Origin: Glandiceps talaboti
Taxonomy: Eukaryota > Hemichordata > Enteropneusta > Spengelidae
Direction: 5' to 3'
DNA: 64,000 bases
Assembly: GCF_964340395.1 (NCBI RefSeq)
Contig: NC_135568.1
Span: 15,834,276-15,898,275, forward strand
The notes beneath the pieces were generated by a model that saw only the letters and a list, made by a program, of their open reading frames with translations, had not been told where the DNA came from and did not search any database. Below are positions 1 through 64,000 of the stretch, in pieces. Numbering within the stretch: the first letter of the stretch is position 1; each line of letters begins with the position of its first letter. Position numbers and translations under genes: made by a program.

Positions 1-599
1 TTTGCTATGTACCAGACTGAGTGTATTTTCAGAGTTTCTATTAGCACAACTGAACTGAGGTTCAGTAGTGCTACAGCCATGGAGAACAGCATCATCTAGC
101 ATACTAGTGAGTAAACATTCCAAAAATGTATGCAAATATCCCTAGCAACCATGACCACGCCCATAGCAACAGCTATGGGCGTGGTATTGTGGTGTGCTTC
201 ACTAAGATATCAACTGGGATTAATAGACAAGTGAACCAACATTTCAAAAGTGTATGCAAATATACCTAGCAACAAGACCATGCCTATAACAGCAGCCAAA
301 TGATTTTCTGGAACACTGTCCTCAAAATGCAACCATTTGGAAAGAGAAAGTGATAGATTTCTTTCCACCTGTATATTCGTAATACTAGAGTCCAACATTA
401 AGTGATAAAAATCTGTAATACTCTCTAAAATGTCAGTTTCGTAGGCACTCTAAGAGCTCTGTGAGTGTGTCATCTAGGGTCGCGCGCCATCTTTAATCCG
501 ACCCCTATTTATATGCAGAGTAGGCTAAACTGTCACCCCGTTCTTATCCATCCTATATCTCCCATTTAACATTTTAACAAATTTCCTGACTTTGCATAG
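1..599 (+). other. Intron of the LRP1-like gene with a dispersed repeat and hairpin
   Basis: This is the 3' part of the intron before exon 1 of the window and ends at the acceptor tttgcatag. It holds two diverged copies of a dispersed repeat, around 110-170 and 230-310. Shared text is TGTATGCAAATAT, CTAGCAAC, then GACCACGCCC or GACCATGCC. A third copy lies at 6945-7010. A perfect short hairpin (ACCACGCCCATAG and its complement) spans 153-186. I see no coding sequence. Confidence 0.6.
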
Positions 600-778
600 A
601 TTGAGAATCTTGGGGAACCTCGTGGTATTGCTGTGGATTGGATTGGTGATAACATATACTGGTGCGATTCAGAGTTTGATACGATAGAAGTAGCTGATAT
701 TGGAGGCAGATATAGGAAGACACTGATTAATACTGGTCTGGATTTACCACACTCTATTGTAGTCAACCCTGCTGAAGG
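600..778 (+). CDS. LRP1: LRP1-like exon 1 of window: YWTD propeller blade
   Basis: The acceptor is tttgcatag and the donor is GG|gtaagt. It starts in phase 0 and leaves two bases. The frame reads [19 protein letters not shown], then [14 protein letters not shown] and [12 protein letters not shown], an LDLR class B repeat. YWCD stands in the usual YWTD position. Confidence 0.92.
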
Positions 779-3700
779 GTAAGTGAGGTTAAAGGTCACA
801 CATCCTGGCATTTTAGGTGACCTTCACTATAGGCCTAAGATCTCATGATAATTAATATACAATTGTCTAGCAAATGAATACACCACCCTCTTGAGGATGA
901 TTTAACCTGAGGTTTTGACCAGTTGTTACATACATTTTATGAGAGAAAGGATTTTCAAACCATTTTGCTGCCTAATTGAAAATCTATGCTCTCGTGATTT
1001 GGTAGTGCCCTCTAATGATAGCCAAATTTTGTTGTTGTGGGTCATTATGGTAAAAACTAGCATGCCTAGTGAGTTGCCACATAGTAAGAGAAAGGGGAAC
1101 ACCACATTTTGGTGTGTCACTAGAAATAGTATAATTAACCAGCGTCCACTCAATAACTTGTATATCAACATATCACAACAATATAGTGTTAGTTTGCTAT
1201 CTCAGTAAGCCGATACCTCAATTGCCGTGGTTGTATTGTGATTTAATTGACATATGTTTATGTTTCAGTATGATGTATTGGACAGACTGGGGACAGAATC
1301 CTAAAATTGAATCTGCCTATTTAGACGGCTCAAGTCGCAGAACACTGGTCAGCACTCGTATAGAGTGGCCAACAGGATTGGCCATCGACTACATCATTCG
1401 GCGTTTGTTCTGGGCCGATGCAAAGTCTAGCGTTATCGAGAGCATTAATCTGGATGGTACAGACAGAGTGGTTGTAGCAAGGTTCGCTAGAAGTGAGTAA
1501 CTTACTGTGGATTTATTCTGAGCATGCAGTTTTGATGAGCCAGGCTATCAAGTTCTGAGAGACCTCAACTTGATAAACTCATCTTGTAATTGAAACTTCA
1601 TCCTCCTGGTAAAATCTCGGCATTTATAGATAAATGTAATGGAACCAAAAGAAAGTTAGCATGATCAGGATAGATATAGCCACCATAACAGGCTAGATGG
1701 TTATCCTGGCCAGAATTCTTTCCACACAGCATGTAAACTTGAAGTAATTTAGTTGAGAATAAAAAAAAAAAAAAAAAATTGTGTCAATTTTTTATTTTTG
1801 GCCTAACAAGAAATGTTATCTGTTTTACAGGTGGTAACCAGCCGTTCATGATTGATATTTTTGAAGATTTTATTTACGGAACAACTTACCAGACAAACAA
1901 TGTCTTCAGAGTCCCTAAGTATGGTGGAAATGTGACGGTACTAGCTTCTAATCTAGAACATGCCACAGACCTGGTGATAGTCCAGGAAAATAAACAAGAA
2001 CTAGGTAAGGACTAATTTCGACTAAGTTAAAGGGTCTTTGTGTCAGAAGATACAGGATTCAAAATATTTAGTAAGTTTAAAGGGAACACATTATTCTTGA
2101 AAATAAATGTGTAGCTGGTTCAGTGTGAGTAAGCCTGTCTACACCAGTCAGTCACCCATACTCATATACATAGACCTCTAGTGGGTTTAGTTTCATTCCT
2201 AGAGACGACATTGGAATAAATAGAAACTTGATTGTAAGAAGATTTTCTAAAATTTAAGAATATTACTTCATTGGGAAGTAATATTTCTTGAATTCTGATC
2301 TAAAATAAAGTTGATCTTTTTTCAAAAATTACAGAGAAACAAGAATTTTTGTTCAAAAATTTTGGCGGGAAAGTCACCCAGGCTCAGCAGTGATAGCATG
2401 TACCTCTGGGTTTAGTTTAAAACAGTCACTTCATATACAATCTATCCTGAAGTCACCTAGAACCAACATATATATATCACCAATGCTTTCAGTGTGACTC
2501 AGTCTGTCCACTGTTTATCTCAAGTTCACACAGAACCGGCAATGCATACCACCAGTGCATTGTTAGTGTGACACACTAGCCTGTCCACATTTATCCTGAA
2601 GTCACCCAGAACCAACAATAAACACATCATCAATGCGTTCAGTGTGGCATAGTCAATCCACAGTTTACCTCGAGGTTACCAACAACACATCACCAATGCA
2701 TTCAGTGTGACACAGTCAATCCACAGTTTACCTCGAGGTTACCAACAACACATCACCAATGCATTCAGTGTGACACAGTCAATCCACAGTTTACCTCGAG
2801 GTTACCAACAACACATCACCAATGCATTCAGTGTGACACAGTCAATCCACAGTTTACCTCGAGGTTACAACTCATCACCAATGCATTGAGTGACATAGTC
2901 AATTCACAGTTTACCTCGAGGTTACAACTCATCACCAATGCATTGAGTGACATAGTCGATCCACAGTTTACCTCAAGGTTACCAACAGAATACATACATG
3001 TAGCACCAATGTGTTCAGTGTGCAAAACAACATTGGTGATATTTTCTTTGTCTGTTAGTTTCAGGTGATAACAATCCATGTAATACAAATGATTGTAGTC
3101 ACCTGTGTCTACTCAAACCTGGTAACCAGGCCTCCTGTACATGTGCTAACACTCATATGAAGGATGAAGATGGATCATGTACACCTCAAAGTAAGTTACT
3201 TTGTTATTGTTCAAGGGGCACAAGCTGATACGTTTTTTGATTCAAGCTGATAAACACAATAAGAGAGTGTATCGGTAGTTACATTAGGCTCTCCTATCAG
3301 TCGCACTCTTGTATAGGGGACACATCAGCTTTGCTAGCCATTGGACGTTTTCACTTATGATACCATTAAATAAAAATGACAGCTAACAAAGAGTAATTGG
3401 AGGAAACCTCAACCAACTAATAGGTACACAAAAATACAAAGCTACCACAAGAGGGCTCCCTATAACTAGCTGGCAAGTGTCAATTAGGCAAGTTTCCAAC
3501 GTGTGGTATAAATTTAACATGATTTTACTGGTTGGATTTCTTGTTTAGGTGGATGTGAGAACAAACGGTGTAAGAATTCTGGGGTTTGTTATCTTGCTAA
3601 TGGAGAACCAAGATGTAGGTGAGTATGCAAGATATAACAAAGATTTTGAATAATTATGGAAAAATGGTAAATTAATGTTCACCAGACAAACTTAACAGCT

Positions 3701-4257
3701 ACTGCAACAATATTACTTATGACGCACATACTACAACAAGAGCTCACACCCATAGAGTGACTTAACACTGACAATGGTACACACATATACTGTGACCAAA
3801 CACTGTGACAGTGGCACACACATATACAGTGACCAAACACTGTGACAATGGTACACACATATACAGTGATCAAACACTGTGAACAAGGCACACACATATA
3901 CAGTGACCAAACACTGTGACAATGACACACACACACATACAGTGATCAAACACTGTGACAATGGTACACACGCATACAGTGACCAAATACTGTGACAATG
4001 ATACACACATACAGTGACCAAATACTGTGACAGTGGCACACACATATACAGTGACAAACACTGCATGTGACAATGGTACACACACAAAAAGTAACCAAAC
4101 ACTGTGACAATGGCACACACACACATACACTGACCAAACACTGTGACAATGGTACACAATCATACAATGTAGAAACATGTCAGCAAGGACCTGACGTGTA
4201 CAGTAGGCAAATAAACACTATGGCTCACTCACATACTAACACTGCCACAATAATTTA

Positions 4258-4292
<35 letters not shown>

Positions 4293-7200
4293 CCAAACAT
4301 GGCATGAAGGACTCGTTGACATATGATGACCAAACATCGCCACAATGAGTTACACACATACAATGACCAAACACAGAGAAATCATGCACATACTATGATA
4401 CAGTGACAAAACACTGTGGCAAGGGTTCAATTATAATGACGTTGTATACACTGTACTTTCCACATAACTTTAATCTTAATAGTTATAAGACGTACTTCCT
4501 CGCCAAAACTTGTAGATACTCAGATACAATGGATATATCCTTTAGCTCTCCAAACTGAATTTAGGTGAAAAACAAGCCTTCGATAGCTTTCACAGCTGTT
4601 GAAGGCTAACCTTAGCAGTCATTGAAGGTTCATAAGTAAGCAAGATACAAAGGCTAGCCCAAGCCTCCAATAGCTATCACAGCCATTGAATGGTAGATGC
4701 AACGGCACTTTCTAGATATTATGTTACAAGGTATAGTAAATATGTTTTCGTCTCTTTATTCACTACCAGATGTCCAGATCAATATTCTGGTGATCTTTGT
4801 CAGACTGACGTATGCTCCAATTTCTGTCTTAACGGTGGTACCTGTGTTGCCTCCCGTGGTCAACCAGCTTGTCAGTGCAACGAAAGATTTGAAGGCCCTC
4901 GCTGCAGAAGTGATAAGTGCTCAAATTTCTGTGCGCACAATGTAACATGTATCATCAAGAACGGAGTCCCAACATGCGAGTAAGTGTATAAACCTGAACT
5001 AGCGGTAACTGGAGTATTAATTTTTTTCAATCAGACCACCCTGAATATATTAACTGAAAATTGTTAAAATACCAATAATTAGATAGTTTGACAAAACATG
5101 TTGACCTGAACAGGCGAAATGTTACTTAGAAAGTAATTAGAAAGTTTGGTCACGGTACAAGTCATTCCAGCCTATTGTGGCTGTTTTAATAAACCGATGA
5201 ATAAATTTACATTAATTAGTAGCTGAGTAGAGGTTGATTTTATCTATATGAAAGTAGTATAAAAAATATGATATATGTTGAAATTGTGATTGCATGGAGG
5301 TTGTTGACCTTTGGGTGTGGACCTAAAAGTTAATGTGATCAGATTTATTGCACCGTAATATGTGTACAGCTACATAAATACATTTACCCACAGGTGATGT
5401 AATATTTTTCAGGGTGTACGATATTATGAATAAGTCAGTATATCTAACAAACCAGTTAAAAAACAAACAAAAAAAACATTTCAGTTACAGCTAGTACAGC
5501 TTTAACAACTTTGTTGTTGTGTTTGCTTCATATCAATAGGGAACTTGCAAACCTGCCATGTTGAATGTTGCATCATGGGAAATGTGATAATAAATGCTAA
5601 TCAATTAGTATTATGAACAAAAATGTTACACTGTTTGTAACCACAAATGATCAATTCATTCATAGTCACCCTGACCGTTGTGGGAGGTATATTTTATCAG
5701 TAGCTCCAGATTAGGTAATACGATAACCTCAGACAATCCCATAGTCCTTTGCGTCTGAGCATGCTCAGTCTGGATTGCAAGTTCCCTATTGTTTGTTAGC
5801 AAATTATAAGGACCACACACAACAAATGTTCCAGTCTACTTGTAATACCCATTGCAAGTATAGCGATTCCAACTATGTGCCATACACACTTATATCACAT
5901 CAAGTGTAAATTTATAGTTTTCAAGTTTTTTTACATAATTTTTTGTTGTTGTAATTTTTCGTCATCTCAGAAACCACTAGGCCAACAGATTCTTATGTCA
6001 TCCAATAACAGTTGACTGTATAACTCTGTTGGAAACAAGAAATTGCAAGAAATATACCCTAAGTACCCAACACCATATGCCAGCTATCAGAAAGACAAAA
6101 GGATTTTATAGTGTGGCCGCTAGGGGGATGAAAGGATTATATTGTGTTATCTCTACAGCCTAGGTGTAGTGGTAGCTATGACGACCCTCTCTCTCTGAAA
6201 CATCACAGTAAAGTTACAATTTGTGGTATTATCTGTACTTGCTACTCTAGATGTACTGGTAGTTATGCTGGGCCTCACTGCCTGGACAACCTGTGTGATA
6301 ATGCGTGTGAGAATGGTGGAGCCTGCAAAGTGCGCAGTTTAAGTGGTAATAAACAGGCAGAATGCGTCTGCGTTGGTGGCTACACTGGCAGTCGATGTGA
6401 GATTGATCGTTGTAGTGACTACTGCAAGAACGGTGGAAAGTGTGATATAAAGGGTAAGTACTTTGATTGTAATCTGTACATTAGTGGTTGTGGAGTCATG
6501 ATGGTTGAATTGTTAGAGTGGTTGGCTTGTAATCTGTACATTGCTGGTTGTGGAGTCATGATGGTTGAATGGTTAGAGTGGCTGGTTTATAATAATATAA
6601 TATAATGAACATTATTCATCCAAATAAATTCGGAAATTTGTTGAATGGTTGCCACAAGAGCAGCACCCTAGTGCCCTAGTGTTGAAGAAGCAGGGGGAAA
6701 CCAGAGTACCCGGGGAAAATCTGCATTGGTCAGCAGGGTCAAACTGAGCATCAACCGTCTTACATACAGACCTGGTTAAATGTTTAATCAAACCCAGCCG
6801 ACACCTGGCGGGTTCAAACCGAGGCTGCAGTGGTGAGAGGCATACAAGCTAACCCCTCGGCTACCAACAACATATGTAATCTGTACATTGCTGGTTTTGG
6901 AGTCATGATGGTTGAATGGTTAGAGTGGCAGACTTGTAATCTGTATATTGCTGTATGCAAATTTGTCTAGCAACAAGACCATGCCCATAGCAACAGGCAA
7001 ATGATTGCAAAGATAACAACATGGTTGAATAGGCAACGGGATAATCATTCAGCAATGTACACCTATACCAAGCATAGATCAGCATGTGAATAAACATTTT
7101 TCAAAACTGTACAGTTGTGCTACAATGCCATTGGGGCTATTTTTAAATACTTGAACTTGCTTGTCTGTATTATTTCAGTGTCTTTTTTAAGTTCTACTTG

Positions 7201-10200
7201 TTTTGTAATGCTGTTTTTGTGTGTATTTATGTCTGTTTTAGCTATGGGATGTTTTGAACATTGTTGTGTTCTTTCTTTCCCGAAATGAAGTTTAATAAAT
7301 TCATAAATAATAATAATAACTATAATTTCCTATTCTTTTGTAGATGGATCTCCGAAGTGCTCGTGTACACCAAGATATAACAGTTCACAGTGTGATACAG
7401 ATCTATGCATCGAAAGATGTAAAAATGGTGGAGAGTGTGTGGAAGATACACAGAATGCCACCCTTAGATGCATGTAAGTATAGCCCAGAGATAGTAAGGC
7501 TTGTAAGTATAGCCCAGAGACAGTAAGGCTTGTAAGTATAGCCCTGAGATAGTAAGGCTTGTAAGTATAGCCCAGAGACAGTAAGGCTTGTAAGTATAGC
7601 CCAGAGATAGAAAGGCTTGTAAGTATAGCCCAGAGATAGAAAGGCTTGTAAGTATAGCCCAGAGACAGTAAGGCTTGTAAGTATAGCCCAGAGACAGTAA
7701 GGCTTGTAAGTATAGCCCAGAGACAGTAAGGCTTGTAAGTATAGCCCAGAGACAGTAAGGATTGTAAGTATAGCCCAGAGACAGTAAGGCTTGTAAGTAT
7801 AGCCCAGATACAGTAAGACTTGTAAGTATAGCCCAGAGACAGTAAGGCTTGTAAGTATAGCCCAGAGACAGTAAGACTTGTAAGTATAGCCCAGAGACAG
7901 TAAGACTTGTAAGTATAGCCCAGATACAGTAAGGCTTGTAAGTATAGCCCAGATACAGTAAGGCTTGTAAGTATAGCCCAGAGACAGTAAGACTTGTGAG
8001 TATAGCCCAGAGACAGTAAGACTTGTAAGTATAGCCCAGAGACAGTAAGACTTGTAAGTATAGCCCAGAGACAGTAAGACTTGTAAGTATAGCCCAGAGA
8101 CAGTAAGACTTGTAAGTATAGCCCAGATATAGTAAGACTTGTAAGTATAGCCCAGAGACAGTAAGGCTTGTAAGTATAGCCCAGAGACAGTAAGGCTTGA
8201 AAGTATAGCCCAGAGACAGCTAGGCTTGTAAGTATAGCCCAGAGATAGTAAGGATTGTAAGTATAGCCCAGAGATAGTAAGGATTGTAAGTATAGCCCAG
8301 AGACAGATATATAAGCCAAAATATTCAATTTTCTGACCAATCATCACCTCTCAATATTCTGACCAATCATCGCCACTCAATATTCTGACCAATCATCACC
8401 TCTCAATATTCTGACCAATCATCACCACTCAATATTCTGACCAATCATCACCACTCAATATTCTGACCAATCATCACCACTCAATATTCTGACCAATCAT
8501 CACCACTCAATTTTCTGACCAATCATCACCACTCAATTTTCTGACCAATCATCACCACTCAATATTCTGACCAATCATCACCACTCAATATTCTGACCAA
8601 TCATCACCACTCAATATTCTGACCAATCATCACCACTCAATATTCTGACCAATCAACACCACTCAATATTCTGACCAATCATCACCTCACAATATTCTGA
8701 CCAATCATCGCCTCTCAATTTTCTCACAACTCATCAGTATTCTGACCATAGTTTGTTTTATTTTGTTCAGTTGCAATGGTAACTGGGGAGGCAATTTCTG
8801 TGAGCATGAGAAGGGTAGTGCCGAAGACTGCAAACACTTGGTGTGTGAACCTCATGGAGCATGTGTTCTAAGACTTGACCCATCCAGTAATGAGAAGAAA
8901 GCAATGTGCAGGTCAGTGGTAATTATGTAAATGACCAAAAATATTCATCAGCTTGGTAGATCAAGTGATTTGTAATTCTGCAATTATCAGTTACATCCAT
9001 TCTCAAAATTGTGTTTAATTTCAATAATTAAACATTTCTGGGTACGAGCCATAACATCAGCAAAGTCTGCGATACAGCTATAATGATGTACGCTTGGTGT
9101 TTCACTCATGAAATATTTTGTTTTTGACACACAGCTACACATATTTCAACTCTAGACTAACAATAACAGAGACACAGCAAACACAGTGGGATCCTTTACC
9201 CAATCACGTTGAACACTGCTGATAAATTTGCTATTCTTTCACACTGCAGTAAAAACAGGCTTCCAATGAAAACATTACAAGTGGACTTGATGATTTTATT
9301 GGCTACAAATGTTTATTTTCTAACTGATAATCAACATTTCAACTTGACTATTTCTACATCCCTACTGTGTATGGTACCTAATCGTTCCTTTTGCATTAGA
9401 AGTTGCCTGAGGGTGTGTAATAAATGTCATGTTACATGAGTGAAACACCAAACCAACATCATTTTAGCTGTAAGTACATGCTGTTTAATCAGTGTAAGTG
9501 ATAAAACACAATAGATGGCTGAAATCTGACCATGTATTTATACAAACCTTGAGTCCGAAATTCAACCAGTGAGTTAAAATTAACGTAAGCTGTGTTTAAA
9601 TTTCACATTCACTTTTACTCGACATGTGTTGTTTGTGGGGCATGTGGACAGTGTATGTGTCCATACATGTGTTTGCGTGCACTGTGTATGCATGTAACTT
9701 TGTATAATTTGCTAGGTCATATGCATATGCATTTTGATTGTATTTTAATTGTCTTATTAGTTGTAAGCCACACTGGGAAGGCCCCAACTGTGAGTATCCA
9801 TCCTGTCATGGTTTCTGCGCAAATGGTGGAACATGCAGCATAGTGGATGGCAAACAACAGTGCCAGTAAGTATGCATTCTCAATGTAGAAGATGCGTAGA
9901 AAGTATAACATTAGCATTCATCAATTCACTTCTTTGATAATAGTTGCATAATTTGCCATTATCAAATAGGAAACGGTTGTACTTCCAGTGGGATTTTTCC
10001 AGCCATTGATATTCTTGATGTCCATAAGGACCCATTCATACCACATACACGTAGTAATGTGTTTATTAACATTTAAAATATCATGAGTTTTATTGACTTG
10101 AGCAAGTCGAGACTTGAGAGAACATTTTATTAGCTGTTGGTCGGCTCAATATCCCAGGTAATATAGTCTTCATATTATCATCAGTCCGAATGTCCGAATG

Positions 10201-12289
10201 GAGAGCTTGTAGTTGGTTTATAAACACAGCATACGTGTCACATTCCATTTACTCTGCAAACTCTTACAAATCTAATGTTCCGATCACCACCGTGAATATT
10301 GCTTATTTGCCAAATCACATCATGAATTTAAAGGGGAACACTACTCCAGGAAATAGGGACATTTCCATAAACTTTGAGTTCTGGGGAGTCATTTCATGAT
10401 TTTACATCACCTACAATTACTTGCGATTTCAGTGAAACATCAAGTTGATCTTGTGCCTTTATAGGGTATCTTTGCTATGCGCTATTGCATCATGGGAGTC
10501 AACATAAATAATATATTCATGGTTGCACAATGAATATTCATGACTCCGGAGTGCTTATTCCTGTCATTGTAAAACAGCTTTCGTGATTTTTTTTTTTACT
10601 GAAAATGTCTTTACAAAAGCTTAGTATGCACATATCTCTGGTTACTGGCTAAGTGTTCATTGTGTACTGCCCACCATGTGACTTCAGCTTTATGCTTTTC
10701 AGGCATTGAATGAATATGAATTTTTCTTTGTTTAGATGTCCACCAGACTATGGGGGTGAATACTGCCAGGCCAAGAAAGCCCCTGAGGAGGCATGCAGGC
10801 ATTTAGAATGTATCCATGGTACCTGTGTGTACACAGATACTGATGATATCGTCATATGTCAGTAAGTAGTAACCATGGTGCCTGTGTGCACTCAGTGATG
10901 ATGTCATCATACTTTGTGTACACAAACACTGATGATGTCATATGTCAATAAGCAGCAACCATTGCCCTTATATTTACACAGATGCTGATGATGTCACCAT
11001 GCTTTAATTACACAGATTTTGAGGTCAGGCATCAACAAGCAGCATCCATTGTTTGTGTGTACACAGATACTAATGATGTCACATTGTGTGTACACAGTTA
11101 CTGATGATGTCACCATATTTTAATTACACAAATTTTGATGTCATACATAATAAATAGCACCCATTGCTCTTGAGTGTACAATGATACTGATAATGGAATT
11201 ATACTGTGTACACAGATACTGATGAGGTCATATTGCGTGTACACAGTTCCTAATGTTTTTGTCAAATGTCCGCATTCATGGCACAAGTGTGCACGTAGAT
11301 ACTGATGTCATCACACTGTGTGCACATGTACACAGATACTGATGATGTTATATTGTTTGTACACAGTTACTAATGATTTTGTCACATGTCCATAAGGAGC
11401 ATTCATGGCACAAGTGTGCACATAGATACCGATGTCATCATACTGTGTGTACATGTACACAGATACTGATGATGTCATCGAATGTCACCAAGTAGCAAGC
11501 ATGGTACTTGTATACAATTATGAATTGTACAAACACACTATTTTCTTTTTTAACTGATGAAAGTGAGAATTGAAAACATTTTTAAGATGTGATGGTTAGA
11601 AATACAAAAATAAAAAAAGAGTCCCAATGATTGATATCATAAGTGATATTAATACATGATTGTTAGCTAAAAAAGTATTTTAAAATGTTTGTATTTTTTG
11701 TCTTTTTAAGTTGTAAGACTGGATGGACTGGTGATAATTGTAATATTCCAAAACCAGGAACAACTGGGAAAAGAGCTGGTGATGAAAAAGACCATAGTAA
11801 GTCAGATTTGTTGGATACTAGTATATGTAGAGCACTGTCAGTTTATTAAAGATGAGACATGTTATGTCTATGCTAGGGAGTCTAGTGGCATTTCCCACAC
11901 TGGCCATTGGTGGCGCTCTACTACATAATTCCAACACTAGAACAGTTGGGTGACTTTAATCAGTACAGTTTTGTCTGAGACACTGCCACTCCATTTTCAG
12001 GTACACTTCTATCTACAGCCGCCAACACCTAAGGGGAGATACTGTAATGACACACGTCTGTCTGTCTGTCTGTCTGTCTGTCTACATACAGCTTTGTCTC
12101 TGACACTGCCAAAAGGGTTATTGTAATGACACACATCTGTCTGTCTGTCTGTCTGTCTGTCTGCATACAGCTTTGTCTCTGACACTGCCAAAAGGGTTAT
12201 TGTAATGACACACATCTGTCTGTCTGTCTGTCTGTCTACATACTGCTTTGTCTCTGACATTGCCAAGGGGGCTTTTGGAATGACATATA

Positions 12290-12333
<44 letters not shown>

Positions 12334-15300
12334 CATACTTCTTTGTCTCAGACTCACAAGTGATTGTGATGTGTTGTGTTATTTTCATCCTACAGCAACA
12401 ACTATGGTAGCAGTGCCTATAATAATGCTGATTATAATTATCGTAATAATTGGTCTTGTTTGGCTGTATAGAAAAAGAGCAAGGTAAGAATCATTACATA
12501 TTACTCATTCCCCAGTGATTTCCTTTCATCTTCATTCAGCTGGAAAATACAAGTGACCTGAGGGGCCTTGTCACTACGAGTTGAAGAGTATTTTCCAGCT
12601 GAATGAAGTAAAATAATAAGGAATGATGTTACTATAACTTGTGCAAACATAATTCATGATAAGAAAGTAAAATAAAAAGTGATTTAAACGTTTTGACTCG
12701 TACGAGTCGTAGTGTCACATTGAGGGCTATGCCAGTAAAACACCTTCTAAGGGAGTAATTAGTTTTGTAACTTTGTGAATTTTTACCCAGTTCAGTTCAG
12801 TTATGTTTTTATGTTTATTTATTAAAGTGTCATGTGTGGACTTACCCATAGCCACACCCAGCCCCTAGGGCTTACAAGACACTAAAGTAATACAAATCTT
12901 TAACTTATGAATAAGTTAGCGTAGATATTTAAACATTGTACATAAATTCCTTTCTCTTACAAAAAGCATCGCTAACAAAATTTGCTAGGTCAAATGGCAT
13001 GTTTGTCATTAAAAATTCTAGGATTCGACAACGTCTCTAGTGTCAAAGTGAGGAGATATTTCCCTAGCTTTTGAAAACAGAAACTCTCGAAATTCATGAT
13101 AAAGTCCACAGTGAAAAAGGAAATGTATCTCATCTTCAACTGCGTCTTTGCAGAAATCACAAAGTCTTTCCTCCCTGTCTAAATTAGAAAATCTACAAGT
13201 TTCAATTTTTAAAGGAAGAATACCTAGTCTGAGCTGAGCTAAAAGTGATCGCTTACCACGTGACAAATTATACGTTAAATGATTTTCCAGACCATAATGT
13301 TTTTTGAAAGTAACATATGTTTTTAACTTAGGCTTTTCTTTCACATTAATTTCCCAATTATTACCATGAAAGGTTTTCAGTTTTTCTGAAACAAACGAAA
13401 TATTACATGTCTCCATATTAGTATGACTCAAAATGGTTATGCAGTACGTACGACAGATTTTTTATGTTTATTTATAACGAATTTATTTTTAATTAGATGT
13501 ATGTAGACTCATCTATCAGTAATAAAGTTGAATTTTATAATTCTGGATAAAACTAAGGTACCTATTCATAGCTGTCAGAATCAACTGAGACCCTGGTGAC
13601 ATGATCATCTCATGATAGTCATATGATTATCCCATGGTGTAGTTAATTTCGTTTGAAGATTGTTGTTGTCCTGCCCCCCCCCCCCCCCCCCCCTCACTTT
13701 GCTGTGGAGTATTGGAGGTCCTGCTTGGTGAAAGGATGATTCATTATAATTTATACAAAGTCTCTGTCATTTTTCTTTTGCAGACAAAACAATGGTTTCC
13801 AACATAAAAGGATGAAAAACGGTGGTGGTACAAACGTAGAAATAGGAAACCCGACATTTTTATATGACCAACATGAAGACGACGATGGAGCACCCGATCT
13901 ACTAGAAACAGGATTTAATCTGGAACCTGATAAGGTAGAGTGAAATATTTTAGTTCTTATTTTATTCAATAACTGAAATTGGCAATATATAATGATGTGT
14001 GTTAGTGTTTGTATCAGTAAGGAGGGTGAATATATGCGTTGAACCTGACACAGACTCTTAATAGGCCAAGTATTGAAATTGAAAGTGGGACTTGTAAAAT
14101 GAAATACTTCTTGATAAGTGTATTTTTGGTTTTATGAATGTCTTTCTGTTGATCTGAATGTATATAATGGCTTTTTGCAGGCCATATATGAAGTGCCTAG
14201 AATACAGGCCATTTCTAGTAACAGACCATTACCACACTACAGACAATTTGTGGCATGCCTTGCTACAGACTAGTTGTGAAATGCCTTGTTACCATTTGTG
14301 AAATGGCTTGTTGCAGACTATTTGTAAAATGCCTTGCTACAGACATTGATGATATGCCTTGTTATCATTTGTGAAATGCCTTGCTTCAGACCACTGATGA
14401 GAAATGCCTTGGTACACAGACCATTTGTAAAATGCCTTGCCATGTACATGAATGAAATGCCTTGTTACCATTTGTGAAATGGGTGTTTACTTATTGTTTG
14501 CAAAATGCCTTGTTCCAGACATTTATGAAATGCTTTGTTACAGATAATTTGTAAAATGCCTTGATACAGAAATTTTATGAATTCCCTATATTATAGCCAC
14601 ATTGAGAAATATGTCATAGACCTAATGCCTTGCAACAGACCATTGATGAAAGGCCTTGTTATCAACCGCCATTCATGAGGATTGTGCATGAATACATTCA
14701 TCCACTGAATGCCACTTCACAGTTCTATGCATCATGGCATTCCTTTTCATCGTCTTTTTTTTCTTTGTCTCTCTCTCTCTCTCTTATGTCTGTTCAACCA
14801 CACAGCTGGATACAAATTTTTCCAACCCACTTTACGAAACTGTAGCTTACAATGAAAGCACACCCATGACAACAGCTCCAGGCCAGGTAGATGAACCACA
14901 ATACACTGAAACTACACCCATAGCAGCTGCAACATTAGAAGATGCCGACGGCAAAGACTCACAAGTTTAACATATAATCATTTCTGTAATTAACCCTTCA
15001 TTTTTAATCCCTATCATTTCAAGTTTCTGTAGGATGTCTGTGTTTGTTTATTATGTCTTGCCTCCTTCAAGTACTTGATAAGCACTTCGATGCCTGCCAT
15101 CTTCCGTGTTGTTTAGTGGTGCTGTCGTTATTCTTTCATCACAACTGCATGAAATGTTTTGATTGTGTCTATTGGGGGTTGGTAATGTCGGGGTGGTGGG
15201 TCGGGGGTTATTATGTGGGGGTTTGATAGGTGAGGTGTGATGGGGGTTTGATATGTTGGGATGATAAGTGAGGGTTTGATAAATTGAGGGTTGATTGCTG

Positions 15301-16570
15301 TATCTTCTTCCTCTTGAAGAAAATATGGTTTGACAAACTCCCTCATAAAAAAAACTCCAAAAATACTAGAAGAACCAAATCAAATGATGAAATCACAGAG
15401 GTTCTCACTTTCCAGTAGTGTTTTTATTTATTACGTCACAAGGGGTTTAGCCAGCATTGTGTACTGTTCATGAAGGTATTAAAAATGTGACGATTGTGAC
15501 AAACATCCATAAAAATAGAGAAGAACTAATATTACGCATGTACATGTCTACTATTTGGCTGTTTCGCTGAACATCTGCACACTTACGATGTTTGACTTAC
15601 AGTCTTGTACGTAACCCAATACGCCATATTCCTGTGACTCACCGTACAACCTACACCATTTTCTGGTTACTTATTTTACTGCCTTTTCCAAAATAAATAT
15701 GGTTATACATGAGCGCAAAAATGAACATGAATGCCAGTTCAATACGTGGTGGTAACTAAAGAACCGACTAAAACATGTGTAAAGGTACTCTGTGTCCTCC
15801 AATATTGAAAATGGGAAAAACACAGAAAATGTTTATGGTGGTTCAGATGGCACTTCAAGTGACCATATGGAAGACACATTTTGAAGGGTGGGCTGAGGTG
15901 TATACAGTCATCATTCTTTATGTTTCATGGCAAATTTTGATAAATTAAATCCGTTTCAATTCTGTAAATTTTACAAACTCGTGAATTTTGTTTACAAACA
16001 TTTTGTTGACTGCTTCATTTACTGTCAGTAGTTTGACATACAAAATGTTAATCTTAATTTTCCCTAACCTAGGGTGCCCTCGTGTGATACTATGTTTAAA
16101 ATATGGCCATAAAGTAGGTACCTGAAATATGGTGTATTGCTGTAGAAATCTAGCCCTTATTTTATGTTTTATCCACAGCACCATTTTACGCATCGTTAAT
16201 TTTCTTATTTGCTCATTTTTTTCATTTCATTTGTCGGCAGACCCTCTTGGTTTGGACAAAAATTGTGACTAGTTTTGTTTTGTTTTGTTTTGTCCCATCA
16301 TGCATGCTGTGCTAATAGTTGTTTGTGATTTGTTTTCTCCTGTATTTCCTGTAGCCCACCAATTTCGCCAACCCTATGTATGATACGTTATATTCGGGTG
16401 GTGGCAGTGCGGCCTCGTCACTGAACAGCATAGAAGATAAAAAAGAAGGTTTACAGTCGAAAAACGACGAGGAAACGAGCCCGCTAAATCCTGAAGAGGA
16501 GGAAGAAGATGTTTTTAACGATACAGATATATTAGGAACTCCACAGGAAAGTTATCCTATTTTACGATAG
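600..16570 (+). CDS. LRP1: LRP1-like endocytic receptor, 3' part of the gene (overview)
   Basis: Fourteen exons plus alternative 3' exons give about 671 codons before the last exon, and every donor-acceptor pair joins in a compatible phase. In order they encode LDLR class B (YWTD-type) propeller blades (exons 1-3), an EGF-like module closing the propeller (exon 4), nine more EGF-like modules spread over exons 5-12, one hydrophobic helix followed by YRKRAR (exon 13), and a tail with [18 protein letters not shown] and LEPDK (exon 14). The tail blocks GFQHxRMxNG, VEIGNPT and DPDK/EPDK are typical of LRP1, which sets it apart from LRP2 and LRP4-6. Family knowledge: LRP1 is a cell-surface scavenger and signalling receptor whose NPxY motifs bind PTB adaptors and whose YxxL motif drives endocytosis. 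The gene's 5' part lies before the window. The EGF count exceeds the six I recall after the last propeller of vertebrate LRP1. Confidence 0.93.
1269..1492 (+). CDS. LRP1: LRP1-like exon 2 of window: YWTD blades
   Basis: The acceptor is atgtttcag and the donor is AGAA|gtgagt; the exon enters with one base completing a codon and leaves one. It encodes [20 protein letters not shown] and [10 protein letters not shown], then [18 protein letters not shown], two consecutive class B repeats. This matches the last LRP1 propeller blade for blade. Confidence 0.94.
1831..2004 (+). CDS. LRP1: LRP1-like exon 3 of window: end of propeller
   Basis: The acceptor is ctgttttacag and the donor is CTAG|gtaagg, phase 1 to 1. 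The peptide includes [19 protein letters not shown] and VFRVPKYGG, then HATDLVI, the closing blade. The FEDxIYGxTY signature is shared with LRP1. Confidence 0.92.
2460..2985. repeat. 63-bp minisatellite in intron 3
   Basis: The core unit recurs at exactly 63-bp spacing (ttcag at 2701, 2764 and 2827), with shorter ~56-bp units to about 2960 and diverged units on the left from about 2460. The unit contains CACAGTTTACCTCGAGGTTA and ATCACCAATGCATT. A length divisible by three keeps both strands open, which explains the spurious open frames here. Confidence 0.9.
3065..3190 (+). CDS. LRP1: LRP1-like exon 4 of window: EGF module after propeller
   Basis: The acceptor is gtttcag and the donor is CAAA|gtaagt, phase 1 to 1. 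The cysteine pattern [22 protein letters not shown] and GSC is the EGF-like domain that closes an LDLR-type propeller. Confidence 0.92.
3549..3618 (+). CDS. LRP1: LRP1-like exon 5 of window: first half of an EGF module
   Basis: A 70-nt exon, acceptor cttgtttag and donor TGTAG|gtgagt. It encodes [18 protein letters not shown] and EPRC and continues into exon 6 in phase 2, giving a six-cysteine EGF-like module split by an intron. Confidence 0.9.
3740..4180. repeat. AC-rich ~36-bp minisatellite in intron 5
   Basis: About eleven imperfect units carry CAGTGACCAAACACTGTGAC followed by AATGGTACACACACATA-like text. Diverged units with GACCAAACA continue to about 4430, after an (AT)n tract at 4259-4290. 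The long minus-strand open frames full of Cys and Val are by-products of this repeat. Confidence 0.9.
4770..4979 (+). CDS. LRP1: LRP1-like exon 6 of window: EGF modules
   Basis: The acceptor is tcactaccag and the donor is TGCGA|gtaagt, phase 2 to 2. It encodes [39 protein letters not shown] and then [16 protein letters not shown]. This completes one EGF module, contains one whole and starts a third. Confidence 0.94.
4984..6250 (+). other. Intron 6, with a TA-flanked MITE
   Basis: Non-coding intron. It contains the 248-bp inverted-terminal element listed separately. It also contains a degenerate copy of the exon 7 start at 6164, described as a possible upstream acceptor. No other structure is visible. 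Confidence 0.6.
5539..5786. mobile_element. TA-flanked MITE, family 1
   Basis: Terminal inverted repeats GGGAACTTGCAA and TTGCAAGTTCCC are flanked by TA on both sides, which suits a non-autonomous Tc1/mariner-type element. The inside includes TGAGCATGCTCAG. Copies in the opposite orientation lie at 23782-24027, 56214-56460 and 57389-57635. No transposase frame is present. Confidence 0.75.
6251..6453 (+). CDS. LRP1: LRP1-like exon 7 of window: EGF modules
   Basis: The acceptor is gctactctag and the donor is AAAGG|gtaagt, phase 2 to 1. It encodes [37 protein letters not shown] and [14 protein letters not shown]. An alternative upstream acceptor at 6163 would add 29 in-frame codons. Confidence 0.93.
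6640..6868 (-). mobile_element. tRNA-derived SINE
   Basis: Read on the minus strand, it starts GGTAGCCGAGGGGTTAGC, like a tRNA A box. About 35 bases later comes GGTTTGAACCCG, a good B box. A body follows containing GGGTACTCTGGTTTCCCCC. This order of promoter boxes and tail is that of a tRNA-derived SINE. The 3' limit is approximate. Confidence 0.7.
7344..7473 (+). CDS. LRP1: LRP1-like exon 8 of window: EGF modules
   Basis: The acceptor is tattcttttgtag and the donor is GCAT|gtaagt, phase 1 to 2. It encodes [15 protein letters not shown] and [19 protein letters not shown]. The donor is itself the first copy of the 29-bp tandem array that fills the following intron. Confidence 0.93.
7474..8310 (+). 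repeat. 29-bp minisatellite made of splice-donor copies
   Basis: About 29 units of GTAAGTATAGCCCAGAGACA plus GTAAGGCTT run without a gap from the exon 8 donor. Nearly every unit keeps the perfect donor hexamer GTAAGT. Variants are mostly single-base (AGATA, AGACT). The 29-bp period makes three units 87 bp, which opens long meaningless frames on the minus strand. Confidence 0.97.
8325..8745. repeat. 26-bp minisatellite with CCAAT in each unit
   Basis: About 15-16 units of TTCTGACCAATCATCACCAC plus TCAATA follow the 29-bp array after only ~20 bp. Unit variants include ATTTT for ATATT and ACCTC for ACCAC. Spacing is regular and there are no unique spacers, so it is a satellite and not a CRISPR array. 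Confidence 0.95.
8771..8911 (+). CDS. LRP1: LRP1-like exon 9 of window: EGF modules
   Basis: The acceptor is ttttgttcag and the donor is TGCAG|gtcagt, phase 2 to 2. It encodes [12 protein letters not shown] and [19 protein letters not shown], finishing one EGF module and starting the next. Confidence 0.92.
9075..9470. mobile_element. TA-flanked MITE in intron 9, family 2
   Basis: Inverted ends of about 36 bp begin CAGCTATAATGATG on the left and CAGCTAAAATGATG on the right (read inward) and share GGTGTTTCACTCATG. TA lies at both borders (9073-9074 and 9471-9472). This fits a Tc1/mariner-type MITE of 396 bp. No transposase frame is visible. Confidence 0.8.
9761..9865 (+). CDS. LRP1: LRP1-like exon 10 of window: EGF modules
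   Basis: The acceptor is gtcttattag and the donor is TGCCA|gtaagt, phase 2 to 2. It encodes [10 protein letters not shown] and [20 protein letters not shown]. Confidence 0.92.
9870..10735 (+). other. Intron 10
   Basis: Non-coding. The stretch 10320-10555 starts AAAGGGGAACACTACTCCAGG, ends near TTCATGACTCCGGAG and resembles the repeat at 21320-21620. Both share the GGAAATA core and the AGGAGTCAT or GGGAGTCA motifs. I see no gene. Confidence 0.5.
10736..10861 (+). CDS. LRP1: LRP1-like exon 11 of window: EGF modules
   Basis: The acceptor is tttgtttag and the donor is GTCA|gtaagt, phase 2 to 2. It encodes [10 protein letters not shown] and [18 protein letters not shown]. Its last ~50 bases and its donor are echoed by diverged tandem copies in the next intron. 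Confidence 0.92.
10862..11510 (+). repeat. Degenerate tandem repeat derived from the end of exon 11
   Basis: Units repeat TGTACACAGATACTGATGAT, then GTCATATGTCA, AATAAGCAGC and ACCATGG. These are the exon 11 end (GTGTACACAGATACTGATGAT), its GTCA|gtaagt boundary and the first intron bases. About ten imperfect units are present and most donors are mutated (for example TCAATAAGC). Confidence 0.85.
11711..11796 (+). CDS. LRP1: LRP1-like exon 12 of window: last EGF end and membrane-proximal stalk
   Basis: The acceptor is ctttttaag and the donor is CCATA|gtaagt, phase 2 to 1. It encodes [10 protein letters not shown], then a short polar stalk [16 protein letters not shown] before the membrane helix. 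Confidence 0.92.
12035..12345. repeat. Tandem ~75-bp units carrying (CTGT)n
   Basis: Four units of AATGACACACATCTGTCTGT, a variable CTGT run, then ACATACAGCTTTGTCTCTGA and CACTGCCAAAAGGG lie in the intron before the transmembrane exon. The CTGT run length differs in each unit. Confidence 0.92.
12396..12483 (+). CDS. LRP1: LRP1-like exon 13 of window: transmembrane helix
   Basis: The acceptor is catcctacag and the donor is GCAAG|gtaaga, phase 1 to 2. It encodes [20 protein letters not shown], then [10 protein letters not shown]: a single ~22-residue membrane span with a basic stop-transfer signal on the cytoplasmic side. Confidence 0.95.
12530..12608. repeat. Perfect 21-bp stem hairpin in intron 13
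   Basis: The left arm CTTCATTCAGCTGGAAAATAC at 12530-12550 is the exact complement of 12588-12608. The 37-base loop contains AAGTGACCTGAGGGGCCTTG. It lies 46 bases downstream of the exon 13 donor. Confidence 0.9.
12810..13435 (-). mobile_element. 5'-truncated LINE (non-LTR retrotransposon) 3' end
   Basis: The minus-strand frame from 13431 down to 13018 encodes the C-terminus typical of many LINE reverse transcriptases. It has a basic region with [18 protein letters not shown], then CRFSNL, ERLCDFC and [16 protein letters not shown], a C-x2-C...H...C knuckle. About 200 bases of AT-rich 3' region follow, down to near 12810. The upstream reverse transcriptase domain is missing, as expected after 5' truncation. 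It sits antisense inside LRP1 intron 13. Confidence 0.85.
13784..13934 (+). CDS. LRP1: LRP1-like exon 14 of window: cytoplasmic tail with NPTF
   Basis: The acceptor is ttttcttttgcag and the donor is GATAAG|gtagag; it enters in phase 2 and leaves in phase 0. It encodes [20 protein letters not shown], then [20 protein letters not shown] and TGFNLEPDK. The first NPxY-type motif is NPTF, where vertebrate LRP1 has NPTY. The donor GTAGAG is weak, which suits regulated choice between the two downstream exons. Confidence 0.95.
14210..14660 (+). repeat. Degenerate ~30-bp repeat in intron 14
   Basis: Around a dozen imperfect units share AAATGCCTTG, TTACCATTTGTGAAATG or CTACAGAC. It sits between exon 14 and alternative exon A, and the frame is closed. 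Confidence 0.8.
14806..14970 (+). CDS. LRP1: LRP1-like alternative exon A: tail with NPLY
   Basis: The acceptor follows a (CT)n tract and ends ccacacag. It joins exon 14 in phase 0 and encodes [17 protein letters not shown], then a Thr/Pro/Glu-rich end and a TAA stop (54 residues). NFSNPLYET aligns with NFANPMYDT of exon B, so the exon looks like a duplicated tail exon. A candidate donor CCAG|gtagat at 14886/14887 would make an 81-nt phase-0 cassette that joins exon B in frame. The nearest candidate poly(A) signal, AATAAA, is at 15692-15697. I cannot tell from sequence which use is real. Confidence 0.82.
   Translation: MDTNFSNPLYETVAYNESTPMTTAPGQVDEPQYTETTPIAAATLEDADGKDSQV
14971..16354 (+). 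other. 3' UTR of exon A isoform / intron to exon B
   Basis: The sequence is AT-rich. A GGGGGTTTGAT-type imperfect repeat lies at 15175-15290. AATAAA is at 15692-15697. I see no additional coding exon. Confidence 0.55.
16355..16570 (+). CDS. LRP1: LRP1-like alternative exon B: canonical tail end with NPMY and YDTL
   Basis: The acceptor is ttcctgtag, phase 0. It encodes [20 protein letters not shown], then [10 protein letters not shown], an acidic stretch and SYPILR before TAG (71 residues). PTNFxNPxYxTLY is the canonical distal LRP1 motif, in which the NPxY overlaps a YxxL endocytosis signal. The acidic EEEEEDVF section is more extended than I expect for vertebrate LRP1. Confidence 0.95.
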   Translation, partial: PTNFANPMYDTLYSGGGSAASSLNSIEDKKEGLQSKNDEETSPLNPEEEEEDVFNDTDILGTPQESYPILR

Positions 16571-17933
16571 AATATAGAATATGTTGTATTATTTCTTTTA
16601 AGTGAAGAAAGAAAATAGAAAGCATATTTTGAGGAAAAAGGAAACAAATCGATTCTCTCTCAGCCATTTTGAAGCCATCAGTATTTCAAATAAGGTGTAG
16701 CTAAAGTATCAAAACAGAATATCGTCTAAACTCACCATATGCCACTTGCATTAAGGCCATGTTTTACATGATGCCATTTTCAAATGAAAATGCAACTGTT
16801 TTTTTGTTGCGTTTGCACTTACCAATTATATGGAGACACAAAAATGTGCATGAAAATACAATGATTTAAAAACGCTGCTGTAAGTGGATCATTTCATATC
16901 AATCCATAAACCAAAGTTGTCACAGTGCAGATGAAAAACAAAAACAGGATGATTAAAAAACGCTCTTATCTGACCTAGGAATGACCCCATTGATGACGTA
17001 CTTTCGCATATGCTTAACCTCTGTGTCATCGTTGTGCGTGTAATCGCGTCATTTTCAAGTTGTTCTGTCAGACTTTGGTGTTTCCATGTAAATTGGTCGA
17101 AAATATTTGTCGGCCTCTGCGTGTAATCATTCTAATGCACATTAAGTTAAACCTTAAGCAATATTGAATTTTAATATTTTTATTTGTAAAAGTTGTGTAA
17201 ACACAGCGTAAAGCTCAGTTTGTCTGTTTGTGTACTATTTATTACACGGATACGAAGCCACCGAAATGGCAAAGGAGAACATTTATTTAAAAAATAACAG
17301 TTTGGATACTGATATTCTACGTACCACTCTGAGAGAGGACAGGTTTTCGTTTCTAATTTTTTTTAAGCGTAAAATTGATATTAGAGTGATATTTGGTTTA
17401 GGTAGGAATTCAGAATGAAAGAGGTCTTTCTATTGGTTGAAGTTTTCAACATTTTAATTTATAGTTGTCTTTAAATGGAAATCCTGACAATTTAAGTCTG
17501 AAGTTTGCAAACACAAGGTCAACGACCTTTTTCTCATGCAGTAATCCACGAGACGATATAACTCGGAGCAAACACAATTTCTCAAATAACTGACGGTTAT
17601 AGTTTTTCAGAAATATTGAACAAATTTATAATTTTGTGGCAAACTTTGTATCACATTATTCATTCTGAAGTTGTCGTGGCAACAGTTTTATTATTTTACA
17701 AGACTAGAGTGAGTTATAGCATCTCACCCTGTTAAAAATGTTGGTCAACATATGTATGTATGCACGTGTACAGTTTTGTGAATTGTGTTCTATGTATCTA
17801 TATAATGGGTGCTAAATTTGAGTGAACCTTTATATCTTTTAAAGTGTATACCAACAAAGTTACAGAATGTAGTAACGCTAAAACCAAAGACCTGTGCTGG
17901 TGATCGCGGGTGACAATTGGCTGCCTCGATAGA
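16571..17933 (+). other. LRP1 3' UTR and downstream sequence
   Basis: AT-rich non-coding DNA follows the LRP1 stop, with no convincing canonical AATAAA in the first kilobase. It ends where duplication block 1 begins at 17934. The short open frame at 17230-17418 has no recognisable features. Confidence 0.5.
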
Positions 17934-18636
17934 TATTTTGTGGTTCCTTGATTCGGATAATATTGTCGTAATTTAAGGTGTACATAAGTATACGCAAATA
18001 TGTTTGGACTTCATGGTCCTACCTAACTATCAGTTCAGATTGGTGATTTCATCAACAGTTGTTTTATTTATGAAACCGTTATGAAAACGCAAACCCTGAA
18101 AATGTATCATGTGCGTGTGATTTAGGTGTTGGAGTCATTTGGTGAAGTGAAATCTGTTGAAACATGAGTATTTACCTTATTTCTTTCAGAAAGGAGAAAT
18201 GATGAGTCGTTAGACATTTTTTGAGATTATGAGACAATTTAATTTTGGTGATCTTTTAATTGATGAAAACCTTGAAAAAGTTATGTTATTATTTGTGTGT
18301 GTGTGTGTGTGTGTGTGTGTTGTGCATGCGTGCGTGTGTGTATGTGTTACACCTTGTCGATCTGCAGTCTTTTGTTCCGTGACATTCAAGTAAACTATGT
18401 TGCAACAAAAACTAATTCTTACAACAACAAAAATCTGCATAGTAAGCAATTTATTGTCATTTGCCCAACTCCTCAGCATCTTGGATTTCCTTTGTAGGGA
18501 GTAAATATCAAATAAACTACCTTGATACCTAATCATCAAAGGGTGTCTCTGGCTAACTCACTTGTTGGTTTTCAATTTTGCCTCCGGACTGATTTGTGTA
18601 AGATGTTGTAATTTTGAAAAAATAACTAAGCCAAAC

Positions 18637-21600
18637 TAACAATAAAACCTATATTGCATTATTTATATTATGAAATATGTGTCCAGTATAACGGCACTTC
18701 AACTTACATTGTATTGACACCTTTAACAGGCCATGGACAAATATTAAAAGTAAAAATAAGACTTCAAAAGAATTTGCAGTGATAAATATTATAATAATTA
18801 TATTTTTCATGTTAGATGTTATGATTGTAAAATAATATTGTCATCATTTCAAATAAAGGAACCAACCCAAAGCGTAGCATGATAGGTACTTTTGAAAGAG
18901 AGGTAATGATTGGATGTAGATTTCTCTTGTCACAGAATGTAAGCCAATCATGTTTAGTTTCTGAAAGGGCTTTGCAGTTAACTTTGAAAAACTGCACAGC
19001 CAATAAGATGCAGTCTATCAAATCATCCAGCCAATCAGATGCCAGCTTCATACAGTATTTAAAATTAAGAGACTACGCAGCACATGACCTTGAAGTAGTA
19101 GATTTTATTAGAAACAGTGAATTTGTAAATTGGAAGTGGTAAAAATTATGGGATGCTGTGATTCTGATGCATTTTTCTGTTGATGTGAATTACAGTGTGT
19201 AAGACAATATAAAGAAGGCTGTATTAAAGTTGCCAAGTGGATGAGAATTAGCTTTTTAGTTTGGAGTTTTAATTGATAAAATAACTTTACGAAGTTTTTC
19301 TACTTGAAAATATAATGTAAAACAATATACACCAATTATTTGTCAGCAACTCAAAATTGCAAAAAGTGTAAAAAGTTTGTTATTGTACATACAATAAGAA
19401 ACATTTTACACTTGTTTTCAATGTTTTGCAATTTATGGAGTGACAAACAAGGACTTGGCATATGTTATTTCATAGTGCAAATAGAAAAAAAACATAGTAA
19501 GGGTGTTTAATGAATTAAAAATCCAAAATAAATACCTGATTCGCATCCATTTGGCGCCTTCAAGTGATAAAATGAGTTCTGAATATACTAGTAGTTGTTA
19601 GTCTTTGTACATAAAGTCTTCATTACAATTGGCAAGCCTACATCAAAATCAAGGAATAGACTAAAAAAACAAGACTTTAGTAATCATGATAATAGTGTAG
19701 AATTCAAATAAGAAATTTACTTTTTCAGACGTATTTACTAAAATCATATCACCTTTAAAAGGCACGGTACAGCTGTTTGTGATACTTTCAAAACTCTTGT
19801 CAAATTGGGATCTTTCCTTTGTTACATTTAAAAAACTACCTCTGATCAAAGTCCTAGTTCATAGCACCAGTAGAAACCTTAAATTGTCGTTAAATAATAT
19901 ACAATTCCTAGTTTTAGATTTCATCTATCTCGCAGCTGACTCGTGCCTTGTTTACTGAAAGGTGTTATGATGAGCAATGCAGGCTCCTACAATGCAAATT
20001 AAGTATTCTGCTGACATGCTACCATATTTGGGTGTACTTACCTTATATGTTATTTGGTATTAGCATATTTCCAAATATGGTTAGTATTACTTATTTGGTA
20101 TTTGCATATTTCCAAATGTAGTCAGCCAGATCTGCAGCTTGCAGTAATGTGGTAGTGGTGTTTGTAGACCTTCCTTTCGCAAATCTAGTAAAATTGGAAT
20201 GCTCTTCTTCTGTAATGGTGAAGTTTGATTTTGAAAGAAATTCTGAAATTTTATGAGTTGTCTGTACATTTAACTGCTAAGCATAGACTTGACCCAAGTG
20301 TTCATTTTATGCTTCAGCCGTCCTTTTTTCATTTTGAGCTTTTGTTTTCATCAAAAGTGACTGTTAATGAGCTTTACATTTGTATTCAGAAAGGATTGTA
20401 TTGTTGTTTTTGCTTAAAAATCTACGACCAGGAAAAATATTTAGTGGGAACGTCAAAATTCAAAATTAACATACAACACTATCTTCTCTTAATATTGGGT
20501 TTCATGAATATGATTTTTTTTACATTATCACAGAAAAAAAATCAGGTTTAGAAAAAAAAAGTTAATTTAATATTTTCGTTCATGTTGGTATGTAATGTAA
20601 TGCTACATATTGGCGCATACTCATTCTGTTATTATTCTAGATGTTGAACAGTGACCTTACAAAATACAAAATTTTCAATTTTTTTTTGATTTTACAGAAC
20701 AAATGGCCTTGACTTTTTTCAACACATTCTTTTAAATGAATAATCTTTCTTTTTGTATTCCAATTCTAAAACTGAAGATAATAACATAAGATATTTTGTT
20801 CTATTTATTTCATGGAATTGAAAGAGTGACTGCTTGTTTTGTTTCGTGACTTTGAATTTTGTGTTATCTATTTAAGGACTTTCTACATTTTCTGTGATGT
20901 GTATTGAAATCAAACTTCTGTTTCACATACCTTTTTTTTCAGAAATTCATATTTTCTAAACTTTCTTTATCAACTTTATATGAAACTCTTTAAAGTATGG
21001 GAGTCGAGTTTTAGTGTTTTTCATAAATTATTGTGTGTTTTAACAATTGCAATGCAAGACACGAAAGACACAGAGGCTTTTCAGAATTCATAGATGAAAA
21101 GCGTTTTCCCTATTTTTTTTTGGCCAGTGCTGTACTTGCATAGAGGCCTGTTGGGGCCTCATCATTTGCATAAAGGCCTGCTGAGGGACTCATCATTTGC
21201 ATAAAACCCTATTGATGGGCATCATCATTTGCATAAAGGCTTGCAACAAACAACAGTAAATTATTTCATGTGTGTGTGTGACTTATTTTGTTGATTACTT
21301 CAGAATGTTAGATTAGCATGATTTAAAGGTGAACGCCAAACCAGGAAATAAAGGTGATTATTTATTAGAAGCACACTGACTATATGCAACTATTTGATAA
21401 GTTCTCAGGAGTCATAAATATTCATTAGCATGATTTATAGGGAAACACCATTACAGGAAATAAAGGTGAATATTTATTAGATGCACACTGACTTCCTGAT
21501 TATTTAATAAGTTCTCAGGAGTCATGAATATTCAGTGTGCATCTAATAAATATTCATCCCTGCTAAGACCCATGATGCAATGGTGTATCACTGAAGGAAC

Positions 21601-21670
21601 AATAGAGGAGAACAAGTGTTTCAATATGGTGTTACTTGGCAACCAAGTGAAAATGATGTGACTCGAAATC
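18637..21670 (+). other. 3.03-kb stretch missing from the second copy of block 1
   Basis: AT-rich DNA with no convincing gene and no clear terminal repeats or target duplication at its borders, so it looks like a deletion from copy 2 more than an insertion here. It contains a ~38-bp tandem repeat with CATTTGCATAAAGGC at 21130-21242. A duplicated and partly inverted AAGGTGAA...AGGAGTCAT repeat lies at 21318-21590. Confidence 0.6.
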
Positions 21671-22517
21671 ATGAATGAACTCTCCATTACCCCAAGTTTA
21701 CACAGAATACCTGTATTTCCTGGAGTGGTGTTCTGTACACACTCAACTATAGAGGGCGACCTAACACGGGTGAGGGGGGGGGGGGTGTTGTGTGCTGCGC
21801 TTTGTTAGCTAGTCTATCTGAAGAGCAGTATGGCTAATCAAGTAACATAATCCTCTTCTAATGCTGAGAAAGCTATGAGCTTATTTTGGTACAGTTGAAA
21901 GCATGTTCACCAACCCAACACACAACTGTTAAACACAAACAGCATTCTCACAAAGTATGAGTCAGTGTTTCAAATGGACAGCATGCATTTATTTGAACAC
22001 AGGAAAACATAACGTAGTGAAAGACTTGTCACTCTTGTAAGTCAAACTATGTCCTCGTCTGTCTTGTTTAACAAACTTAAATATACATGTGCTAATAAGT
22101 CTAAAATGTATTTGTAAATACGTTTTCAGTAGGGAATTACGTAGACGTGGTCACAAGTAAATGTAATAAGCATAAATATAGCGCACTACTTTGCTCTGAG
22201 CAAATATTCTTCCGCTCTGAGGTAGGCTGATGGGGTTCAGCTCTGATCGATAAAGTCACGATTACTCCAAAATCTTTTGTAGTAACCGTGATAAAGTCAA
22301 GTTTATCAGGAATATTTCGAACGGGACGTTCGTGTACATCTTCATACATGGACGTTTTAACTCGTACATGATGAAAAGGTCATCAGGATAGCTTTAAACG
22401 TTACGAAATGATTGATTTGGACAATATCTTTTAAGTAACCTCTCAGGGTCTGATGTAGGGTCTAAGCTCCGTAGGCTCTGCGACCTCTGTGATAGAGGGT
22501 CCTCTGTCTGAGAAGTC

Positions 22518-22874
22518 AACTCTACCAAGAGGGAGGCTAGTGTATCCGATATACTCCGGAAGCTTCAATGGCAATGCCTTGAAAATCGCAGGGCAGTTAG
22601 CAGACTAACTTTCCTATACAAAGCTACAAATAATCTAATTGCTTTTCAAGATGATAAACTACCAGAATCATTATCATGTTCTACTAGGGGAAGTGCACCT
22701 GGTTCTTCTTTCATATCGATCATCGCTAAGAAAAACTGTTATAAATATTCACTTATTCCTCGGACAATTCCAGAATGGAATCTCTTACCATTATCCATTC
22801 AACAAGCAAAGACAATAGACGGTTTCAAATCTGCCCTCTCCCGCATTGATATCACCGATCTCGTGCTCACCTGA
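22518..22874 (+). mobile_element. CR1/L2-like LINE 3' end, copy 1
   Basis: The frame reads KREASVSDILRKLQWQCLEN, then RRAVSRLTFLYKATNNL, a middle segment, PRTIPEWNSLP and FKSALSRIDI before a stop. The block RLxxLYK...IPEWNSLP...FK is the usual C-terminal end of CR1/L2-clade reverse transcriptases. Everything upstream is missing. Block 2 of the segmental duplications begins inside the last bases of this frame. Confidence 0.85.
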
Positions 22875-23781
22875 ACACGGATGAGATCTAAAGGACGCCG
22901 CCAGCGTTACGCCTGTGTGATGATAATCCTTTCGGATGTTTACACAGTATAGAAGTAGAATATGTTATTGTTAATTCTGTGCCCTTACAGAGGCTGCAAT
23001 AGATGGGTATGCTCCCAAGAGAGATGTTGTGCCGAGGTCTGTGCCAGGAGTAATGATCGTACATCTATATGATCATGAAATTCCTTGTGGAAATCTCGGC
23101 AGTGCAGAGAGGGCGTAATATTATTTAACATAATGAGAAGCACAAGAAAATAACCATGGGGGGGGGGGGGGGCAGGAAATTGATCCATTGATTCTTAAAA
23201 GTCGTCATTCAATGTTTTTTTGACATTGGAAATGAAATGAAAAAACCTTTATTTGAACTAAAGACAACGTAAAAGTTCTCTGGACATGATTGATAGTCCA
23301 ATACACTACAGTCTGTATTAACATTCAACCCCCGTTGACCCCGTGATTTCGACCAATAGAAAGCTTCATAGTTCAGTTGCTACAACATGACAATGTTCTA
23401 TTTCATGTTGAAAATGTCTTTGGTACTGATGGCAGGAGAACAATAACTAATATATAAGATTTACCGTGGCCGAAAACGACAAATCTCTTTTCTGTTTGTT
23501 GAAACAAGAGCGATTTTTCAAACAGTAGAGTGATATAATACAAACAGAAGAGCGATTTCGGTAAAGATTCCACTCCGTTAATTTACCTAACACACTGACG
23601 AGCTAAAAATTGCATATCAAACTACGCAGAGACTACGGTCGGTATTGCATGGGCCCCAATTGCAAGTGATACTGTACGTCAATACTCAAACCAGCCAATG
23701 GTTGATTTCTATGTGGGCTAGAGGTCGACAAGTGAGATCATGAATAAATTTGGCTCAGTTTTCATTCTATCGTAACTAATA

Positions 23782-24027
23782 GGGAACGTGCAATCCAGAC
23801 TGAGCATGCTCAGACGCGAAGGATATAATGGGATTATCCGAGGTTATCGAAAAATCTAATCTGGAGCTACCGATAAAATAAACCTCCCACAATGGTCAGG
23901 GTAACTATGAATTGATTATTTGTGGTTACAAACAATGTATCAACGTTGTTTATAACGCTAATTGATGAGTATTCATTATCACATTTCCCATGATGCAACA
24001 CTCAACATGGCGGGTTTGCAAGTTCTC
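23782..24027. mobile_element. TA-flanked MITE, family 1 (block 2 copy 1)
   Basis: The ends GGGAACGTGCAA and TTGCAAGTTCTC are flanked by TA. Its body is the reverse complement of the intron 6 element at 5539-5786, with the shared TGAGCATGCTCAG. Confidence 0.75.
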
Positions 24028-24039
24028 TATTACTAGTAA

Positions 24040-24282
24040 TCATGCCGATGTTAACTCGACCTCTAACTCAGACTTATAGACTGTAGGAGTGTCACCTATG
24101 ACCACCTTTTGTGATCTTCGACTCTTAATCACAATACTTGTCAGAAGAGATGATTGATAATCTAACATTATCACAATATACCTCATGGTACTGTACCGAT
24201 AAGTCGAGCCGCTCCGATTGTTTTTATTTGCGTCAGCAGCCTTGCGGGAATGATATATCACAACACCTGATAAAGCACACAT
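24040..24282 (-). CDS. Short open frame of unknown status, kept in three copies
   Basis: The 80-residue frame has a hydrophobic start (MCALSGVVIY, extendable upstream to RWPVVFSF), then a polar KAADANKNNRSGSTYRYSTM section. The frame is kept in the copies at 56473-56712 and 57648-57887, with a 3-bp in-frame length difference and two replacements. Minus-strand bases after ACCATGAG read GTATAT, so it might be an exon ending there. I recognise no family, and retention may simply reflect recent duplication. Confidence 0.2.
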   Translation of the reverse strand: MCALSGVVIYHSRKAADANKNNRSGSTYRYSTMRYIVIMLDYQSSLLTSIVIKSRRSQKVVIGDTPTVYKSELEVELTSA

Positions 24283-24462
24283 AAAGGAAAATACGACAGG
24301 CCAACGCTTTAGATATGTACCGTCAGCTTTCAGTTATTTTACCCTTATGCATGCACTATGCTATTACCACCTTCTGAACTGTTTCTGACTGACAAAGTTT
24401 AGAAGTCGTCGGGTACGCTTGTCCACACAAAGTGACTTAGATGCAGTTGTACTATAGGAATA

Positions 24463-24465
24463 TCG

Positions 24466-24509
<44 letters not shown>

Positions 24510-24545
24510 GGTGGTGGTGGTGTTGGTGGTGGTGGTGGTGGTGGC
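24463..24545 (+). repeat. (GTT)n/(GTG)n microsatellite
   Basis: A GTT run followed by a GTG run. Lengths differ in the duplicate copies at 56895-56965 and 58070-58115. Confidence 0.97.
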
Positions 24546-25020
24546 GGCCAGTGTTCCGCTAACTAAGGCTTATTTAATTTGCACGCTACTTGCGCAAGGT
24601 CTCCGTCTGCTCTCGCAGTCAAATTTCATGTTTTGCGCAACCTTATATCCAAGCATCAAGAATGAAACAGAAAATATATACAAATAAAGTATAATTAATG
24701 ATTAAATGAAATATTACCATAGAGTTTTATTTCTCTCTATTCAGTATCCGAGAGCAGGTAAAAAATGTTTGCTTCATATTGCAAATAAACACATGATTTT
24801 GCTTCCGACCTTCAGCAGAAGGGGGGGGGGGGGGTACCCTTTCCGGACCATGCATCCCCCGCAGCCCCACCAGCGCTGCCGCCATGTCATGATGCCACCC
24901 TTTCCATTTGCTTTCTTCTCCTTACATGTAAGTTGCTCAATCCCCCCCCCCAAAAAAAAAACAAACATCAACAACAACAACAAAAAGAAACAGTTGTGTA
25001 TGTTCCAATGAAACTGCTTA

Positions 25021-25507
25021 GGGAGCCTTCAGTATTTACAAGGGGCCGGAGGAAATCACACATGGTCTGTTAAGAAAAACATGACCCTCCCCCACCCTCC
25101 ATTTGTAAAATGTGACCCTCCCCTTTGTCCCATTTTGTAAAACATGACCCTCCCCATCCCAAGTGCATATACTGAACGTTAATCAATATGTATACATACA
25201 AATTAAATGATTTTGTATTAGAAAGCAATATTTGTACATATAAAGTGACAAACAGTAAACAACTGGCTAATGACCTTTCTCTTATAATCATATACAATCT
25301 AGTTAGTATCTAAAATGTACTCTCCATGTTGTGTATACTCTGCCTGATCTGGTCACTTGTAAAAGTACCCTGATATCATTGTCATCATCATCACCTTCAC
25401 CTTCACCTTCAGTATTGTCATTATCAGTGTCACTCTAATTTGACTCACTGTTACTACTTGATTCAGTACCTGTATCACTGTCTGTGTTCTCTATGACATT
25501 CAAAACT

Positions 25508-25583
<76 letters not shown>

Positions 25584-25963
25584 GACTGCTACCATCACCA
25601 TAATATTTTAACAACAACATTCACGGACATTGTGAGTGATAAGGTGAGATGGTACACTCAACAAGATGCATCGTTTTATTAAACAATTTTCTTACAATAT
25701 ATGTATTTTAATTTTTGTATTTTTGCATGTAAAGTACTCGTTAAAATAAATGTTGAGTGCTCATCTCACGTTTAAGTCTTAAAACACAAAACAAAGTCAC
25801 AATAATTGAATCTTCAATTTGGTCACAAAACTACAGATTGTAAAATGTGACCCTCCCCCAAATATTTTAATGCAAAATATGACCCTCCCCCAAGAACAAG
25901 TTTGTAAAATGTGACACCCCCCCCCCCGATTCCTCCGGCCCCCTGTAAATAATGGAGGCTCCC
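25021..25963. mobile_element. PIF/Harbinger-like non-autonomous element, copy 1
   Basis: Inverted ends of about 35 bp start GGGAGCCTTCAGTATTTACA on the left and GGGAGCCTCCATTATTTACA on the right (read inward). TTA flanks both sides, as in the 3-bp TWA target sites of PIF/Harbinger elements. Subterminal direct repeats AAAATGTGACCCTCCCC occur several times near both ends. A (GAT/ATC)n tract at 25510-25583 sits inside. There is no transposase. Confidence 0.8.
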
Positions 25964-26726
25964 TTAATACACACCCTCACACGTTACTAGTCTAAGAGTA
26001 GCAGTGACATTTGACTTCAGAGTCCTCAGAGTTATAATTAGATGTATAGGTGTGGTCTTCCAAAGGAGAAATCTCACATTGTGTACTGGATGATTCTTAG
26101 ATAGCAGGGCTTTTAACTTTAATCTTGATTTTGATGAGTTGACAGCATCACCATGATGGCTTCTGGTGAGGAGGATGTGTCCCCCTCATATACACTGAAA
26201 AAATAAGGACATGTAGAAGGTCATTTTGAGACATTGAATATCGTTGAAACTAGACATAATATATTTTTATTAAGCTTCACACTAGTTGAAAGAGAGATAC
26301 ACACACACATAAATCTTCATTGCTGTCACTTGCCTCAAACGTCACCGCATACGAAAATAATGGAATGAAGCGCAAACAACAGACTAGTACTTGTTTCGAC
26401 TACCCTTGTGGTCACGTGACTGAATATACGTGTTGGTTAGCATTATGGATTGGGCATACTGCAAAGTTTGAGTGAAACGTCTTGGCCAGAAATGCTGTAC
26501 TGTTTATCATTGTTCAAATGAAACTACTTGGTGCATAGTTAGGGACATGGAATATCAAACTATACACATAATTTTCAGCTGCACGTAGTGAAGCTACTTA
26601 CCAAGTTTGCAAATTTTTGACCGGGAAGGGATGTTAAAGTTCCATCATATACATATAAATGTGTTCAACACATCAGCACGTTTACGAAATTTTTGAGTAG
26701 TTCCCTCCCCGTCCATATTTCACTGA

Positions 26727-26798
26727 GTTCGGGAGGGTTATGTGCCAATAAACGAGGGGGCGTAGCCCACGAGATTTTGGCACATAACCCTACCGAAC
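26727..26798. repeat. Hairpin upstream of unrecognised gene, copy 1
   Basis: The arms GTTCGGGAGGGTTATGTGCC and GGCACATAACCCTACCGAAC pair with one mismatch. The loop carries a second small stem, ACGAGGGGGCGTAGCCCACG. It is conserved at 60053-60126. Confidence 0.85.
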
Positions 26799-27384
26799 GA
26801 GTTGTCTATCTTACTTATACCAGGCATGATTGGCTCAAACGGATCTTTTCAAAATTGTGTGTAATTTGTTGCATGCAAGTTGAGTGCTGAGCGTAACTTA
26901 TAGGTCACACCCCCAAGAAAGAGTGGGTTATGGCTCCATGTAACCAAAGGAAATCAAGGCTTCTGATTGGCCAAGTAGGTCTAGCCGTAGTATAAGTGAA
27001 TGTAAAGCTTGTTTACGTTAACTATACCAGTATCAGAACATTTCAAACCCGTCAGATCGTGTTTGAGTTCACACTTTCAAAGGCTCACATCTGGTCATTT
27101 GGTTTGTCTGAAAGATAAACGTAAACCTAGCAGTTTTGGTGACAGAACGCTGATCAAGTAAGTGAGTTATAATTATGGTATTACGTGGAAACCAAACTTT
27201 CAGCTAACTAAGATAAACACAAACGTAAGATATTGTCATGAGGTGTTGTTATCAGCGATTCAAGTGACTTTGGTTTGATATTATTCTCACAGTAGAGTGG
27301 TGTGTCTGATGACTACCATGATCTTCCAGTGTACATTTTTTGAGACTTTCCGTGTTTACATTATCATGCGATGGAGTCTTGAAT

Positions 27385-27735
27385 GTCGCATTGGTTAGAG
27401 TCGCTGGATAGGAATCTGCATGGCACAGGTTCAAGCCCTTTTGCTGACGTTTGTTTCTGAATGGCTAAATTCCTTGGGTAAGATTTGAACCACGGTTGTG
27501 TCTCAGTCATCCCAGCTGTATAATTGGAGACCTGGTAGGATACAGGTTGCAATGTGAATGCTTGAATCTGATTCGCTGATAAAGGCTGCAATGGATCCCC
27601 AGGAAGTTGAATAGGTATAAAGGGCGATTATGCCGCTATAGATCCCTGTCAGAGGTAATTTAAAATTTGTAAAGTATTTTGAGTACTAAGTGAGAAAGTG
27701 CCATATAAAAACCAACATTATTATTATTAAATTTG
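27385..27735 (+). mobile_element. tRNA-derived SINE, copy 1
   Basis: The A box-like TTGGTTAGAGTCGCTGG is followed ~40 bases later by the B box-like GGTTCAAGCCC. A body follows, then an end with AAGTGCCATATAAAAACCAA and an ATT repeat tail. The same element is at 60712-61060. Confidence 0.75.
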
Positions 27736-28018
27736 TATTAGGATTACAGGGTGATTATATTTGCATAACAAAGACACAACTTTCATCAACTTATTAGCCT
27801 GTGTAATCTATCACATCGGACAATTGTAGATTTTTAATAGTGTGTGTCTAACTTGGTACAAACTAAAAGCTTGGATTCCACGATACTTTTGTCCTTCAAC
27901 ACTCACAGTATTTTAATAGTACAACTTTTTTTCTGGTGTGTGTGTGTCAATCTGATTAAAATCTGATGTAGATAATCGTTCATTGTTATTTTACCTTCGT
28001 TATTTTAGGAAAATAGGG

Positions 28019-28603
28019 ATGTATCGTTGGATGTCGAACAAGGAACAGCAAAAGGCACTGGAAGAAATGGAGATGAAAAACCGAGATCTGGAAAAGAAGC
28101 TTGAGGAGAAAGAAGAGAAGGAAGAGATGAGAAAGAAGGAAGCGATGAAGGTAGGAGATCTGGAGAAGATTCAGAAGTGTGAAGATCGTATAAAGAAAAC
28201 AGTTGCAGCTTATCGGTGTAGTTACAGATTGATGGGACGAACAAATATAGGCTTGAACATAACAAAAGGGGTACTCGTAAGTACAGCTTTTGCTGCTGTC
28301 ATTCCAGCAGTTCCTATCGCTGTAGCAATTGTACCAATTGCAAGTGCTATTATTGAGATTATTCAGAATACCACAAGTCTGGCTAAGAAACGTGAGAAAT
28401 ACAAGTCTATATACAAACAATACCGTCAGTTGCTTACTTTAATACGATATCGTGGAGCCAGTGTGGATTTGACAAAATTATTGAAAGATGTGGCAGCCAA
28501 AGAATATGACATCATTGAACTGGACATTTACAGTCCTCCTCTTGACAGATACATGACAAAGTACAAACTTGATCCACTTGACAAGACATATTTGGAAACT
28601 TAA
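28019..28603 (+). CDS. Unrecognised protein A: charged N-terminus plus long hydrophobic segment
   Basis: The frame follows an acceptor-like tattttag and gives 194 residues from the ATG at 28019. A second ATG at 28031 fits the paralogue equally well. Residues 6-55 are rich in Glu and Lys (coiled-coil-like). CEDRI is at 54-58. Residues 81-116 are strongly hydrophobic (ITKGVLVSTAFAAVIPAVPI, then AVAIVPIASAIIEIIQ), long enough for a hairpin or one to two spans. A basic-aromatic region and DIYSPPLDRYMTKYKLD close the protein. I recognise no family. The paralogue at 62091-62597 shares the hydrophobic core and C-terminal box. ATTAAA lies about 90 bases after the stop. Confidence 0.7.
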   Translation: MYRWMSNKEQQKALEEMEMKNRDLEKKLEEKEEKEEMRKKEAMKVGDLEKIQKCEDRIKKTVAAYRCSYRLMGRTNIGLNITKGVLVSTAFAAVIPAVPIAVAIVPIASAIIEIIQNTTSLAKKREKYKSIYKQYRQLLTLIRYRGASVDLTKLLKDVAAKEYDIIELDIYSPPLDRYMTKYKLDPLDKTYLET

Positions 28604-28844
28604 GTCCGTTTCAAGTCACAAGTCAGAAGGAAACGTCTTTGCATAGAAGACATGCTCCCCCCCTTTCCCCTGTCACTAATGTATGTAATTACAATTAAAA
28701 AATTCCACTGAGGAGTGAAAATAGTCAGAGATTGGAGTCATTTTTGTACTCATTTGCCGAAGGTAATAATAGATGAAATCGAATTAAATCGAATCGTTTG
28801 AAATTTAGACCATGGTGGTCAAGGTAAATATAATTATACTAAAA

Positions 28845-29133
28845 GACAGGTGATACCTGATAATACAGGGTTAGACACTTGAATTACATGAATGAGAGGT
28901 GACACCTGATAATACTGGGTTAGACACTTGAATTACATGAATGAGAGGTGATACCTGATAATACTGGGTTAGACACTTGAATTACATGAATGAGAGGTGA
29001 TACCTGATAATATTGGGTTAGATACTTGAATTACATGAATGAGAGGTGATACCTGATAATACAGGGTTAGACACTTGAATTACATGAATGAGAGGTGATA
29101 CCTGATAATACTGGGTTAGATACTTGAATTACG
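28845..29133 (+). repeat. 49-bp minisatellite downstream of protein A
   Basis: Six units carry AGGTGATACCTGATAATAC, then TGGGTTAGACACTTGAATTA and CATGAATGAG. The duplicate copy at 62841-62932 has only two units, so copy number changed after the segmental duplication. Confidence 0.95.
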
Positions 29134-29736
29134 TGGATGTCTCATGTTTCTTGAGCCGTAATGTAAATATAATTTGAATAGTGGGTGTATAGACATGCTT
29201 GGATGTAACAACATATATTTTGGAATAAAAATGCCTTTGTTCACGGACAGGTGAAATGCATTAATTATGTGTTTTTTTAGCCAGATATGTAAACAAGGTG
29301 TGGACGAATCTAGACGAAACGTTTTGGAAAGATTCCAAGAGGGCACGGCAATGGAAATAAGTTAAATTAAAATATTAAGCCTTTGTCAAAACGGAATAAA
29401 TATATCTTTTGGTTTAGTTGAGGGGTGAATCCAGTGACAATTCCAGAAATGTATAGTTACCATGGCAACTATAAATGTTACCTCTAGAGTATGTTATATT
29501 TTCACTTTGAGAACTGCTAAGTGTTGCATATGCTCTACTGGGAGCTCTTTATTCTACAACGGTGTTTTCGTGTACAATGAATTCGAACGCAACATAAAGA
29601 AAGTCATGTATGCTTTGTTGATTTTATGAGGAGCCAACTTTTTTTTTACTGAGCTAATACTGTGTAGGAGGGGGAAAGGTTTAAAGTTTCAATGGGTCAA
29701 AGGTTACCTTGAATTTGGGACACGGTTATAAATATC

Positions 29737-30037
29737 TTGCACAGGTATTTTCAAGTCAATACTAGATATTTGTCATGGAAACTGTTACAGTCCAGGCCAC
29801 ATAATACCATTCATAAAATTTGACGACTCCTTTCACTTGCAGAAATCCATTCTTTTTTGTTGTTTGAACTCTCTTCAAAGAGGTCGACGACTTACTCGTA
29901 AATCGTGTGAACCTGAAATACTTCTATTACTTGCATTTTACATAGGAAAGAATTTGGTCACACTTGGCAAGACAGAAGGCACATATCAAACTACACTGAA
30001 GACGTTGCAACTGGCATAGTTATTGCTAGAGATTACA

Positions 30038-30130
<93 letters not shown>

Positions 30131-30480
30131 AATGTATATATATATAATAGTGTGGATGTTATAATAATAACAATGGTGGTATGTCATTGTTTCCGTAATA
30201 CTAGAAAGCAGGCCTTAGACTCATTGAAAAGTTTGTACATTGTGAAACTGCATTTGTCTTTTGTGGGAAAATATTGCGTCCACTTTCTGAGAGGCACTGA
30301 AAACGTTATGGTCGTGACCCCTCTTCACTCTCCCCAATTTAATGGTGCCATCATTACTGACAGTATGGGGGTGGGGGGGGGGCGAGCTCGGGGGAATTGC
30401 CGTGAAAAAACAAATATTCAGAAACCCCACTCAATTGCCTCGCTTGAGTTATTTGAGTAACTCCCTCCCTTACACAGACT
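29737..30480 (+). other. Intergenic, with long (TA)n tract
   Basis: Non-coding. A (TA)n microsatellite covers 30039-30128, with a few further TA repeats to about 30147. G-rich text GGGGGTGGGGGGGGGGC lies near 30367. No gene is supported. Confidence 0.6.
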
Positions 30481-30484
30481 TTAA

Positions 30485-30940
30485 GGTTATAGACCACGAT
30501 AAAGCTAGAAAAAATTACAAAATTAACTTTTTTGGGGGAAATGACTACCAACCATTTGAGCTATCATTGTATGCAACCCAAATAAATGTAGCACTTCTCA
30601 ATCTTGAGATATGGGAAGGAATAAAAAACCAAAACAAATGCACATGGCTTTACAACCATTTGCACACTTTATTATAATATAACGGAAAGTGTCAAGTACT
30701 AGGCAGCTCATTAGCATACATTTGACGAAATGTGTCAAGTACTTGGCTACTCATTTACATAAACTTGCTGATACAGTACAGTCTCAGACCAGTAAAAGAA
30801 TTGCTATGGTCATGGGGTCTGGGGTACAGTGTACCACAAGTATGAATAACAAGAGGACGTCCTTCCAGTGTCAAAAAAGAGTTGCCCAATAATGTAATGA
30901 GCGAGCTAAAAAAATGAATAAAGAGAATGAATTAGAGTTA

Positions 30941-31003
<63 letters not shown>

Positions 31004-33559
31004 TCAGTCTTTTCAAGATATTGCTTATAACTGATTGTCTACTCAAAACTATTTAAATGGTGAAAACATTTCTCAATTTTAATGAAATTTTACTGTGCAT
31101 AAAGGAATGTATTACAATAGGTGTCAAAATGCAAGTGAAAGTCAGCTTTGTTACAGTTTAGCACAGATGGTCTTTGCGAAGTCTTCCAAAACCCAAAGGC
31201 ATCCTACAACAAAGAATGGTGGAAAGGTGTAAATAGTACCACATCATCACAATTTTAAACAAAAAAGGGAAAAAAGTATTTATCAGCTGATTTATCAGCA
31301 AACCATCGATCCTCTGGGGAATCCATTTTCGCTATCTAGGCGAAGTAATGATTCATAGCCTAGGTTTACAAAACATACTCGCCCTTGTGGTACAGTAGTG
31401 GTGATTATGTTTCAGCGAGTGAAGTCAAAACCCACGATTTGGAAGTTATCTTTTCGTGAACCACATGCATAGCTATTTTGTAATAAAAAAAATAACTCAC
31501 CACTCGTATCTCTCCCGTTATCTAGTAATCTATCTGTTAGACCTCGGATGTTCTTCCGTTACAATTACGACACACGACCTAACATCGCTATCGAGGATGT
31601 TCGGGCAAGCCCTCACTGCAAACTTCGTTCGCTTATATGTTATAGTAACTTATACGAAAGAAAGCCCGAACGTCGAGCAGCAAGACTAGTTATCGAGTAC
31701 AGGTCAACAGATCGTTTCCATGTAAACATATACCGTCCCGTGTTGTTCATCGACACTACTTCACTTAGGTGACACTAAATAAAATGTCACAGAAACGAAC
31801 AACGTGGTACATTATCATTCCCAGTTATTGAATTTTTGGGTACATGTCCTCAAAAATCTACGATATTCAATGTACAGATTTTCCATCGGTATACGCGGTA
31901 CGTCAGTATCGAACGCTAAGTCCCCCCCCCCCTTCCCTTCGTAGCACGTGTCATCACGCTACAGTCTTCGACCTTCCAAATGCGAAGTCGTCGTATACGC
32001 GTAGTAGAGCGAAGCTGTCGGATAACTATCCCTCTTGAAAACTATGTACTCGCTTATTTCATTTTCTTTTGATTGAGTTCATTACCAACCACAAATTGAC
32101 ACGAGGTGGTTTCGTCTTCTTTCTAAACACGGCCCGTGCTCACTGAAGCCCTCGCGTGGTGCCGTGTCATCTCCGACTATTTTTGCTTTTGTAAAAAAAA
32201 TTAACATGCCGAAGAGCTAGAGACATGAGAGAGCTATATTGCTAGACATGTCTGACAGTTTTCGTTTTGCATTGACGTTGAAGCGATGTGTTGAATCATA
32301 GATCCTCCACCCATGATTGAATGTACTGTGTATGCTGTATCCAGATGAACCGGCGCTGGTAGACACAACAAATTCAACAATGGCAACATATCAAATTACA
32401 ACAATAGTGGTGCGTCTTTTGACGTTGATTTCGACACAGATACATGTTATGTATCAAAATAAAAACAATCGACTCTGAGTAAGATGCTTCAAAGCAAAAC
32501 ATAGTACATCTACAATCGCGACCGGACTATACATTGTTACTCCAAGAAAATACCATCATACTAAAGATGTTTTATGAAGCTAACTAGATTCTTTATTAGT
32601 TAAAACACCACTTTCAAAGCATTTGGTATATTTTCCGTCGTTTCATGTTGAACGGGAACCCAGGGAACATTTACTCTCTCACCGGAAACCACTACGTTTA
32701 TTTTACATAAAACCTGAGACCGCTAAAACGTAGCTTGACACTCTGCTTTCCATAAAAGGAAGTAGGCTCCGCCCTCAATTTGTTCGCAAACATATGCAAA
32801 TGAGGAAGTTAATTTTTAACCCGAATAGCCAAAATCGCATGTCGAATAGTGGGCGTTGGCTACCTTTGAACTGACAGATTTCATATTTTTTGGCCAATAG
32901 AATGGTCATAACATGGAAAAAAGCAAATTTTCGAAGGTGATAAAGGATGTGACACTTACAACTTTTCTGTAAGGAATGTGTTAAACGTTTTTTGTTTGTT
33001 TCAACTCAAACACATGTTTTTGTCATTTTCTCAAGTTTACATTTTGTAAAGAATTGCGTTACTTTGTGGAAATTAGCAACCTCAAAGAGTACCCGACAAT
33101 AACAAACACAGTAGGATCTTATTCACCACGTCAGTGGCTCCAAAACCGTGTCTCAGATTTTTGATTGCGTCTTTTGTTCGAAAGTAAGACGGATTTAGAT
33201 GAGACATACATGGTTTATTTGGACACTATTTATTATTATTTATATATCTTCGTTACAAAAACAGATAGGAAAAATCTGAGACACGGTTTTGTAGCCACTG
33301 ACGTGGTGATAAACACTGTGCGTCGTTTTCTATTGTTGGTCGAAATTTGAAGGAGCTAATTTTTGTTGAACCAAACATGCAAATTATCACGTATGTAGAG
33401 GTCACGTGATCTGAAGTACATAAAACCAAATTTTACTAATTTCATTGTAAAGAGTGGATCAAGAGCTTTCAGAAAATGTATAGTTATGGATGTGTAAAAT
33501 CATTACTTTCTTAACTGCAAACCAATATCAGCAAGGGACATTGAACGTGGTCTATAACC
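30485..33559. mobile_element. TTAA-flanked element with short inverted ends
   Basis: TTAA at 30481-30484 is followed by GGTTATAGACCACG, and CGTGGTCTATAACC is followed by TTAA at 33560-33563. A TTAA target with GG-starting ends suits Kolobok-type elements; piggyBac also uses TTAA but usually starts with CC. No transposase frame is recognisable in the 3.07 kb, so it would be non-autonomous. Inside are a (CT)n tract at 30943-31000, a palindrome at 33072-33361 and a stretch at 31990-32750 related to 54180-54900. Confidence 0.5.
33072..33361. repeat. Large imperfect palindrome (fold-back element)
   Basis: The inner arms CACCACGTCAGTGGCT.CAAAACCGTGTCTCAGATTTTT (33124-33162) and their complement (33270-33308) pair almost perfectly. 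Outer arms out to about 33072 and 33361 still align (ATTAGC, GACAATA or AACAATA, CACAGT). The centre is AT-rich. Confidence 0.85.
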
Positions 33560-33940
33560 TTAAGCAATGAACGATCTATGGCCTGAGCAGCAACATGAAT
33601 TGAAGTTTCAGTGCCTGCCAGCAACATGAAGTTTCAGTGACATGTATACCCCACGGTACACACAGACAGGAAGTAGAGCGCCTAATAAACCAGATTTAAA
33701 CTGAATACCTTCCGTAAGGGTATAGGCTTGCAATTTCATGATTTATGCAAGAAATTTAGCTCTATATCTGTGATTTTTCAAGTCCCTATAGTCGATTTTC
33801 CGGTTCCAAGATACATTGCGCGAGAGGACGTCGGTTATGTTGTTAGATTTAGTCTTGTTTTGTCTTTATTACATTTGAAATAACATTTTCACCGGACGCT
33901 GCGCGGTGGAGTGTACCGATTGAATAGCGCCTTCAACGCT

Positions 33941-34298
33941 ATTTTGTGGTTCCTTGATTCGGATAATATTGTCGTAATTTAAGGTGTACATAAGTATACG
34001 CAAATATGTTTGGACTTCATGGTCCTACCTAACTATCAGTTCAGATTGGTGATTTCATCAACAGTTGTTTTATTTATGAAACCGTTATGAAAACGCAAAC
34101 CATGAAAATGTATCATGTGCATGTGATTTAGGTGTTGGAGTCATTTGGTGAAGTGAAATCTGTTGAAACATGAGTATTTACCTTATTTCTTTCAGAAAAG
34201 GAGAAATGATGAGTCGTTAGACATTTTTTGAGATTATGAGACAATTTAATTTTGGTGATCTTTTAATTGATGAAAACCTTGAAAAAGTTATGTTATTA

Positions 34299-34340
<42 letters not shown>

Positions 34341-36612
34341 GTGCATGCGTGCGTGTGTGTATGTGTTACACCTTGTCGATCTGCAGTCTTTTGTTCCGTG
34401 ACATTCAAGTAAACTATGTTGCAACAAAAACTAATTCTTACAACAACAAAAATCTGCATAGTAAGCAATTTATTGTCATTTGCCCAACTCCTCGGCATCT
34501 TGGATTTCCTTTGTAGGGAGTAAATATCAAATAAACTACCTTGATACCTAATCATCAAAGGGTGTCTCTGGCTAACTCACTTGTTGGTTTTCAATTTTGC
34601 CTCCGGACTGATTTGTGTAAGATGTTGTAATTTTGAAAAAATAACTAAGCCAAACATGAATGAACTCTCCATTACCCCAAGTTTACACAGAATACCTGTA
34701 TTTCCTGGAGTGGTGTTCTGTACACACTCAACTATAGAGGGCGACCTAACACGGGCGCGCGGGGGGGGGGGGGTGTTGTGTGCTGCGCTTTGTTAGCTAG
34801 TCTATCTGAAGAGCAGTATGGCTAATCAAGTAACATAATCCTCTTCTAATGCTGAGAAAGCTATGAGCTTATTTTGGTACAGTTGAAAGCATGTTCACCA
34901 ACCCAACACACAACTGTTAAACACAAACAGCATTCACACAAAGTATGAGTCAGTGTTTCAAATGGACAGCATGCATTTATTTGAACACAGGAAAACATAA
35001 CGTAGTGAAAGACTTGTCACTCTTGTAAGTCAAACTATGTCCTCGTCTGTCTTGTTTAACAAACTTAAATATACATGTGCTAATAAGTCTAAAATGTATT
35101 TGTAAATACGTTTTCAGTAGGGAATTACGTAGACGTGGTCACAAGTAAATGTAATAAGCATAAATATAGCGCACTACTTTGCTCTGAGCAAATATTCTTC
35201 CGCTCTGAGGTAGGCTGATGGGACTCGGTCTCAGCTCTGATCGATAAAGTCACGATTACTACAAAATCTTTTGTAGTAACCATGATAAAGTCAAGTTTAT
35301 GAGGAATATTTCGAACGGGCCGTTCGTGTACATCTTCATATACATGGACGTTTTAACTCGTACATGATGAAAAGGTCATCAGGATAGCTTTAAACTATAC
35401 GACATGATTGATTTGGACAATATCTTTTAAGTAACCTCTCAGGGTCTGATGTAGGGTCTAAGCTCCGTAGGCTCTGCGACCTCTGTGATAGAGGGTCCTC
35501 TGTCTGAGAAGTCAACTCTATCAAGAGGGAGGCCAGTGTATCCGATATACTCCGGAAGCTTCAATGGCAATGCCTTGAAAATCGCAGGGCAGTTAGCAGA
35601 CTAACTTTCCTATACAAAGCTACAAATAATCTAATTGCTTTTCAAGATGATAAACTACCAGAATCATTATCATGTTCTACTAGGGGAAGTGCACCTGGTT
35701 CTTCTTTCATATCGATCAACGCTAAGAAAAACTGTTATAAATATTCACTTATTCCTCGGACAATTCCAGAATGGAATCTCTTACCATTATCCATTCAACA
35801 AGCAAAGACAATAGACGGTTTCAAATCTGCCCTCTCCAGCATTGATATCACCGATCTCATAGATCGTGCTCCCCTCAGTGAACACGGGTGAGATAAAAAA
35901 GGACGCCGCCTGCGTTACCCCTGTGTGATGATAATCCTTTCGGATGTTTACTCAGTATAGAAGTAGAAGTAGAATATGTTATTGTTAATTCTGTGCCCTT
36001 ACAGAGGCTGCAATAGATGGGTATGCTCCCAAGAGAGATGTTGTGCCGAGGTCTGTGCCAGGAGTAATGATCGTACATCTATATGATCATGAAATTCCTT
36101 GTGGAAATCTAGGCAGTGCAGAGAGGGCGTAATATTATTTAACATAATGAGAAGCACAAGAAAATAACCATAGGGGGGGCAGGAAACTGGTCCATTGATT
36201 CTTAAAAGTCATCATTCAATGTTTTTTTGACATTGGAAATGAAATGAAAAAACTTTTATTTGAACTAAAGACAACGTAAAAGTTCTCTGGACATGATTGA
36301 TAGTCCAATACACTACAGTCTATATTAACATTCAACCCCCGTTGACCCCGTGGTTTCGACCAATAGAAAGCTTCGTAGTTCAGTTGCTACAACATGACAA
36401 TGTTCTATTTCATGAAGAAAATGTCTTTGGTACTGATGGCAGGAGAACAATAACTAATATATAAGATTTACCGTGGCCGAAAACGACAAATCTCTTTTCT
36501 GTTTGTTGAAACAAGAGCGATTTTTCAAACAGTAGAGTGATATAATACAAACAGAAGAGCGATTTCGGTAAAGATTCCACTCCGTTAATTTACCTAACAC
36601 ACTGACGAGCTA
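33941..36612 (+). repeat. Segmental duplication block 1, copy 2
   Basis: It is the second copy of 17934-23605, lacking 18637-21670. The junction reads AAGCCAAAC|ATGAATGAAC at about 34653. The (GT)n tract is longer here (34302-34340). It ends at 36612, where unrelated sequence starts. Confidence 0.93.
35514..35891 (+). mobile_element. CR1/L2-like LINE 3' end, copy 2
   Basis: This is the same fragment as at 22518-22874, duplicated with the block. Its end is longer (ITDLIDRAPLSEHG before the stop), where copy 1 has lost a few codons, so this copy may be closer to the original end. Confidence 0.85.
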
Positions 36613-37034
36613 TACGAAAAGTCTCATTTGCCCATGTCTGTCAGGGTGGGTAAAGGTGGGTCGTATTTTGGGGGGTATATTTGTCTTACTGGGAAAGACC
36701 ATACTGTCATCCATCTTCACCAGGGGTGGTGACAGGGGGGGAACCATAGTGTTTAACATATTTTGTCCTCCTAAACCCAGCGAAATACTTGCAAGTGTTG
36801 GAAGCATTTGACACCCCGGGTATAGTTACCATAGTGACACCTTTACCCAACCTTTTCACCCACAGGAAATCAAGGTAAACATGGTTGTTTGAACTTTGGA
36901 CATAGTGGAATATTTGTCAAAACTTTTACCAGGGGGTCAAAGTCCAATAAATGTTAGCCTTTTACAAACAGATTAAGCTGGTAATTTGAACATATTTGTC
37001 CCGGTGGTACTTCGCTGATCATAGCTGCTCGTAA
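36613..37034 (+). other. Spacer between block 1 copy 2 and tandem array
   Basis: G-rich, non-coding text (TGGGTAAAGGTGGG, GGGGGGGAACC). I see no gene. Confidence 0.5.
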
Positions 37035-39610
37035 TCTATAGGAGTGGTATTCTTATTTTGTTCCTATCTTTACACAGGGGGCAAAGGTGGTTATATGTGG
37101 ATGAACGTTCCAGTGGTAAATGTTTCAATTTTACCCCTATTGTTCACTATTGTGTCAGTAGTTCAAAGTCACAGCTGTATCGTTTCGGTAAATTTGGTCG
37201 TTTGTATAATTACCTTCCCATTCTAGTTCATCGGTACAAAACATGGTCCTCTGACTTCATCTTGCACCCAGTTCATATATTAGCGTTATGTACATGTGTA
37301 TACGTGTATGCCCCCATCTAGAAAGGGTGCTAAAGACACATATTTGTCTGTGTGGAAAATGGTCAACTTTTACCGTGAGGGGAGATGAGGGTAAAGTTTT
37401 ATGTCTTTCCTAAGTTTGTCACCACACACAATTATCTGATTGTTCCTATCTTTACACAGGGGGCAAAGGTGGTTATATGTGGATGAACGTTCCAGTGGTA
37501 AATGTACCATTTTTACCCTTATTGTTCACTATTGTGTCAGTAGTTCAAAGTCACAGCTGTATCGTTTCGGTAAATTTGGTCGTTTGTGTATTACCTTCCC
37601 ATTCTAGTTCATCGGTACAAAACATGGTCCTCTGACTTCATCTTGCACCCAGTTCATATATTAGCGTTATGTACATGTGTATACGTGTATGCCCCCATCT
37701 AGAAAGGGTGCTAAAGACACATATTTGTCTGTGTGGAAAATGGTCAACTTTTACCGTGAGGGGAGATGAGGGTAAAGTTTTATGTCTTTCCTAAGTTTGT
37801 CACCACACACAATTATCTGATTGTTCCTATCTTTACACAGGGGGCAAAGGTGGTTATATGTGGATGAACGTTCCAGTGGTAAATGTACCATTTTTGCCCT
37901 TATTGTTCACTATTGTGTCAGTAGTTCAAAGTCACAGCTGTATCGTTTCGGTATATTTGGTCGTCTGTGTATAGTCTTCCCATTCTAGTTCATCGGTACA
38001 AAACATGGTCCTCTGACTTCATCTTGCACCCAGTTCATATATTAGCGTTATGTACATGTGTATACGTGTATGCCCCCATCTAGAAAGGGTGCTAAAGACA
38101 CATATTTGTCTGTGTGGAAAACGGTCAACTTTTACCGTGAGGGGAGATGAGGGTAAAGTTTTATGTCTTTCCTAAGTTTGTCACCACACACAATTATCTG
38201 ATTGTTCCTATCTTTACACAGGGGGCAAAGGTGGTTATATGTGGATGAACGTTCCAGTGGTAAATGTACCATTTTTGCCCTTATTGTTCACTATTGTGTC
38301 AGTAGTTCAAAGTCACAGCTGTATCGTTTCGGTATATTTGGTCGTCTGTGTATAGTCTTCCCATTCTAGTTTATCGGTACAAAACATGGTCCTCTGACTT
38401 CATCTTGCACCCAGATCATACATTAGCGTTATGTACATGTGTATACATGTATGCCCCCATCTAGAAAGGGTGCTAAAGACACATATTTGTCTGTGTGGAA
38501 AACGGTCAACTTTTACCGTGAGGGGAGATGAGGGTAAAGTTCTATGTCTTTCCTAAGTTTGTCACCACACACAATTATCTGATTGTTCCTATCTTTACAC
38601 AGGGGGCAAAGGTGGTTATATGTGGATGAACGTTCCAGTGGTAAATGTACCATTTTTACCCTTATTGTTCACTATTGTGTCAGTAGTTCAAAGTCACAGC
38701 TGTATCGTTTCGGTAAATTTGGTCGTTTGTGTATTACCTTCCCATTCTAGTTCATCGGTACAAAACATGGTCCTCTGACTTCATCTTGCACCCAGTTCAT
38801 ATATTAGCGTTATGTACATGTGTATACGTGTATGCCCCCATCTAGAAAGGGTGCTAAAGACACATATTTGTCTGTGTGGAAAACGGTCAACTTTTACCGT
38901 GAGGGGAGATGACGGTAAAGTTCTATGTCTTCCCCAAGTTAGTAATACCATAAACAATTATCTGATTGTTCCTATCTTTACACAGGAGGCAAAGGTGGTT
39001 GTATGTGAATGTTCCAGTGGTGAATGTTACATTTTTATTTTACCCTTTCCTGTCGTTTCGGTCGTCTGTGTATTACCTTCCCATTCTAGTTCATTGGTAC
39101 AAAACGTGGTCCTCTGACTTCATCTTGCACCCAGTTCAATCATATTTCTTTTCATCTAGAAAGGGTGCTAAAGACACACGTGTGCGTGGAAAACGATCAA
39201 CTATTTTACTTGAGGGGCAATGAGGGTAAATCCCCTAGTCTTCCCTATATTAGTTATACCACAAACAATTATCTGATTGCCCCATTCTTTTCAGAGGCGG
39301 CAAAGGTGGATATATGAGGATAAAAATTCCGGTAGTAACCGTAATTTTTTACACTATTTGTTTACTATTATGTCAGTAGTTCAAAGTCACGCTTCGGGTT
39401 TTATTATTTATTTCGAGTTAACTGGTACAAAACATGAATGGTCTTCGATCTGGTACCCAATTCATCCTTTAGCGTTATGTACACGTGTATACTGATATGC
39501 TCCATCTAGAAATGAAGTGACAGGCGTACTTTGTTAGTCATACTATGAAGATATATCTGATAGTCCCTTTCTTTACACAATACTAGGCAAGGGTAGTTAT
39601 ATATGGATAA
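37035..39610 (+). repeat. ~381-bp tandem array, decaying to the right
   Basis: The marker GCAAAGGTGG occurs at 37081, 37463, 37844, 38225, 38606 and 38989 (spacing 381-383). Shorter diverged units begin at 39300 and 39587. The first five units are nearly identical, the later ones progressively altered and shortened. Each unit contains TTCCTATCTTTACACAG, a good splice-acceptor look-alike, directly before GGGGCAAAGGTGG. After it one frame starts GKGGYMWMNVPVVNV and another RGQRWLYVDERSSGKC. Confidence 0.93.
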
Positions 39611-40150
39611 ACGGCTCCTCGATCACTGTGATTGGGGAATTTGAGCTTTTCTTTTGCGAACTTGAACATAGGCGACATTGTCGATATTAGATACATGTAA
39701 ACCGAGAAAAGAAGCCGGTCATGCTTGTTGTCCGATATTAAATCATCCTGTCGATAATATACTAACTATGCATTATTAATGTTGCTGTTTGTCTTTCCCA
39801 CAGCATGTAGTTACTCTTATCTCACTGTTCCCTGTCTCTACAGTGTAGGTGTGACTTGCGACTATGCAAATAATCTACTCATAGACAATAGAAAGAGACA
39901 CTATTCTTTCGTCAACGCTTCGATGTTTTTTTTTTTTTTAGATAAACAGAGACAGCATAATGGATATGTCTGAGCATATAGCAGACAATTGGCTTGATCT
40001 AAATATCGTTTAAGTTTTCAATCAGCTTCAATTTAGAAACGTAATGTCCCTCGTTTTCTGCCAACGACTTGTCTGTTATCATTTCAAACTCCCGACAAGT
40101 TGTCCCGCACAAGAGATGATCCAACCACAATCACCCCGAAATTGTAGGGT
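39611..40150 (+). other. Intergenic after the 381-bp array
   Basis: Non-coding AT-rich DNA with no repeat structure that I can identify and no supported gene. Confidence 0.5.
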
Positions 40151-40160
40151 TAGTTAATAT

Positions 40161-40211
40161 GCTAAGCCATAGATTATAGAGAGGAACATCTCTATTATCT
40201 ATGGCTAAGCC
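40161..40211. repeat. Short hairpin
   Basis: GCTAAGCCATAGATTATAGAGA pairs with TCTCTATTATCTATGGCTAAGC with one or two mismatches. A related small stem, CATAGACAAT/ATTGTCTATG, lies at 40531-40558. Confidence 0.85.
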
Positions 40212-40939
40212 AGCAAAATGTGTGAATTGGTTGCCATGGACAACTTGCGCAAAATCTAATACTGCATGTTAAAGATTTGCGTTTTCCTTTACATCGTAAC
40301 GTTCCAACCACAGATAAATGTGGTTCAACCATTCTTGTGTGCAGTATTTCGTAGTGTTACATAGTATAACGATTGAGTGCTTCCGCAGTTTGACTGTACG
40401 CGAGACAAGCTCTACTTTCGGATGTTCAGACCACGGACATAAATTACGTCCGTGTTCAGACGACCTAGAACATGGTTAAAGCATAGATAATAGATAAAGA
40501 CTACTGTCTATGGTTAAAGCGTAGTTAAAGCATAGACAATATAGAGAGATTGTCTATGGTTGAAGTAGGATGACTGACTGGTTAAAAGAAGTTAATTCTG
40601 ACAAATATATGGTAAAAATAGGACATTTTGTTAATATGATTTTAACGGGAAACGTTATAACGTTTGTAGTCCAAGTCATTGTAAAGTAACTGTAGTCAAA
40701 GTCGCACAGTCAACGATGACCCAAAGATCAGCCGCTACTTTCACTAAAATAACGCATTTTTACCAAACCCGGACAACTTTATGGGTGTTTCTGCGCTTTC
40801 TTAGATTAATTTAGCTCGCAACTCAGTTTGAACGGCTGAGTCACATACTTGATAAATTTTAGCTACCGTATCTATGAACACGTCATTGTAGTGTAATGGT
40901 AAGGATGTGAGAGGACGCGCGGGTGGTGGATGGGTGCTT

Positions 40940-41850
40940 GGGAACTCGATAGTAGGATATCGCGACATTGCACATTTTTACGATATCGGATGTTTATCGT
41001 CTGGTATCGATACTACAATAAAATAGATATTAGAGTATAGCATATGATTGTATCGAATAATATCGATGCTATTGTCTAAGTGTCGTCCACGGCTTCAAGC
41101 AAGACGATATGTTTGTACATTTCGTGTAGGATCGTTTGAGGCACATTATATCTATCACGATAGAAAGACTTCTCGGGCTACAAAATAGACGATATTTTAT
41201 TGAACTGGCCCAACAATGTCGCACCCCAAAATATGCTATGATATCGGATACTTTCGATACTATCATCTTGTATTGTCAATGGCCACAAAACAGACGATGT
41301 TGTTTTCTATTTTAACTGTGACCGTGACCCGACAATGTAGCTCCCAAAACACCAGATACTATCTGATGATACTATCGTATGGTATCGTCTAAGATTCCTA
41401 ACTAGACGATATATTTTAAAGTTTGATCGTGATCCAATATTGGTCTATAGGAGGTAAAGGGTACCTGAAGTGGCAAAGTGGGACCGTAAAGTGGGACTCC
41501 AACTTTGTGCCAAAAGTAGTGTCAGTCCAACTTCGCGCGATTTTCGGCAAAGTTGGACCGTTGCAACTTTGCCAATCTAGGTACCCTTACATACATGCTC
41601 GTCGAATAAACGAGACGATACTGTTGGATATTTATCTTGGTGTACACCTCTATTGCTGACAATGGTCTCCAATTCATATTATTTAACAATTTTGCCGTAA
41701 TAGCTACGATGTCGCACCCCCACCCAAAAAATGGGATGGTGTCGGATAATATCGACACTATCGTCTAGCATCGTCTAAGGCTTCAAACGTGACGATATTT
41801 TTACAATTGTGACCCGACATACGTGTCTAGTGAAATATACTTGACGATAA
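40940..41850. repeat. Degenerate CGATA/ATCG-rich repeats
   Basis: Imperfect ~110-140-bp units share GACGATAT, then GTGACCCGACAATGT, CTCCCAAAA or CACCCC.AAAA, GATATCGGATA and ACTATCGTCTAGCATCGTCTAAG. At least five units are visible. The array is interrupted by the fold-back element at 41454-41588. Confidence 0.75.
41454..41588. repeat. Fold-back element within the CGATA repeats
   Basis: The ends AAGGGTACCTGAAGTGGCAA and TTGCCAATCTAGGTACCCTT are inverted complements with few mismatches. Inside, CAAAGTTGGA or AAAGTGGGAC blocks also pair. About 135 bp, no coding content. Confidence 0.8.
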
Positions 41851-41855
41851 TAGAA

Positions 41856-42098
<243 letters not shown>

Positions 42099-42239
42099 CA
42101 CTTTACACAAACTCTGCTTAAAATTCACATGAAACATCAACGAGTCGCATTTTTGTATTTTTTGCCATTATCTTACTTATTGAAATTAATATGTCGAGTC
42201 ACATTACATTACTTGATCTAACATATCTTGAATTACTGG

Positions 42240-45200
42240 ATCAAATTGACATATTTATGACCCGATTTACGATTAACATAGCCAAACTGGTACAAATTAT
42301 TTGCTGTCTCTACCCATCATCCCAGTCTGACTGTGATTCATTTATAGCCATGGTTAGACGACTTTGACACGAGGCAAGCGGGCTAAATTGAAAAGTATGC
42401 CCGTCGCAACGGTTACCACAACATTATTTCATCAACAGCATATATAGATAAAAGATACATGTACTAATGTATATGTATCCTTTATCAATGTCAACAGGCA
42501 GAATATGGGTTATTCATTGGAAGTACCATGGAAGTGTAAGTCATTCCATTAAATGCATTGTACGTGAACTTCACGGCGCGTGCATAAGGGCATGTTTACA
42601 CCACCCACAGACAAATAATGCCATTTGTCTGTGCATCCACCCGACATCTCTAACATGACTGACAGTAATAAATGTGACTACATGGATTTCACTGGGCACT
42701 TTTAGATCTCGATAAAAACATTTAAATGGATCGGTTGTTATATATCTCCTTTATTGTATCATTTCTTTTCACCATGTGCTCCGCTTTGATTTTTTCTTAC
42801 CAAACAACCAGAAGTCGGAAGGTTCCCCAGTCTACGGACTTTCATACGCGATCACACCAAGCTACGCGGTCATGAATTTTTGACATGTTAAAAACACGAT
42901 ATCAACATATTCTTTGTGATAATAGATTGTGTGGGCGCTTTTAACAACCATTTGGAGAGTGTGAGGTGAAAGTTTCGGCATAGAATGTCCACAACTCGAG
43001 GGAGTACACATCTCTTGGTCAATGCGAAACCCTTTGAGTTGCCGCACTGGGACTGAAGTTTTTCGGTGAATTTCGGTTGTGTTTCAACGCCGATGAAATC
43101 TTAAGGGTGGCTAAAGCCAAAGAATGTGTGTATTTCTTGGAACATGCTTTCGGGAAATAGGGTAGGTAGTAGGGAACCTGTATTTCATTTCGCTTTGACC
43201 CAAGAAAGGGGGCAAAATTTAACGTTTTTGTTTTTGAAAATTTTCCGGGACTTTGCTTATTATAGATAAAAAAAGAGAAAGGGCTTTCCCATTCTAGCAA
43301 AGACAACTCCACGCACGGTGCTCACAGTTCTTGTACCATACACAATCGTCTGCATACTGATTGCATCAGGATCAGGACTTTTTAATTAGCTTGGCTTTGT
43401 AGCGAATGGTGAAACTTTCGGCGCAGTATGCCGACAACTCAAGAGCGAACACGTCCCTTTGTCAATGCGAAACATTTGGCAAATTTCACCCCACCCCTAC
43501 CCTTAAATTTTTGAAAATTTTCCTCTTTTCGCGTGACTTTCCTTATAAGCGGGTTTGAAATAGGGTGGTCGTGTTCCCGAAAAATCCGCACATTTTTGTT
43601 TCTTGGCCCAGGATAGCTTTTCTCTCATATCCCTTATACGCTTGTATGAAATCGGGCAACGTACATGGATAAATCATGATGGATGGATTAGCATTTTACC
43701 CGCCTTGACACACTGTCACTATTTCAAGATAATCATCTTTTGGATACCATACGCTGCACCTAATGTCGACCCTTGACCCATTTTACCACTTAGCTGAGAG
43801 TCACCTCGTGTTTGGGGATTTTGTAAATAATTGCAGGAGAACTAAATATAAGGAAAAATAGAGTTCCCGTGTCTATAGCTACAATTTCATACAAATATAC
43901 ATCTTGATCTGTAGTTACATGTATCTCTGCTAATAGACTGCACTAAGCTTGTTTTTTTATGATTATACCACTGAACTAAGGAAAAATTAAGATTGTTTCC
44001 TATCCCCTCTTGCACCGATCTGAGCGGGCCATGTCAAGCATTTTTTTTTAGCTTACGTGTTAACAAAATTTATTTTTGATTTGTTCAAACGCAGCGTAGT
44101 TACACGATGCAACTCATGAAGCAATTCGTCGATTGCGACGAGGCTAGCAACTGTGATGGAGCGCGCACACGACGCAACAAGTCGCATGGTGAGTCGCAAG
44201 AGATAACTGTTGCACATGCGTAGATATAAAAAAAGTTACATGTCATAGAGGTCAAGTCGTCTAGCGGCAGGAACTTGGCAGAAATGCTATAAAATTGCTT
44301 GTATTTACGAATACAATGACTGAAAATTTGTTGAGGTATCGATAGTAAAACTATATTCAATTCGAAGTTCGTTTAGGGCGATGTTGATCTTTTCGACATC
44401 GCTACTTGCATTCCTTAGAAATAAAATTATATTCAGCGGAAATTAAGCATTCTTTGTATACTATTGATAAGTGGTAATCATGGTGATAAATAAAAATTTT
44501 ATCAAAAATACTTGCCGAATAGAATATTTATACTAAAAACATGGCGGTCATAACATTGAACGTCATTTGACACGTTGGTATATGTCAAAGGTTATCACTT
44601 GCGATGCGACGATGTGGTTACACGGTGCAACTCATGAAGCAACTCAAGAAGCAACTTGCGACTCGTCGCAGAAAAACCGACATTTCGGTTTCCTTGCGAC
44701 GCACCTAGCGACGACATAAGACCCTGTAACGGAGCGAGTGCACGATGCAATTCGTCGCATGGTGAATGGTGCGTTGCTCGTCGAGTTTCATCGTGTAAGC
44801 GGGCTATATGCGTGCAATGTGATACAACGTGTGTGTTGGTCGAAAGTAAAAACTAATGCACGATCAACCTTTACAGCAGAAGGGAGAAGTGTTAATCACT
44901 GTCGTGGTGAGACAGTCAAAATCAAAACTATGTTTTGCAGAGACAGTAAAATGTTTTACAATTTGAATTGCAATCAGAGTTTGTTGTGTTTATCGATGTC
45001 ATGGTATATGATAAACATACATCTGTGACAGGTCGTTCATTTTCCCTTTTCGCGTTAAGAGTATGACATTTCGTTTTTTTTTTTTTTTTGAAGTTGTTTT
45101 TCTTGTTTGTTTGTTTGTTTGTATGGTTTTGTTTTTTTTGGGGGGAAGACGTTACGGTTTCGACTACGGTCAGACGAAGAATCTTCGTCCGCCCTGTCAT

Positions 45201-45449
45201 GACCGCGGCTGGACGGCAACTAGTCCTGCTTGCAGACTGTGTACGCCTTTCCAAAGACTCAAGGGAAGACTTCACTCTGTATGCAAGCAGGCAAGCAGGA
45301 CTAGACGGCAATTTGAATTTTGAATCTAGGATAGTCTGACAGGGGGCATCATCCAAATGGGGGGGGGGGGGCATTTTATCTTTTTAGGGGCCCTGGCCAA
45401 TATTATAGTAATTATGAAACATGACGGGTCAGGCTTGATATACGAAAGG
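42240..45449 (+). other. Intergenic with two pairs of old direct repeats
   Basis: I see no gene. 42968-43028 and 43407-43470 share GTGAAAGTTTCGGC or GTGAAACTTTCGGC, then GACAACTC or CACAACTC and GTCAATGCGAAAC. 44096-44200 and 44618-44790 share GCAACTCATGAAGCAA, ATTCGTCG, GCGACGA and CGCATGGTGA. T-runs lie at 45075-45140. Confidence 0.55.
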
Positions 45450-45664
45450 TCGTAAGAGAGTGAAGGACACACCAGACGTTATGTTAGGGTACTAGAAAGC
45501 TACTGAAGAACTTTATTCAATCATAAGTATATCAAGATTACATGATGCGTATCGATGTGTATCTACAGGAAATGATCACATACTTTGGGAATGGTAAATA
45601 GCAACATATGTTTGGGGAATTTATGATTAATGATCAATGTTAGCACAAGAGATTGTTCAAGACT
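45450..45664 (-). repeat. BEL/Pao 3' LTR
   Basis: It matches 50454-50668 base for base from TCGTAAGAGAGTGAAGG to TTGTTCAAGACT. The true LTR may extend a few bases (toward CCCCCACA) in the other copy; this one diverges right after TCG. Confidence 0.9.
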
Positions 45665-46113
45665 TTGAGTCTCCGACATGGTTTCCGACATTTACTCCGG
45701 CCCGCGAAAAATGTCAAGATCAAATATAATTAAGATACGTTGGATACAAACTAATATTCACATAGTATAATGTTGAAATTAATCATTGGTCGAACTACTA
45801 AAATAAGCTAGGTATAGAAATCCTTTTTGTTCATCTAGGCGAGTATAAACGATGTGTGTTGACCTATGACAAACTTAGATTTCTTTCAAACTATAAACTA
45901 ACGCATAAATTCAACATGTATAAACATCATAATAATGAAGTAATTGATTACGTCCGTCAGAGTTCTGTAATCATACTGCTTAAGATCGTATTAAACAGAA
46001 TCATAATGTAAGGTTCATCAAGTATTAAAATGATCAAGTCAAAGTTCTCTGAAAGAGGAATCAATAAGTTCTGATTATGAAACTTTACATTAAAGTTAAG
46101 CATTGATCAGTTC

Positions 46114-47151
46114 TCAGTCCGATATTAATTTAGTCCATTCCTTGATTTTCTTCATGGCGTTCTTAGTTGCTTGTCTTACCGGACGTTGAGAGCGAGTTGT
46201 AGCGTCACACGTCTCGACTACTGATTCAGTCGATTCGGTTTCACTGGTATCGTCACTGTTAATCTCGAGAGGATACAGTTTAGTAACTGGGCGATTACTG
46301 TATCCATTTGCCGTCTTGATTTCGGCTGAACGAACTAGTCCATCGTTGCCAGGTTTGAGTTTTTGAACGACGGCGAGTTTCCAATGCGTACGTTTTTTCT
46401 GATCGTCGTGGACAAGTACGATATCTCCGACTTTGATTTCATTTTTAGTGGAGCCCTTTGTGACATTGAAATCCCGTTCTTTCAATGCAGTCAAATATTC
46501 CTCGATCCACCGGGTGTGGAAGTGTTGCAAGAGTTTTGCGAGACGATGCGATCTCTTTTCTAAGAGTGGTTGTGTCATATAATTTGGATCGCGTAGTTCG
46601 TTGATGTCAATTTCGTCATATGGTAGCGTTGTTATATTTCGACCTACTATAAGTTGCGGCTCATTGGAGTCACCGTAAACATAGGTTAGTGGTCGATCAT
46701 TTATGACGGCCTCTACTTCAGCGAGTAGCGTTCTGAGTTCATCTTCGTATACGTATGCACGTCGTAGTACCTTTTTCAGACAGAGTTTTGTGATGCCGAT
46801 TAATCGTTCCCAAAAGCCTCCGAACCAAGGGGCTCTCTTGGGTATAAAGTCCCACTGTACGAGGTGGTTCGCGAGAAACGCTTTCACCGATGGAGACTTC
46901 ATAAGTTCGTGAATTTCCTTCGCTGCAGCTTCGTATGTTGACGCGTTGTCACTCAGCATGCGATTCGGTAATGAACGTCGAGCTGCAAATCGACGAAATG
47001 CGCGAAGAAATGCACTTGTTGTCATGTTATCAACTAATTCTAAGTGTACGCCACGTGTTGTAGCACACGTAAATAAACAAACATACCGTTTGGCTTCCTT
47101 GCCAACTTCCAGTTTAACATACAGTTCGCCTGTAAAATCAACGCCTGTTAC
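46114..47151 (-). pseudogene. BEL/Pao integrase, C-terminal part
   Basis: The frame is open from the 9-bp target duplication at 47143-47151 down to 46114. It shows the first catalytic Asp in GVDF right after the insertion point. A CATTRGVHLE block follows, then the second Asp in LSDNAS and the Glu in GGFWERL of the DDE integrase core. The DUF5641-like C-terminal domain (VGDIVLVHDD, HWKLAVV) comes next. It is cut from its N-terminal part only by the 578-bp insertion. Confidence 0.9.
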
Positions 47152-47729
47152 ACGAGTATAAAGTTGGCGTCAGATTCAGATTCAGATTCAGCTAGCGTCA
47201 TATTGAGCGTCAGATTCAGCGTCAGATCCGAAGACACCCGACGGACTCAATCAAACACGAAATAATACTGTTGAGACTACAGGGAAAGATTCCGTTTCAC
47301 AGCCTTTTGATGGAAGTTGAAATGTCTGTGCTTGCACAATTTTTATTTGGGGAAAAATATGTGAAATAGAGTTGAAATACTTGCAACCGAGACATTGATA
47401 GCTCCAAGTTCAGCCAGTGTATGTTCGTTGGTTGATACTTTTTGCCAATAATGTACATGGTGTCAGTAAAAGCTAAGTTTACGTATGTAATATGTTGTCA
47501 TTTTAAAAAATTTGAATTTAAAATTTAAAAATTGTGCAAGCAGAGACATTCCATCTTCCATCAAAAGGTTGTGAAGTAGAATCTTTCCCTGTAGTCTCAA
47601 CGGTATTATGTCAGTTTTGATTGAGTCCGTCGGGTGTCTTCGGATCTGACGCTATCTGACGCTGAATCTGACGCTCAATATGACGCTAGCTGAATCTGAA
47701 TCTGAATCTGACGCCAATTTTATACTCGT
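47152..47729. mobile_element. Mutator-like MITE inside the BEL integrase
   Basis: Long inverted repeats of about 190-200 bp start ACGAGTATAAAGTTGGCGTC on the left and ACGAGTATAAAATTGGCGTC on the right (read inward). An exact 9-bp direct repeat GCCTGTTAC lies at 47143-47151 and 47730-47738. Long inverted arms with a 9-bp target duplication are characteristic of Mutator-like elements. The arms contain tandem GCGTCAGATTCA motifs. No transposase. Confidence 0.9.
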
Positions 47730-50402
47730 GCCTGTTACTGTGAATGCCGGACGATCAGTAACGCGTACGACTGGTAGCGGTGCCTTGATAGGTGCTTGAT
47801 ATGATAGTCCGATTACAAACTTACAAGTAACACATTCCCTGGTTACCGATTTCACGACAACGCGAATGCTGGGTATCCAATAGTACTGACGTATCGCTGT
47901 GACAGTACCTTGTAATCCAATGTGTTTTGAATGGCGATGATGATACTGAATGATGAGGCGTGTGAAGTGATGATACTTCGGTAGCAACGCAGGAAACTTC
48001 GCAGTTTCCGTGAGTGGTGCATTGTGGAGACGTCCTCCACAGCGAACAATGTTATCTGTATCTACGAACAGTTTCAATTGTTTCACAAGTTGTCCGTGTT
48101 TTCTCTCGTTTGATTTGAGTAGTTTGATTTCATCTCCATAACAGTCCGATTGAATGTTAGAAATCCAAAGTTTCTCTGCAGTCTTAATTTCTTGCGCGGT
48201 TAATTCTCCGGTTACTCGATTGTCTGAATTTCGCATATTTCCAATGAAGCGTAGAACTAATGCCGTTACTCTGCGGAGTCTAGTTATTGAACTAAATCGA
48301 TTGACGTCGATGATCACGTTAATTCCTGAAGTTCGCGTGATTGTATCAAGTTTAGCTGAGTTCACAACCATAGCAGTTTCATGTTGGTCTTGTATCGTAA
48401 TGTAATTGTCCCGATAAGTTTCGAATGTCAGTTCGTCCTTAATACTAGTCGGATTGTCCGTAATCCCGAGTGTTTCTAATGTCCAGAAACGCTGTAATGA
48501 TTGTTGTTCGTCCGATGAATCCAAAAGTAGAAATGTAGAGTCTGTTCTATGACCACGTACGCGTCCAGGTACTGGTCCCGAAAGTAGATAGCCTAACTTC
48601 GATGATACCGCTGTGGGTGGTCCCCGAATTACCTTGTCACCAACGAAATTCCAGTAAAAATCTACTCCGATGAGTATGTCAACTACGAATGAAGGGCAAT
48701 TCGATGGAGGATGAGCTAATTTCAGTCCGTGTAGATGAGACAGTTCACTCATCTTCTTTGTCATTTGATTTTGCAACGGTGCTGCGATCTTTGGTATGAT
48801 CAAAGTCTTTAGTCGAATAGTGTCTCCGTTTTCCGCGATGACATCGATGTCGGTGGTTTTGAAAGTGCGTGAACGAGGTGCCTTTTCGCCGAATACTGCT
48901 AAACTTAACGTCTCCGTAGACGTTGCGACAATGCCAAGTTTGTCAGCGAAATCTTGGGTAATAAACGATCGAGTAGCGCCTTCATCGAATAAAATTGTTG
49001 CCGCAGTCTGTCTGCGTTGATTTGATGAATGTAGAACTTGCGCGACTGCTGTCTTCAACACGACGGAACCGAACTGGAAATCGTTTCCAGTTTCTGCAAA
49101 TTGTACACAGTCAGTCGATTTCGTTTCAACAGGTGGTCCAGTACATATAGAAGTATGATGTTTCTTACCGCATTTTTTACAACGTGATTTAGATGTACAA
49201 ACTTTAACTGCGTGACGACCAAGGCAATTGTAGCATAACCTGTTTTGGACGACGATCTGTTTTCGCTTGTCGGGTTCCGTAATGACGTCACAGTAGTTGG
49301 CGTAATGGCCTCCATTGCAGAATGTGCATTTTGGTGATTTCGGTTTTTCACGAGCGGGTTCGCGGGGTTTCCTTCCATGCGTTAGAAATGCTGCCGTAGA
49401 TGTCATATCATTCGAATTATGTTTGTCCGTAGTATTGTATAGATCGGATTGTAAACCGTCTTCCAATGCTTCAACTTCCTTAAGTATGGAAGTTCGTAAG
49501 TCCGTTAAATTCCATTCGTCTTCGTGGTCGCGGGAAATCTGTGTTCGTGTTTCGCTAGGTAACTTTCTCATGACGATCGGCACTAATAAATCGCCGTACG
49601 AATCCTCGTTTTTGCCGAGTGCTTTGAGACCGCGCACGTGTGTCTCGAGCGTGTCGTAGAAGTCTCGCATGCTTGAGATTTCTCTTGTCGGCGCTTGTAA
49701 ATCCCACAGTGCTGCCATATGTGCGTATATGATTTTGTGTTTCTGACCGTATCGTTTGGTCAGAATGTCCACAGCGTTTTCGTAGTTGGCGTCCGTCATC
49801 GATAGTCCCTCGATCGCACGGAGCGCTTCTTCGCGTAACTGGCCTTTAAGATATTGAAACTTCTGTACCGGAGTCAGGTTTGGATCGTCCCCGACGGCCG
49901 ATCTAAACGAGTCGAAAAAGGTTGTCCATTTGAGAACATCGCCTTCGAAGGTGGGGAGTTGTAGCTTCGGTAGCTGCGTCGTTTTCCCCCTATGTTCTGT
50001 CGTCTGAGGAGCGGGTAAGGGTTTCGCGGTTGTAAACTTGTTCAAAAGTCTCTCCCGTTTCAAAATCTGCATTCTGCTTTCATGTAGATAATCGTCTGCT
50101 TCCACGATGAGGTCCATGAGTTCGTCTTGGGTTGCTGATCCAAGAATATCTTCGTCTAATCGCTGCATATAGTCAACTTTCATGTGTAGACTATTTATGA
50201 TCCCTTGTAGTTCTAACAGTTTGTCGTTTTTCGTATCTTCGGATTCGCTGGACTCGATGTCCACTACCGCTTTGTCTGCCATCGTGAGTAGCTTCAAAGT
50301 TTGTCCCCTGTGGGCGGCCCTGTATGTCTTCAACGATGCGGCGTTACCTCCAGATACGGGCTGGCCCTGACGTTCGAGTTGTGGTGGTGTGTCGTGATCC
50401 AT
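47730..50402 (-). pseudogene. BEL/Pao gag-like, zinc-knuckle, protease and integrase N-terminal frame lacking RT and RNase H
   Basis: One uninterrupted frame runs from the ATG at 50402. A DUF1759-like gag region (LPKLQLPTFEGDVLKWTTFF) lies near residues 144-163. Three CxxC...H...C knuckles lie at about 359-371, 390-402 and 408-420. The DUF1758 aspartic protease motif DEGATRSF is at about 473-480. From about residue 670 (near 48390) the text jumps to the segment just before the integrase zinc domain (SSITRLRRVTALVLRF, then HxxHSKHIG, CVTCK). The usual reverse transcriptase and RNase H are missing in frame. The open frame runs on into the Mutator-like element to 47652 and gains a SDSDSDSA-type end. 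Confidence 0.9.
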
Positions 50403-50420
50403 GCTTAAACCTATCAAATC

Positions 50421-50435
50421 CTGGTCTCGGCACCA
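50421..50435 (-). other. Primer-binding site of the BEL/Pao element
   Basis: On the minus strand TGGTGCCGAGACCAG lies about 20 bases inside the 5' LTR match. TGG plus a tRNA-acceptor-like complement is the usual primer-binding form. The exact tRNA is not assigned. Confidence 0.65.
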
Positions 50436-50453
50436 AATTATGTGGGGGTAGGT

Positions 50454-50668
50454 TCGTAAGAGAGTGAAGGACACACCAGACGTTATGTTAGGGTACTAGA
50501 AAGCTACTGAAGAACTTTATTCAATCATAAGTATATCAAGATTACATGATGCGTATCGATGTGTATCTACAGGAAATGATCACATACTTTGGGAATGGTA
50601 AATAGCAACATATGTTTGGGGAATTTATGATTAATGATCAATGTTAGCACAAGAGATTGTTCAAGACT
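50454..50668 (-). repeat. BEL/Pao 5' LTR
   Basis: Identical to 45450-45664. Toward the interior it continues AACCTACCCCCACATAAT before the primer-binding site, so the LTR end could be at CCCCCACA. Confidence 0.9.
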
Positions 50669-50671
50669 GCG

Positions 50672-50857
50672 TACCCCCCTATGCTTTATCTAAACTCCGA
50701 TCCGGCGCAACACTAGTCTAATCGTAAACTGACATCGAGGGCCGAAGGCCCGATCTTGGGCCTTCGGCACTCGACCACTCTGGCCTTCGGCACTCGATAT
50801 CAGTTTGCGATTATACTAGTGTTGCGCCGAATCGGAGTTTAGATAAAATGTAGGGGA
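50672..50857. repeat. 186-bp hairpin element next to the LTR
   Basis: The left arm CTTTATCTAAACTCCGATCC, GGCGCAACACTAGT and TAATCGTAAACTGA is mirrored on the right by TCAGTTTGCGATTA, ACTAGTGTTGCGCC and GGAGTTTAGATAAAATG. The centre has GGGCCGAAGGCCC and two GGCCTTCGGCACTCGA copies. It starts three bases after the LTR match ends. It looks like a palindromic MITE. Confidence 0.9.
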
Positions 50858-52009
50858 AAAAAAGGCGCGAGTGACTGTTGACAGTTTAGGCTGCAGGTTG
50901 CTATTTTTACCCACTTTTCAAAATCAAAGAAACTTGTTGGCTGGCCACTGGGGGTAACTTATTGTGCAGGTCACATGCGAAATGCACTGTATTATTCGAT
51001 AGAACCTATGTGCTGGGCTAACTGCACACATAATTTTGTGTATTATACCCCCACCCCTAAACTTGATGGCTATTTTAAAACAATGATTATAGTTAGCATA
51101 TCATTGACCTCAGAAAATATCTCAATTCCACTATTACAATGTACTTTAAATGATTATATAACATTAACTATTTACTGTAACAGAGATGACAGTGGACCAA
51201 CTTATCTCTAAAACAACTCTTACAGATAACAGGAAGTGGTCCTGTTGTTTTAAAAAACACCAAGTCAAGATTATGGCTGAAATCTATCTTATACAATCAA
51301 ACTAGTCTGACTAGTTACACAAAGGCACCCACACACTACCCTGACCACAGTAAGATGACAACCAGTAGTTTACTAATACATCACTGAGGAACAGAAAGGA
51401 ATAGTGGAACAGCCACAACCTTGAAAGTGAATAATGAATAATTGAATAATCAGTACATCCAGTAATTTTGTCTCTATTATTGTCCAAACAGACCTCCAAA
51501 AAATTAATCATCATCATCATAGTGAGGTTGACCACCATTGACTGAATACTTATGTGCTCATACAGATTATTTACGTTTATATGTATTCATTTGTCATTAT
51601 TTTTTGCAAACTTATATATGTTTTGGATGATTATTATGATTTTATAAATAATTGTCGTTTGAACAACCCGCAAATTGACCCACAGTTAGGCCTGTCGACC
51701 CGCAAAATAACGATACTGCGAATTCCGTTAGTCTAGCTCAAATCACGACATCCATTAATTCCAATCTGGGTAAAGTGATTTCCTTGATTGGACCAAGGCG
51801 TTTTTTTTCCACTGCAAGCGATTATTTCGCGTCACGAACCAGGTACAGACTAGGCAGTGCAGCTGTATGCATCGGCGAAACAATGTAATTCGTATTGTTA
51901 TCTGGAAAGTATTGATATGGCAATACATACCGTTGCGTGATTGAGATCCGATTCGATTTCACGCCATTTTAGTCACAATTTTTTGAGGTAAACATTCGTC
52001 GGATTTAAT
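50858..52009 (+). other. Intergenic
   Basis: AT-rich DNA with no identifiable gene or repeat structure. Confidence 0.5.
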
Positions 52010-52014
52010 TTCAT

Positions 52015-52317
52015 CTTGGTCGTTCAGATCACAACGTCATCAATCTACTTCCAAGATACAGACCCTTTGTTCAGAGAGAACCCACCTGTACTCGTTCAGT
52101 GAAAGTTTGGTCGAATTATTCCATCGAAGAATTGAAAGTTTCTTTTAAATGTACAGATTGGGATGTGTTTGTAAACTCAGCCGCTAATATTGACGAACTT
52201 GCAGATTCAGTCTGCAGTTACATTAACTGCTGCGTCAGGTGTAACATTTGTATCCAACAGTATGAAGTGACTTCTAAACCAGAAGAAACAAGCGTTCATA
52301 CAACATTATATTGTTGA
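52015..52317 (+). mobile_element. LINE fragment: end of endonuclease and linker
   Basis: The frame reads LGRSDHNVINLLPRYRPF, the SDH end of an apurinic-type endonuclease. It continues with VKVWSNYSIEELKVSFKCTD, then WDVF and NIDELADSVCSYINCC, the linker before reverse transcriptase in many LINEs. A frameshift near the last 20 codons and the absence of what follows make it a dead fragment. Confidence 0.8.
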
Positions 52318-53580
52318 ATTGAAACGGGTACAGACGTGCAGAGGTGATACATATCCAAGTGGGTCCTTTAGCGATGCAACGCGTTCACGAGATAAGAAAT
52401 CGTTCCAAATGAACTACCAAACGAATGTAACCTTATTCATTTAGAGGGGTTGAAGATAAGAAATAAAACTTAGGAAGTAAATAGTAACACCCCAGCCATT
52501 AGCAGTAAAAAGCAAGACCAACGAAATTGAACAAATATATTTGACTTGAAGTTCAGCATACACATGAAAGCGCGCATGGAATGAACAAATAAATGATTCA
52601 GAATTGGAAGATGAAAAGAACACATATACTTCCAATGTCAAAATGTGAAACGAGACAAATGGAACTAAATTATTGAAATATTGTCAATTAATGTGAAAAG
52701 AAATAGATGACGTTTAAAGATAAAGTATACCGTCAATGTTGTGTGATGAATTGCCAATAAACGAATATTTCCGATCATAACAACGTAATTACTCAGCGTC
52801 AGGCCTGACTACACAATCACTCACTCAATCGTACCTCAGACCACTACGGGTCTGAGATCGTACTGAACCCTCAAACATACTTTTAACAGTAAATAACCCC
52901 AACTAAAAATACACTAGTTAAACTCTATAAAACAGCATATTCATCATAGCAACTCCAAGGGTGAAATAATAAGGCAAAGTATGAACATAATTTGGTTGGA
53001 TACAAGGTTCACAATATTATAAGTTATGACAACAACTTTCTAAGAATCGGTGAGAAAACTTCAAGGCCACGTGAGGACAAGTGTAAATGCATTTTGACTT
53101 CATTTCAGAGTTCATAATGAAAATTGCAAAAAATATCCTGAATGGAAATACGTGTACGGCGTAATAAAAAAAATGTGTGATTCCGATTACATTCAGTTTT
53201 AAAATAGTTGGGTAGGTAGATTTTTTATTTTGTTGTATTGTATTTTTTCCATGTGTGAGTGTCTAGTTTAGGTTTTCCATTGTTTTCCAAATGGTCTCTG
53301 TGTTGTTTATTTCTTTCTATCAGATGTACAGCTATTACAGATTGGAAGAATATGTTCATATTGTATTTTAAGTTGGTGTCAGTTTCCGCACCCACTATTT
53401 CTTGCTAGACTTCACGATTTTCGCGATTTCGTTATTGTTTTCCTCAAATACGTAAAAAAAAAAGAAAAAAGGTTAGGGTGGGCGTGAATATCTAGGTGGG
53501 GTCGGGTAACCAAAGCCGATTTCATAAGGTCGAGGTCTAAGCGTTGGTACCAGTGTGTGAACTTAAGGGGAAATGACTAC
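52318..53580 (+). other. Intergenic
   Basis: No gene is seen. TCAGACCACTACGGGTCTGA at 52836-52855 is a small stem. Confidence 0.5.
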
Positions 53581-53642
53581 TGGTCATAAGGACCGACATG
53601 TAGCAAATGCTGCTGGTCCTTAAGGAAAACTGCTGGTCCATA
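53581..53642. repeat. GGTCATAAGGACCGA repeat, copy 1
   Basis: GGTCATAAGGACCGA is followed by CTGCTGGTCCTTAAGG and CTGCTGGTCC. A related stretch at 55209-55293 has GGTCATAAGGACCGA, GTCGGTCCGAACGG and CTGTTGGTCTCGG. Short palindromes recur within both. Confidence 0.6.
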
Positions 53643-53801
53643 CTCAATGCAGTCCATGTTCACTACCTGTATCTACACCCCTCCCCCATTTGCAGACTAA
53701 ATGATTTTGAACTTTAATATGATACAGCATATCTTTAGATATAAAAGTAAAAGAGAGTACAACGAATTGTTCACTATCCACTATTATTTCATAAAATTTC
53801 C

Positions 53802-53860
53802 ACTCACAGAGTCAAAAGTAAATTTTGGATTCCCAACCAAGTAATTTTTGACTCTGTGAG
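53802..53860. repeat. Hairpin
   Basis: CTCACAGAGTCAAAA and TTTTTGACTCTGTGAG form a 15-bp perfect stem around a 28-base loop. Confidence 0.9.
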
Positions 53861-54179
53861 TAGAGATTTTCATTTGTAACTATGAACCCAGCTAGAGACT
53901 GCATATTCATTCTGTTCTTATAGACTATAGTGGTCTGAGACTGAATGTATTCATTCCACCATAGAAATACAGATCCATAGATTGTAGATAATATGGGTGA
54001 ATGAATGAATCAATAAATCTACATTATCTGCAATCTCTAAGAGATCACAGTCCTCTCCTTCCTCTCTGTACGATTCACTAAATTCTGAATCACATAATCC
54101 AAAGTCAGATTCATCGTCTTGGCAACAGCTGATGTAGCTTTCCAACTCTTATCGAACGTAGACCCACACATTCACATCA

Positions 54180-54900
54180 TAGCAGAAAGTTTTATCGCGT
54201 AACTATCCCTCTTGAAAACTGTGTATTTGCTTTATTTCAATTTCCATCCACTCAGTGACACGGGGCGGTTTCGTCTTCCTTCGGTCTTTACATATGTAAT
54301 GAAGCCCCCATAAAGCCCTACCCGTATACCCTACCGTGGTGTATTGAGTATCGTCTCTGACTGTTTGTGTAAGAAATCTGACCATGATGAAGAGAATGGC
54401 TAAACATGTCTTAAAGTGCGAGTTTTTTTGACGTGGGAACGTGATATGGTAACTGTACTATAATGTGTCATCCACTATGTACCCGTGTTTGGCATGATGC
54501 AGTAATTTTCCAGATACAACAATGGCAACAAAAATGCAACATTTCTAAGTCTACACGTTGATTACAACATGACAGGACGTACATTATCATATGCATCAAA
54601 TTGAAAGCAATCAGACTACGCATTTTTTTTTACTGTTTTTACAAAAAAAAACTATCGTACTGGAGATATCTTACGAAGTGTACCTGCCTTCTTTATCAGT
54701 TAAAACGCCATTTTCGATCGCGGCAACAGACATGGGGAACTCCGGTAAATTGATCGGGAAACCCAATAACATTTACCGGCTATACCAGCCTTTAAAAAAC
54801 AGTGTATGTTTCGTCTTTTTCTTCGGAAGCTCATTGCCGCCTTCTAAATATCGCCACATACTTTATAAATTCAACGTGGAACTGTCTCAAACACGTTAAA
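54180..54900. repeat. Diverged relative of 31990-32750
   Basis: Shared blocks include AACTATCCCTCTTGAAAACT, GGTTTCGTCTTC, ACAACAATGGCAAC and TTATCAGTTAAAACGCCA or TTATTAGTTAAAACACCA. This is an older duplication than blocks 1 and 2. I cannot tell whether it is a transposon family or an old segmental copy. Confidence 0.6.
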
Positions 54901-56213
54901 AGTTTCATACACTTCGAGCAGTAAACTTTACAACAATGATTAAATGAGTACGATATCATGGCGGAAAAAGACGTATGCGCTGAATGCGTAAAATGAGTCT
55001 GAATGTCTAAGACGCAGATGATTAGACGCTGCATGCTACGTCATGTAGACATGATATCAACATTGGCAACAACACGTAGCGAGCTAGCTCTGTGCCGCTT
55101 GACTTGAACGAGATGTCGAGAGTAAAATAGGTAACACAAGATCAGATTCATGTAGGTGAAATTGGATATATCTTTGAATAAATGTTATTATTTACTCCAA
55201 ATTTCAATCGGTCATAAGGACCGATACGTTGTTGTAATTCTGAAAAACCGTCGGTCCGAACGGAAATCTGTTGGTCTCGGGCCGAAGGACCGGCGTTAAT
55301 TTCGCACGCTGGATATCACCGATCTCGTGCTCACCTGAACACGGATGAGATCTAAAGGACGCCGCCAGCGTTACGCCTGTGTGATGGTAATCCTTTCGGA
55401 TGTTTACACAGTATAGAAGTAGAATATGTTATTGTTAATTCTGTGCCCTTACAGAGGCTGCAATAGATGGGTATGCTCCCAAGAGAGATGTTGTGCCGAG
55501 GTCTGTGCCAGGAGTAATGATCGTACATCTATATGATCATGAAATTCCTTGTGGAAATCTAGGCAGTGCAGAGAGGGCGTAATATTATTTAACATAATGA
55601 GAAGCACAAGAAAATAACCATAGGGGGGGGGGGCAGGAAATTGATCCATTGATTCTTAAAAGTCGTCATTCAATGTTTTTTTGACATTGGAAATGAAATG
55701 AAAAAACTTTTATTTGAACTAAAGACAACGTAAAAGTTCTCTGGACATGATTGATAGTCCAATACACTACAGTCTATATTAACATTCAACCCCCGTTGAC
55801 CCCGTGGTTTCGACCAATAGAAAGCTTCATAGTTCAGTTGCTACAACATGACAATGTTCTATTTCATGTTGAAAATGTCTTTGGTACTGATGGCAGGAGA
55901 ACAATAACTAATATATAAGATTTACCGTGGCAGAAAACGACAAATCTCTTTTCTGTTTGTTGTCAAACAGTAGAGTGATATAATACAAACAGAAGAGCGA
56001 TTTCGGTAAAGATTCCACTCCGTTAATTTACCTAACACTGACGAGCTAACAATTGCATATCAAACTACGGTCGGTATTGCATGGGCCCCAATTGCAAGTG
56101 ATACTGTACATCAATACTCAAACCAGCCAATGGTTGATTTCTATGTGGGCTAGAGGTCGACAAGTGAGATCATGAATAAATTTGGCTCAGTTTTCATTGT
56201 ATCGTAACTAATA

Positions 56214-56460
56214 GGGAACGTGCAATCCAGACTGAGCATGCTCAGACGCGAAGGATATATATGGGATTATCTGAGGTTATCGAAAAATCTAATCTGGTGC
56301 TACTGGTAAAATAAACCTTCCACAATGGTCAGGGTAACTATGAATTGATTATTTGTGGTTACCAACAATGTATCAACATTGTTTACAATACTAATTGATG
56401 AGTATTTATTATCACATTTCCCACGATGCAACACTCAACATGGCGGGTTTGCAAGTTCTC
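56214..56460. mobile_element. TA-flanked MITE, family 1 (tandem unit 1)
   Basis: Copy of 23782-24027 carried by the block duplication. A second tandem copy lies at 57389-57635. Confidence 0.75.
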
Positions 56461-56472
56461 TATTACTAGTAA

Positions 56473-56712
56473 TCATGCCGATGTTAACTCGACCTCTAAC
56501 TCAGACTTATAGACTGTAGGAGTGTCACCTATGACCACCTTTTGTGATCTTCGATTCTTAGTCACAATACTTGTCAGAAGAGATGATTGATAATCTAACA
56601 TTATCACATACCTCATGGTACTGTACCGATAAGTCGAGCCGCTCCGATTGTTTTTATTTGCGTCAGCAGCCTTGCGGGAATGATATATCACAACACCTGA
56701 TAAAGCACACAT
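56473..56712 (-). CDS. Short open frame of unknown status, copy 2
   Basis: 79 residues, same as the frame at 24040-24282 apart from IV to V and two replacements (I to T, S to N). Coding status is unproven. Confidence 0.18.
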   Translation of the reverse strand: MCALSGVVIYHSRKAADANKNNRSGSTYRYSTMRYVIMLDYQSSLLTSIVTKNRRSQKVVIGDTPTVYKSELEVELTSA

Positions 56713-56895
56713 AAAGGAAAATACGACAGGCCAACGCTTTAGATATGTACCGTCAGCTTTCAGTTATTTTACCCTTATGCATGCACTATGCTATTACCAC
56801 CTTCTGAACTGTTTCTGACTGGCAAAGTTTAGAAGTCGTCGGGTACGCTTGTCCACACAAAGTGACTTAGATGCAGTTGTACTATAGGAATATCG

Positions 56896-56957
<62 letters not shown>

Positions 56958-57388
56958 GGTGGTGGCCAGTGTTCCCGCTAACTAAGGCTTATTTAATTTG
57001 CGCACTACTTGCGCAAGGTCTCCGTCTGCTCTCGCAGTCAAATTTCATGTTTTGCGCAACCTTATATCCAAGCATCAAGAATGAAACAGAAAATATGTAC
57101 AAATTTATAATTAATGATTAAGTGAAATGTTACCATAGAGTTTTATTTCTCTCTATTCAGTATCCAAGAGCGATTTCGGTAAAGATTCCACTCCGTTAAT
57201 TTACCTAACACACTGACGAGCTAACAATTGCATATCAAACTACGGTCGGTATTGCATGGGCCCCAATTGCAAGTGATACTGTACATCAATACTCAAACCA
57301 GCCAATGGTTGATTTCTATGTGGGCTAGAGGTCGACAAGTGAGATCATGAATAAATTTGGCTCAGTTTTCATTGTATCGTAACTAATA

Positions 57389-57635
57389 GGGAACGTGCAA
57401 TCCAGACTGAGCATGCTCAGACGCGAAGGATATATATGGGATTATCTGAGGTTATCGAAAAATCTAATCTGGTGCTACTGGTAAAATAAACCTTCCACAA
57501 TGGTCAGGGTAACTATGAATTGATTATTTGTGGTTACCAACAATGTATCAACATTGTTTACAATACTAATTGATGAGTATTTATTATCACATTTCCCACG
57601 ATGCAACACTCAACATGGCGGGTTTGCAAGTTCTC
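57389..57635. mobile_element. TA-flanked MITE, family 1 (tandem unit 2)
   Basis: Tandem duplicate of 56214-56460. Confidence 0.75.
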
Positions 57636-57647
57636 TATTACTAGTAA

Positions 57648-57887
57648 TCATGCCGATGTTAACTCGACCTCTAACTCAGACTTATAGACTGTAGGAGTGT
57701 CACCTATGACCACCTTTTGTGATCTTCGATTCTTAGTCACAATACTTGTCAGAAGAGATGATTGATAATCTAACATTATCACATACCTCATGGTACTGTA
57801 CCGATAAGTCGAGCCGCTCCGATTGTTTTTATTTGCGTCAGCAGCCTTGCGGGAATGATATATCACAACACCTGATAAAGCACACAT
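57648..57887 (-). CDS. Short open frame of unknown status, copy 3
   Basis: Identical at protein level to 56473-56712, made by the tandem duplication. Confidence 0.18.
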   Translation of the reverse strand: MCALSGVVIYHSRKAADANKNNRSGSTYRYSTMRYVIMLDYQSSLLTSIVTKNRRSQKVVIGDTPTVYKSELEVELTSA

Positions 57888-58082
57888 AAAGGAAAATACG
57901 ACAGGCCAACGCTTTAGATATGTACCGTCAGCTTTCAGTTATTTTACCCTTATGCATGCACTATGCTATTACCACCTTCTGAACTGTTTCTGACTGGCAA
58001 AGTTTAGAAGTCGTCGGGTACGCTTGTCCACACAAAGTGACTTAGATGCAGTTGTACTATAGGAATATCGTTGTTGTTGTTG

Positions 58083-58114
<32 letters not shown>

Positions 58115-58615
58115 GGCCAGTGTTCCCGCTAACTAAGGCTTATTTAATTTGCGCACTACTTGCGCAAGGTCTCCGTCTGCTCTCGCAGTCAAATTTCATG
58201 TTTTGCGCAACCTTATATCCAAGCATCAAGAATGAAACAGAAAATATGTACAAATTTATAATTAATGATTAAGTGAAATGTTACCATAGAGTTTTATTTC
58301 TCTCTATTCAGTATCCAAGAGCAGGTAAAAAATGTTTGCTTCATATTGCAAATAAACATATGATTTTGCTTCCGATCTTCAGCAGAAAGGGGGGTACCCC
58401 TTCCGGACCATGCATCCCCCCCGCAGCCCCACCAGCGCTGCCGCCATGTCATGATGCCACCCTTTCCATTTGCTTTCTTCTCCTTACATGTAAGTTGCTC
58501 AATCCCCCCCCCAAAAAAAAAAAAAAAATAAATAAATAAATAAATAAATAGAGGGAACACTGGTCTTGGCCATAGGCACTTTGTACAGTTGTGTATGTTC
58601 CAATGAAACTGCTTA

Positions 58616-58826
58616 GGGAGCCTTCAGTATTTACAAGGGGCCGGAGGAAATCACACATGGTCTGTTCAGAAAAACATGACCCTCCCCCATCCTCCATTTG
58701 TTAAATGTGACCCTCCCCTTTGTCCCATTTTGTTAAACATGACCCTCCCCATCCCAAGTGCATAGACTGAACGTTAATCAATATGTATACATACAAACTA
58801 AATGATTTTCTATTAGAAAGCAATAT

Positions 58827-58882
<56 letters not shown>

Positions 58883-59268
58883 GATGACTGCTACCATCAC
58901 CATAATATTTTAACAACAACATTCACGGACAGTGTGAGTGATAAGGTGAGATGGTACACTCAACAAGATGCATCGTTTTATTAAACAATTTTCTTACAAT
59001 ATATGTATTTTAATTTTTGTATTTTTGCATGTAAAGTACTCGTTAAAATAAATGTTGAGTGCTCATCTCACGTTTAAGTCTTAAAACACAAAACAAAGTC
59101 ACAATAATTGAATCTTCAATTTGGTCACAAAACTACAGATTGTAAAATGTGACCCTCCCCCAAATATTTTAATGCAAAATATGACCCTCCCCCAAGAACA
59201 AGTTTGTAAAATGTGACACCCCCCCCCCCCCGATTCCTCCGGCCCCCCTGTAAATAATGGAGGCTCCC
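58616..59268. mobile_element. PIF/Harbinger-like element, copy 2, internally deleted
   Basis: Same ends and TTA flanks as 25021-25963. A central ~0.3 kb is missing, so the left half joins directly to the (ATC)n tract (58828-58883). Confidence 0.8.
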
Positions 59269-59601
59269 TTAATACACACCCTCACACGTTACTAGTCTAA
59301 GAGTAGCAGTGACATTTGACTTCAGAGTCCTCAGAGTTATAATTAGATGTATAGGTGTGGTCTTCCAAAGGAGAAATCTCACATTGTGTACTGGATGATT
59401 CTTAGATAGCAGGGCTTTTAACTTTAATCTTGATTTTGATGAGTTGACAGCATCACCATGATGGCTTCTGGTGAGGAGGATGTGTCCCCCTCATATACAC
59501 TGAAAAAATAAGGACACGTAGAAGGTCATTTAGAGACATTGCATATCGTTGAAACTAGACATAATATATTTTTATTAAGCTTCACACTAGTTGAAAGAGA
59601 G

Positions 59602-59638
<37 letters not shown>

Positions 59639-60052
59639 AATCTTCATTGCTGTCACTTGCCTCAAACGTCACCGCATACGAAAATAATGGAATGAAGCGC
59701 AAACAACAGACTAGTACTTGTTTCGACTACCCTTGTGGTCACGTGACTGAATATACGTGTTGATTAGCATTATGGATTGGGCATACTGCAAAGTTTGAGT
59801 GAAACGTCTTGGCCAGAAATGCTGTACTGTTTATCATTGTTCAAATGAAACTACTTGGTGCATAGTTAGGGACATGGAATATCAAACTATATACATAATT
59901 TTCAGCTGCACGTAGTGAAGCTACTTACCAAGTTTGCAAATTTTTGACCGGGAAGGGATGTTAAAGTTCCATCATATGCATATAAATGTGTTCAACACAT
60001 CAGCACGTTTACGAAATTTTTGAGTAGTTCCCTCCCCGTCCATATTTCACTG

Positions 60053-60126
60053 AGTTCGGGAGGGTTATGTGCCAATAAACGAGGGGGCGTAGCCCACGAG
60101 ATTTTGGCACATAACCCTACCGAACG
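60053..60126. repeat. Hairpin upstream of unrecognised gene, copy 2
   Basis: Same stem and loop as 26727-26798, with no difference that I see in the arms. Confidence 0.85.
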
Positions 60127-60711
60127 AGTTGTCTATCTTACTTATACCAGGCATGATTGGCTCAAACGGATCTTTTCAAAATTGTGTGTAATTTGTTGCT
60201 TGCAAGTTGAGTGCTGAGCGCAACTTATAGGTCACACCCCCAAGAAAGAGTGGGTATGGCTCCATGTAACCAAAGGAAATCAAGGCTTCTGATTGGCCAA
60301 GTCGGTTTAGCCGTAGTATAAGTGAATGTAAAGCTTGTTTACGTTAACTATACCAGTATCAGAACATTTCAAACCCGTCAGATCGTGTTTGAGTTCACAC
60401 TTTCAAAGGCTCACATCTGGTCATTTGGTTTGTCTGAAAGATAAACGTAAACCTAGCAGTTTTGGTGACAGAAACGCTGATCAAGTAAGTGAGTTATAAT
60501 TATGCTATTACGTGGAAACCAAGCTTTCAGCTAACTAAGATAAACACAAACGTAAGATATTGTTATGAGGTGTTCTTATCAGCGATTCAAGTGACTTTGG
60601 TTTGATATTATTCTCACAGTAGAGTGGTGTGTCTGATGACTACCATGATCTTCCAGTGTACATTTTTTGAGACTTTCCGTGTTTACATTATCATGCGATG
60701 GAGTCTTGAAT

Positions 60712-61060
60712 GCCGCATTGGTTAGAGTCGCTGGATAGGAATCTGCATGGCACAGGTTCAAGCCCTTTTGCTGACGTTTGTTTCTGAATGGCTAAATTCC
60801 TTGGGTAAGATTTGAACCACGGTTGTGTCTCAGTCATCCCAGCTGTATAATTGGGGACCTGGTAGGATACAGGTTGCAATGTGAATGCTTGAATCTGATT
60901 CGCTGATAAAAAGGCTGCAATGGATCCCCAGGAAGTTGAGGAGGTATAAAAGGCGATTGTGCCGCTATAGATCCATGTCAGAGGTAATTTAAAATTTGTA
61001 AAGTATTTTGAGTACTAAGTGAGAAAGTGCCATATAAAAACCAACATTATTATTATTAAT
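60712..61060 (+). mobile_element. tRNA-derived SINE, copy 2
   Basis: Duplicate of the SINE at 27385-27735, with the same A and B box-like motifs and an ATT tail. Confidence 0.75.
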
Positions 61061-61326
61061 TTTGTATTAGGATTACAGGGTGATTATATTTGCATAACAA
61101 AGACACAACTTTCATCAACTTATTAGCCTGTGTAATCTATCACATCGGACAATTGTAGATTTTTAATAGTGCGTGTCTAACTTGGTACAAACTAAAAGCC
61201 TGGATTCCACGATACTTTTGTCCTTCAACACTCACAGTATTTTAATAGTACAACTTTTTTTCTGGTGTGTTTGTCAATCTGATTAAAATCTGATGTAGAT
61301 GTCGGGTAATCGTTCATTGTTATTTT

Positions 61327-61461
61327 ACCTCGGTATTTTTGCTTGAATTGACCTTCGTGATACATCTTTACGTTTTCGTCTTGATGGCATAAAGGAGGCG
61401 GCCTTCATGAGAATGATCAAGATGAAGTACGTGAACAAAAGTTTCGGTGTGTGTGCAAGTG

Positions 61462-61494
<33 letters not shown>

Positions 61495-62080
61495 CTGTGC
61501 GCGCGCGTATGTGTATGTGTTTGTGTGTCCATCCGTCCGTCCGTCCATCTGCATGATCTGTGTAAATGTGCATTAACGTTGTGTAAAGTTTTGCAGAAAA
61601 GATGATAGGTATAGTACAACTCAGAGACTTGGCCTGCTGACTCGACATTGTCAAGCCAGGTAGAGAAGTCTATAGGCTGGAAGTTAGAGAGATGGTTAGT
61701 TAGTGTCTAGTTAGTAGTTAGTGTCCAGTTAGCTAGTTAGTTAACTAGTTAGTTTGCTAGTTAGTTAGCTAGCTAGTTTGCTAGTTCTTAAACAATAAAT
61801 TAGACTACGAGTCACTGCAATTGGTTTGGATCAGATCTCCTTATACTGATATATATATATATATATATATACCTATGAAGGATAAAAATAATAGCTCTGG
61901 GTTCATTTCATTCTACATGAAATGGGTACATTATAAATATTTTGTACGTTATAATTCTCAATTGATTTTTATGGAAGCATTTCCCAGTATTAGTTACGTT
62001 TTTCTTTCAAGTTTGAGATTTCACACAAGTTGTTGTCAGTCGTTTAATGTCATTTCTTATATTCAACTCCTACACAAAAG
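61327..62080 (+). other. Extra sequence upstream of protein B
   Basis: Absent from block 2 copy 1, where the same flanks are nearly adjacent. It contains (GT)n at 61461-61495, TCCGTCCGTCCG at 61532, an AGTTAGCT/GTTAGTT tract at 61680-61785 and (AT)n at 61849-61871. It is either an insertion here or a deletion in copy 1 that left TATTTTAG directly before GAAAATAGGGATG. Confidence 0.7.
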
Positions 62081-62090
62081 GAAAATAGGG

Positions 62091-62597
62091 ATGCCATCGA
62101 ACGAGGAAAAGCAAAAGGCACAGGAAGAAATGGAGATAGAAGAGAATGAAGAGATGAAAGAGCGAGATCTGATTCGGAAGTGTGAAGATCGCATATGTAA
62201 AACAGTTGCAGCCTATCGGAGTAGTTACAGACTGATGGGACGAACAAATACAGGCTTCAACATAGCAAAAGGGGTATTCGTAAGCACGGCTTTCGCTGCT
62301 GTCATTCCAGCAGTTCCTGTCGCTGTTGCACTCGTACCAATTGCAAGTGCTATTATTGAGATTATTCAGAATGCCACAAGTCTGGCTAAGAAACGTGACA
62401 CATACAAGACTTTATACAAACAATACTATAACTTGCTTGTTTTAATACGATGTCGTGGAGCCGGTGTGGATATGACAAAATTATTGAAATATGTGGAAGC
62501 CAAAGTAAATGAAATCATTGAACAGGACATTTACAGTCCTCCTCTTGACAGATACATGACAAAGTACAAACTTGACAAGAGAGATTTGGAAACTTAA
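62091..62597 (+). CDS. Unrecognised protein B: paralogue of protein A
   Basis: From the ATG at 62091 the frame gives 168 residues. An open frame extends upstream through an (AT)n tract, but this part has no match to protein A and is probably non-coding. CEDRI, the hydrophobic core (STAFAAVIPAVPVAVALVPI, then ASAIIEIIQN), SLAKKR and DIYSPPLDRYMTKYKLD are shared with protein A. The charged N-terminus is about 20 residues shorter. Replacements concentrate between the core and the C-terminal box (for example YRQLLTLIRYR against YYNLLVLIRCR). The acceptor-like text before it is CTACACAAAAG. Function unknown. Confidence 0.68.
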   Translation: MPSNEEKQKAQEEMEIEENEEMKERDLIRKCEDRICKTVAAYRSSYRLMGRTNTGFNIAKGVFVSTAFAAVIPAVPVAVALVPIASAIIEIIQNATSLAKKRDTYKTLYKQYYNLLVLIRCRGAGVDMTKLLKYVEAKVNEIIEQDIYSPPLDRYMTKYKLDKRDLET

Positions 62598-62840
62598 GTC
62601 CGTTTCAAGTCATAAGTCAGAAGGAAACGCCTTTGCATAGAAGACATGCTCCCCCCTTTCCCCTGTCACTAATGTATGTAATTACAATTAAAAAATTCCA
62701 CTGAGGAGTGAAAATAGTTGAAGATTGGAGCAATTTTTGTACTCATTTGCCGAAGGTAATAATAGATGAAATCGAATTAAATCGAATCGTTTGAAATTTA
62801 GACCATGATGGTCAAGGTAAATATAATTATACTAAAAGAC

Positions 62841-62932
62841 AGGTGATACCTGATAATACAGGGTTAGACACTTGAATTACATGAATGAGAGGTGACACCT
62901 GATAATACAGGGTTAGACACTTGAATTACGTG
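62841..62932 (+). repeat. 49-bp minisatellite, two-unit allele
   Basis: Same unit as at 28845-29133, but only two copies. Confidence 0.93.
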
Positions 62933-63567
62933 GGTGTCTCATGTTTCGTTTCTTGAGCCGTAATGTAAATATACCTTGAATAGTGGATGTATAGACATGC
63001 TTGGATATAACAACATATATTTTGAATAAAAATGCCTTTGTTCACGGACAGGTGAAATGCAATTATGTGTTTTTTTTAGCAAGATGTCTAAAAAAAGTGT
63101 GGACGAATATAGACGAAACGTTTTGGAAAGATTCCCATTACGAGGGCATTATATTTTGGTAGAGATCCATCGTTACCATGGCAATGGAAATAAGTCAAAT
63201 TAAAATATTAAGCCTTTGTCAAAACGGAATAAATATATCTTTTGGTTTAGTTGAGGGGTGAATCCAGTGACAATTCCAGAAATGTATAGTTACCATGGCA
63301 ACTATAAATGTTACCTGTAGTGTATGTTCTATTTTCACTTTGAGAACTGCTAAGTGTTGCATATGCTCTACTGGGAGCTCTTTATTCTACAACGGTGTTT
63401 TCGTGTACAATGAATTCGAACGCAACATAAAGAAAGTCATGTATGCTTTGTTGATTTTATGAGGAGCCAACTTTTTTTACTGAGCTAATACTGTGTAGGA
63501 GGGGGAAAGGTTTAAAGTTTCAATGGGGTCAAGGTTACCTTGAATTGGGGACACGGTTATAAATATC

Positions 63568-64000
63568 GCTGTGTCTGCTGGTTATAGCTCGATCTCTAGT
63601 TGTCTGCTAGATTTGTTTACAAGGGGACGTGCAGTGATCACGTGATACAACAAGCAAAAATACGGCTGTTGGTGAAATATACACATGTGTATCTGCAGGG
63701 CTCTCGACCAATCAGAATGCGAGATTGGTGACAGGTGACGTATAATAGAATTTATATTGTATCTGTTTTACTAGTTTAAGCAAGGAATGCGTGTTTGAGC
63801 TCAAGCACGCCAAGCAGCGCGTCAGCTGTCGCGAGCGCACTAAGCGTCGATTTCGCACAATGTCTATCCGTATACTTTCCTTTTCTTTATTCATTTTTGG
63901 AGTCTTCCATATTTATATAAAGTTTTCCGAAATGTTTCAGTTTTTTAAAAGGCCAGAAAGTGTACACGTACATAGATATAATATCAATTTTAATCATCCC
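63568..64000 (+). other. Sequence after block 2 copy 2
   Basis: Unrelated to the region after block 2 copy 1. It is CpG-richer locally (CGTCAGCTGTCGCGAGCGCA near 63820). No gene is identified. Confidence 0.5.

Follow-up and report, generated by a model that had tools for sequence, protein, structure and literature searches.

In amphioxus, the "mirages" of the globin, Adh, TnC and PGBD5 genes are minisatellite-like tandem duplications of exon-intron boundaries that reportedly leave splicing undisturbed; the first repeat in PGBD5 adjoins a 5′ splice site, and the units of Adh3 are 10-72 bp long (PMC3087553, PMC3902484). The VNTR in intron 18 of human ABCA7 is built of a C-rich, 25-bp unit present in about 12 to 427 copies, and the array opens with the GT donor of exon 18 as its first two bases. 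It is polymorphic and tied to disease risk; a transcript retaining one unit is seen independently of array length, and long alleles raise the skipping of exon 19 (PMC5954066). Tandem duplication across an exon-intron boundary, which supplies the splice signals, has also been described as a way of gaining introns (PMC4974935). Among the matches listed in the open literature we found no report of donor arrays in hemichordates or of such arrays as a genome-wide class.

The array in intron 8 of a receptor gene of the acorn worm Glandiceps talaboti probably belongs to this known kind and is probably neutral. Its layout is that of ABCA7 intron 18, with the first GT of the array (7474) serving as the donor of the exon. 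Intron 8, known from DNA sequence alone, differs in having a second array on the acceptor side, of which the passages of PMC5954066 on the human repeat make no mention for ABCA7; and whereas the ABCA7 array is described as C-rich, polymorphic and disease-linked, the one in intron 8 is known from one assembly. As in the mirages, the repeat unit spans the exon-intron boundary, the authentic donor is intact, the frame is open across the intron 8 junction and the EGF cysteines are preserved. Mirages of the amphioxus globin genes duplicate parts of exons, whereas the unit of intron 8 holds one exon base only. Mirages in general are described gene by gene in lancelets, and the host here is an acorn worm. 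In PMC4974935 a new intron is created, whereas here an existing one was lengthened.

The host gene was modelled as 15 exons from 600 to 14970 of the window (the whole 64,000-nucleotide stretch analysed); its 5′ part lies before the window, and the joined translation of the 15 exons is open to the stop at 14970. The protein matched LRP2 structures (best E-value 1.1e-252) and the Pfam models Ldl_recept_b, EGF and EGF_2 above cut-off, and inspection of the translation by eye revealed at its end a transmembrane segment together with NPTFLY and NPLY, two NPxY motifs. From its YWTD repeats, EGF modules, transmembrane helix and NPxY motifs the gene is predicted to encode an LRP1/LRP2-like receptor, an assignment that we keep at this level without choosing between LRP1 and LRP2. 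The features of intron 8 and its flanks are:

7344-7473, plus strand: coding exon, eighth of the 15 modelled, with one EGF module and ending in AT, codon positions 1-2 (open frame, splice sites, EGF cysteines and LRP2 match)
7473-8306, plus strand: donor array, 28.8 copies of TGTAAGTATAGCCCAGAGACAGTAAGGCT, with GTAAGT kept in 27 of 29 units
7474-7479, plus strand: authentic splice donor GTAAGT, preceded by CAT and followed by AT
8325-8736, plus strand: second array, 15.8 copies of the 26-bp unit TCAATATTCTGACCAATCATCACCAC (TRF), with 15 YNCTRAY motifs and free of AG
8734-8748, plus strand: last partial copy of the 26-bp unit, TCAGTATTCTGACCA, overlapping the end of the TRF array by 3 bases
8749-8770, plus strand: pyrimidine-rich tract and acceptor CAG, the latter at 8768-8770 (sequence and exon model)
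8771-8911, plus strand: following coding exon, an EGF module (exon model)

The first-pass annotation had described an array of about 29 copies beginning exactly at the donor of exon 8, with GTAAGT in nearly all units, and our analysis bears out both statements. TRF reported an indel-free 29-bp tandem repeat (7473-8306, 95% matches); its start is the final base of the coding exon, and the donor at 7474 is the first GTAAGT of the array. The hexamer is lost only in unit 19 (GTGAGT, 7995) and unit 26 (GAAAGT, 8198). The exon contributes a single base, the T at 7473, to the repeat, and the 8 bases 5′ of it match the unit end at 3 of 8 places by our sequence comparison, which is near chance. The authentic donor agrees with CAGGTAAGTAT at 10 of 11 places and has the top score among the 14 modelled donors of the gene; agreement is 9/11 in 23 of the remaining 28 copies and 8/11 in the other 5. 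The intron does open, as had been proposed, with dozens of strong decoy U1 sites of near-perfect U1 complementarity. A search of the genome (590 Mb, 47 contigs) with three consensus units gave 13 matches, all at the intron 8 locus. When the 8 merged arrays of the gene were placed at random in its 14 introns, 3.4% of the trials had an array start no more than 1 nt away from a donor.

Six EGF exons of the gene (ends 3618, 4979, 7473, 8911, 9865 and 10861) end in the same phase 2 at the same module position, between the cysteines of CxC, and the donor is therefore older than the array. The array is thus the younger of the two, and the donor lies within its unit; the earlier claim that the splice site was part of the amplified unit stands as a statement of origin.

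The first-pass annotation had missed that intron 8 also contains another array, one with a branch-point-like motif, which extends as far as the acceptor region. Its 26-bp unit carries TTCTGAC, and in 412 nt there are 15 YNCTRAY matches and not a single AG dinucleotide. In the last partial copy, position 8745 is the candidate branch-point A, at a distance of 25 nt from the intron end. Together the two arrays and the partial copy make up 833 + 424 = 1257 of the 1297 nt of intron 8 (97%), and this is the only one of the 14 introns with a YNCTRAY within its last 60 nt.

The gene holds another boundary duplication, likewise absent from the earlier annotation, in intron 11:

10912-10959, plus strand: copy of the 3′ end of exon 10736-10861 and of the adjoining donor, which has decayed to ATAAGC (score 57 vs. 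a shuffle maximum of 28 in 200 shuffles)

The copy measures 48 nt and starts 50 nt into the intron, and repeats related to it continue to 11478 (TRF rows 10975-11478). We read it as a duplication across a donor in the host gene. When self-similarity was scored at the donor and acceptor of all 14 introns, only the intron 11 donor beat all 200 shuffles; the scores of the intron 8 donor (queried with only 12 intron bases) and of the intron 6 acceptor were each reached by 1 of 200. The boundary duplication is less plain in intron 8 than in intron 11 because the repeat has one exon base. In intron 6 (6144-6285), sequence in front of the acceptor is similar to the start of the exon that follows (6251-6453), a possible acceptor-side duplication, and in intron 7 (6454-6593) a 60-bp repeat starts 13 nt after the donor, with another copy near 6871.

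Elsewhere in the window, a BEL/Pao-like LTR retroelement with DUF1759, DUF1758, integrase zinc-binding and DUF5641 domains lies on the minus strand at 46114-50474, and a 381-bp unit is repeated 5.2 times at 37058-39037 (97% matches), most copies having CTTTACACAG then GGGGGC. Two related open frames with a hydrophobic middle, at 27983-28603 (206 aa) and 61821-62597 (258 aa), gave no match in Pfam; short arrays that resemble each other (25076 and 25838; 58672 and 59140) precede both by about 3 kb, perhaps as a duplicated segment. The mitochondrial contig of the assembly (C40; 51,222 bp) has COX1 at 12741, 28176 and 43611 and consists of 15,435-bp units in tandem. Its COX1 reads TGA as Trp, encodes lysine by AAG only, with zero AAA codons in the stretch, and is identical at 376 of 455 residues to COX1 of PDB 7o37, which we take to be from a mammal. 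The gene order is trnN-trnW-trnA-trnY-COX1-trnS, then COX2 (the last by eye), and the tRNA with anticodon tca, labelled SeC by ARAGORN, is read here as Trp. At least 20 contigs of the assembly are longer than 20 Mb. Taken together, such traits would suit a hemichordate better than a lancelet.

The donor-anchored array of intron 8 is not unique in kind within the genome, a recurrence that the first-pass annotation had not recorded. Triple GTAAGT arrays gave 31,143 overlapping matches vs. 39,268 for the reversed control; the hexamer alone is therefore not enriched in arrays, and GTAAGT arrays were rejected as a special class. Among the 100 GTAAGT matches listed there were, besides a GTAA microsatellite, at least 11 distinct arrays (two clusters near 460 kb being merged into one), and 1 of the 11 (L037) starts at a coding donor, its exon being an LRRK2-like ARM match of 24.3 bits against a cut-off of 26.2. 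Arrays of the extended motifs were commoner than their reversed controls for AGGTAAGT (2204 vs. 839), CAGGTAAGT (466 vs. 165) and AAGGTAAGA (536 vs. 156), with hardly any excess for AAGGTGAGT (341 vs. 314). The matches listed for these four motifs (100 places each) contained at least 26 distinct arrays, including two (L033, L035) that were also in the GTAAGT set. The start was beyond reach in three arrays (L044, L049, L062), and among the 23 evaluable ones from the matches listed, reading of the flanks placed the start at a coding-exon donor in 18 (L040-L043, L045-L048, L050-L052, L054-L056 and L058-L061, with L042 being placed by our own reading only). Four arrays were not at a donor (L033, L035, L039, L053). 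By eye, the array of L057 (C4:2838440-2838860) seems to abut the acceptor of a minus-strand coding exon. At a rough extrapolation from 9 arrays per 100 matches listed, there would be 40-50 arrays per word for CAGGTAAGT and AAGGTAAGA, and the genome total of donor arrays may run into the hundreds.

The exons in front of these arrays are diverse in their matches: MetAP2 for L051 (E-value 1e-13), EED for L058 (7e-18) and CMTR1 for L052 (7e-6). A Pfam search with ten exon peptides, among which that of L050 was out of frame, gave a match for four; the PLAT domain of L059 (1e-13) exceeded the cut-off, and the matches to homogentisate dioxygenase (L048), INTS1 (L061) and, weakly, a DEAD helicase (L043) stayed below the curated cut-offs. 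Other array exons are presumably VPS13-, TRP- and spectrin-like, names suggested by their motifs. At L048 (C4:3733450-3733880) acceptor-region repeats are seen by eye upstream of the exon and a donor array downstream, as if both junctions had been amplified. Retention of a single unit would keep the frame (multiple of 3) at 6 of 20 loci and be stop-free as well at 4 of 20, according to a rough script in which the unit was doubled or wrong for up to four loci (L037, L042, L054, L060). Units that would be harmless, being a multiple of 3 in length and free of stops, were not favoured among the 20 loci. The first donor was better than the next copy at 6 of them, equal at 13 and worse at 1. In 19 random 10-kb stretches the flanks of six arrays were read, and one array (L013) was near a coding-looking donor. 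This 29-bp array (L013:7425-7521) starts 9-10 nt after the donor and does not include it.

We consider it highly probable that the intron 8 array is a donor-anchored minisatellite, formed by tandem duplication from the last exon base and then grown and homogenised, in which the first donor is used and the others are passengers, mostly neutral. Tandem copying of a short stretch with the last exon base and the splice donor, through replication slippage or unequal exchange, would have come first, followed by expansion and homogenisation of the array. The exon-proximal donor, which is presumably under selection, slightly stronger and adjoins the exon, would have stayed in use, perhaps as the only one, and the other 28 copies would be intronic passengers that are likely to be neutral. 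Splicing at any later copy reads AT/G TAA, with an in-frame stop as the second codon. The first-pass annotation had expected most products of the inner donors to be out of frame; in fact all inner donors bring the in-frame TAA. Owing to this immediate stop and to the further introns downstream, decoy products would be expected to undergo nonsense-mediated decay, and any leak would be a small cost rather than a product.

The annotation had left two accounts of the retained hexamers, recent homogenisation and functional redundancy, to a comparison of variation inside and outside GTAAGT. For this we counted the 28 full units, with 168 cells in the hexamer and 644 in the other columns. Variable columns were alike (2/6 in GTAAGT vs. 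7/23 elsewhere, p 1.0), and 13 of the 29 circular six-column windows, GTAAGT's own counted, are as invariant as GTAAGT or more. The longest invariant run of the unit is AGTATAGCCC, and columns 8-14 (ATAGCCC), which adjoin the hexamer and are not core donor sequence, show zero variation. Similarity of units is 0.955 at lag 1 and 0.926-0.933 at lags 10-20; units resemble their neighbours more than they do distant units, the pattern that slippage with local homogenisation should produce. Column and window variation therefore fits homogenisation without selection on the decoys. Deviating cells were fewer in the hexamer (2/168 vs. 28/644, p 0.064), which leaves room for weak selection on GTAAGT. 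We thus see no clear sign of selection keeping the decoys, though weak selection is possible; homogenisation fits the similarity by distance, and functional redundancy is not supported by the column counts or by the immediate stop. RNA folding of four stretches gave no special structure relative to shuffles (z 1.14, 0.85, 1.45 and -0.18), and a GGCT-TGTAAGTAT-AGCC hairpin hiding the decoys was rejected, as these stretches fold no better than shuffles. That selection maintains the array, with many U1 sites raising exon definition or shielding the transcript from early polyadenylation and the copies acting as back-up, would agree with the 27 of 29 intact hexamers, their low cell count and the rank of the array donor as the strongest of 14. 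Given the invariance of ATAGCCC and of the other windows, the stop that every inner copy yields and the unremarkable folding, we regard it as very improbable. Growth of the intron may instead have amplified both donor and branch point and made both splice signals redundant, a reading that draws on the 1257 of 1297 nt taken up by the arrays, the 15 motifs of the second one, the motif of the partial copy at 25 nt from the intron end and the uniqueness of this placement among 14 introns. Yet the donor coincidence and that of the second array arose together in 1.3% of random placements, in a test chosen after the sequence had been seen; with YNCTRAY at 2.5 per kb in the other introns of the gene, a 26-nt unit would hold one by chance in about 6% of cases; and genome-wide, branch-point-like TTTCTGAC arrays showed no excess (194 matches vs. 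541 for the control). We regard double amplification of the donor and branch-point sides as suggestive only, and redundancy of both signals as quite improbable.

A donor-anchored minisatellite that is merely tolerated also has to be set against targeting, in which minisatellites would arise preferentially at donors or junctions by some process linked to transcription or splicing. Single words differed little from their reversed controls in frequency, at 1.28x for CAGGTAAGT (7510 vs. 5869) and 0.88x for AAGGTAAGA (8798 vs. 10051), and per occurrence triple arrays were 2.2x and 3.9x commoner than the reversed controls, respectively, in counts dominated by few large arrays. As a yardstick we took isolated sites, 20 of CAGGTAAGT and 20 of AAGGTAAGA (those listed first outside clusters), and used their upstream flanks; one of these sites (604575) turned out to lie inside another array, that of L031. 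Flanks were given an automatic coding-exon score from a synonymous-codon table trained on the host gene and general amino-acid frequencies, with a threshold of 3.0, below which 95% of 1126 intronic GT sites fall. This threshold was exceeded by 13 of the 14 host-gene donors, 13 of the 23 extended-motif arrays and 13 of the 40 isolated words. The difference between arrays and isolated words favours targeting when only the two matched words are compared (10/15 vs. 13/40, p 0.03), but for all 23 arrays it amounts to p 0.07, and L040 and L047, both at 3.1, pass narrowly. Neither GTAAGT-only arrays nor those of AAGGTGAGT support targeting by their numbers, and branch-point-like arrays are rarer than their control. 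Such arrays stem in large part from donors, and any extra enrichment is modest at most; targeting appears unlikely to us. An assembly artefact that collapsed or inflated the array deserves mention since the copy number of 29-bp arrays is prone to misassembly; it is exceedingly improbable, as the units differ among themselves in runs along the array and at least 26 unlike extended-motif arrays are present, among the matches listed, in a chromosome-scale assembly.

Beyond the donor-anchored minisatellite of intron 8 itself, the more interesting part is its recurrence across the genome, which is only partly quantified. Exons with dozens of near-perfect decoy donors behind them offer natural tests of spliceosome choice between near-equal 5′ splice sites, and the expectation is that the nearest, slightly better donor should win. 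Their recurrence in one genome suggests that boundary duplications are not confined to lancelets, and it provides ready-made test cases; donor arrays also offer a simple route for the lengthening of introns. A broader proposal, which we put forward tentatively and hold to be rather doubtful, is that donors in the acorn worm genome are favoured birthplaces of minisatellites, with hundreds of introns starting in arrayed copies of their own donor (in some cases together with the exon tail), some acceptors amplified and some introns, such as intron 8, amplified at both ends. If this is true, exon junctions would keep feeding intron growth and supplying decoy splice sites.
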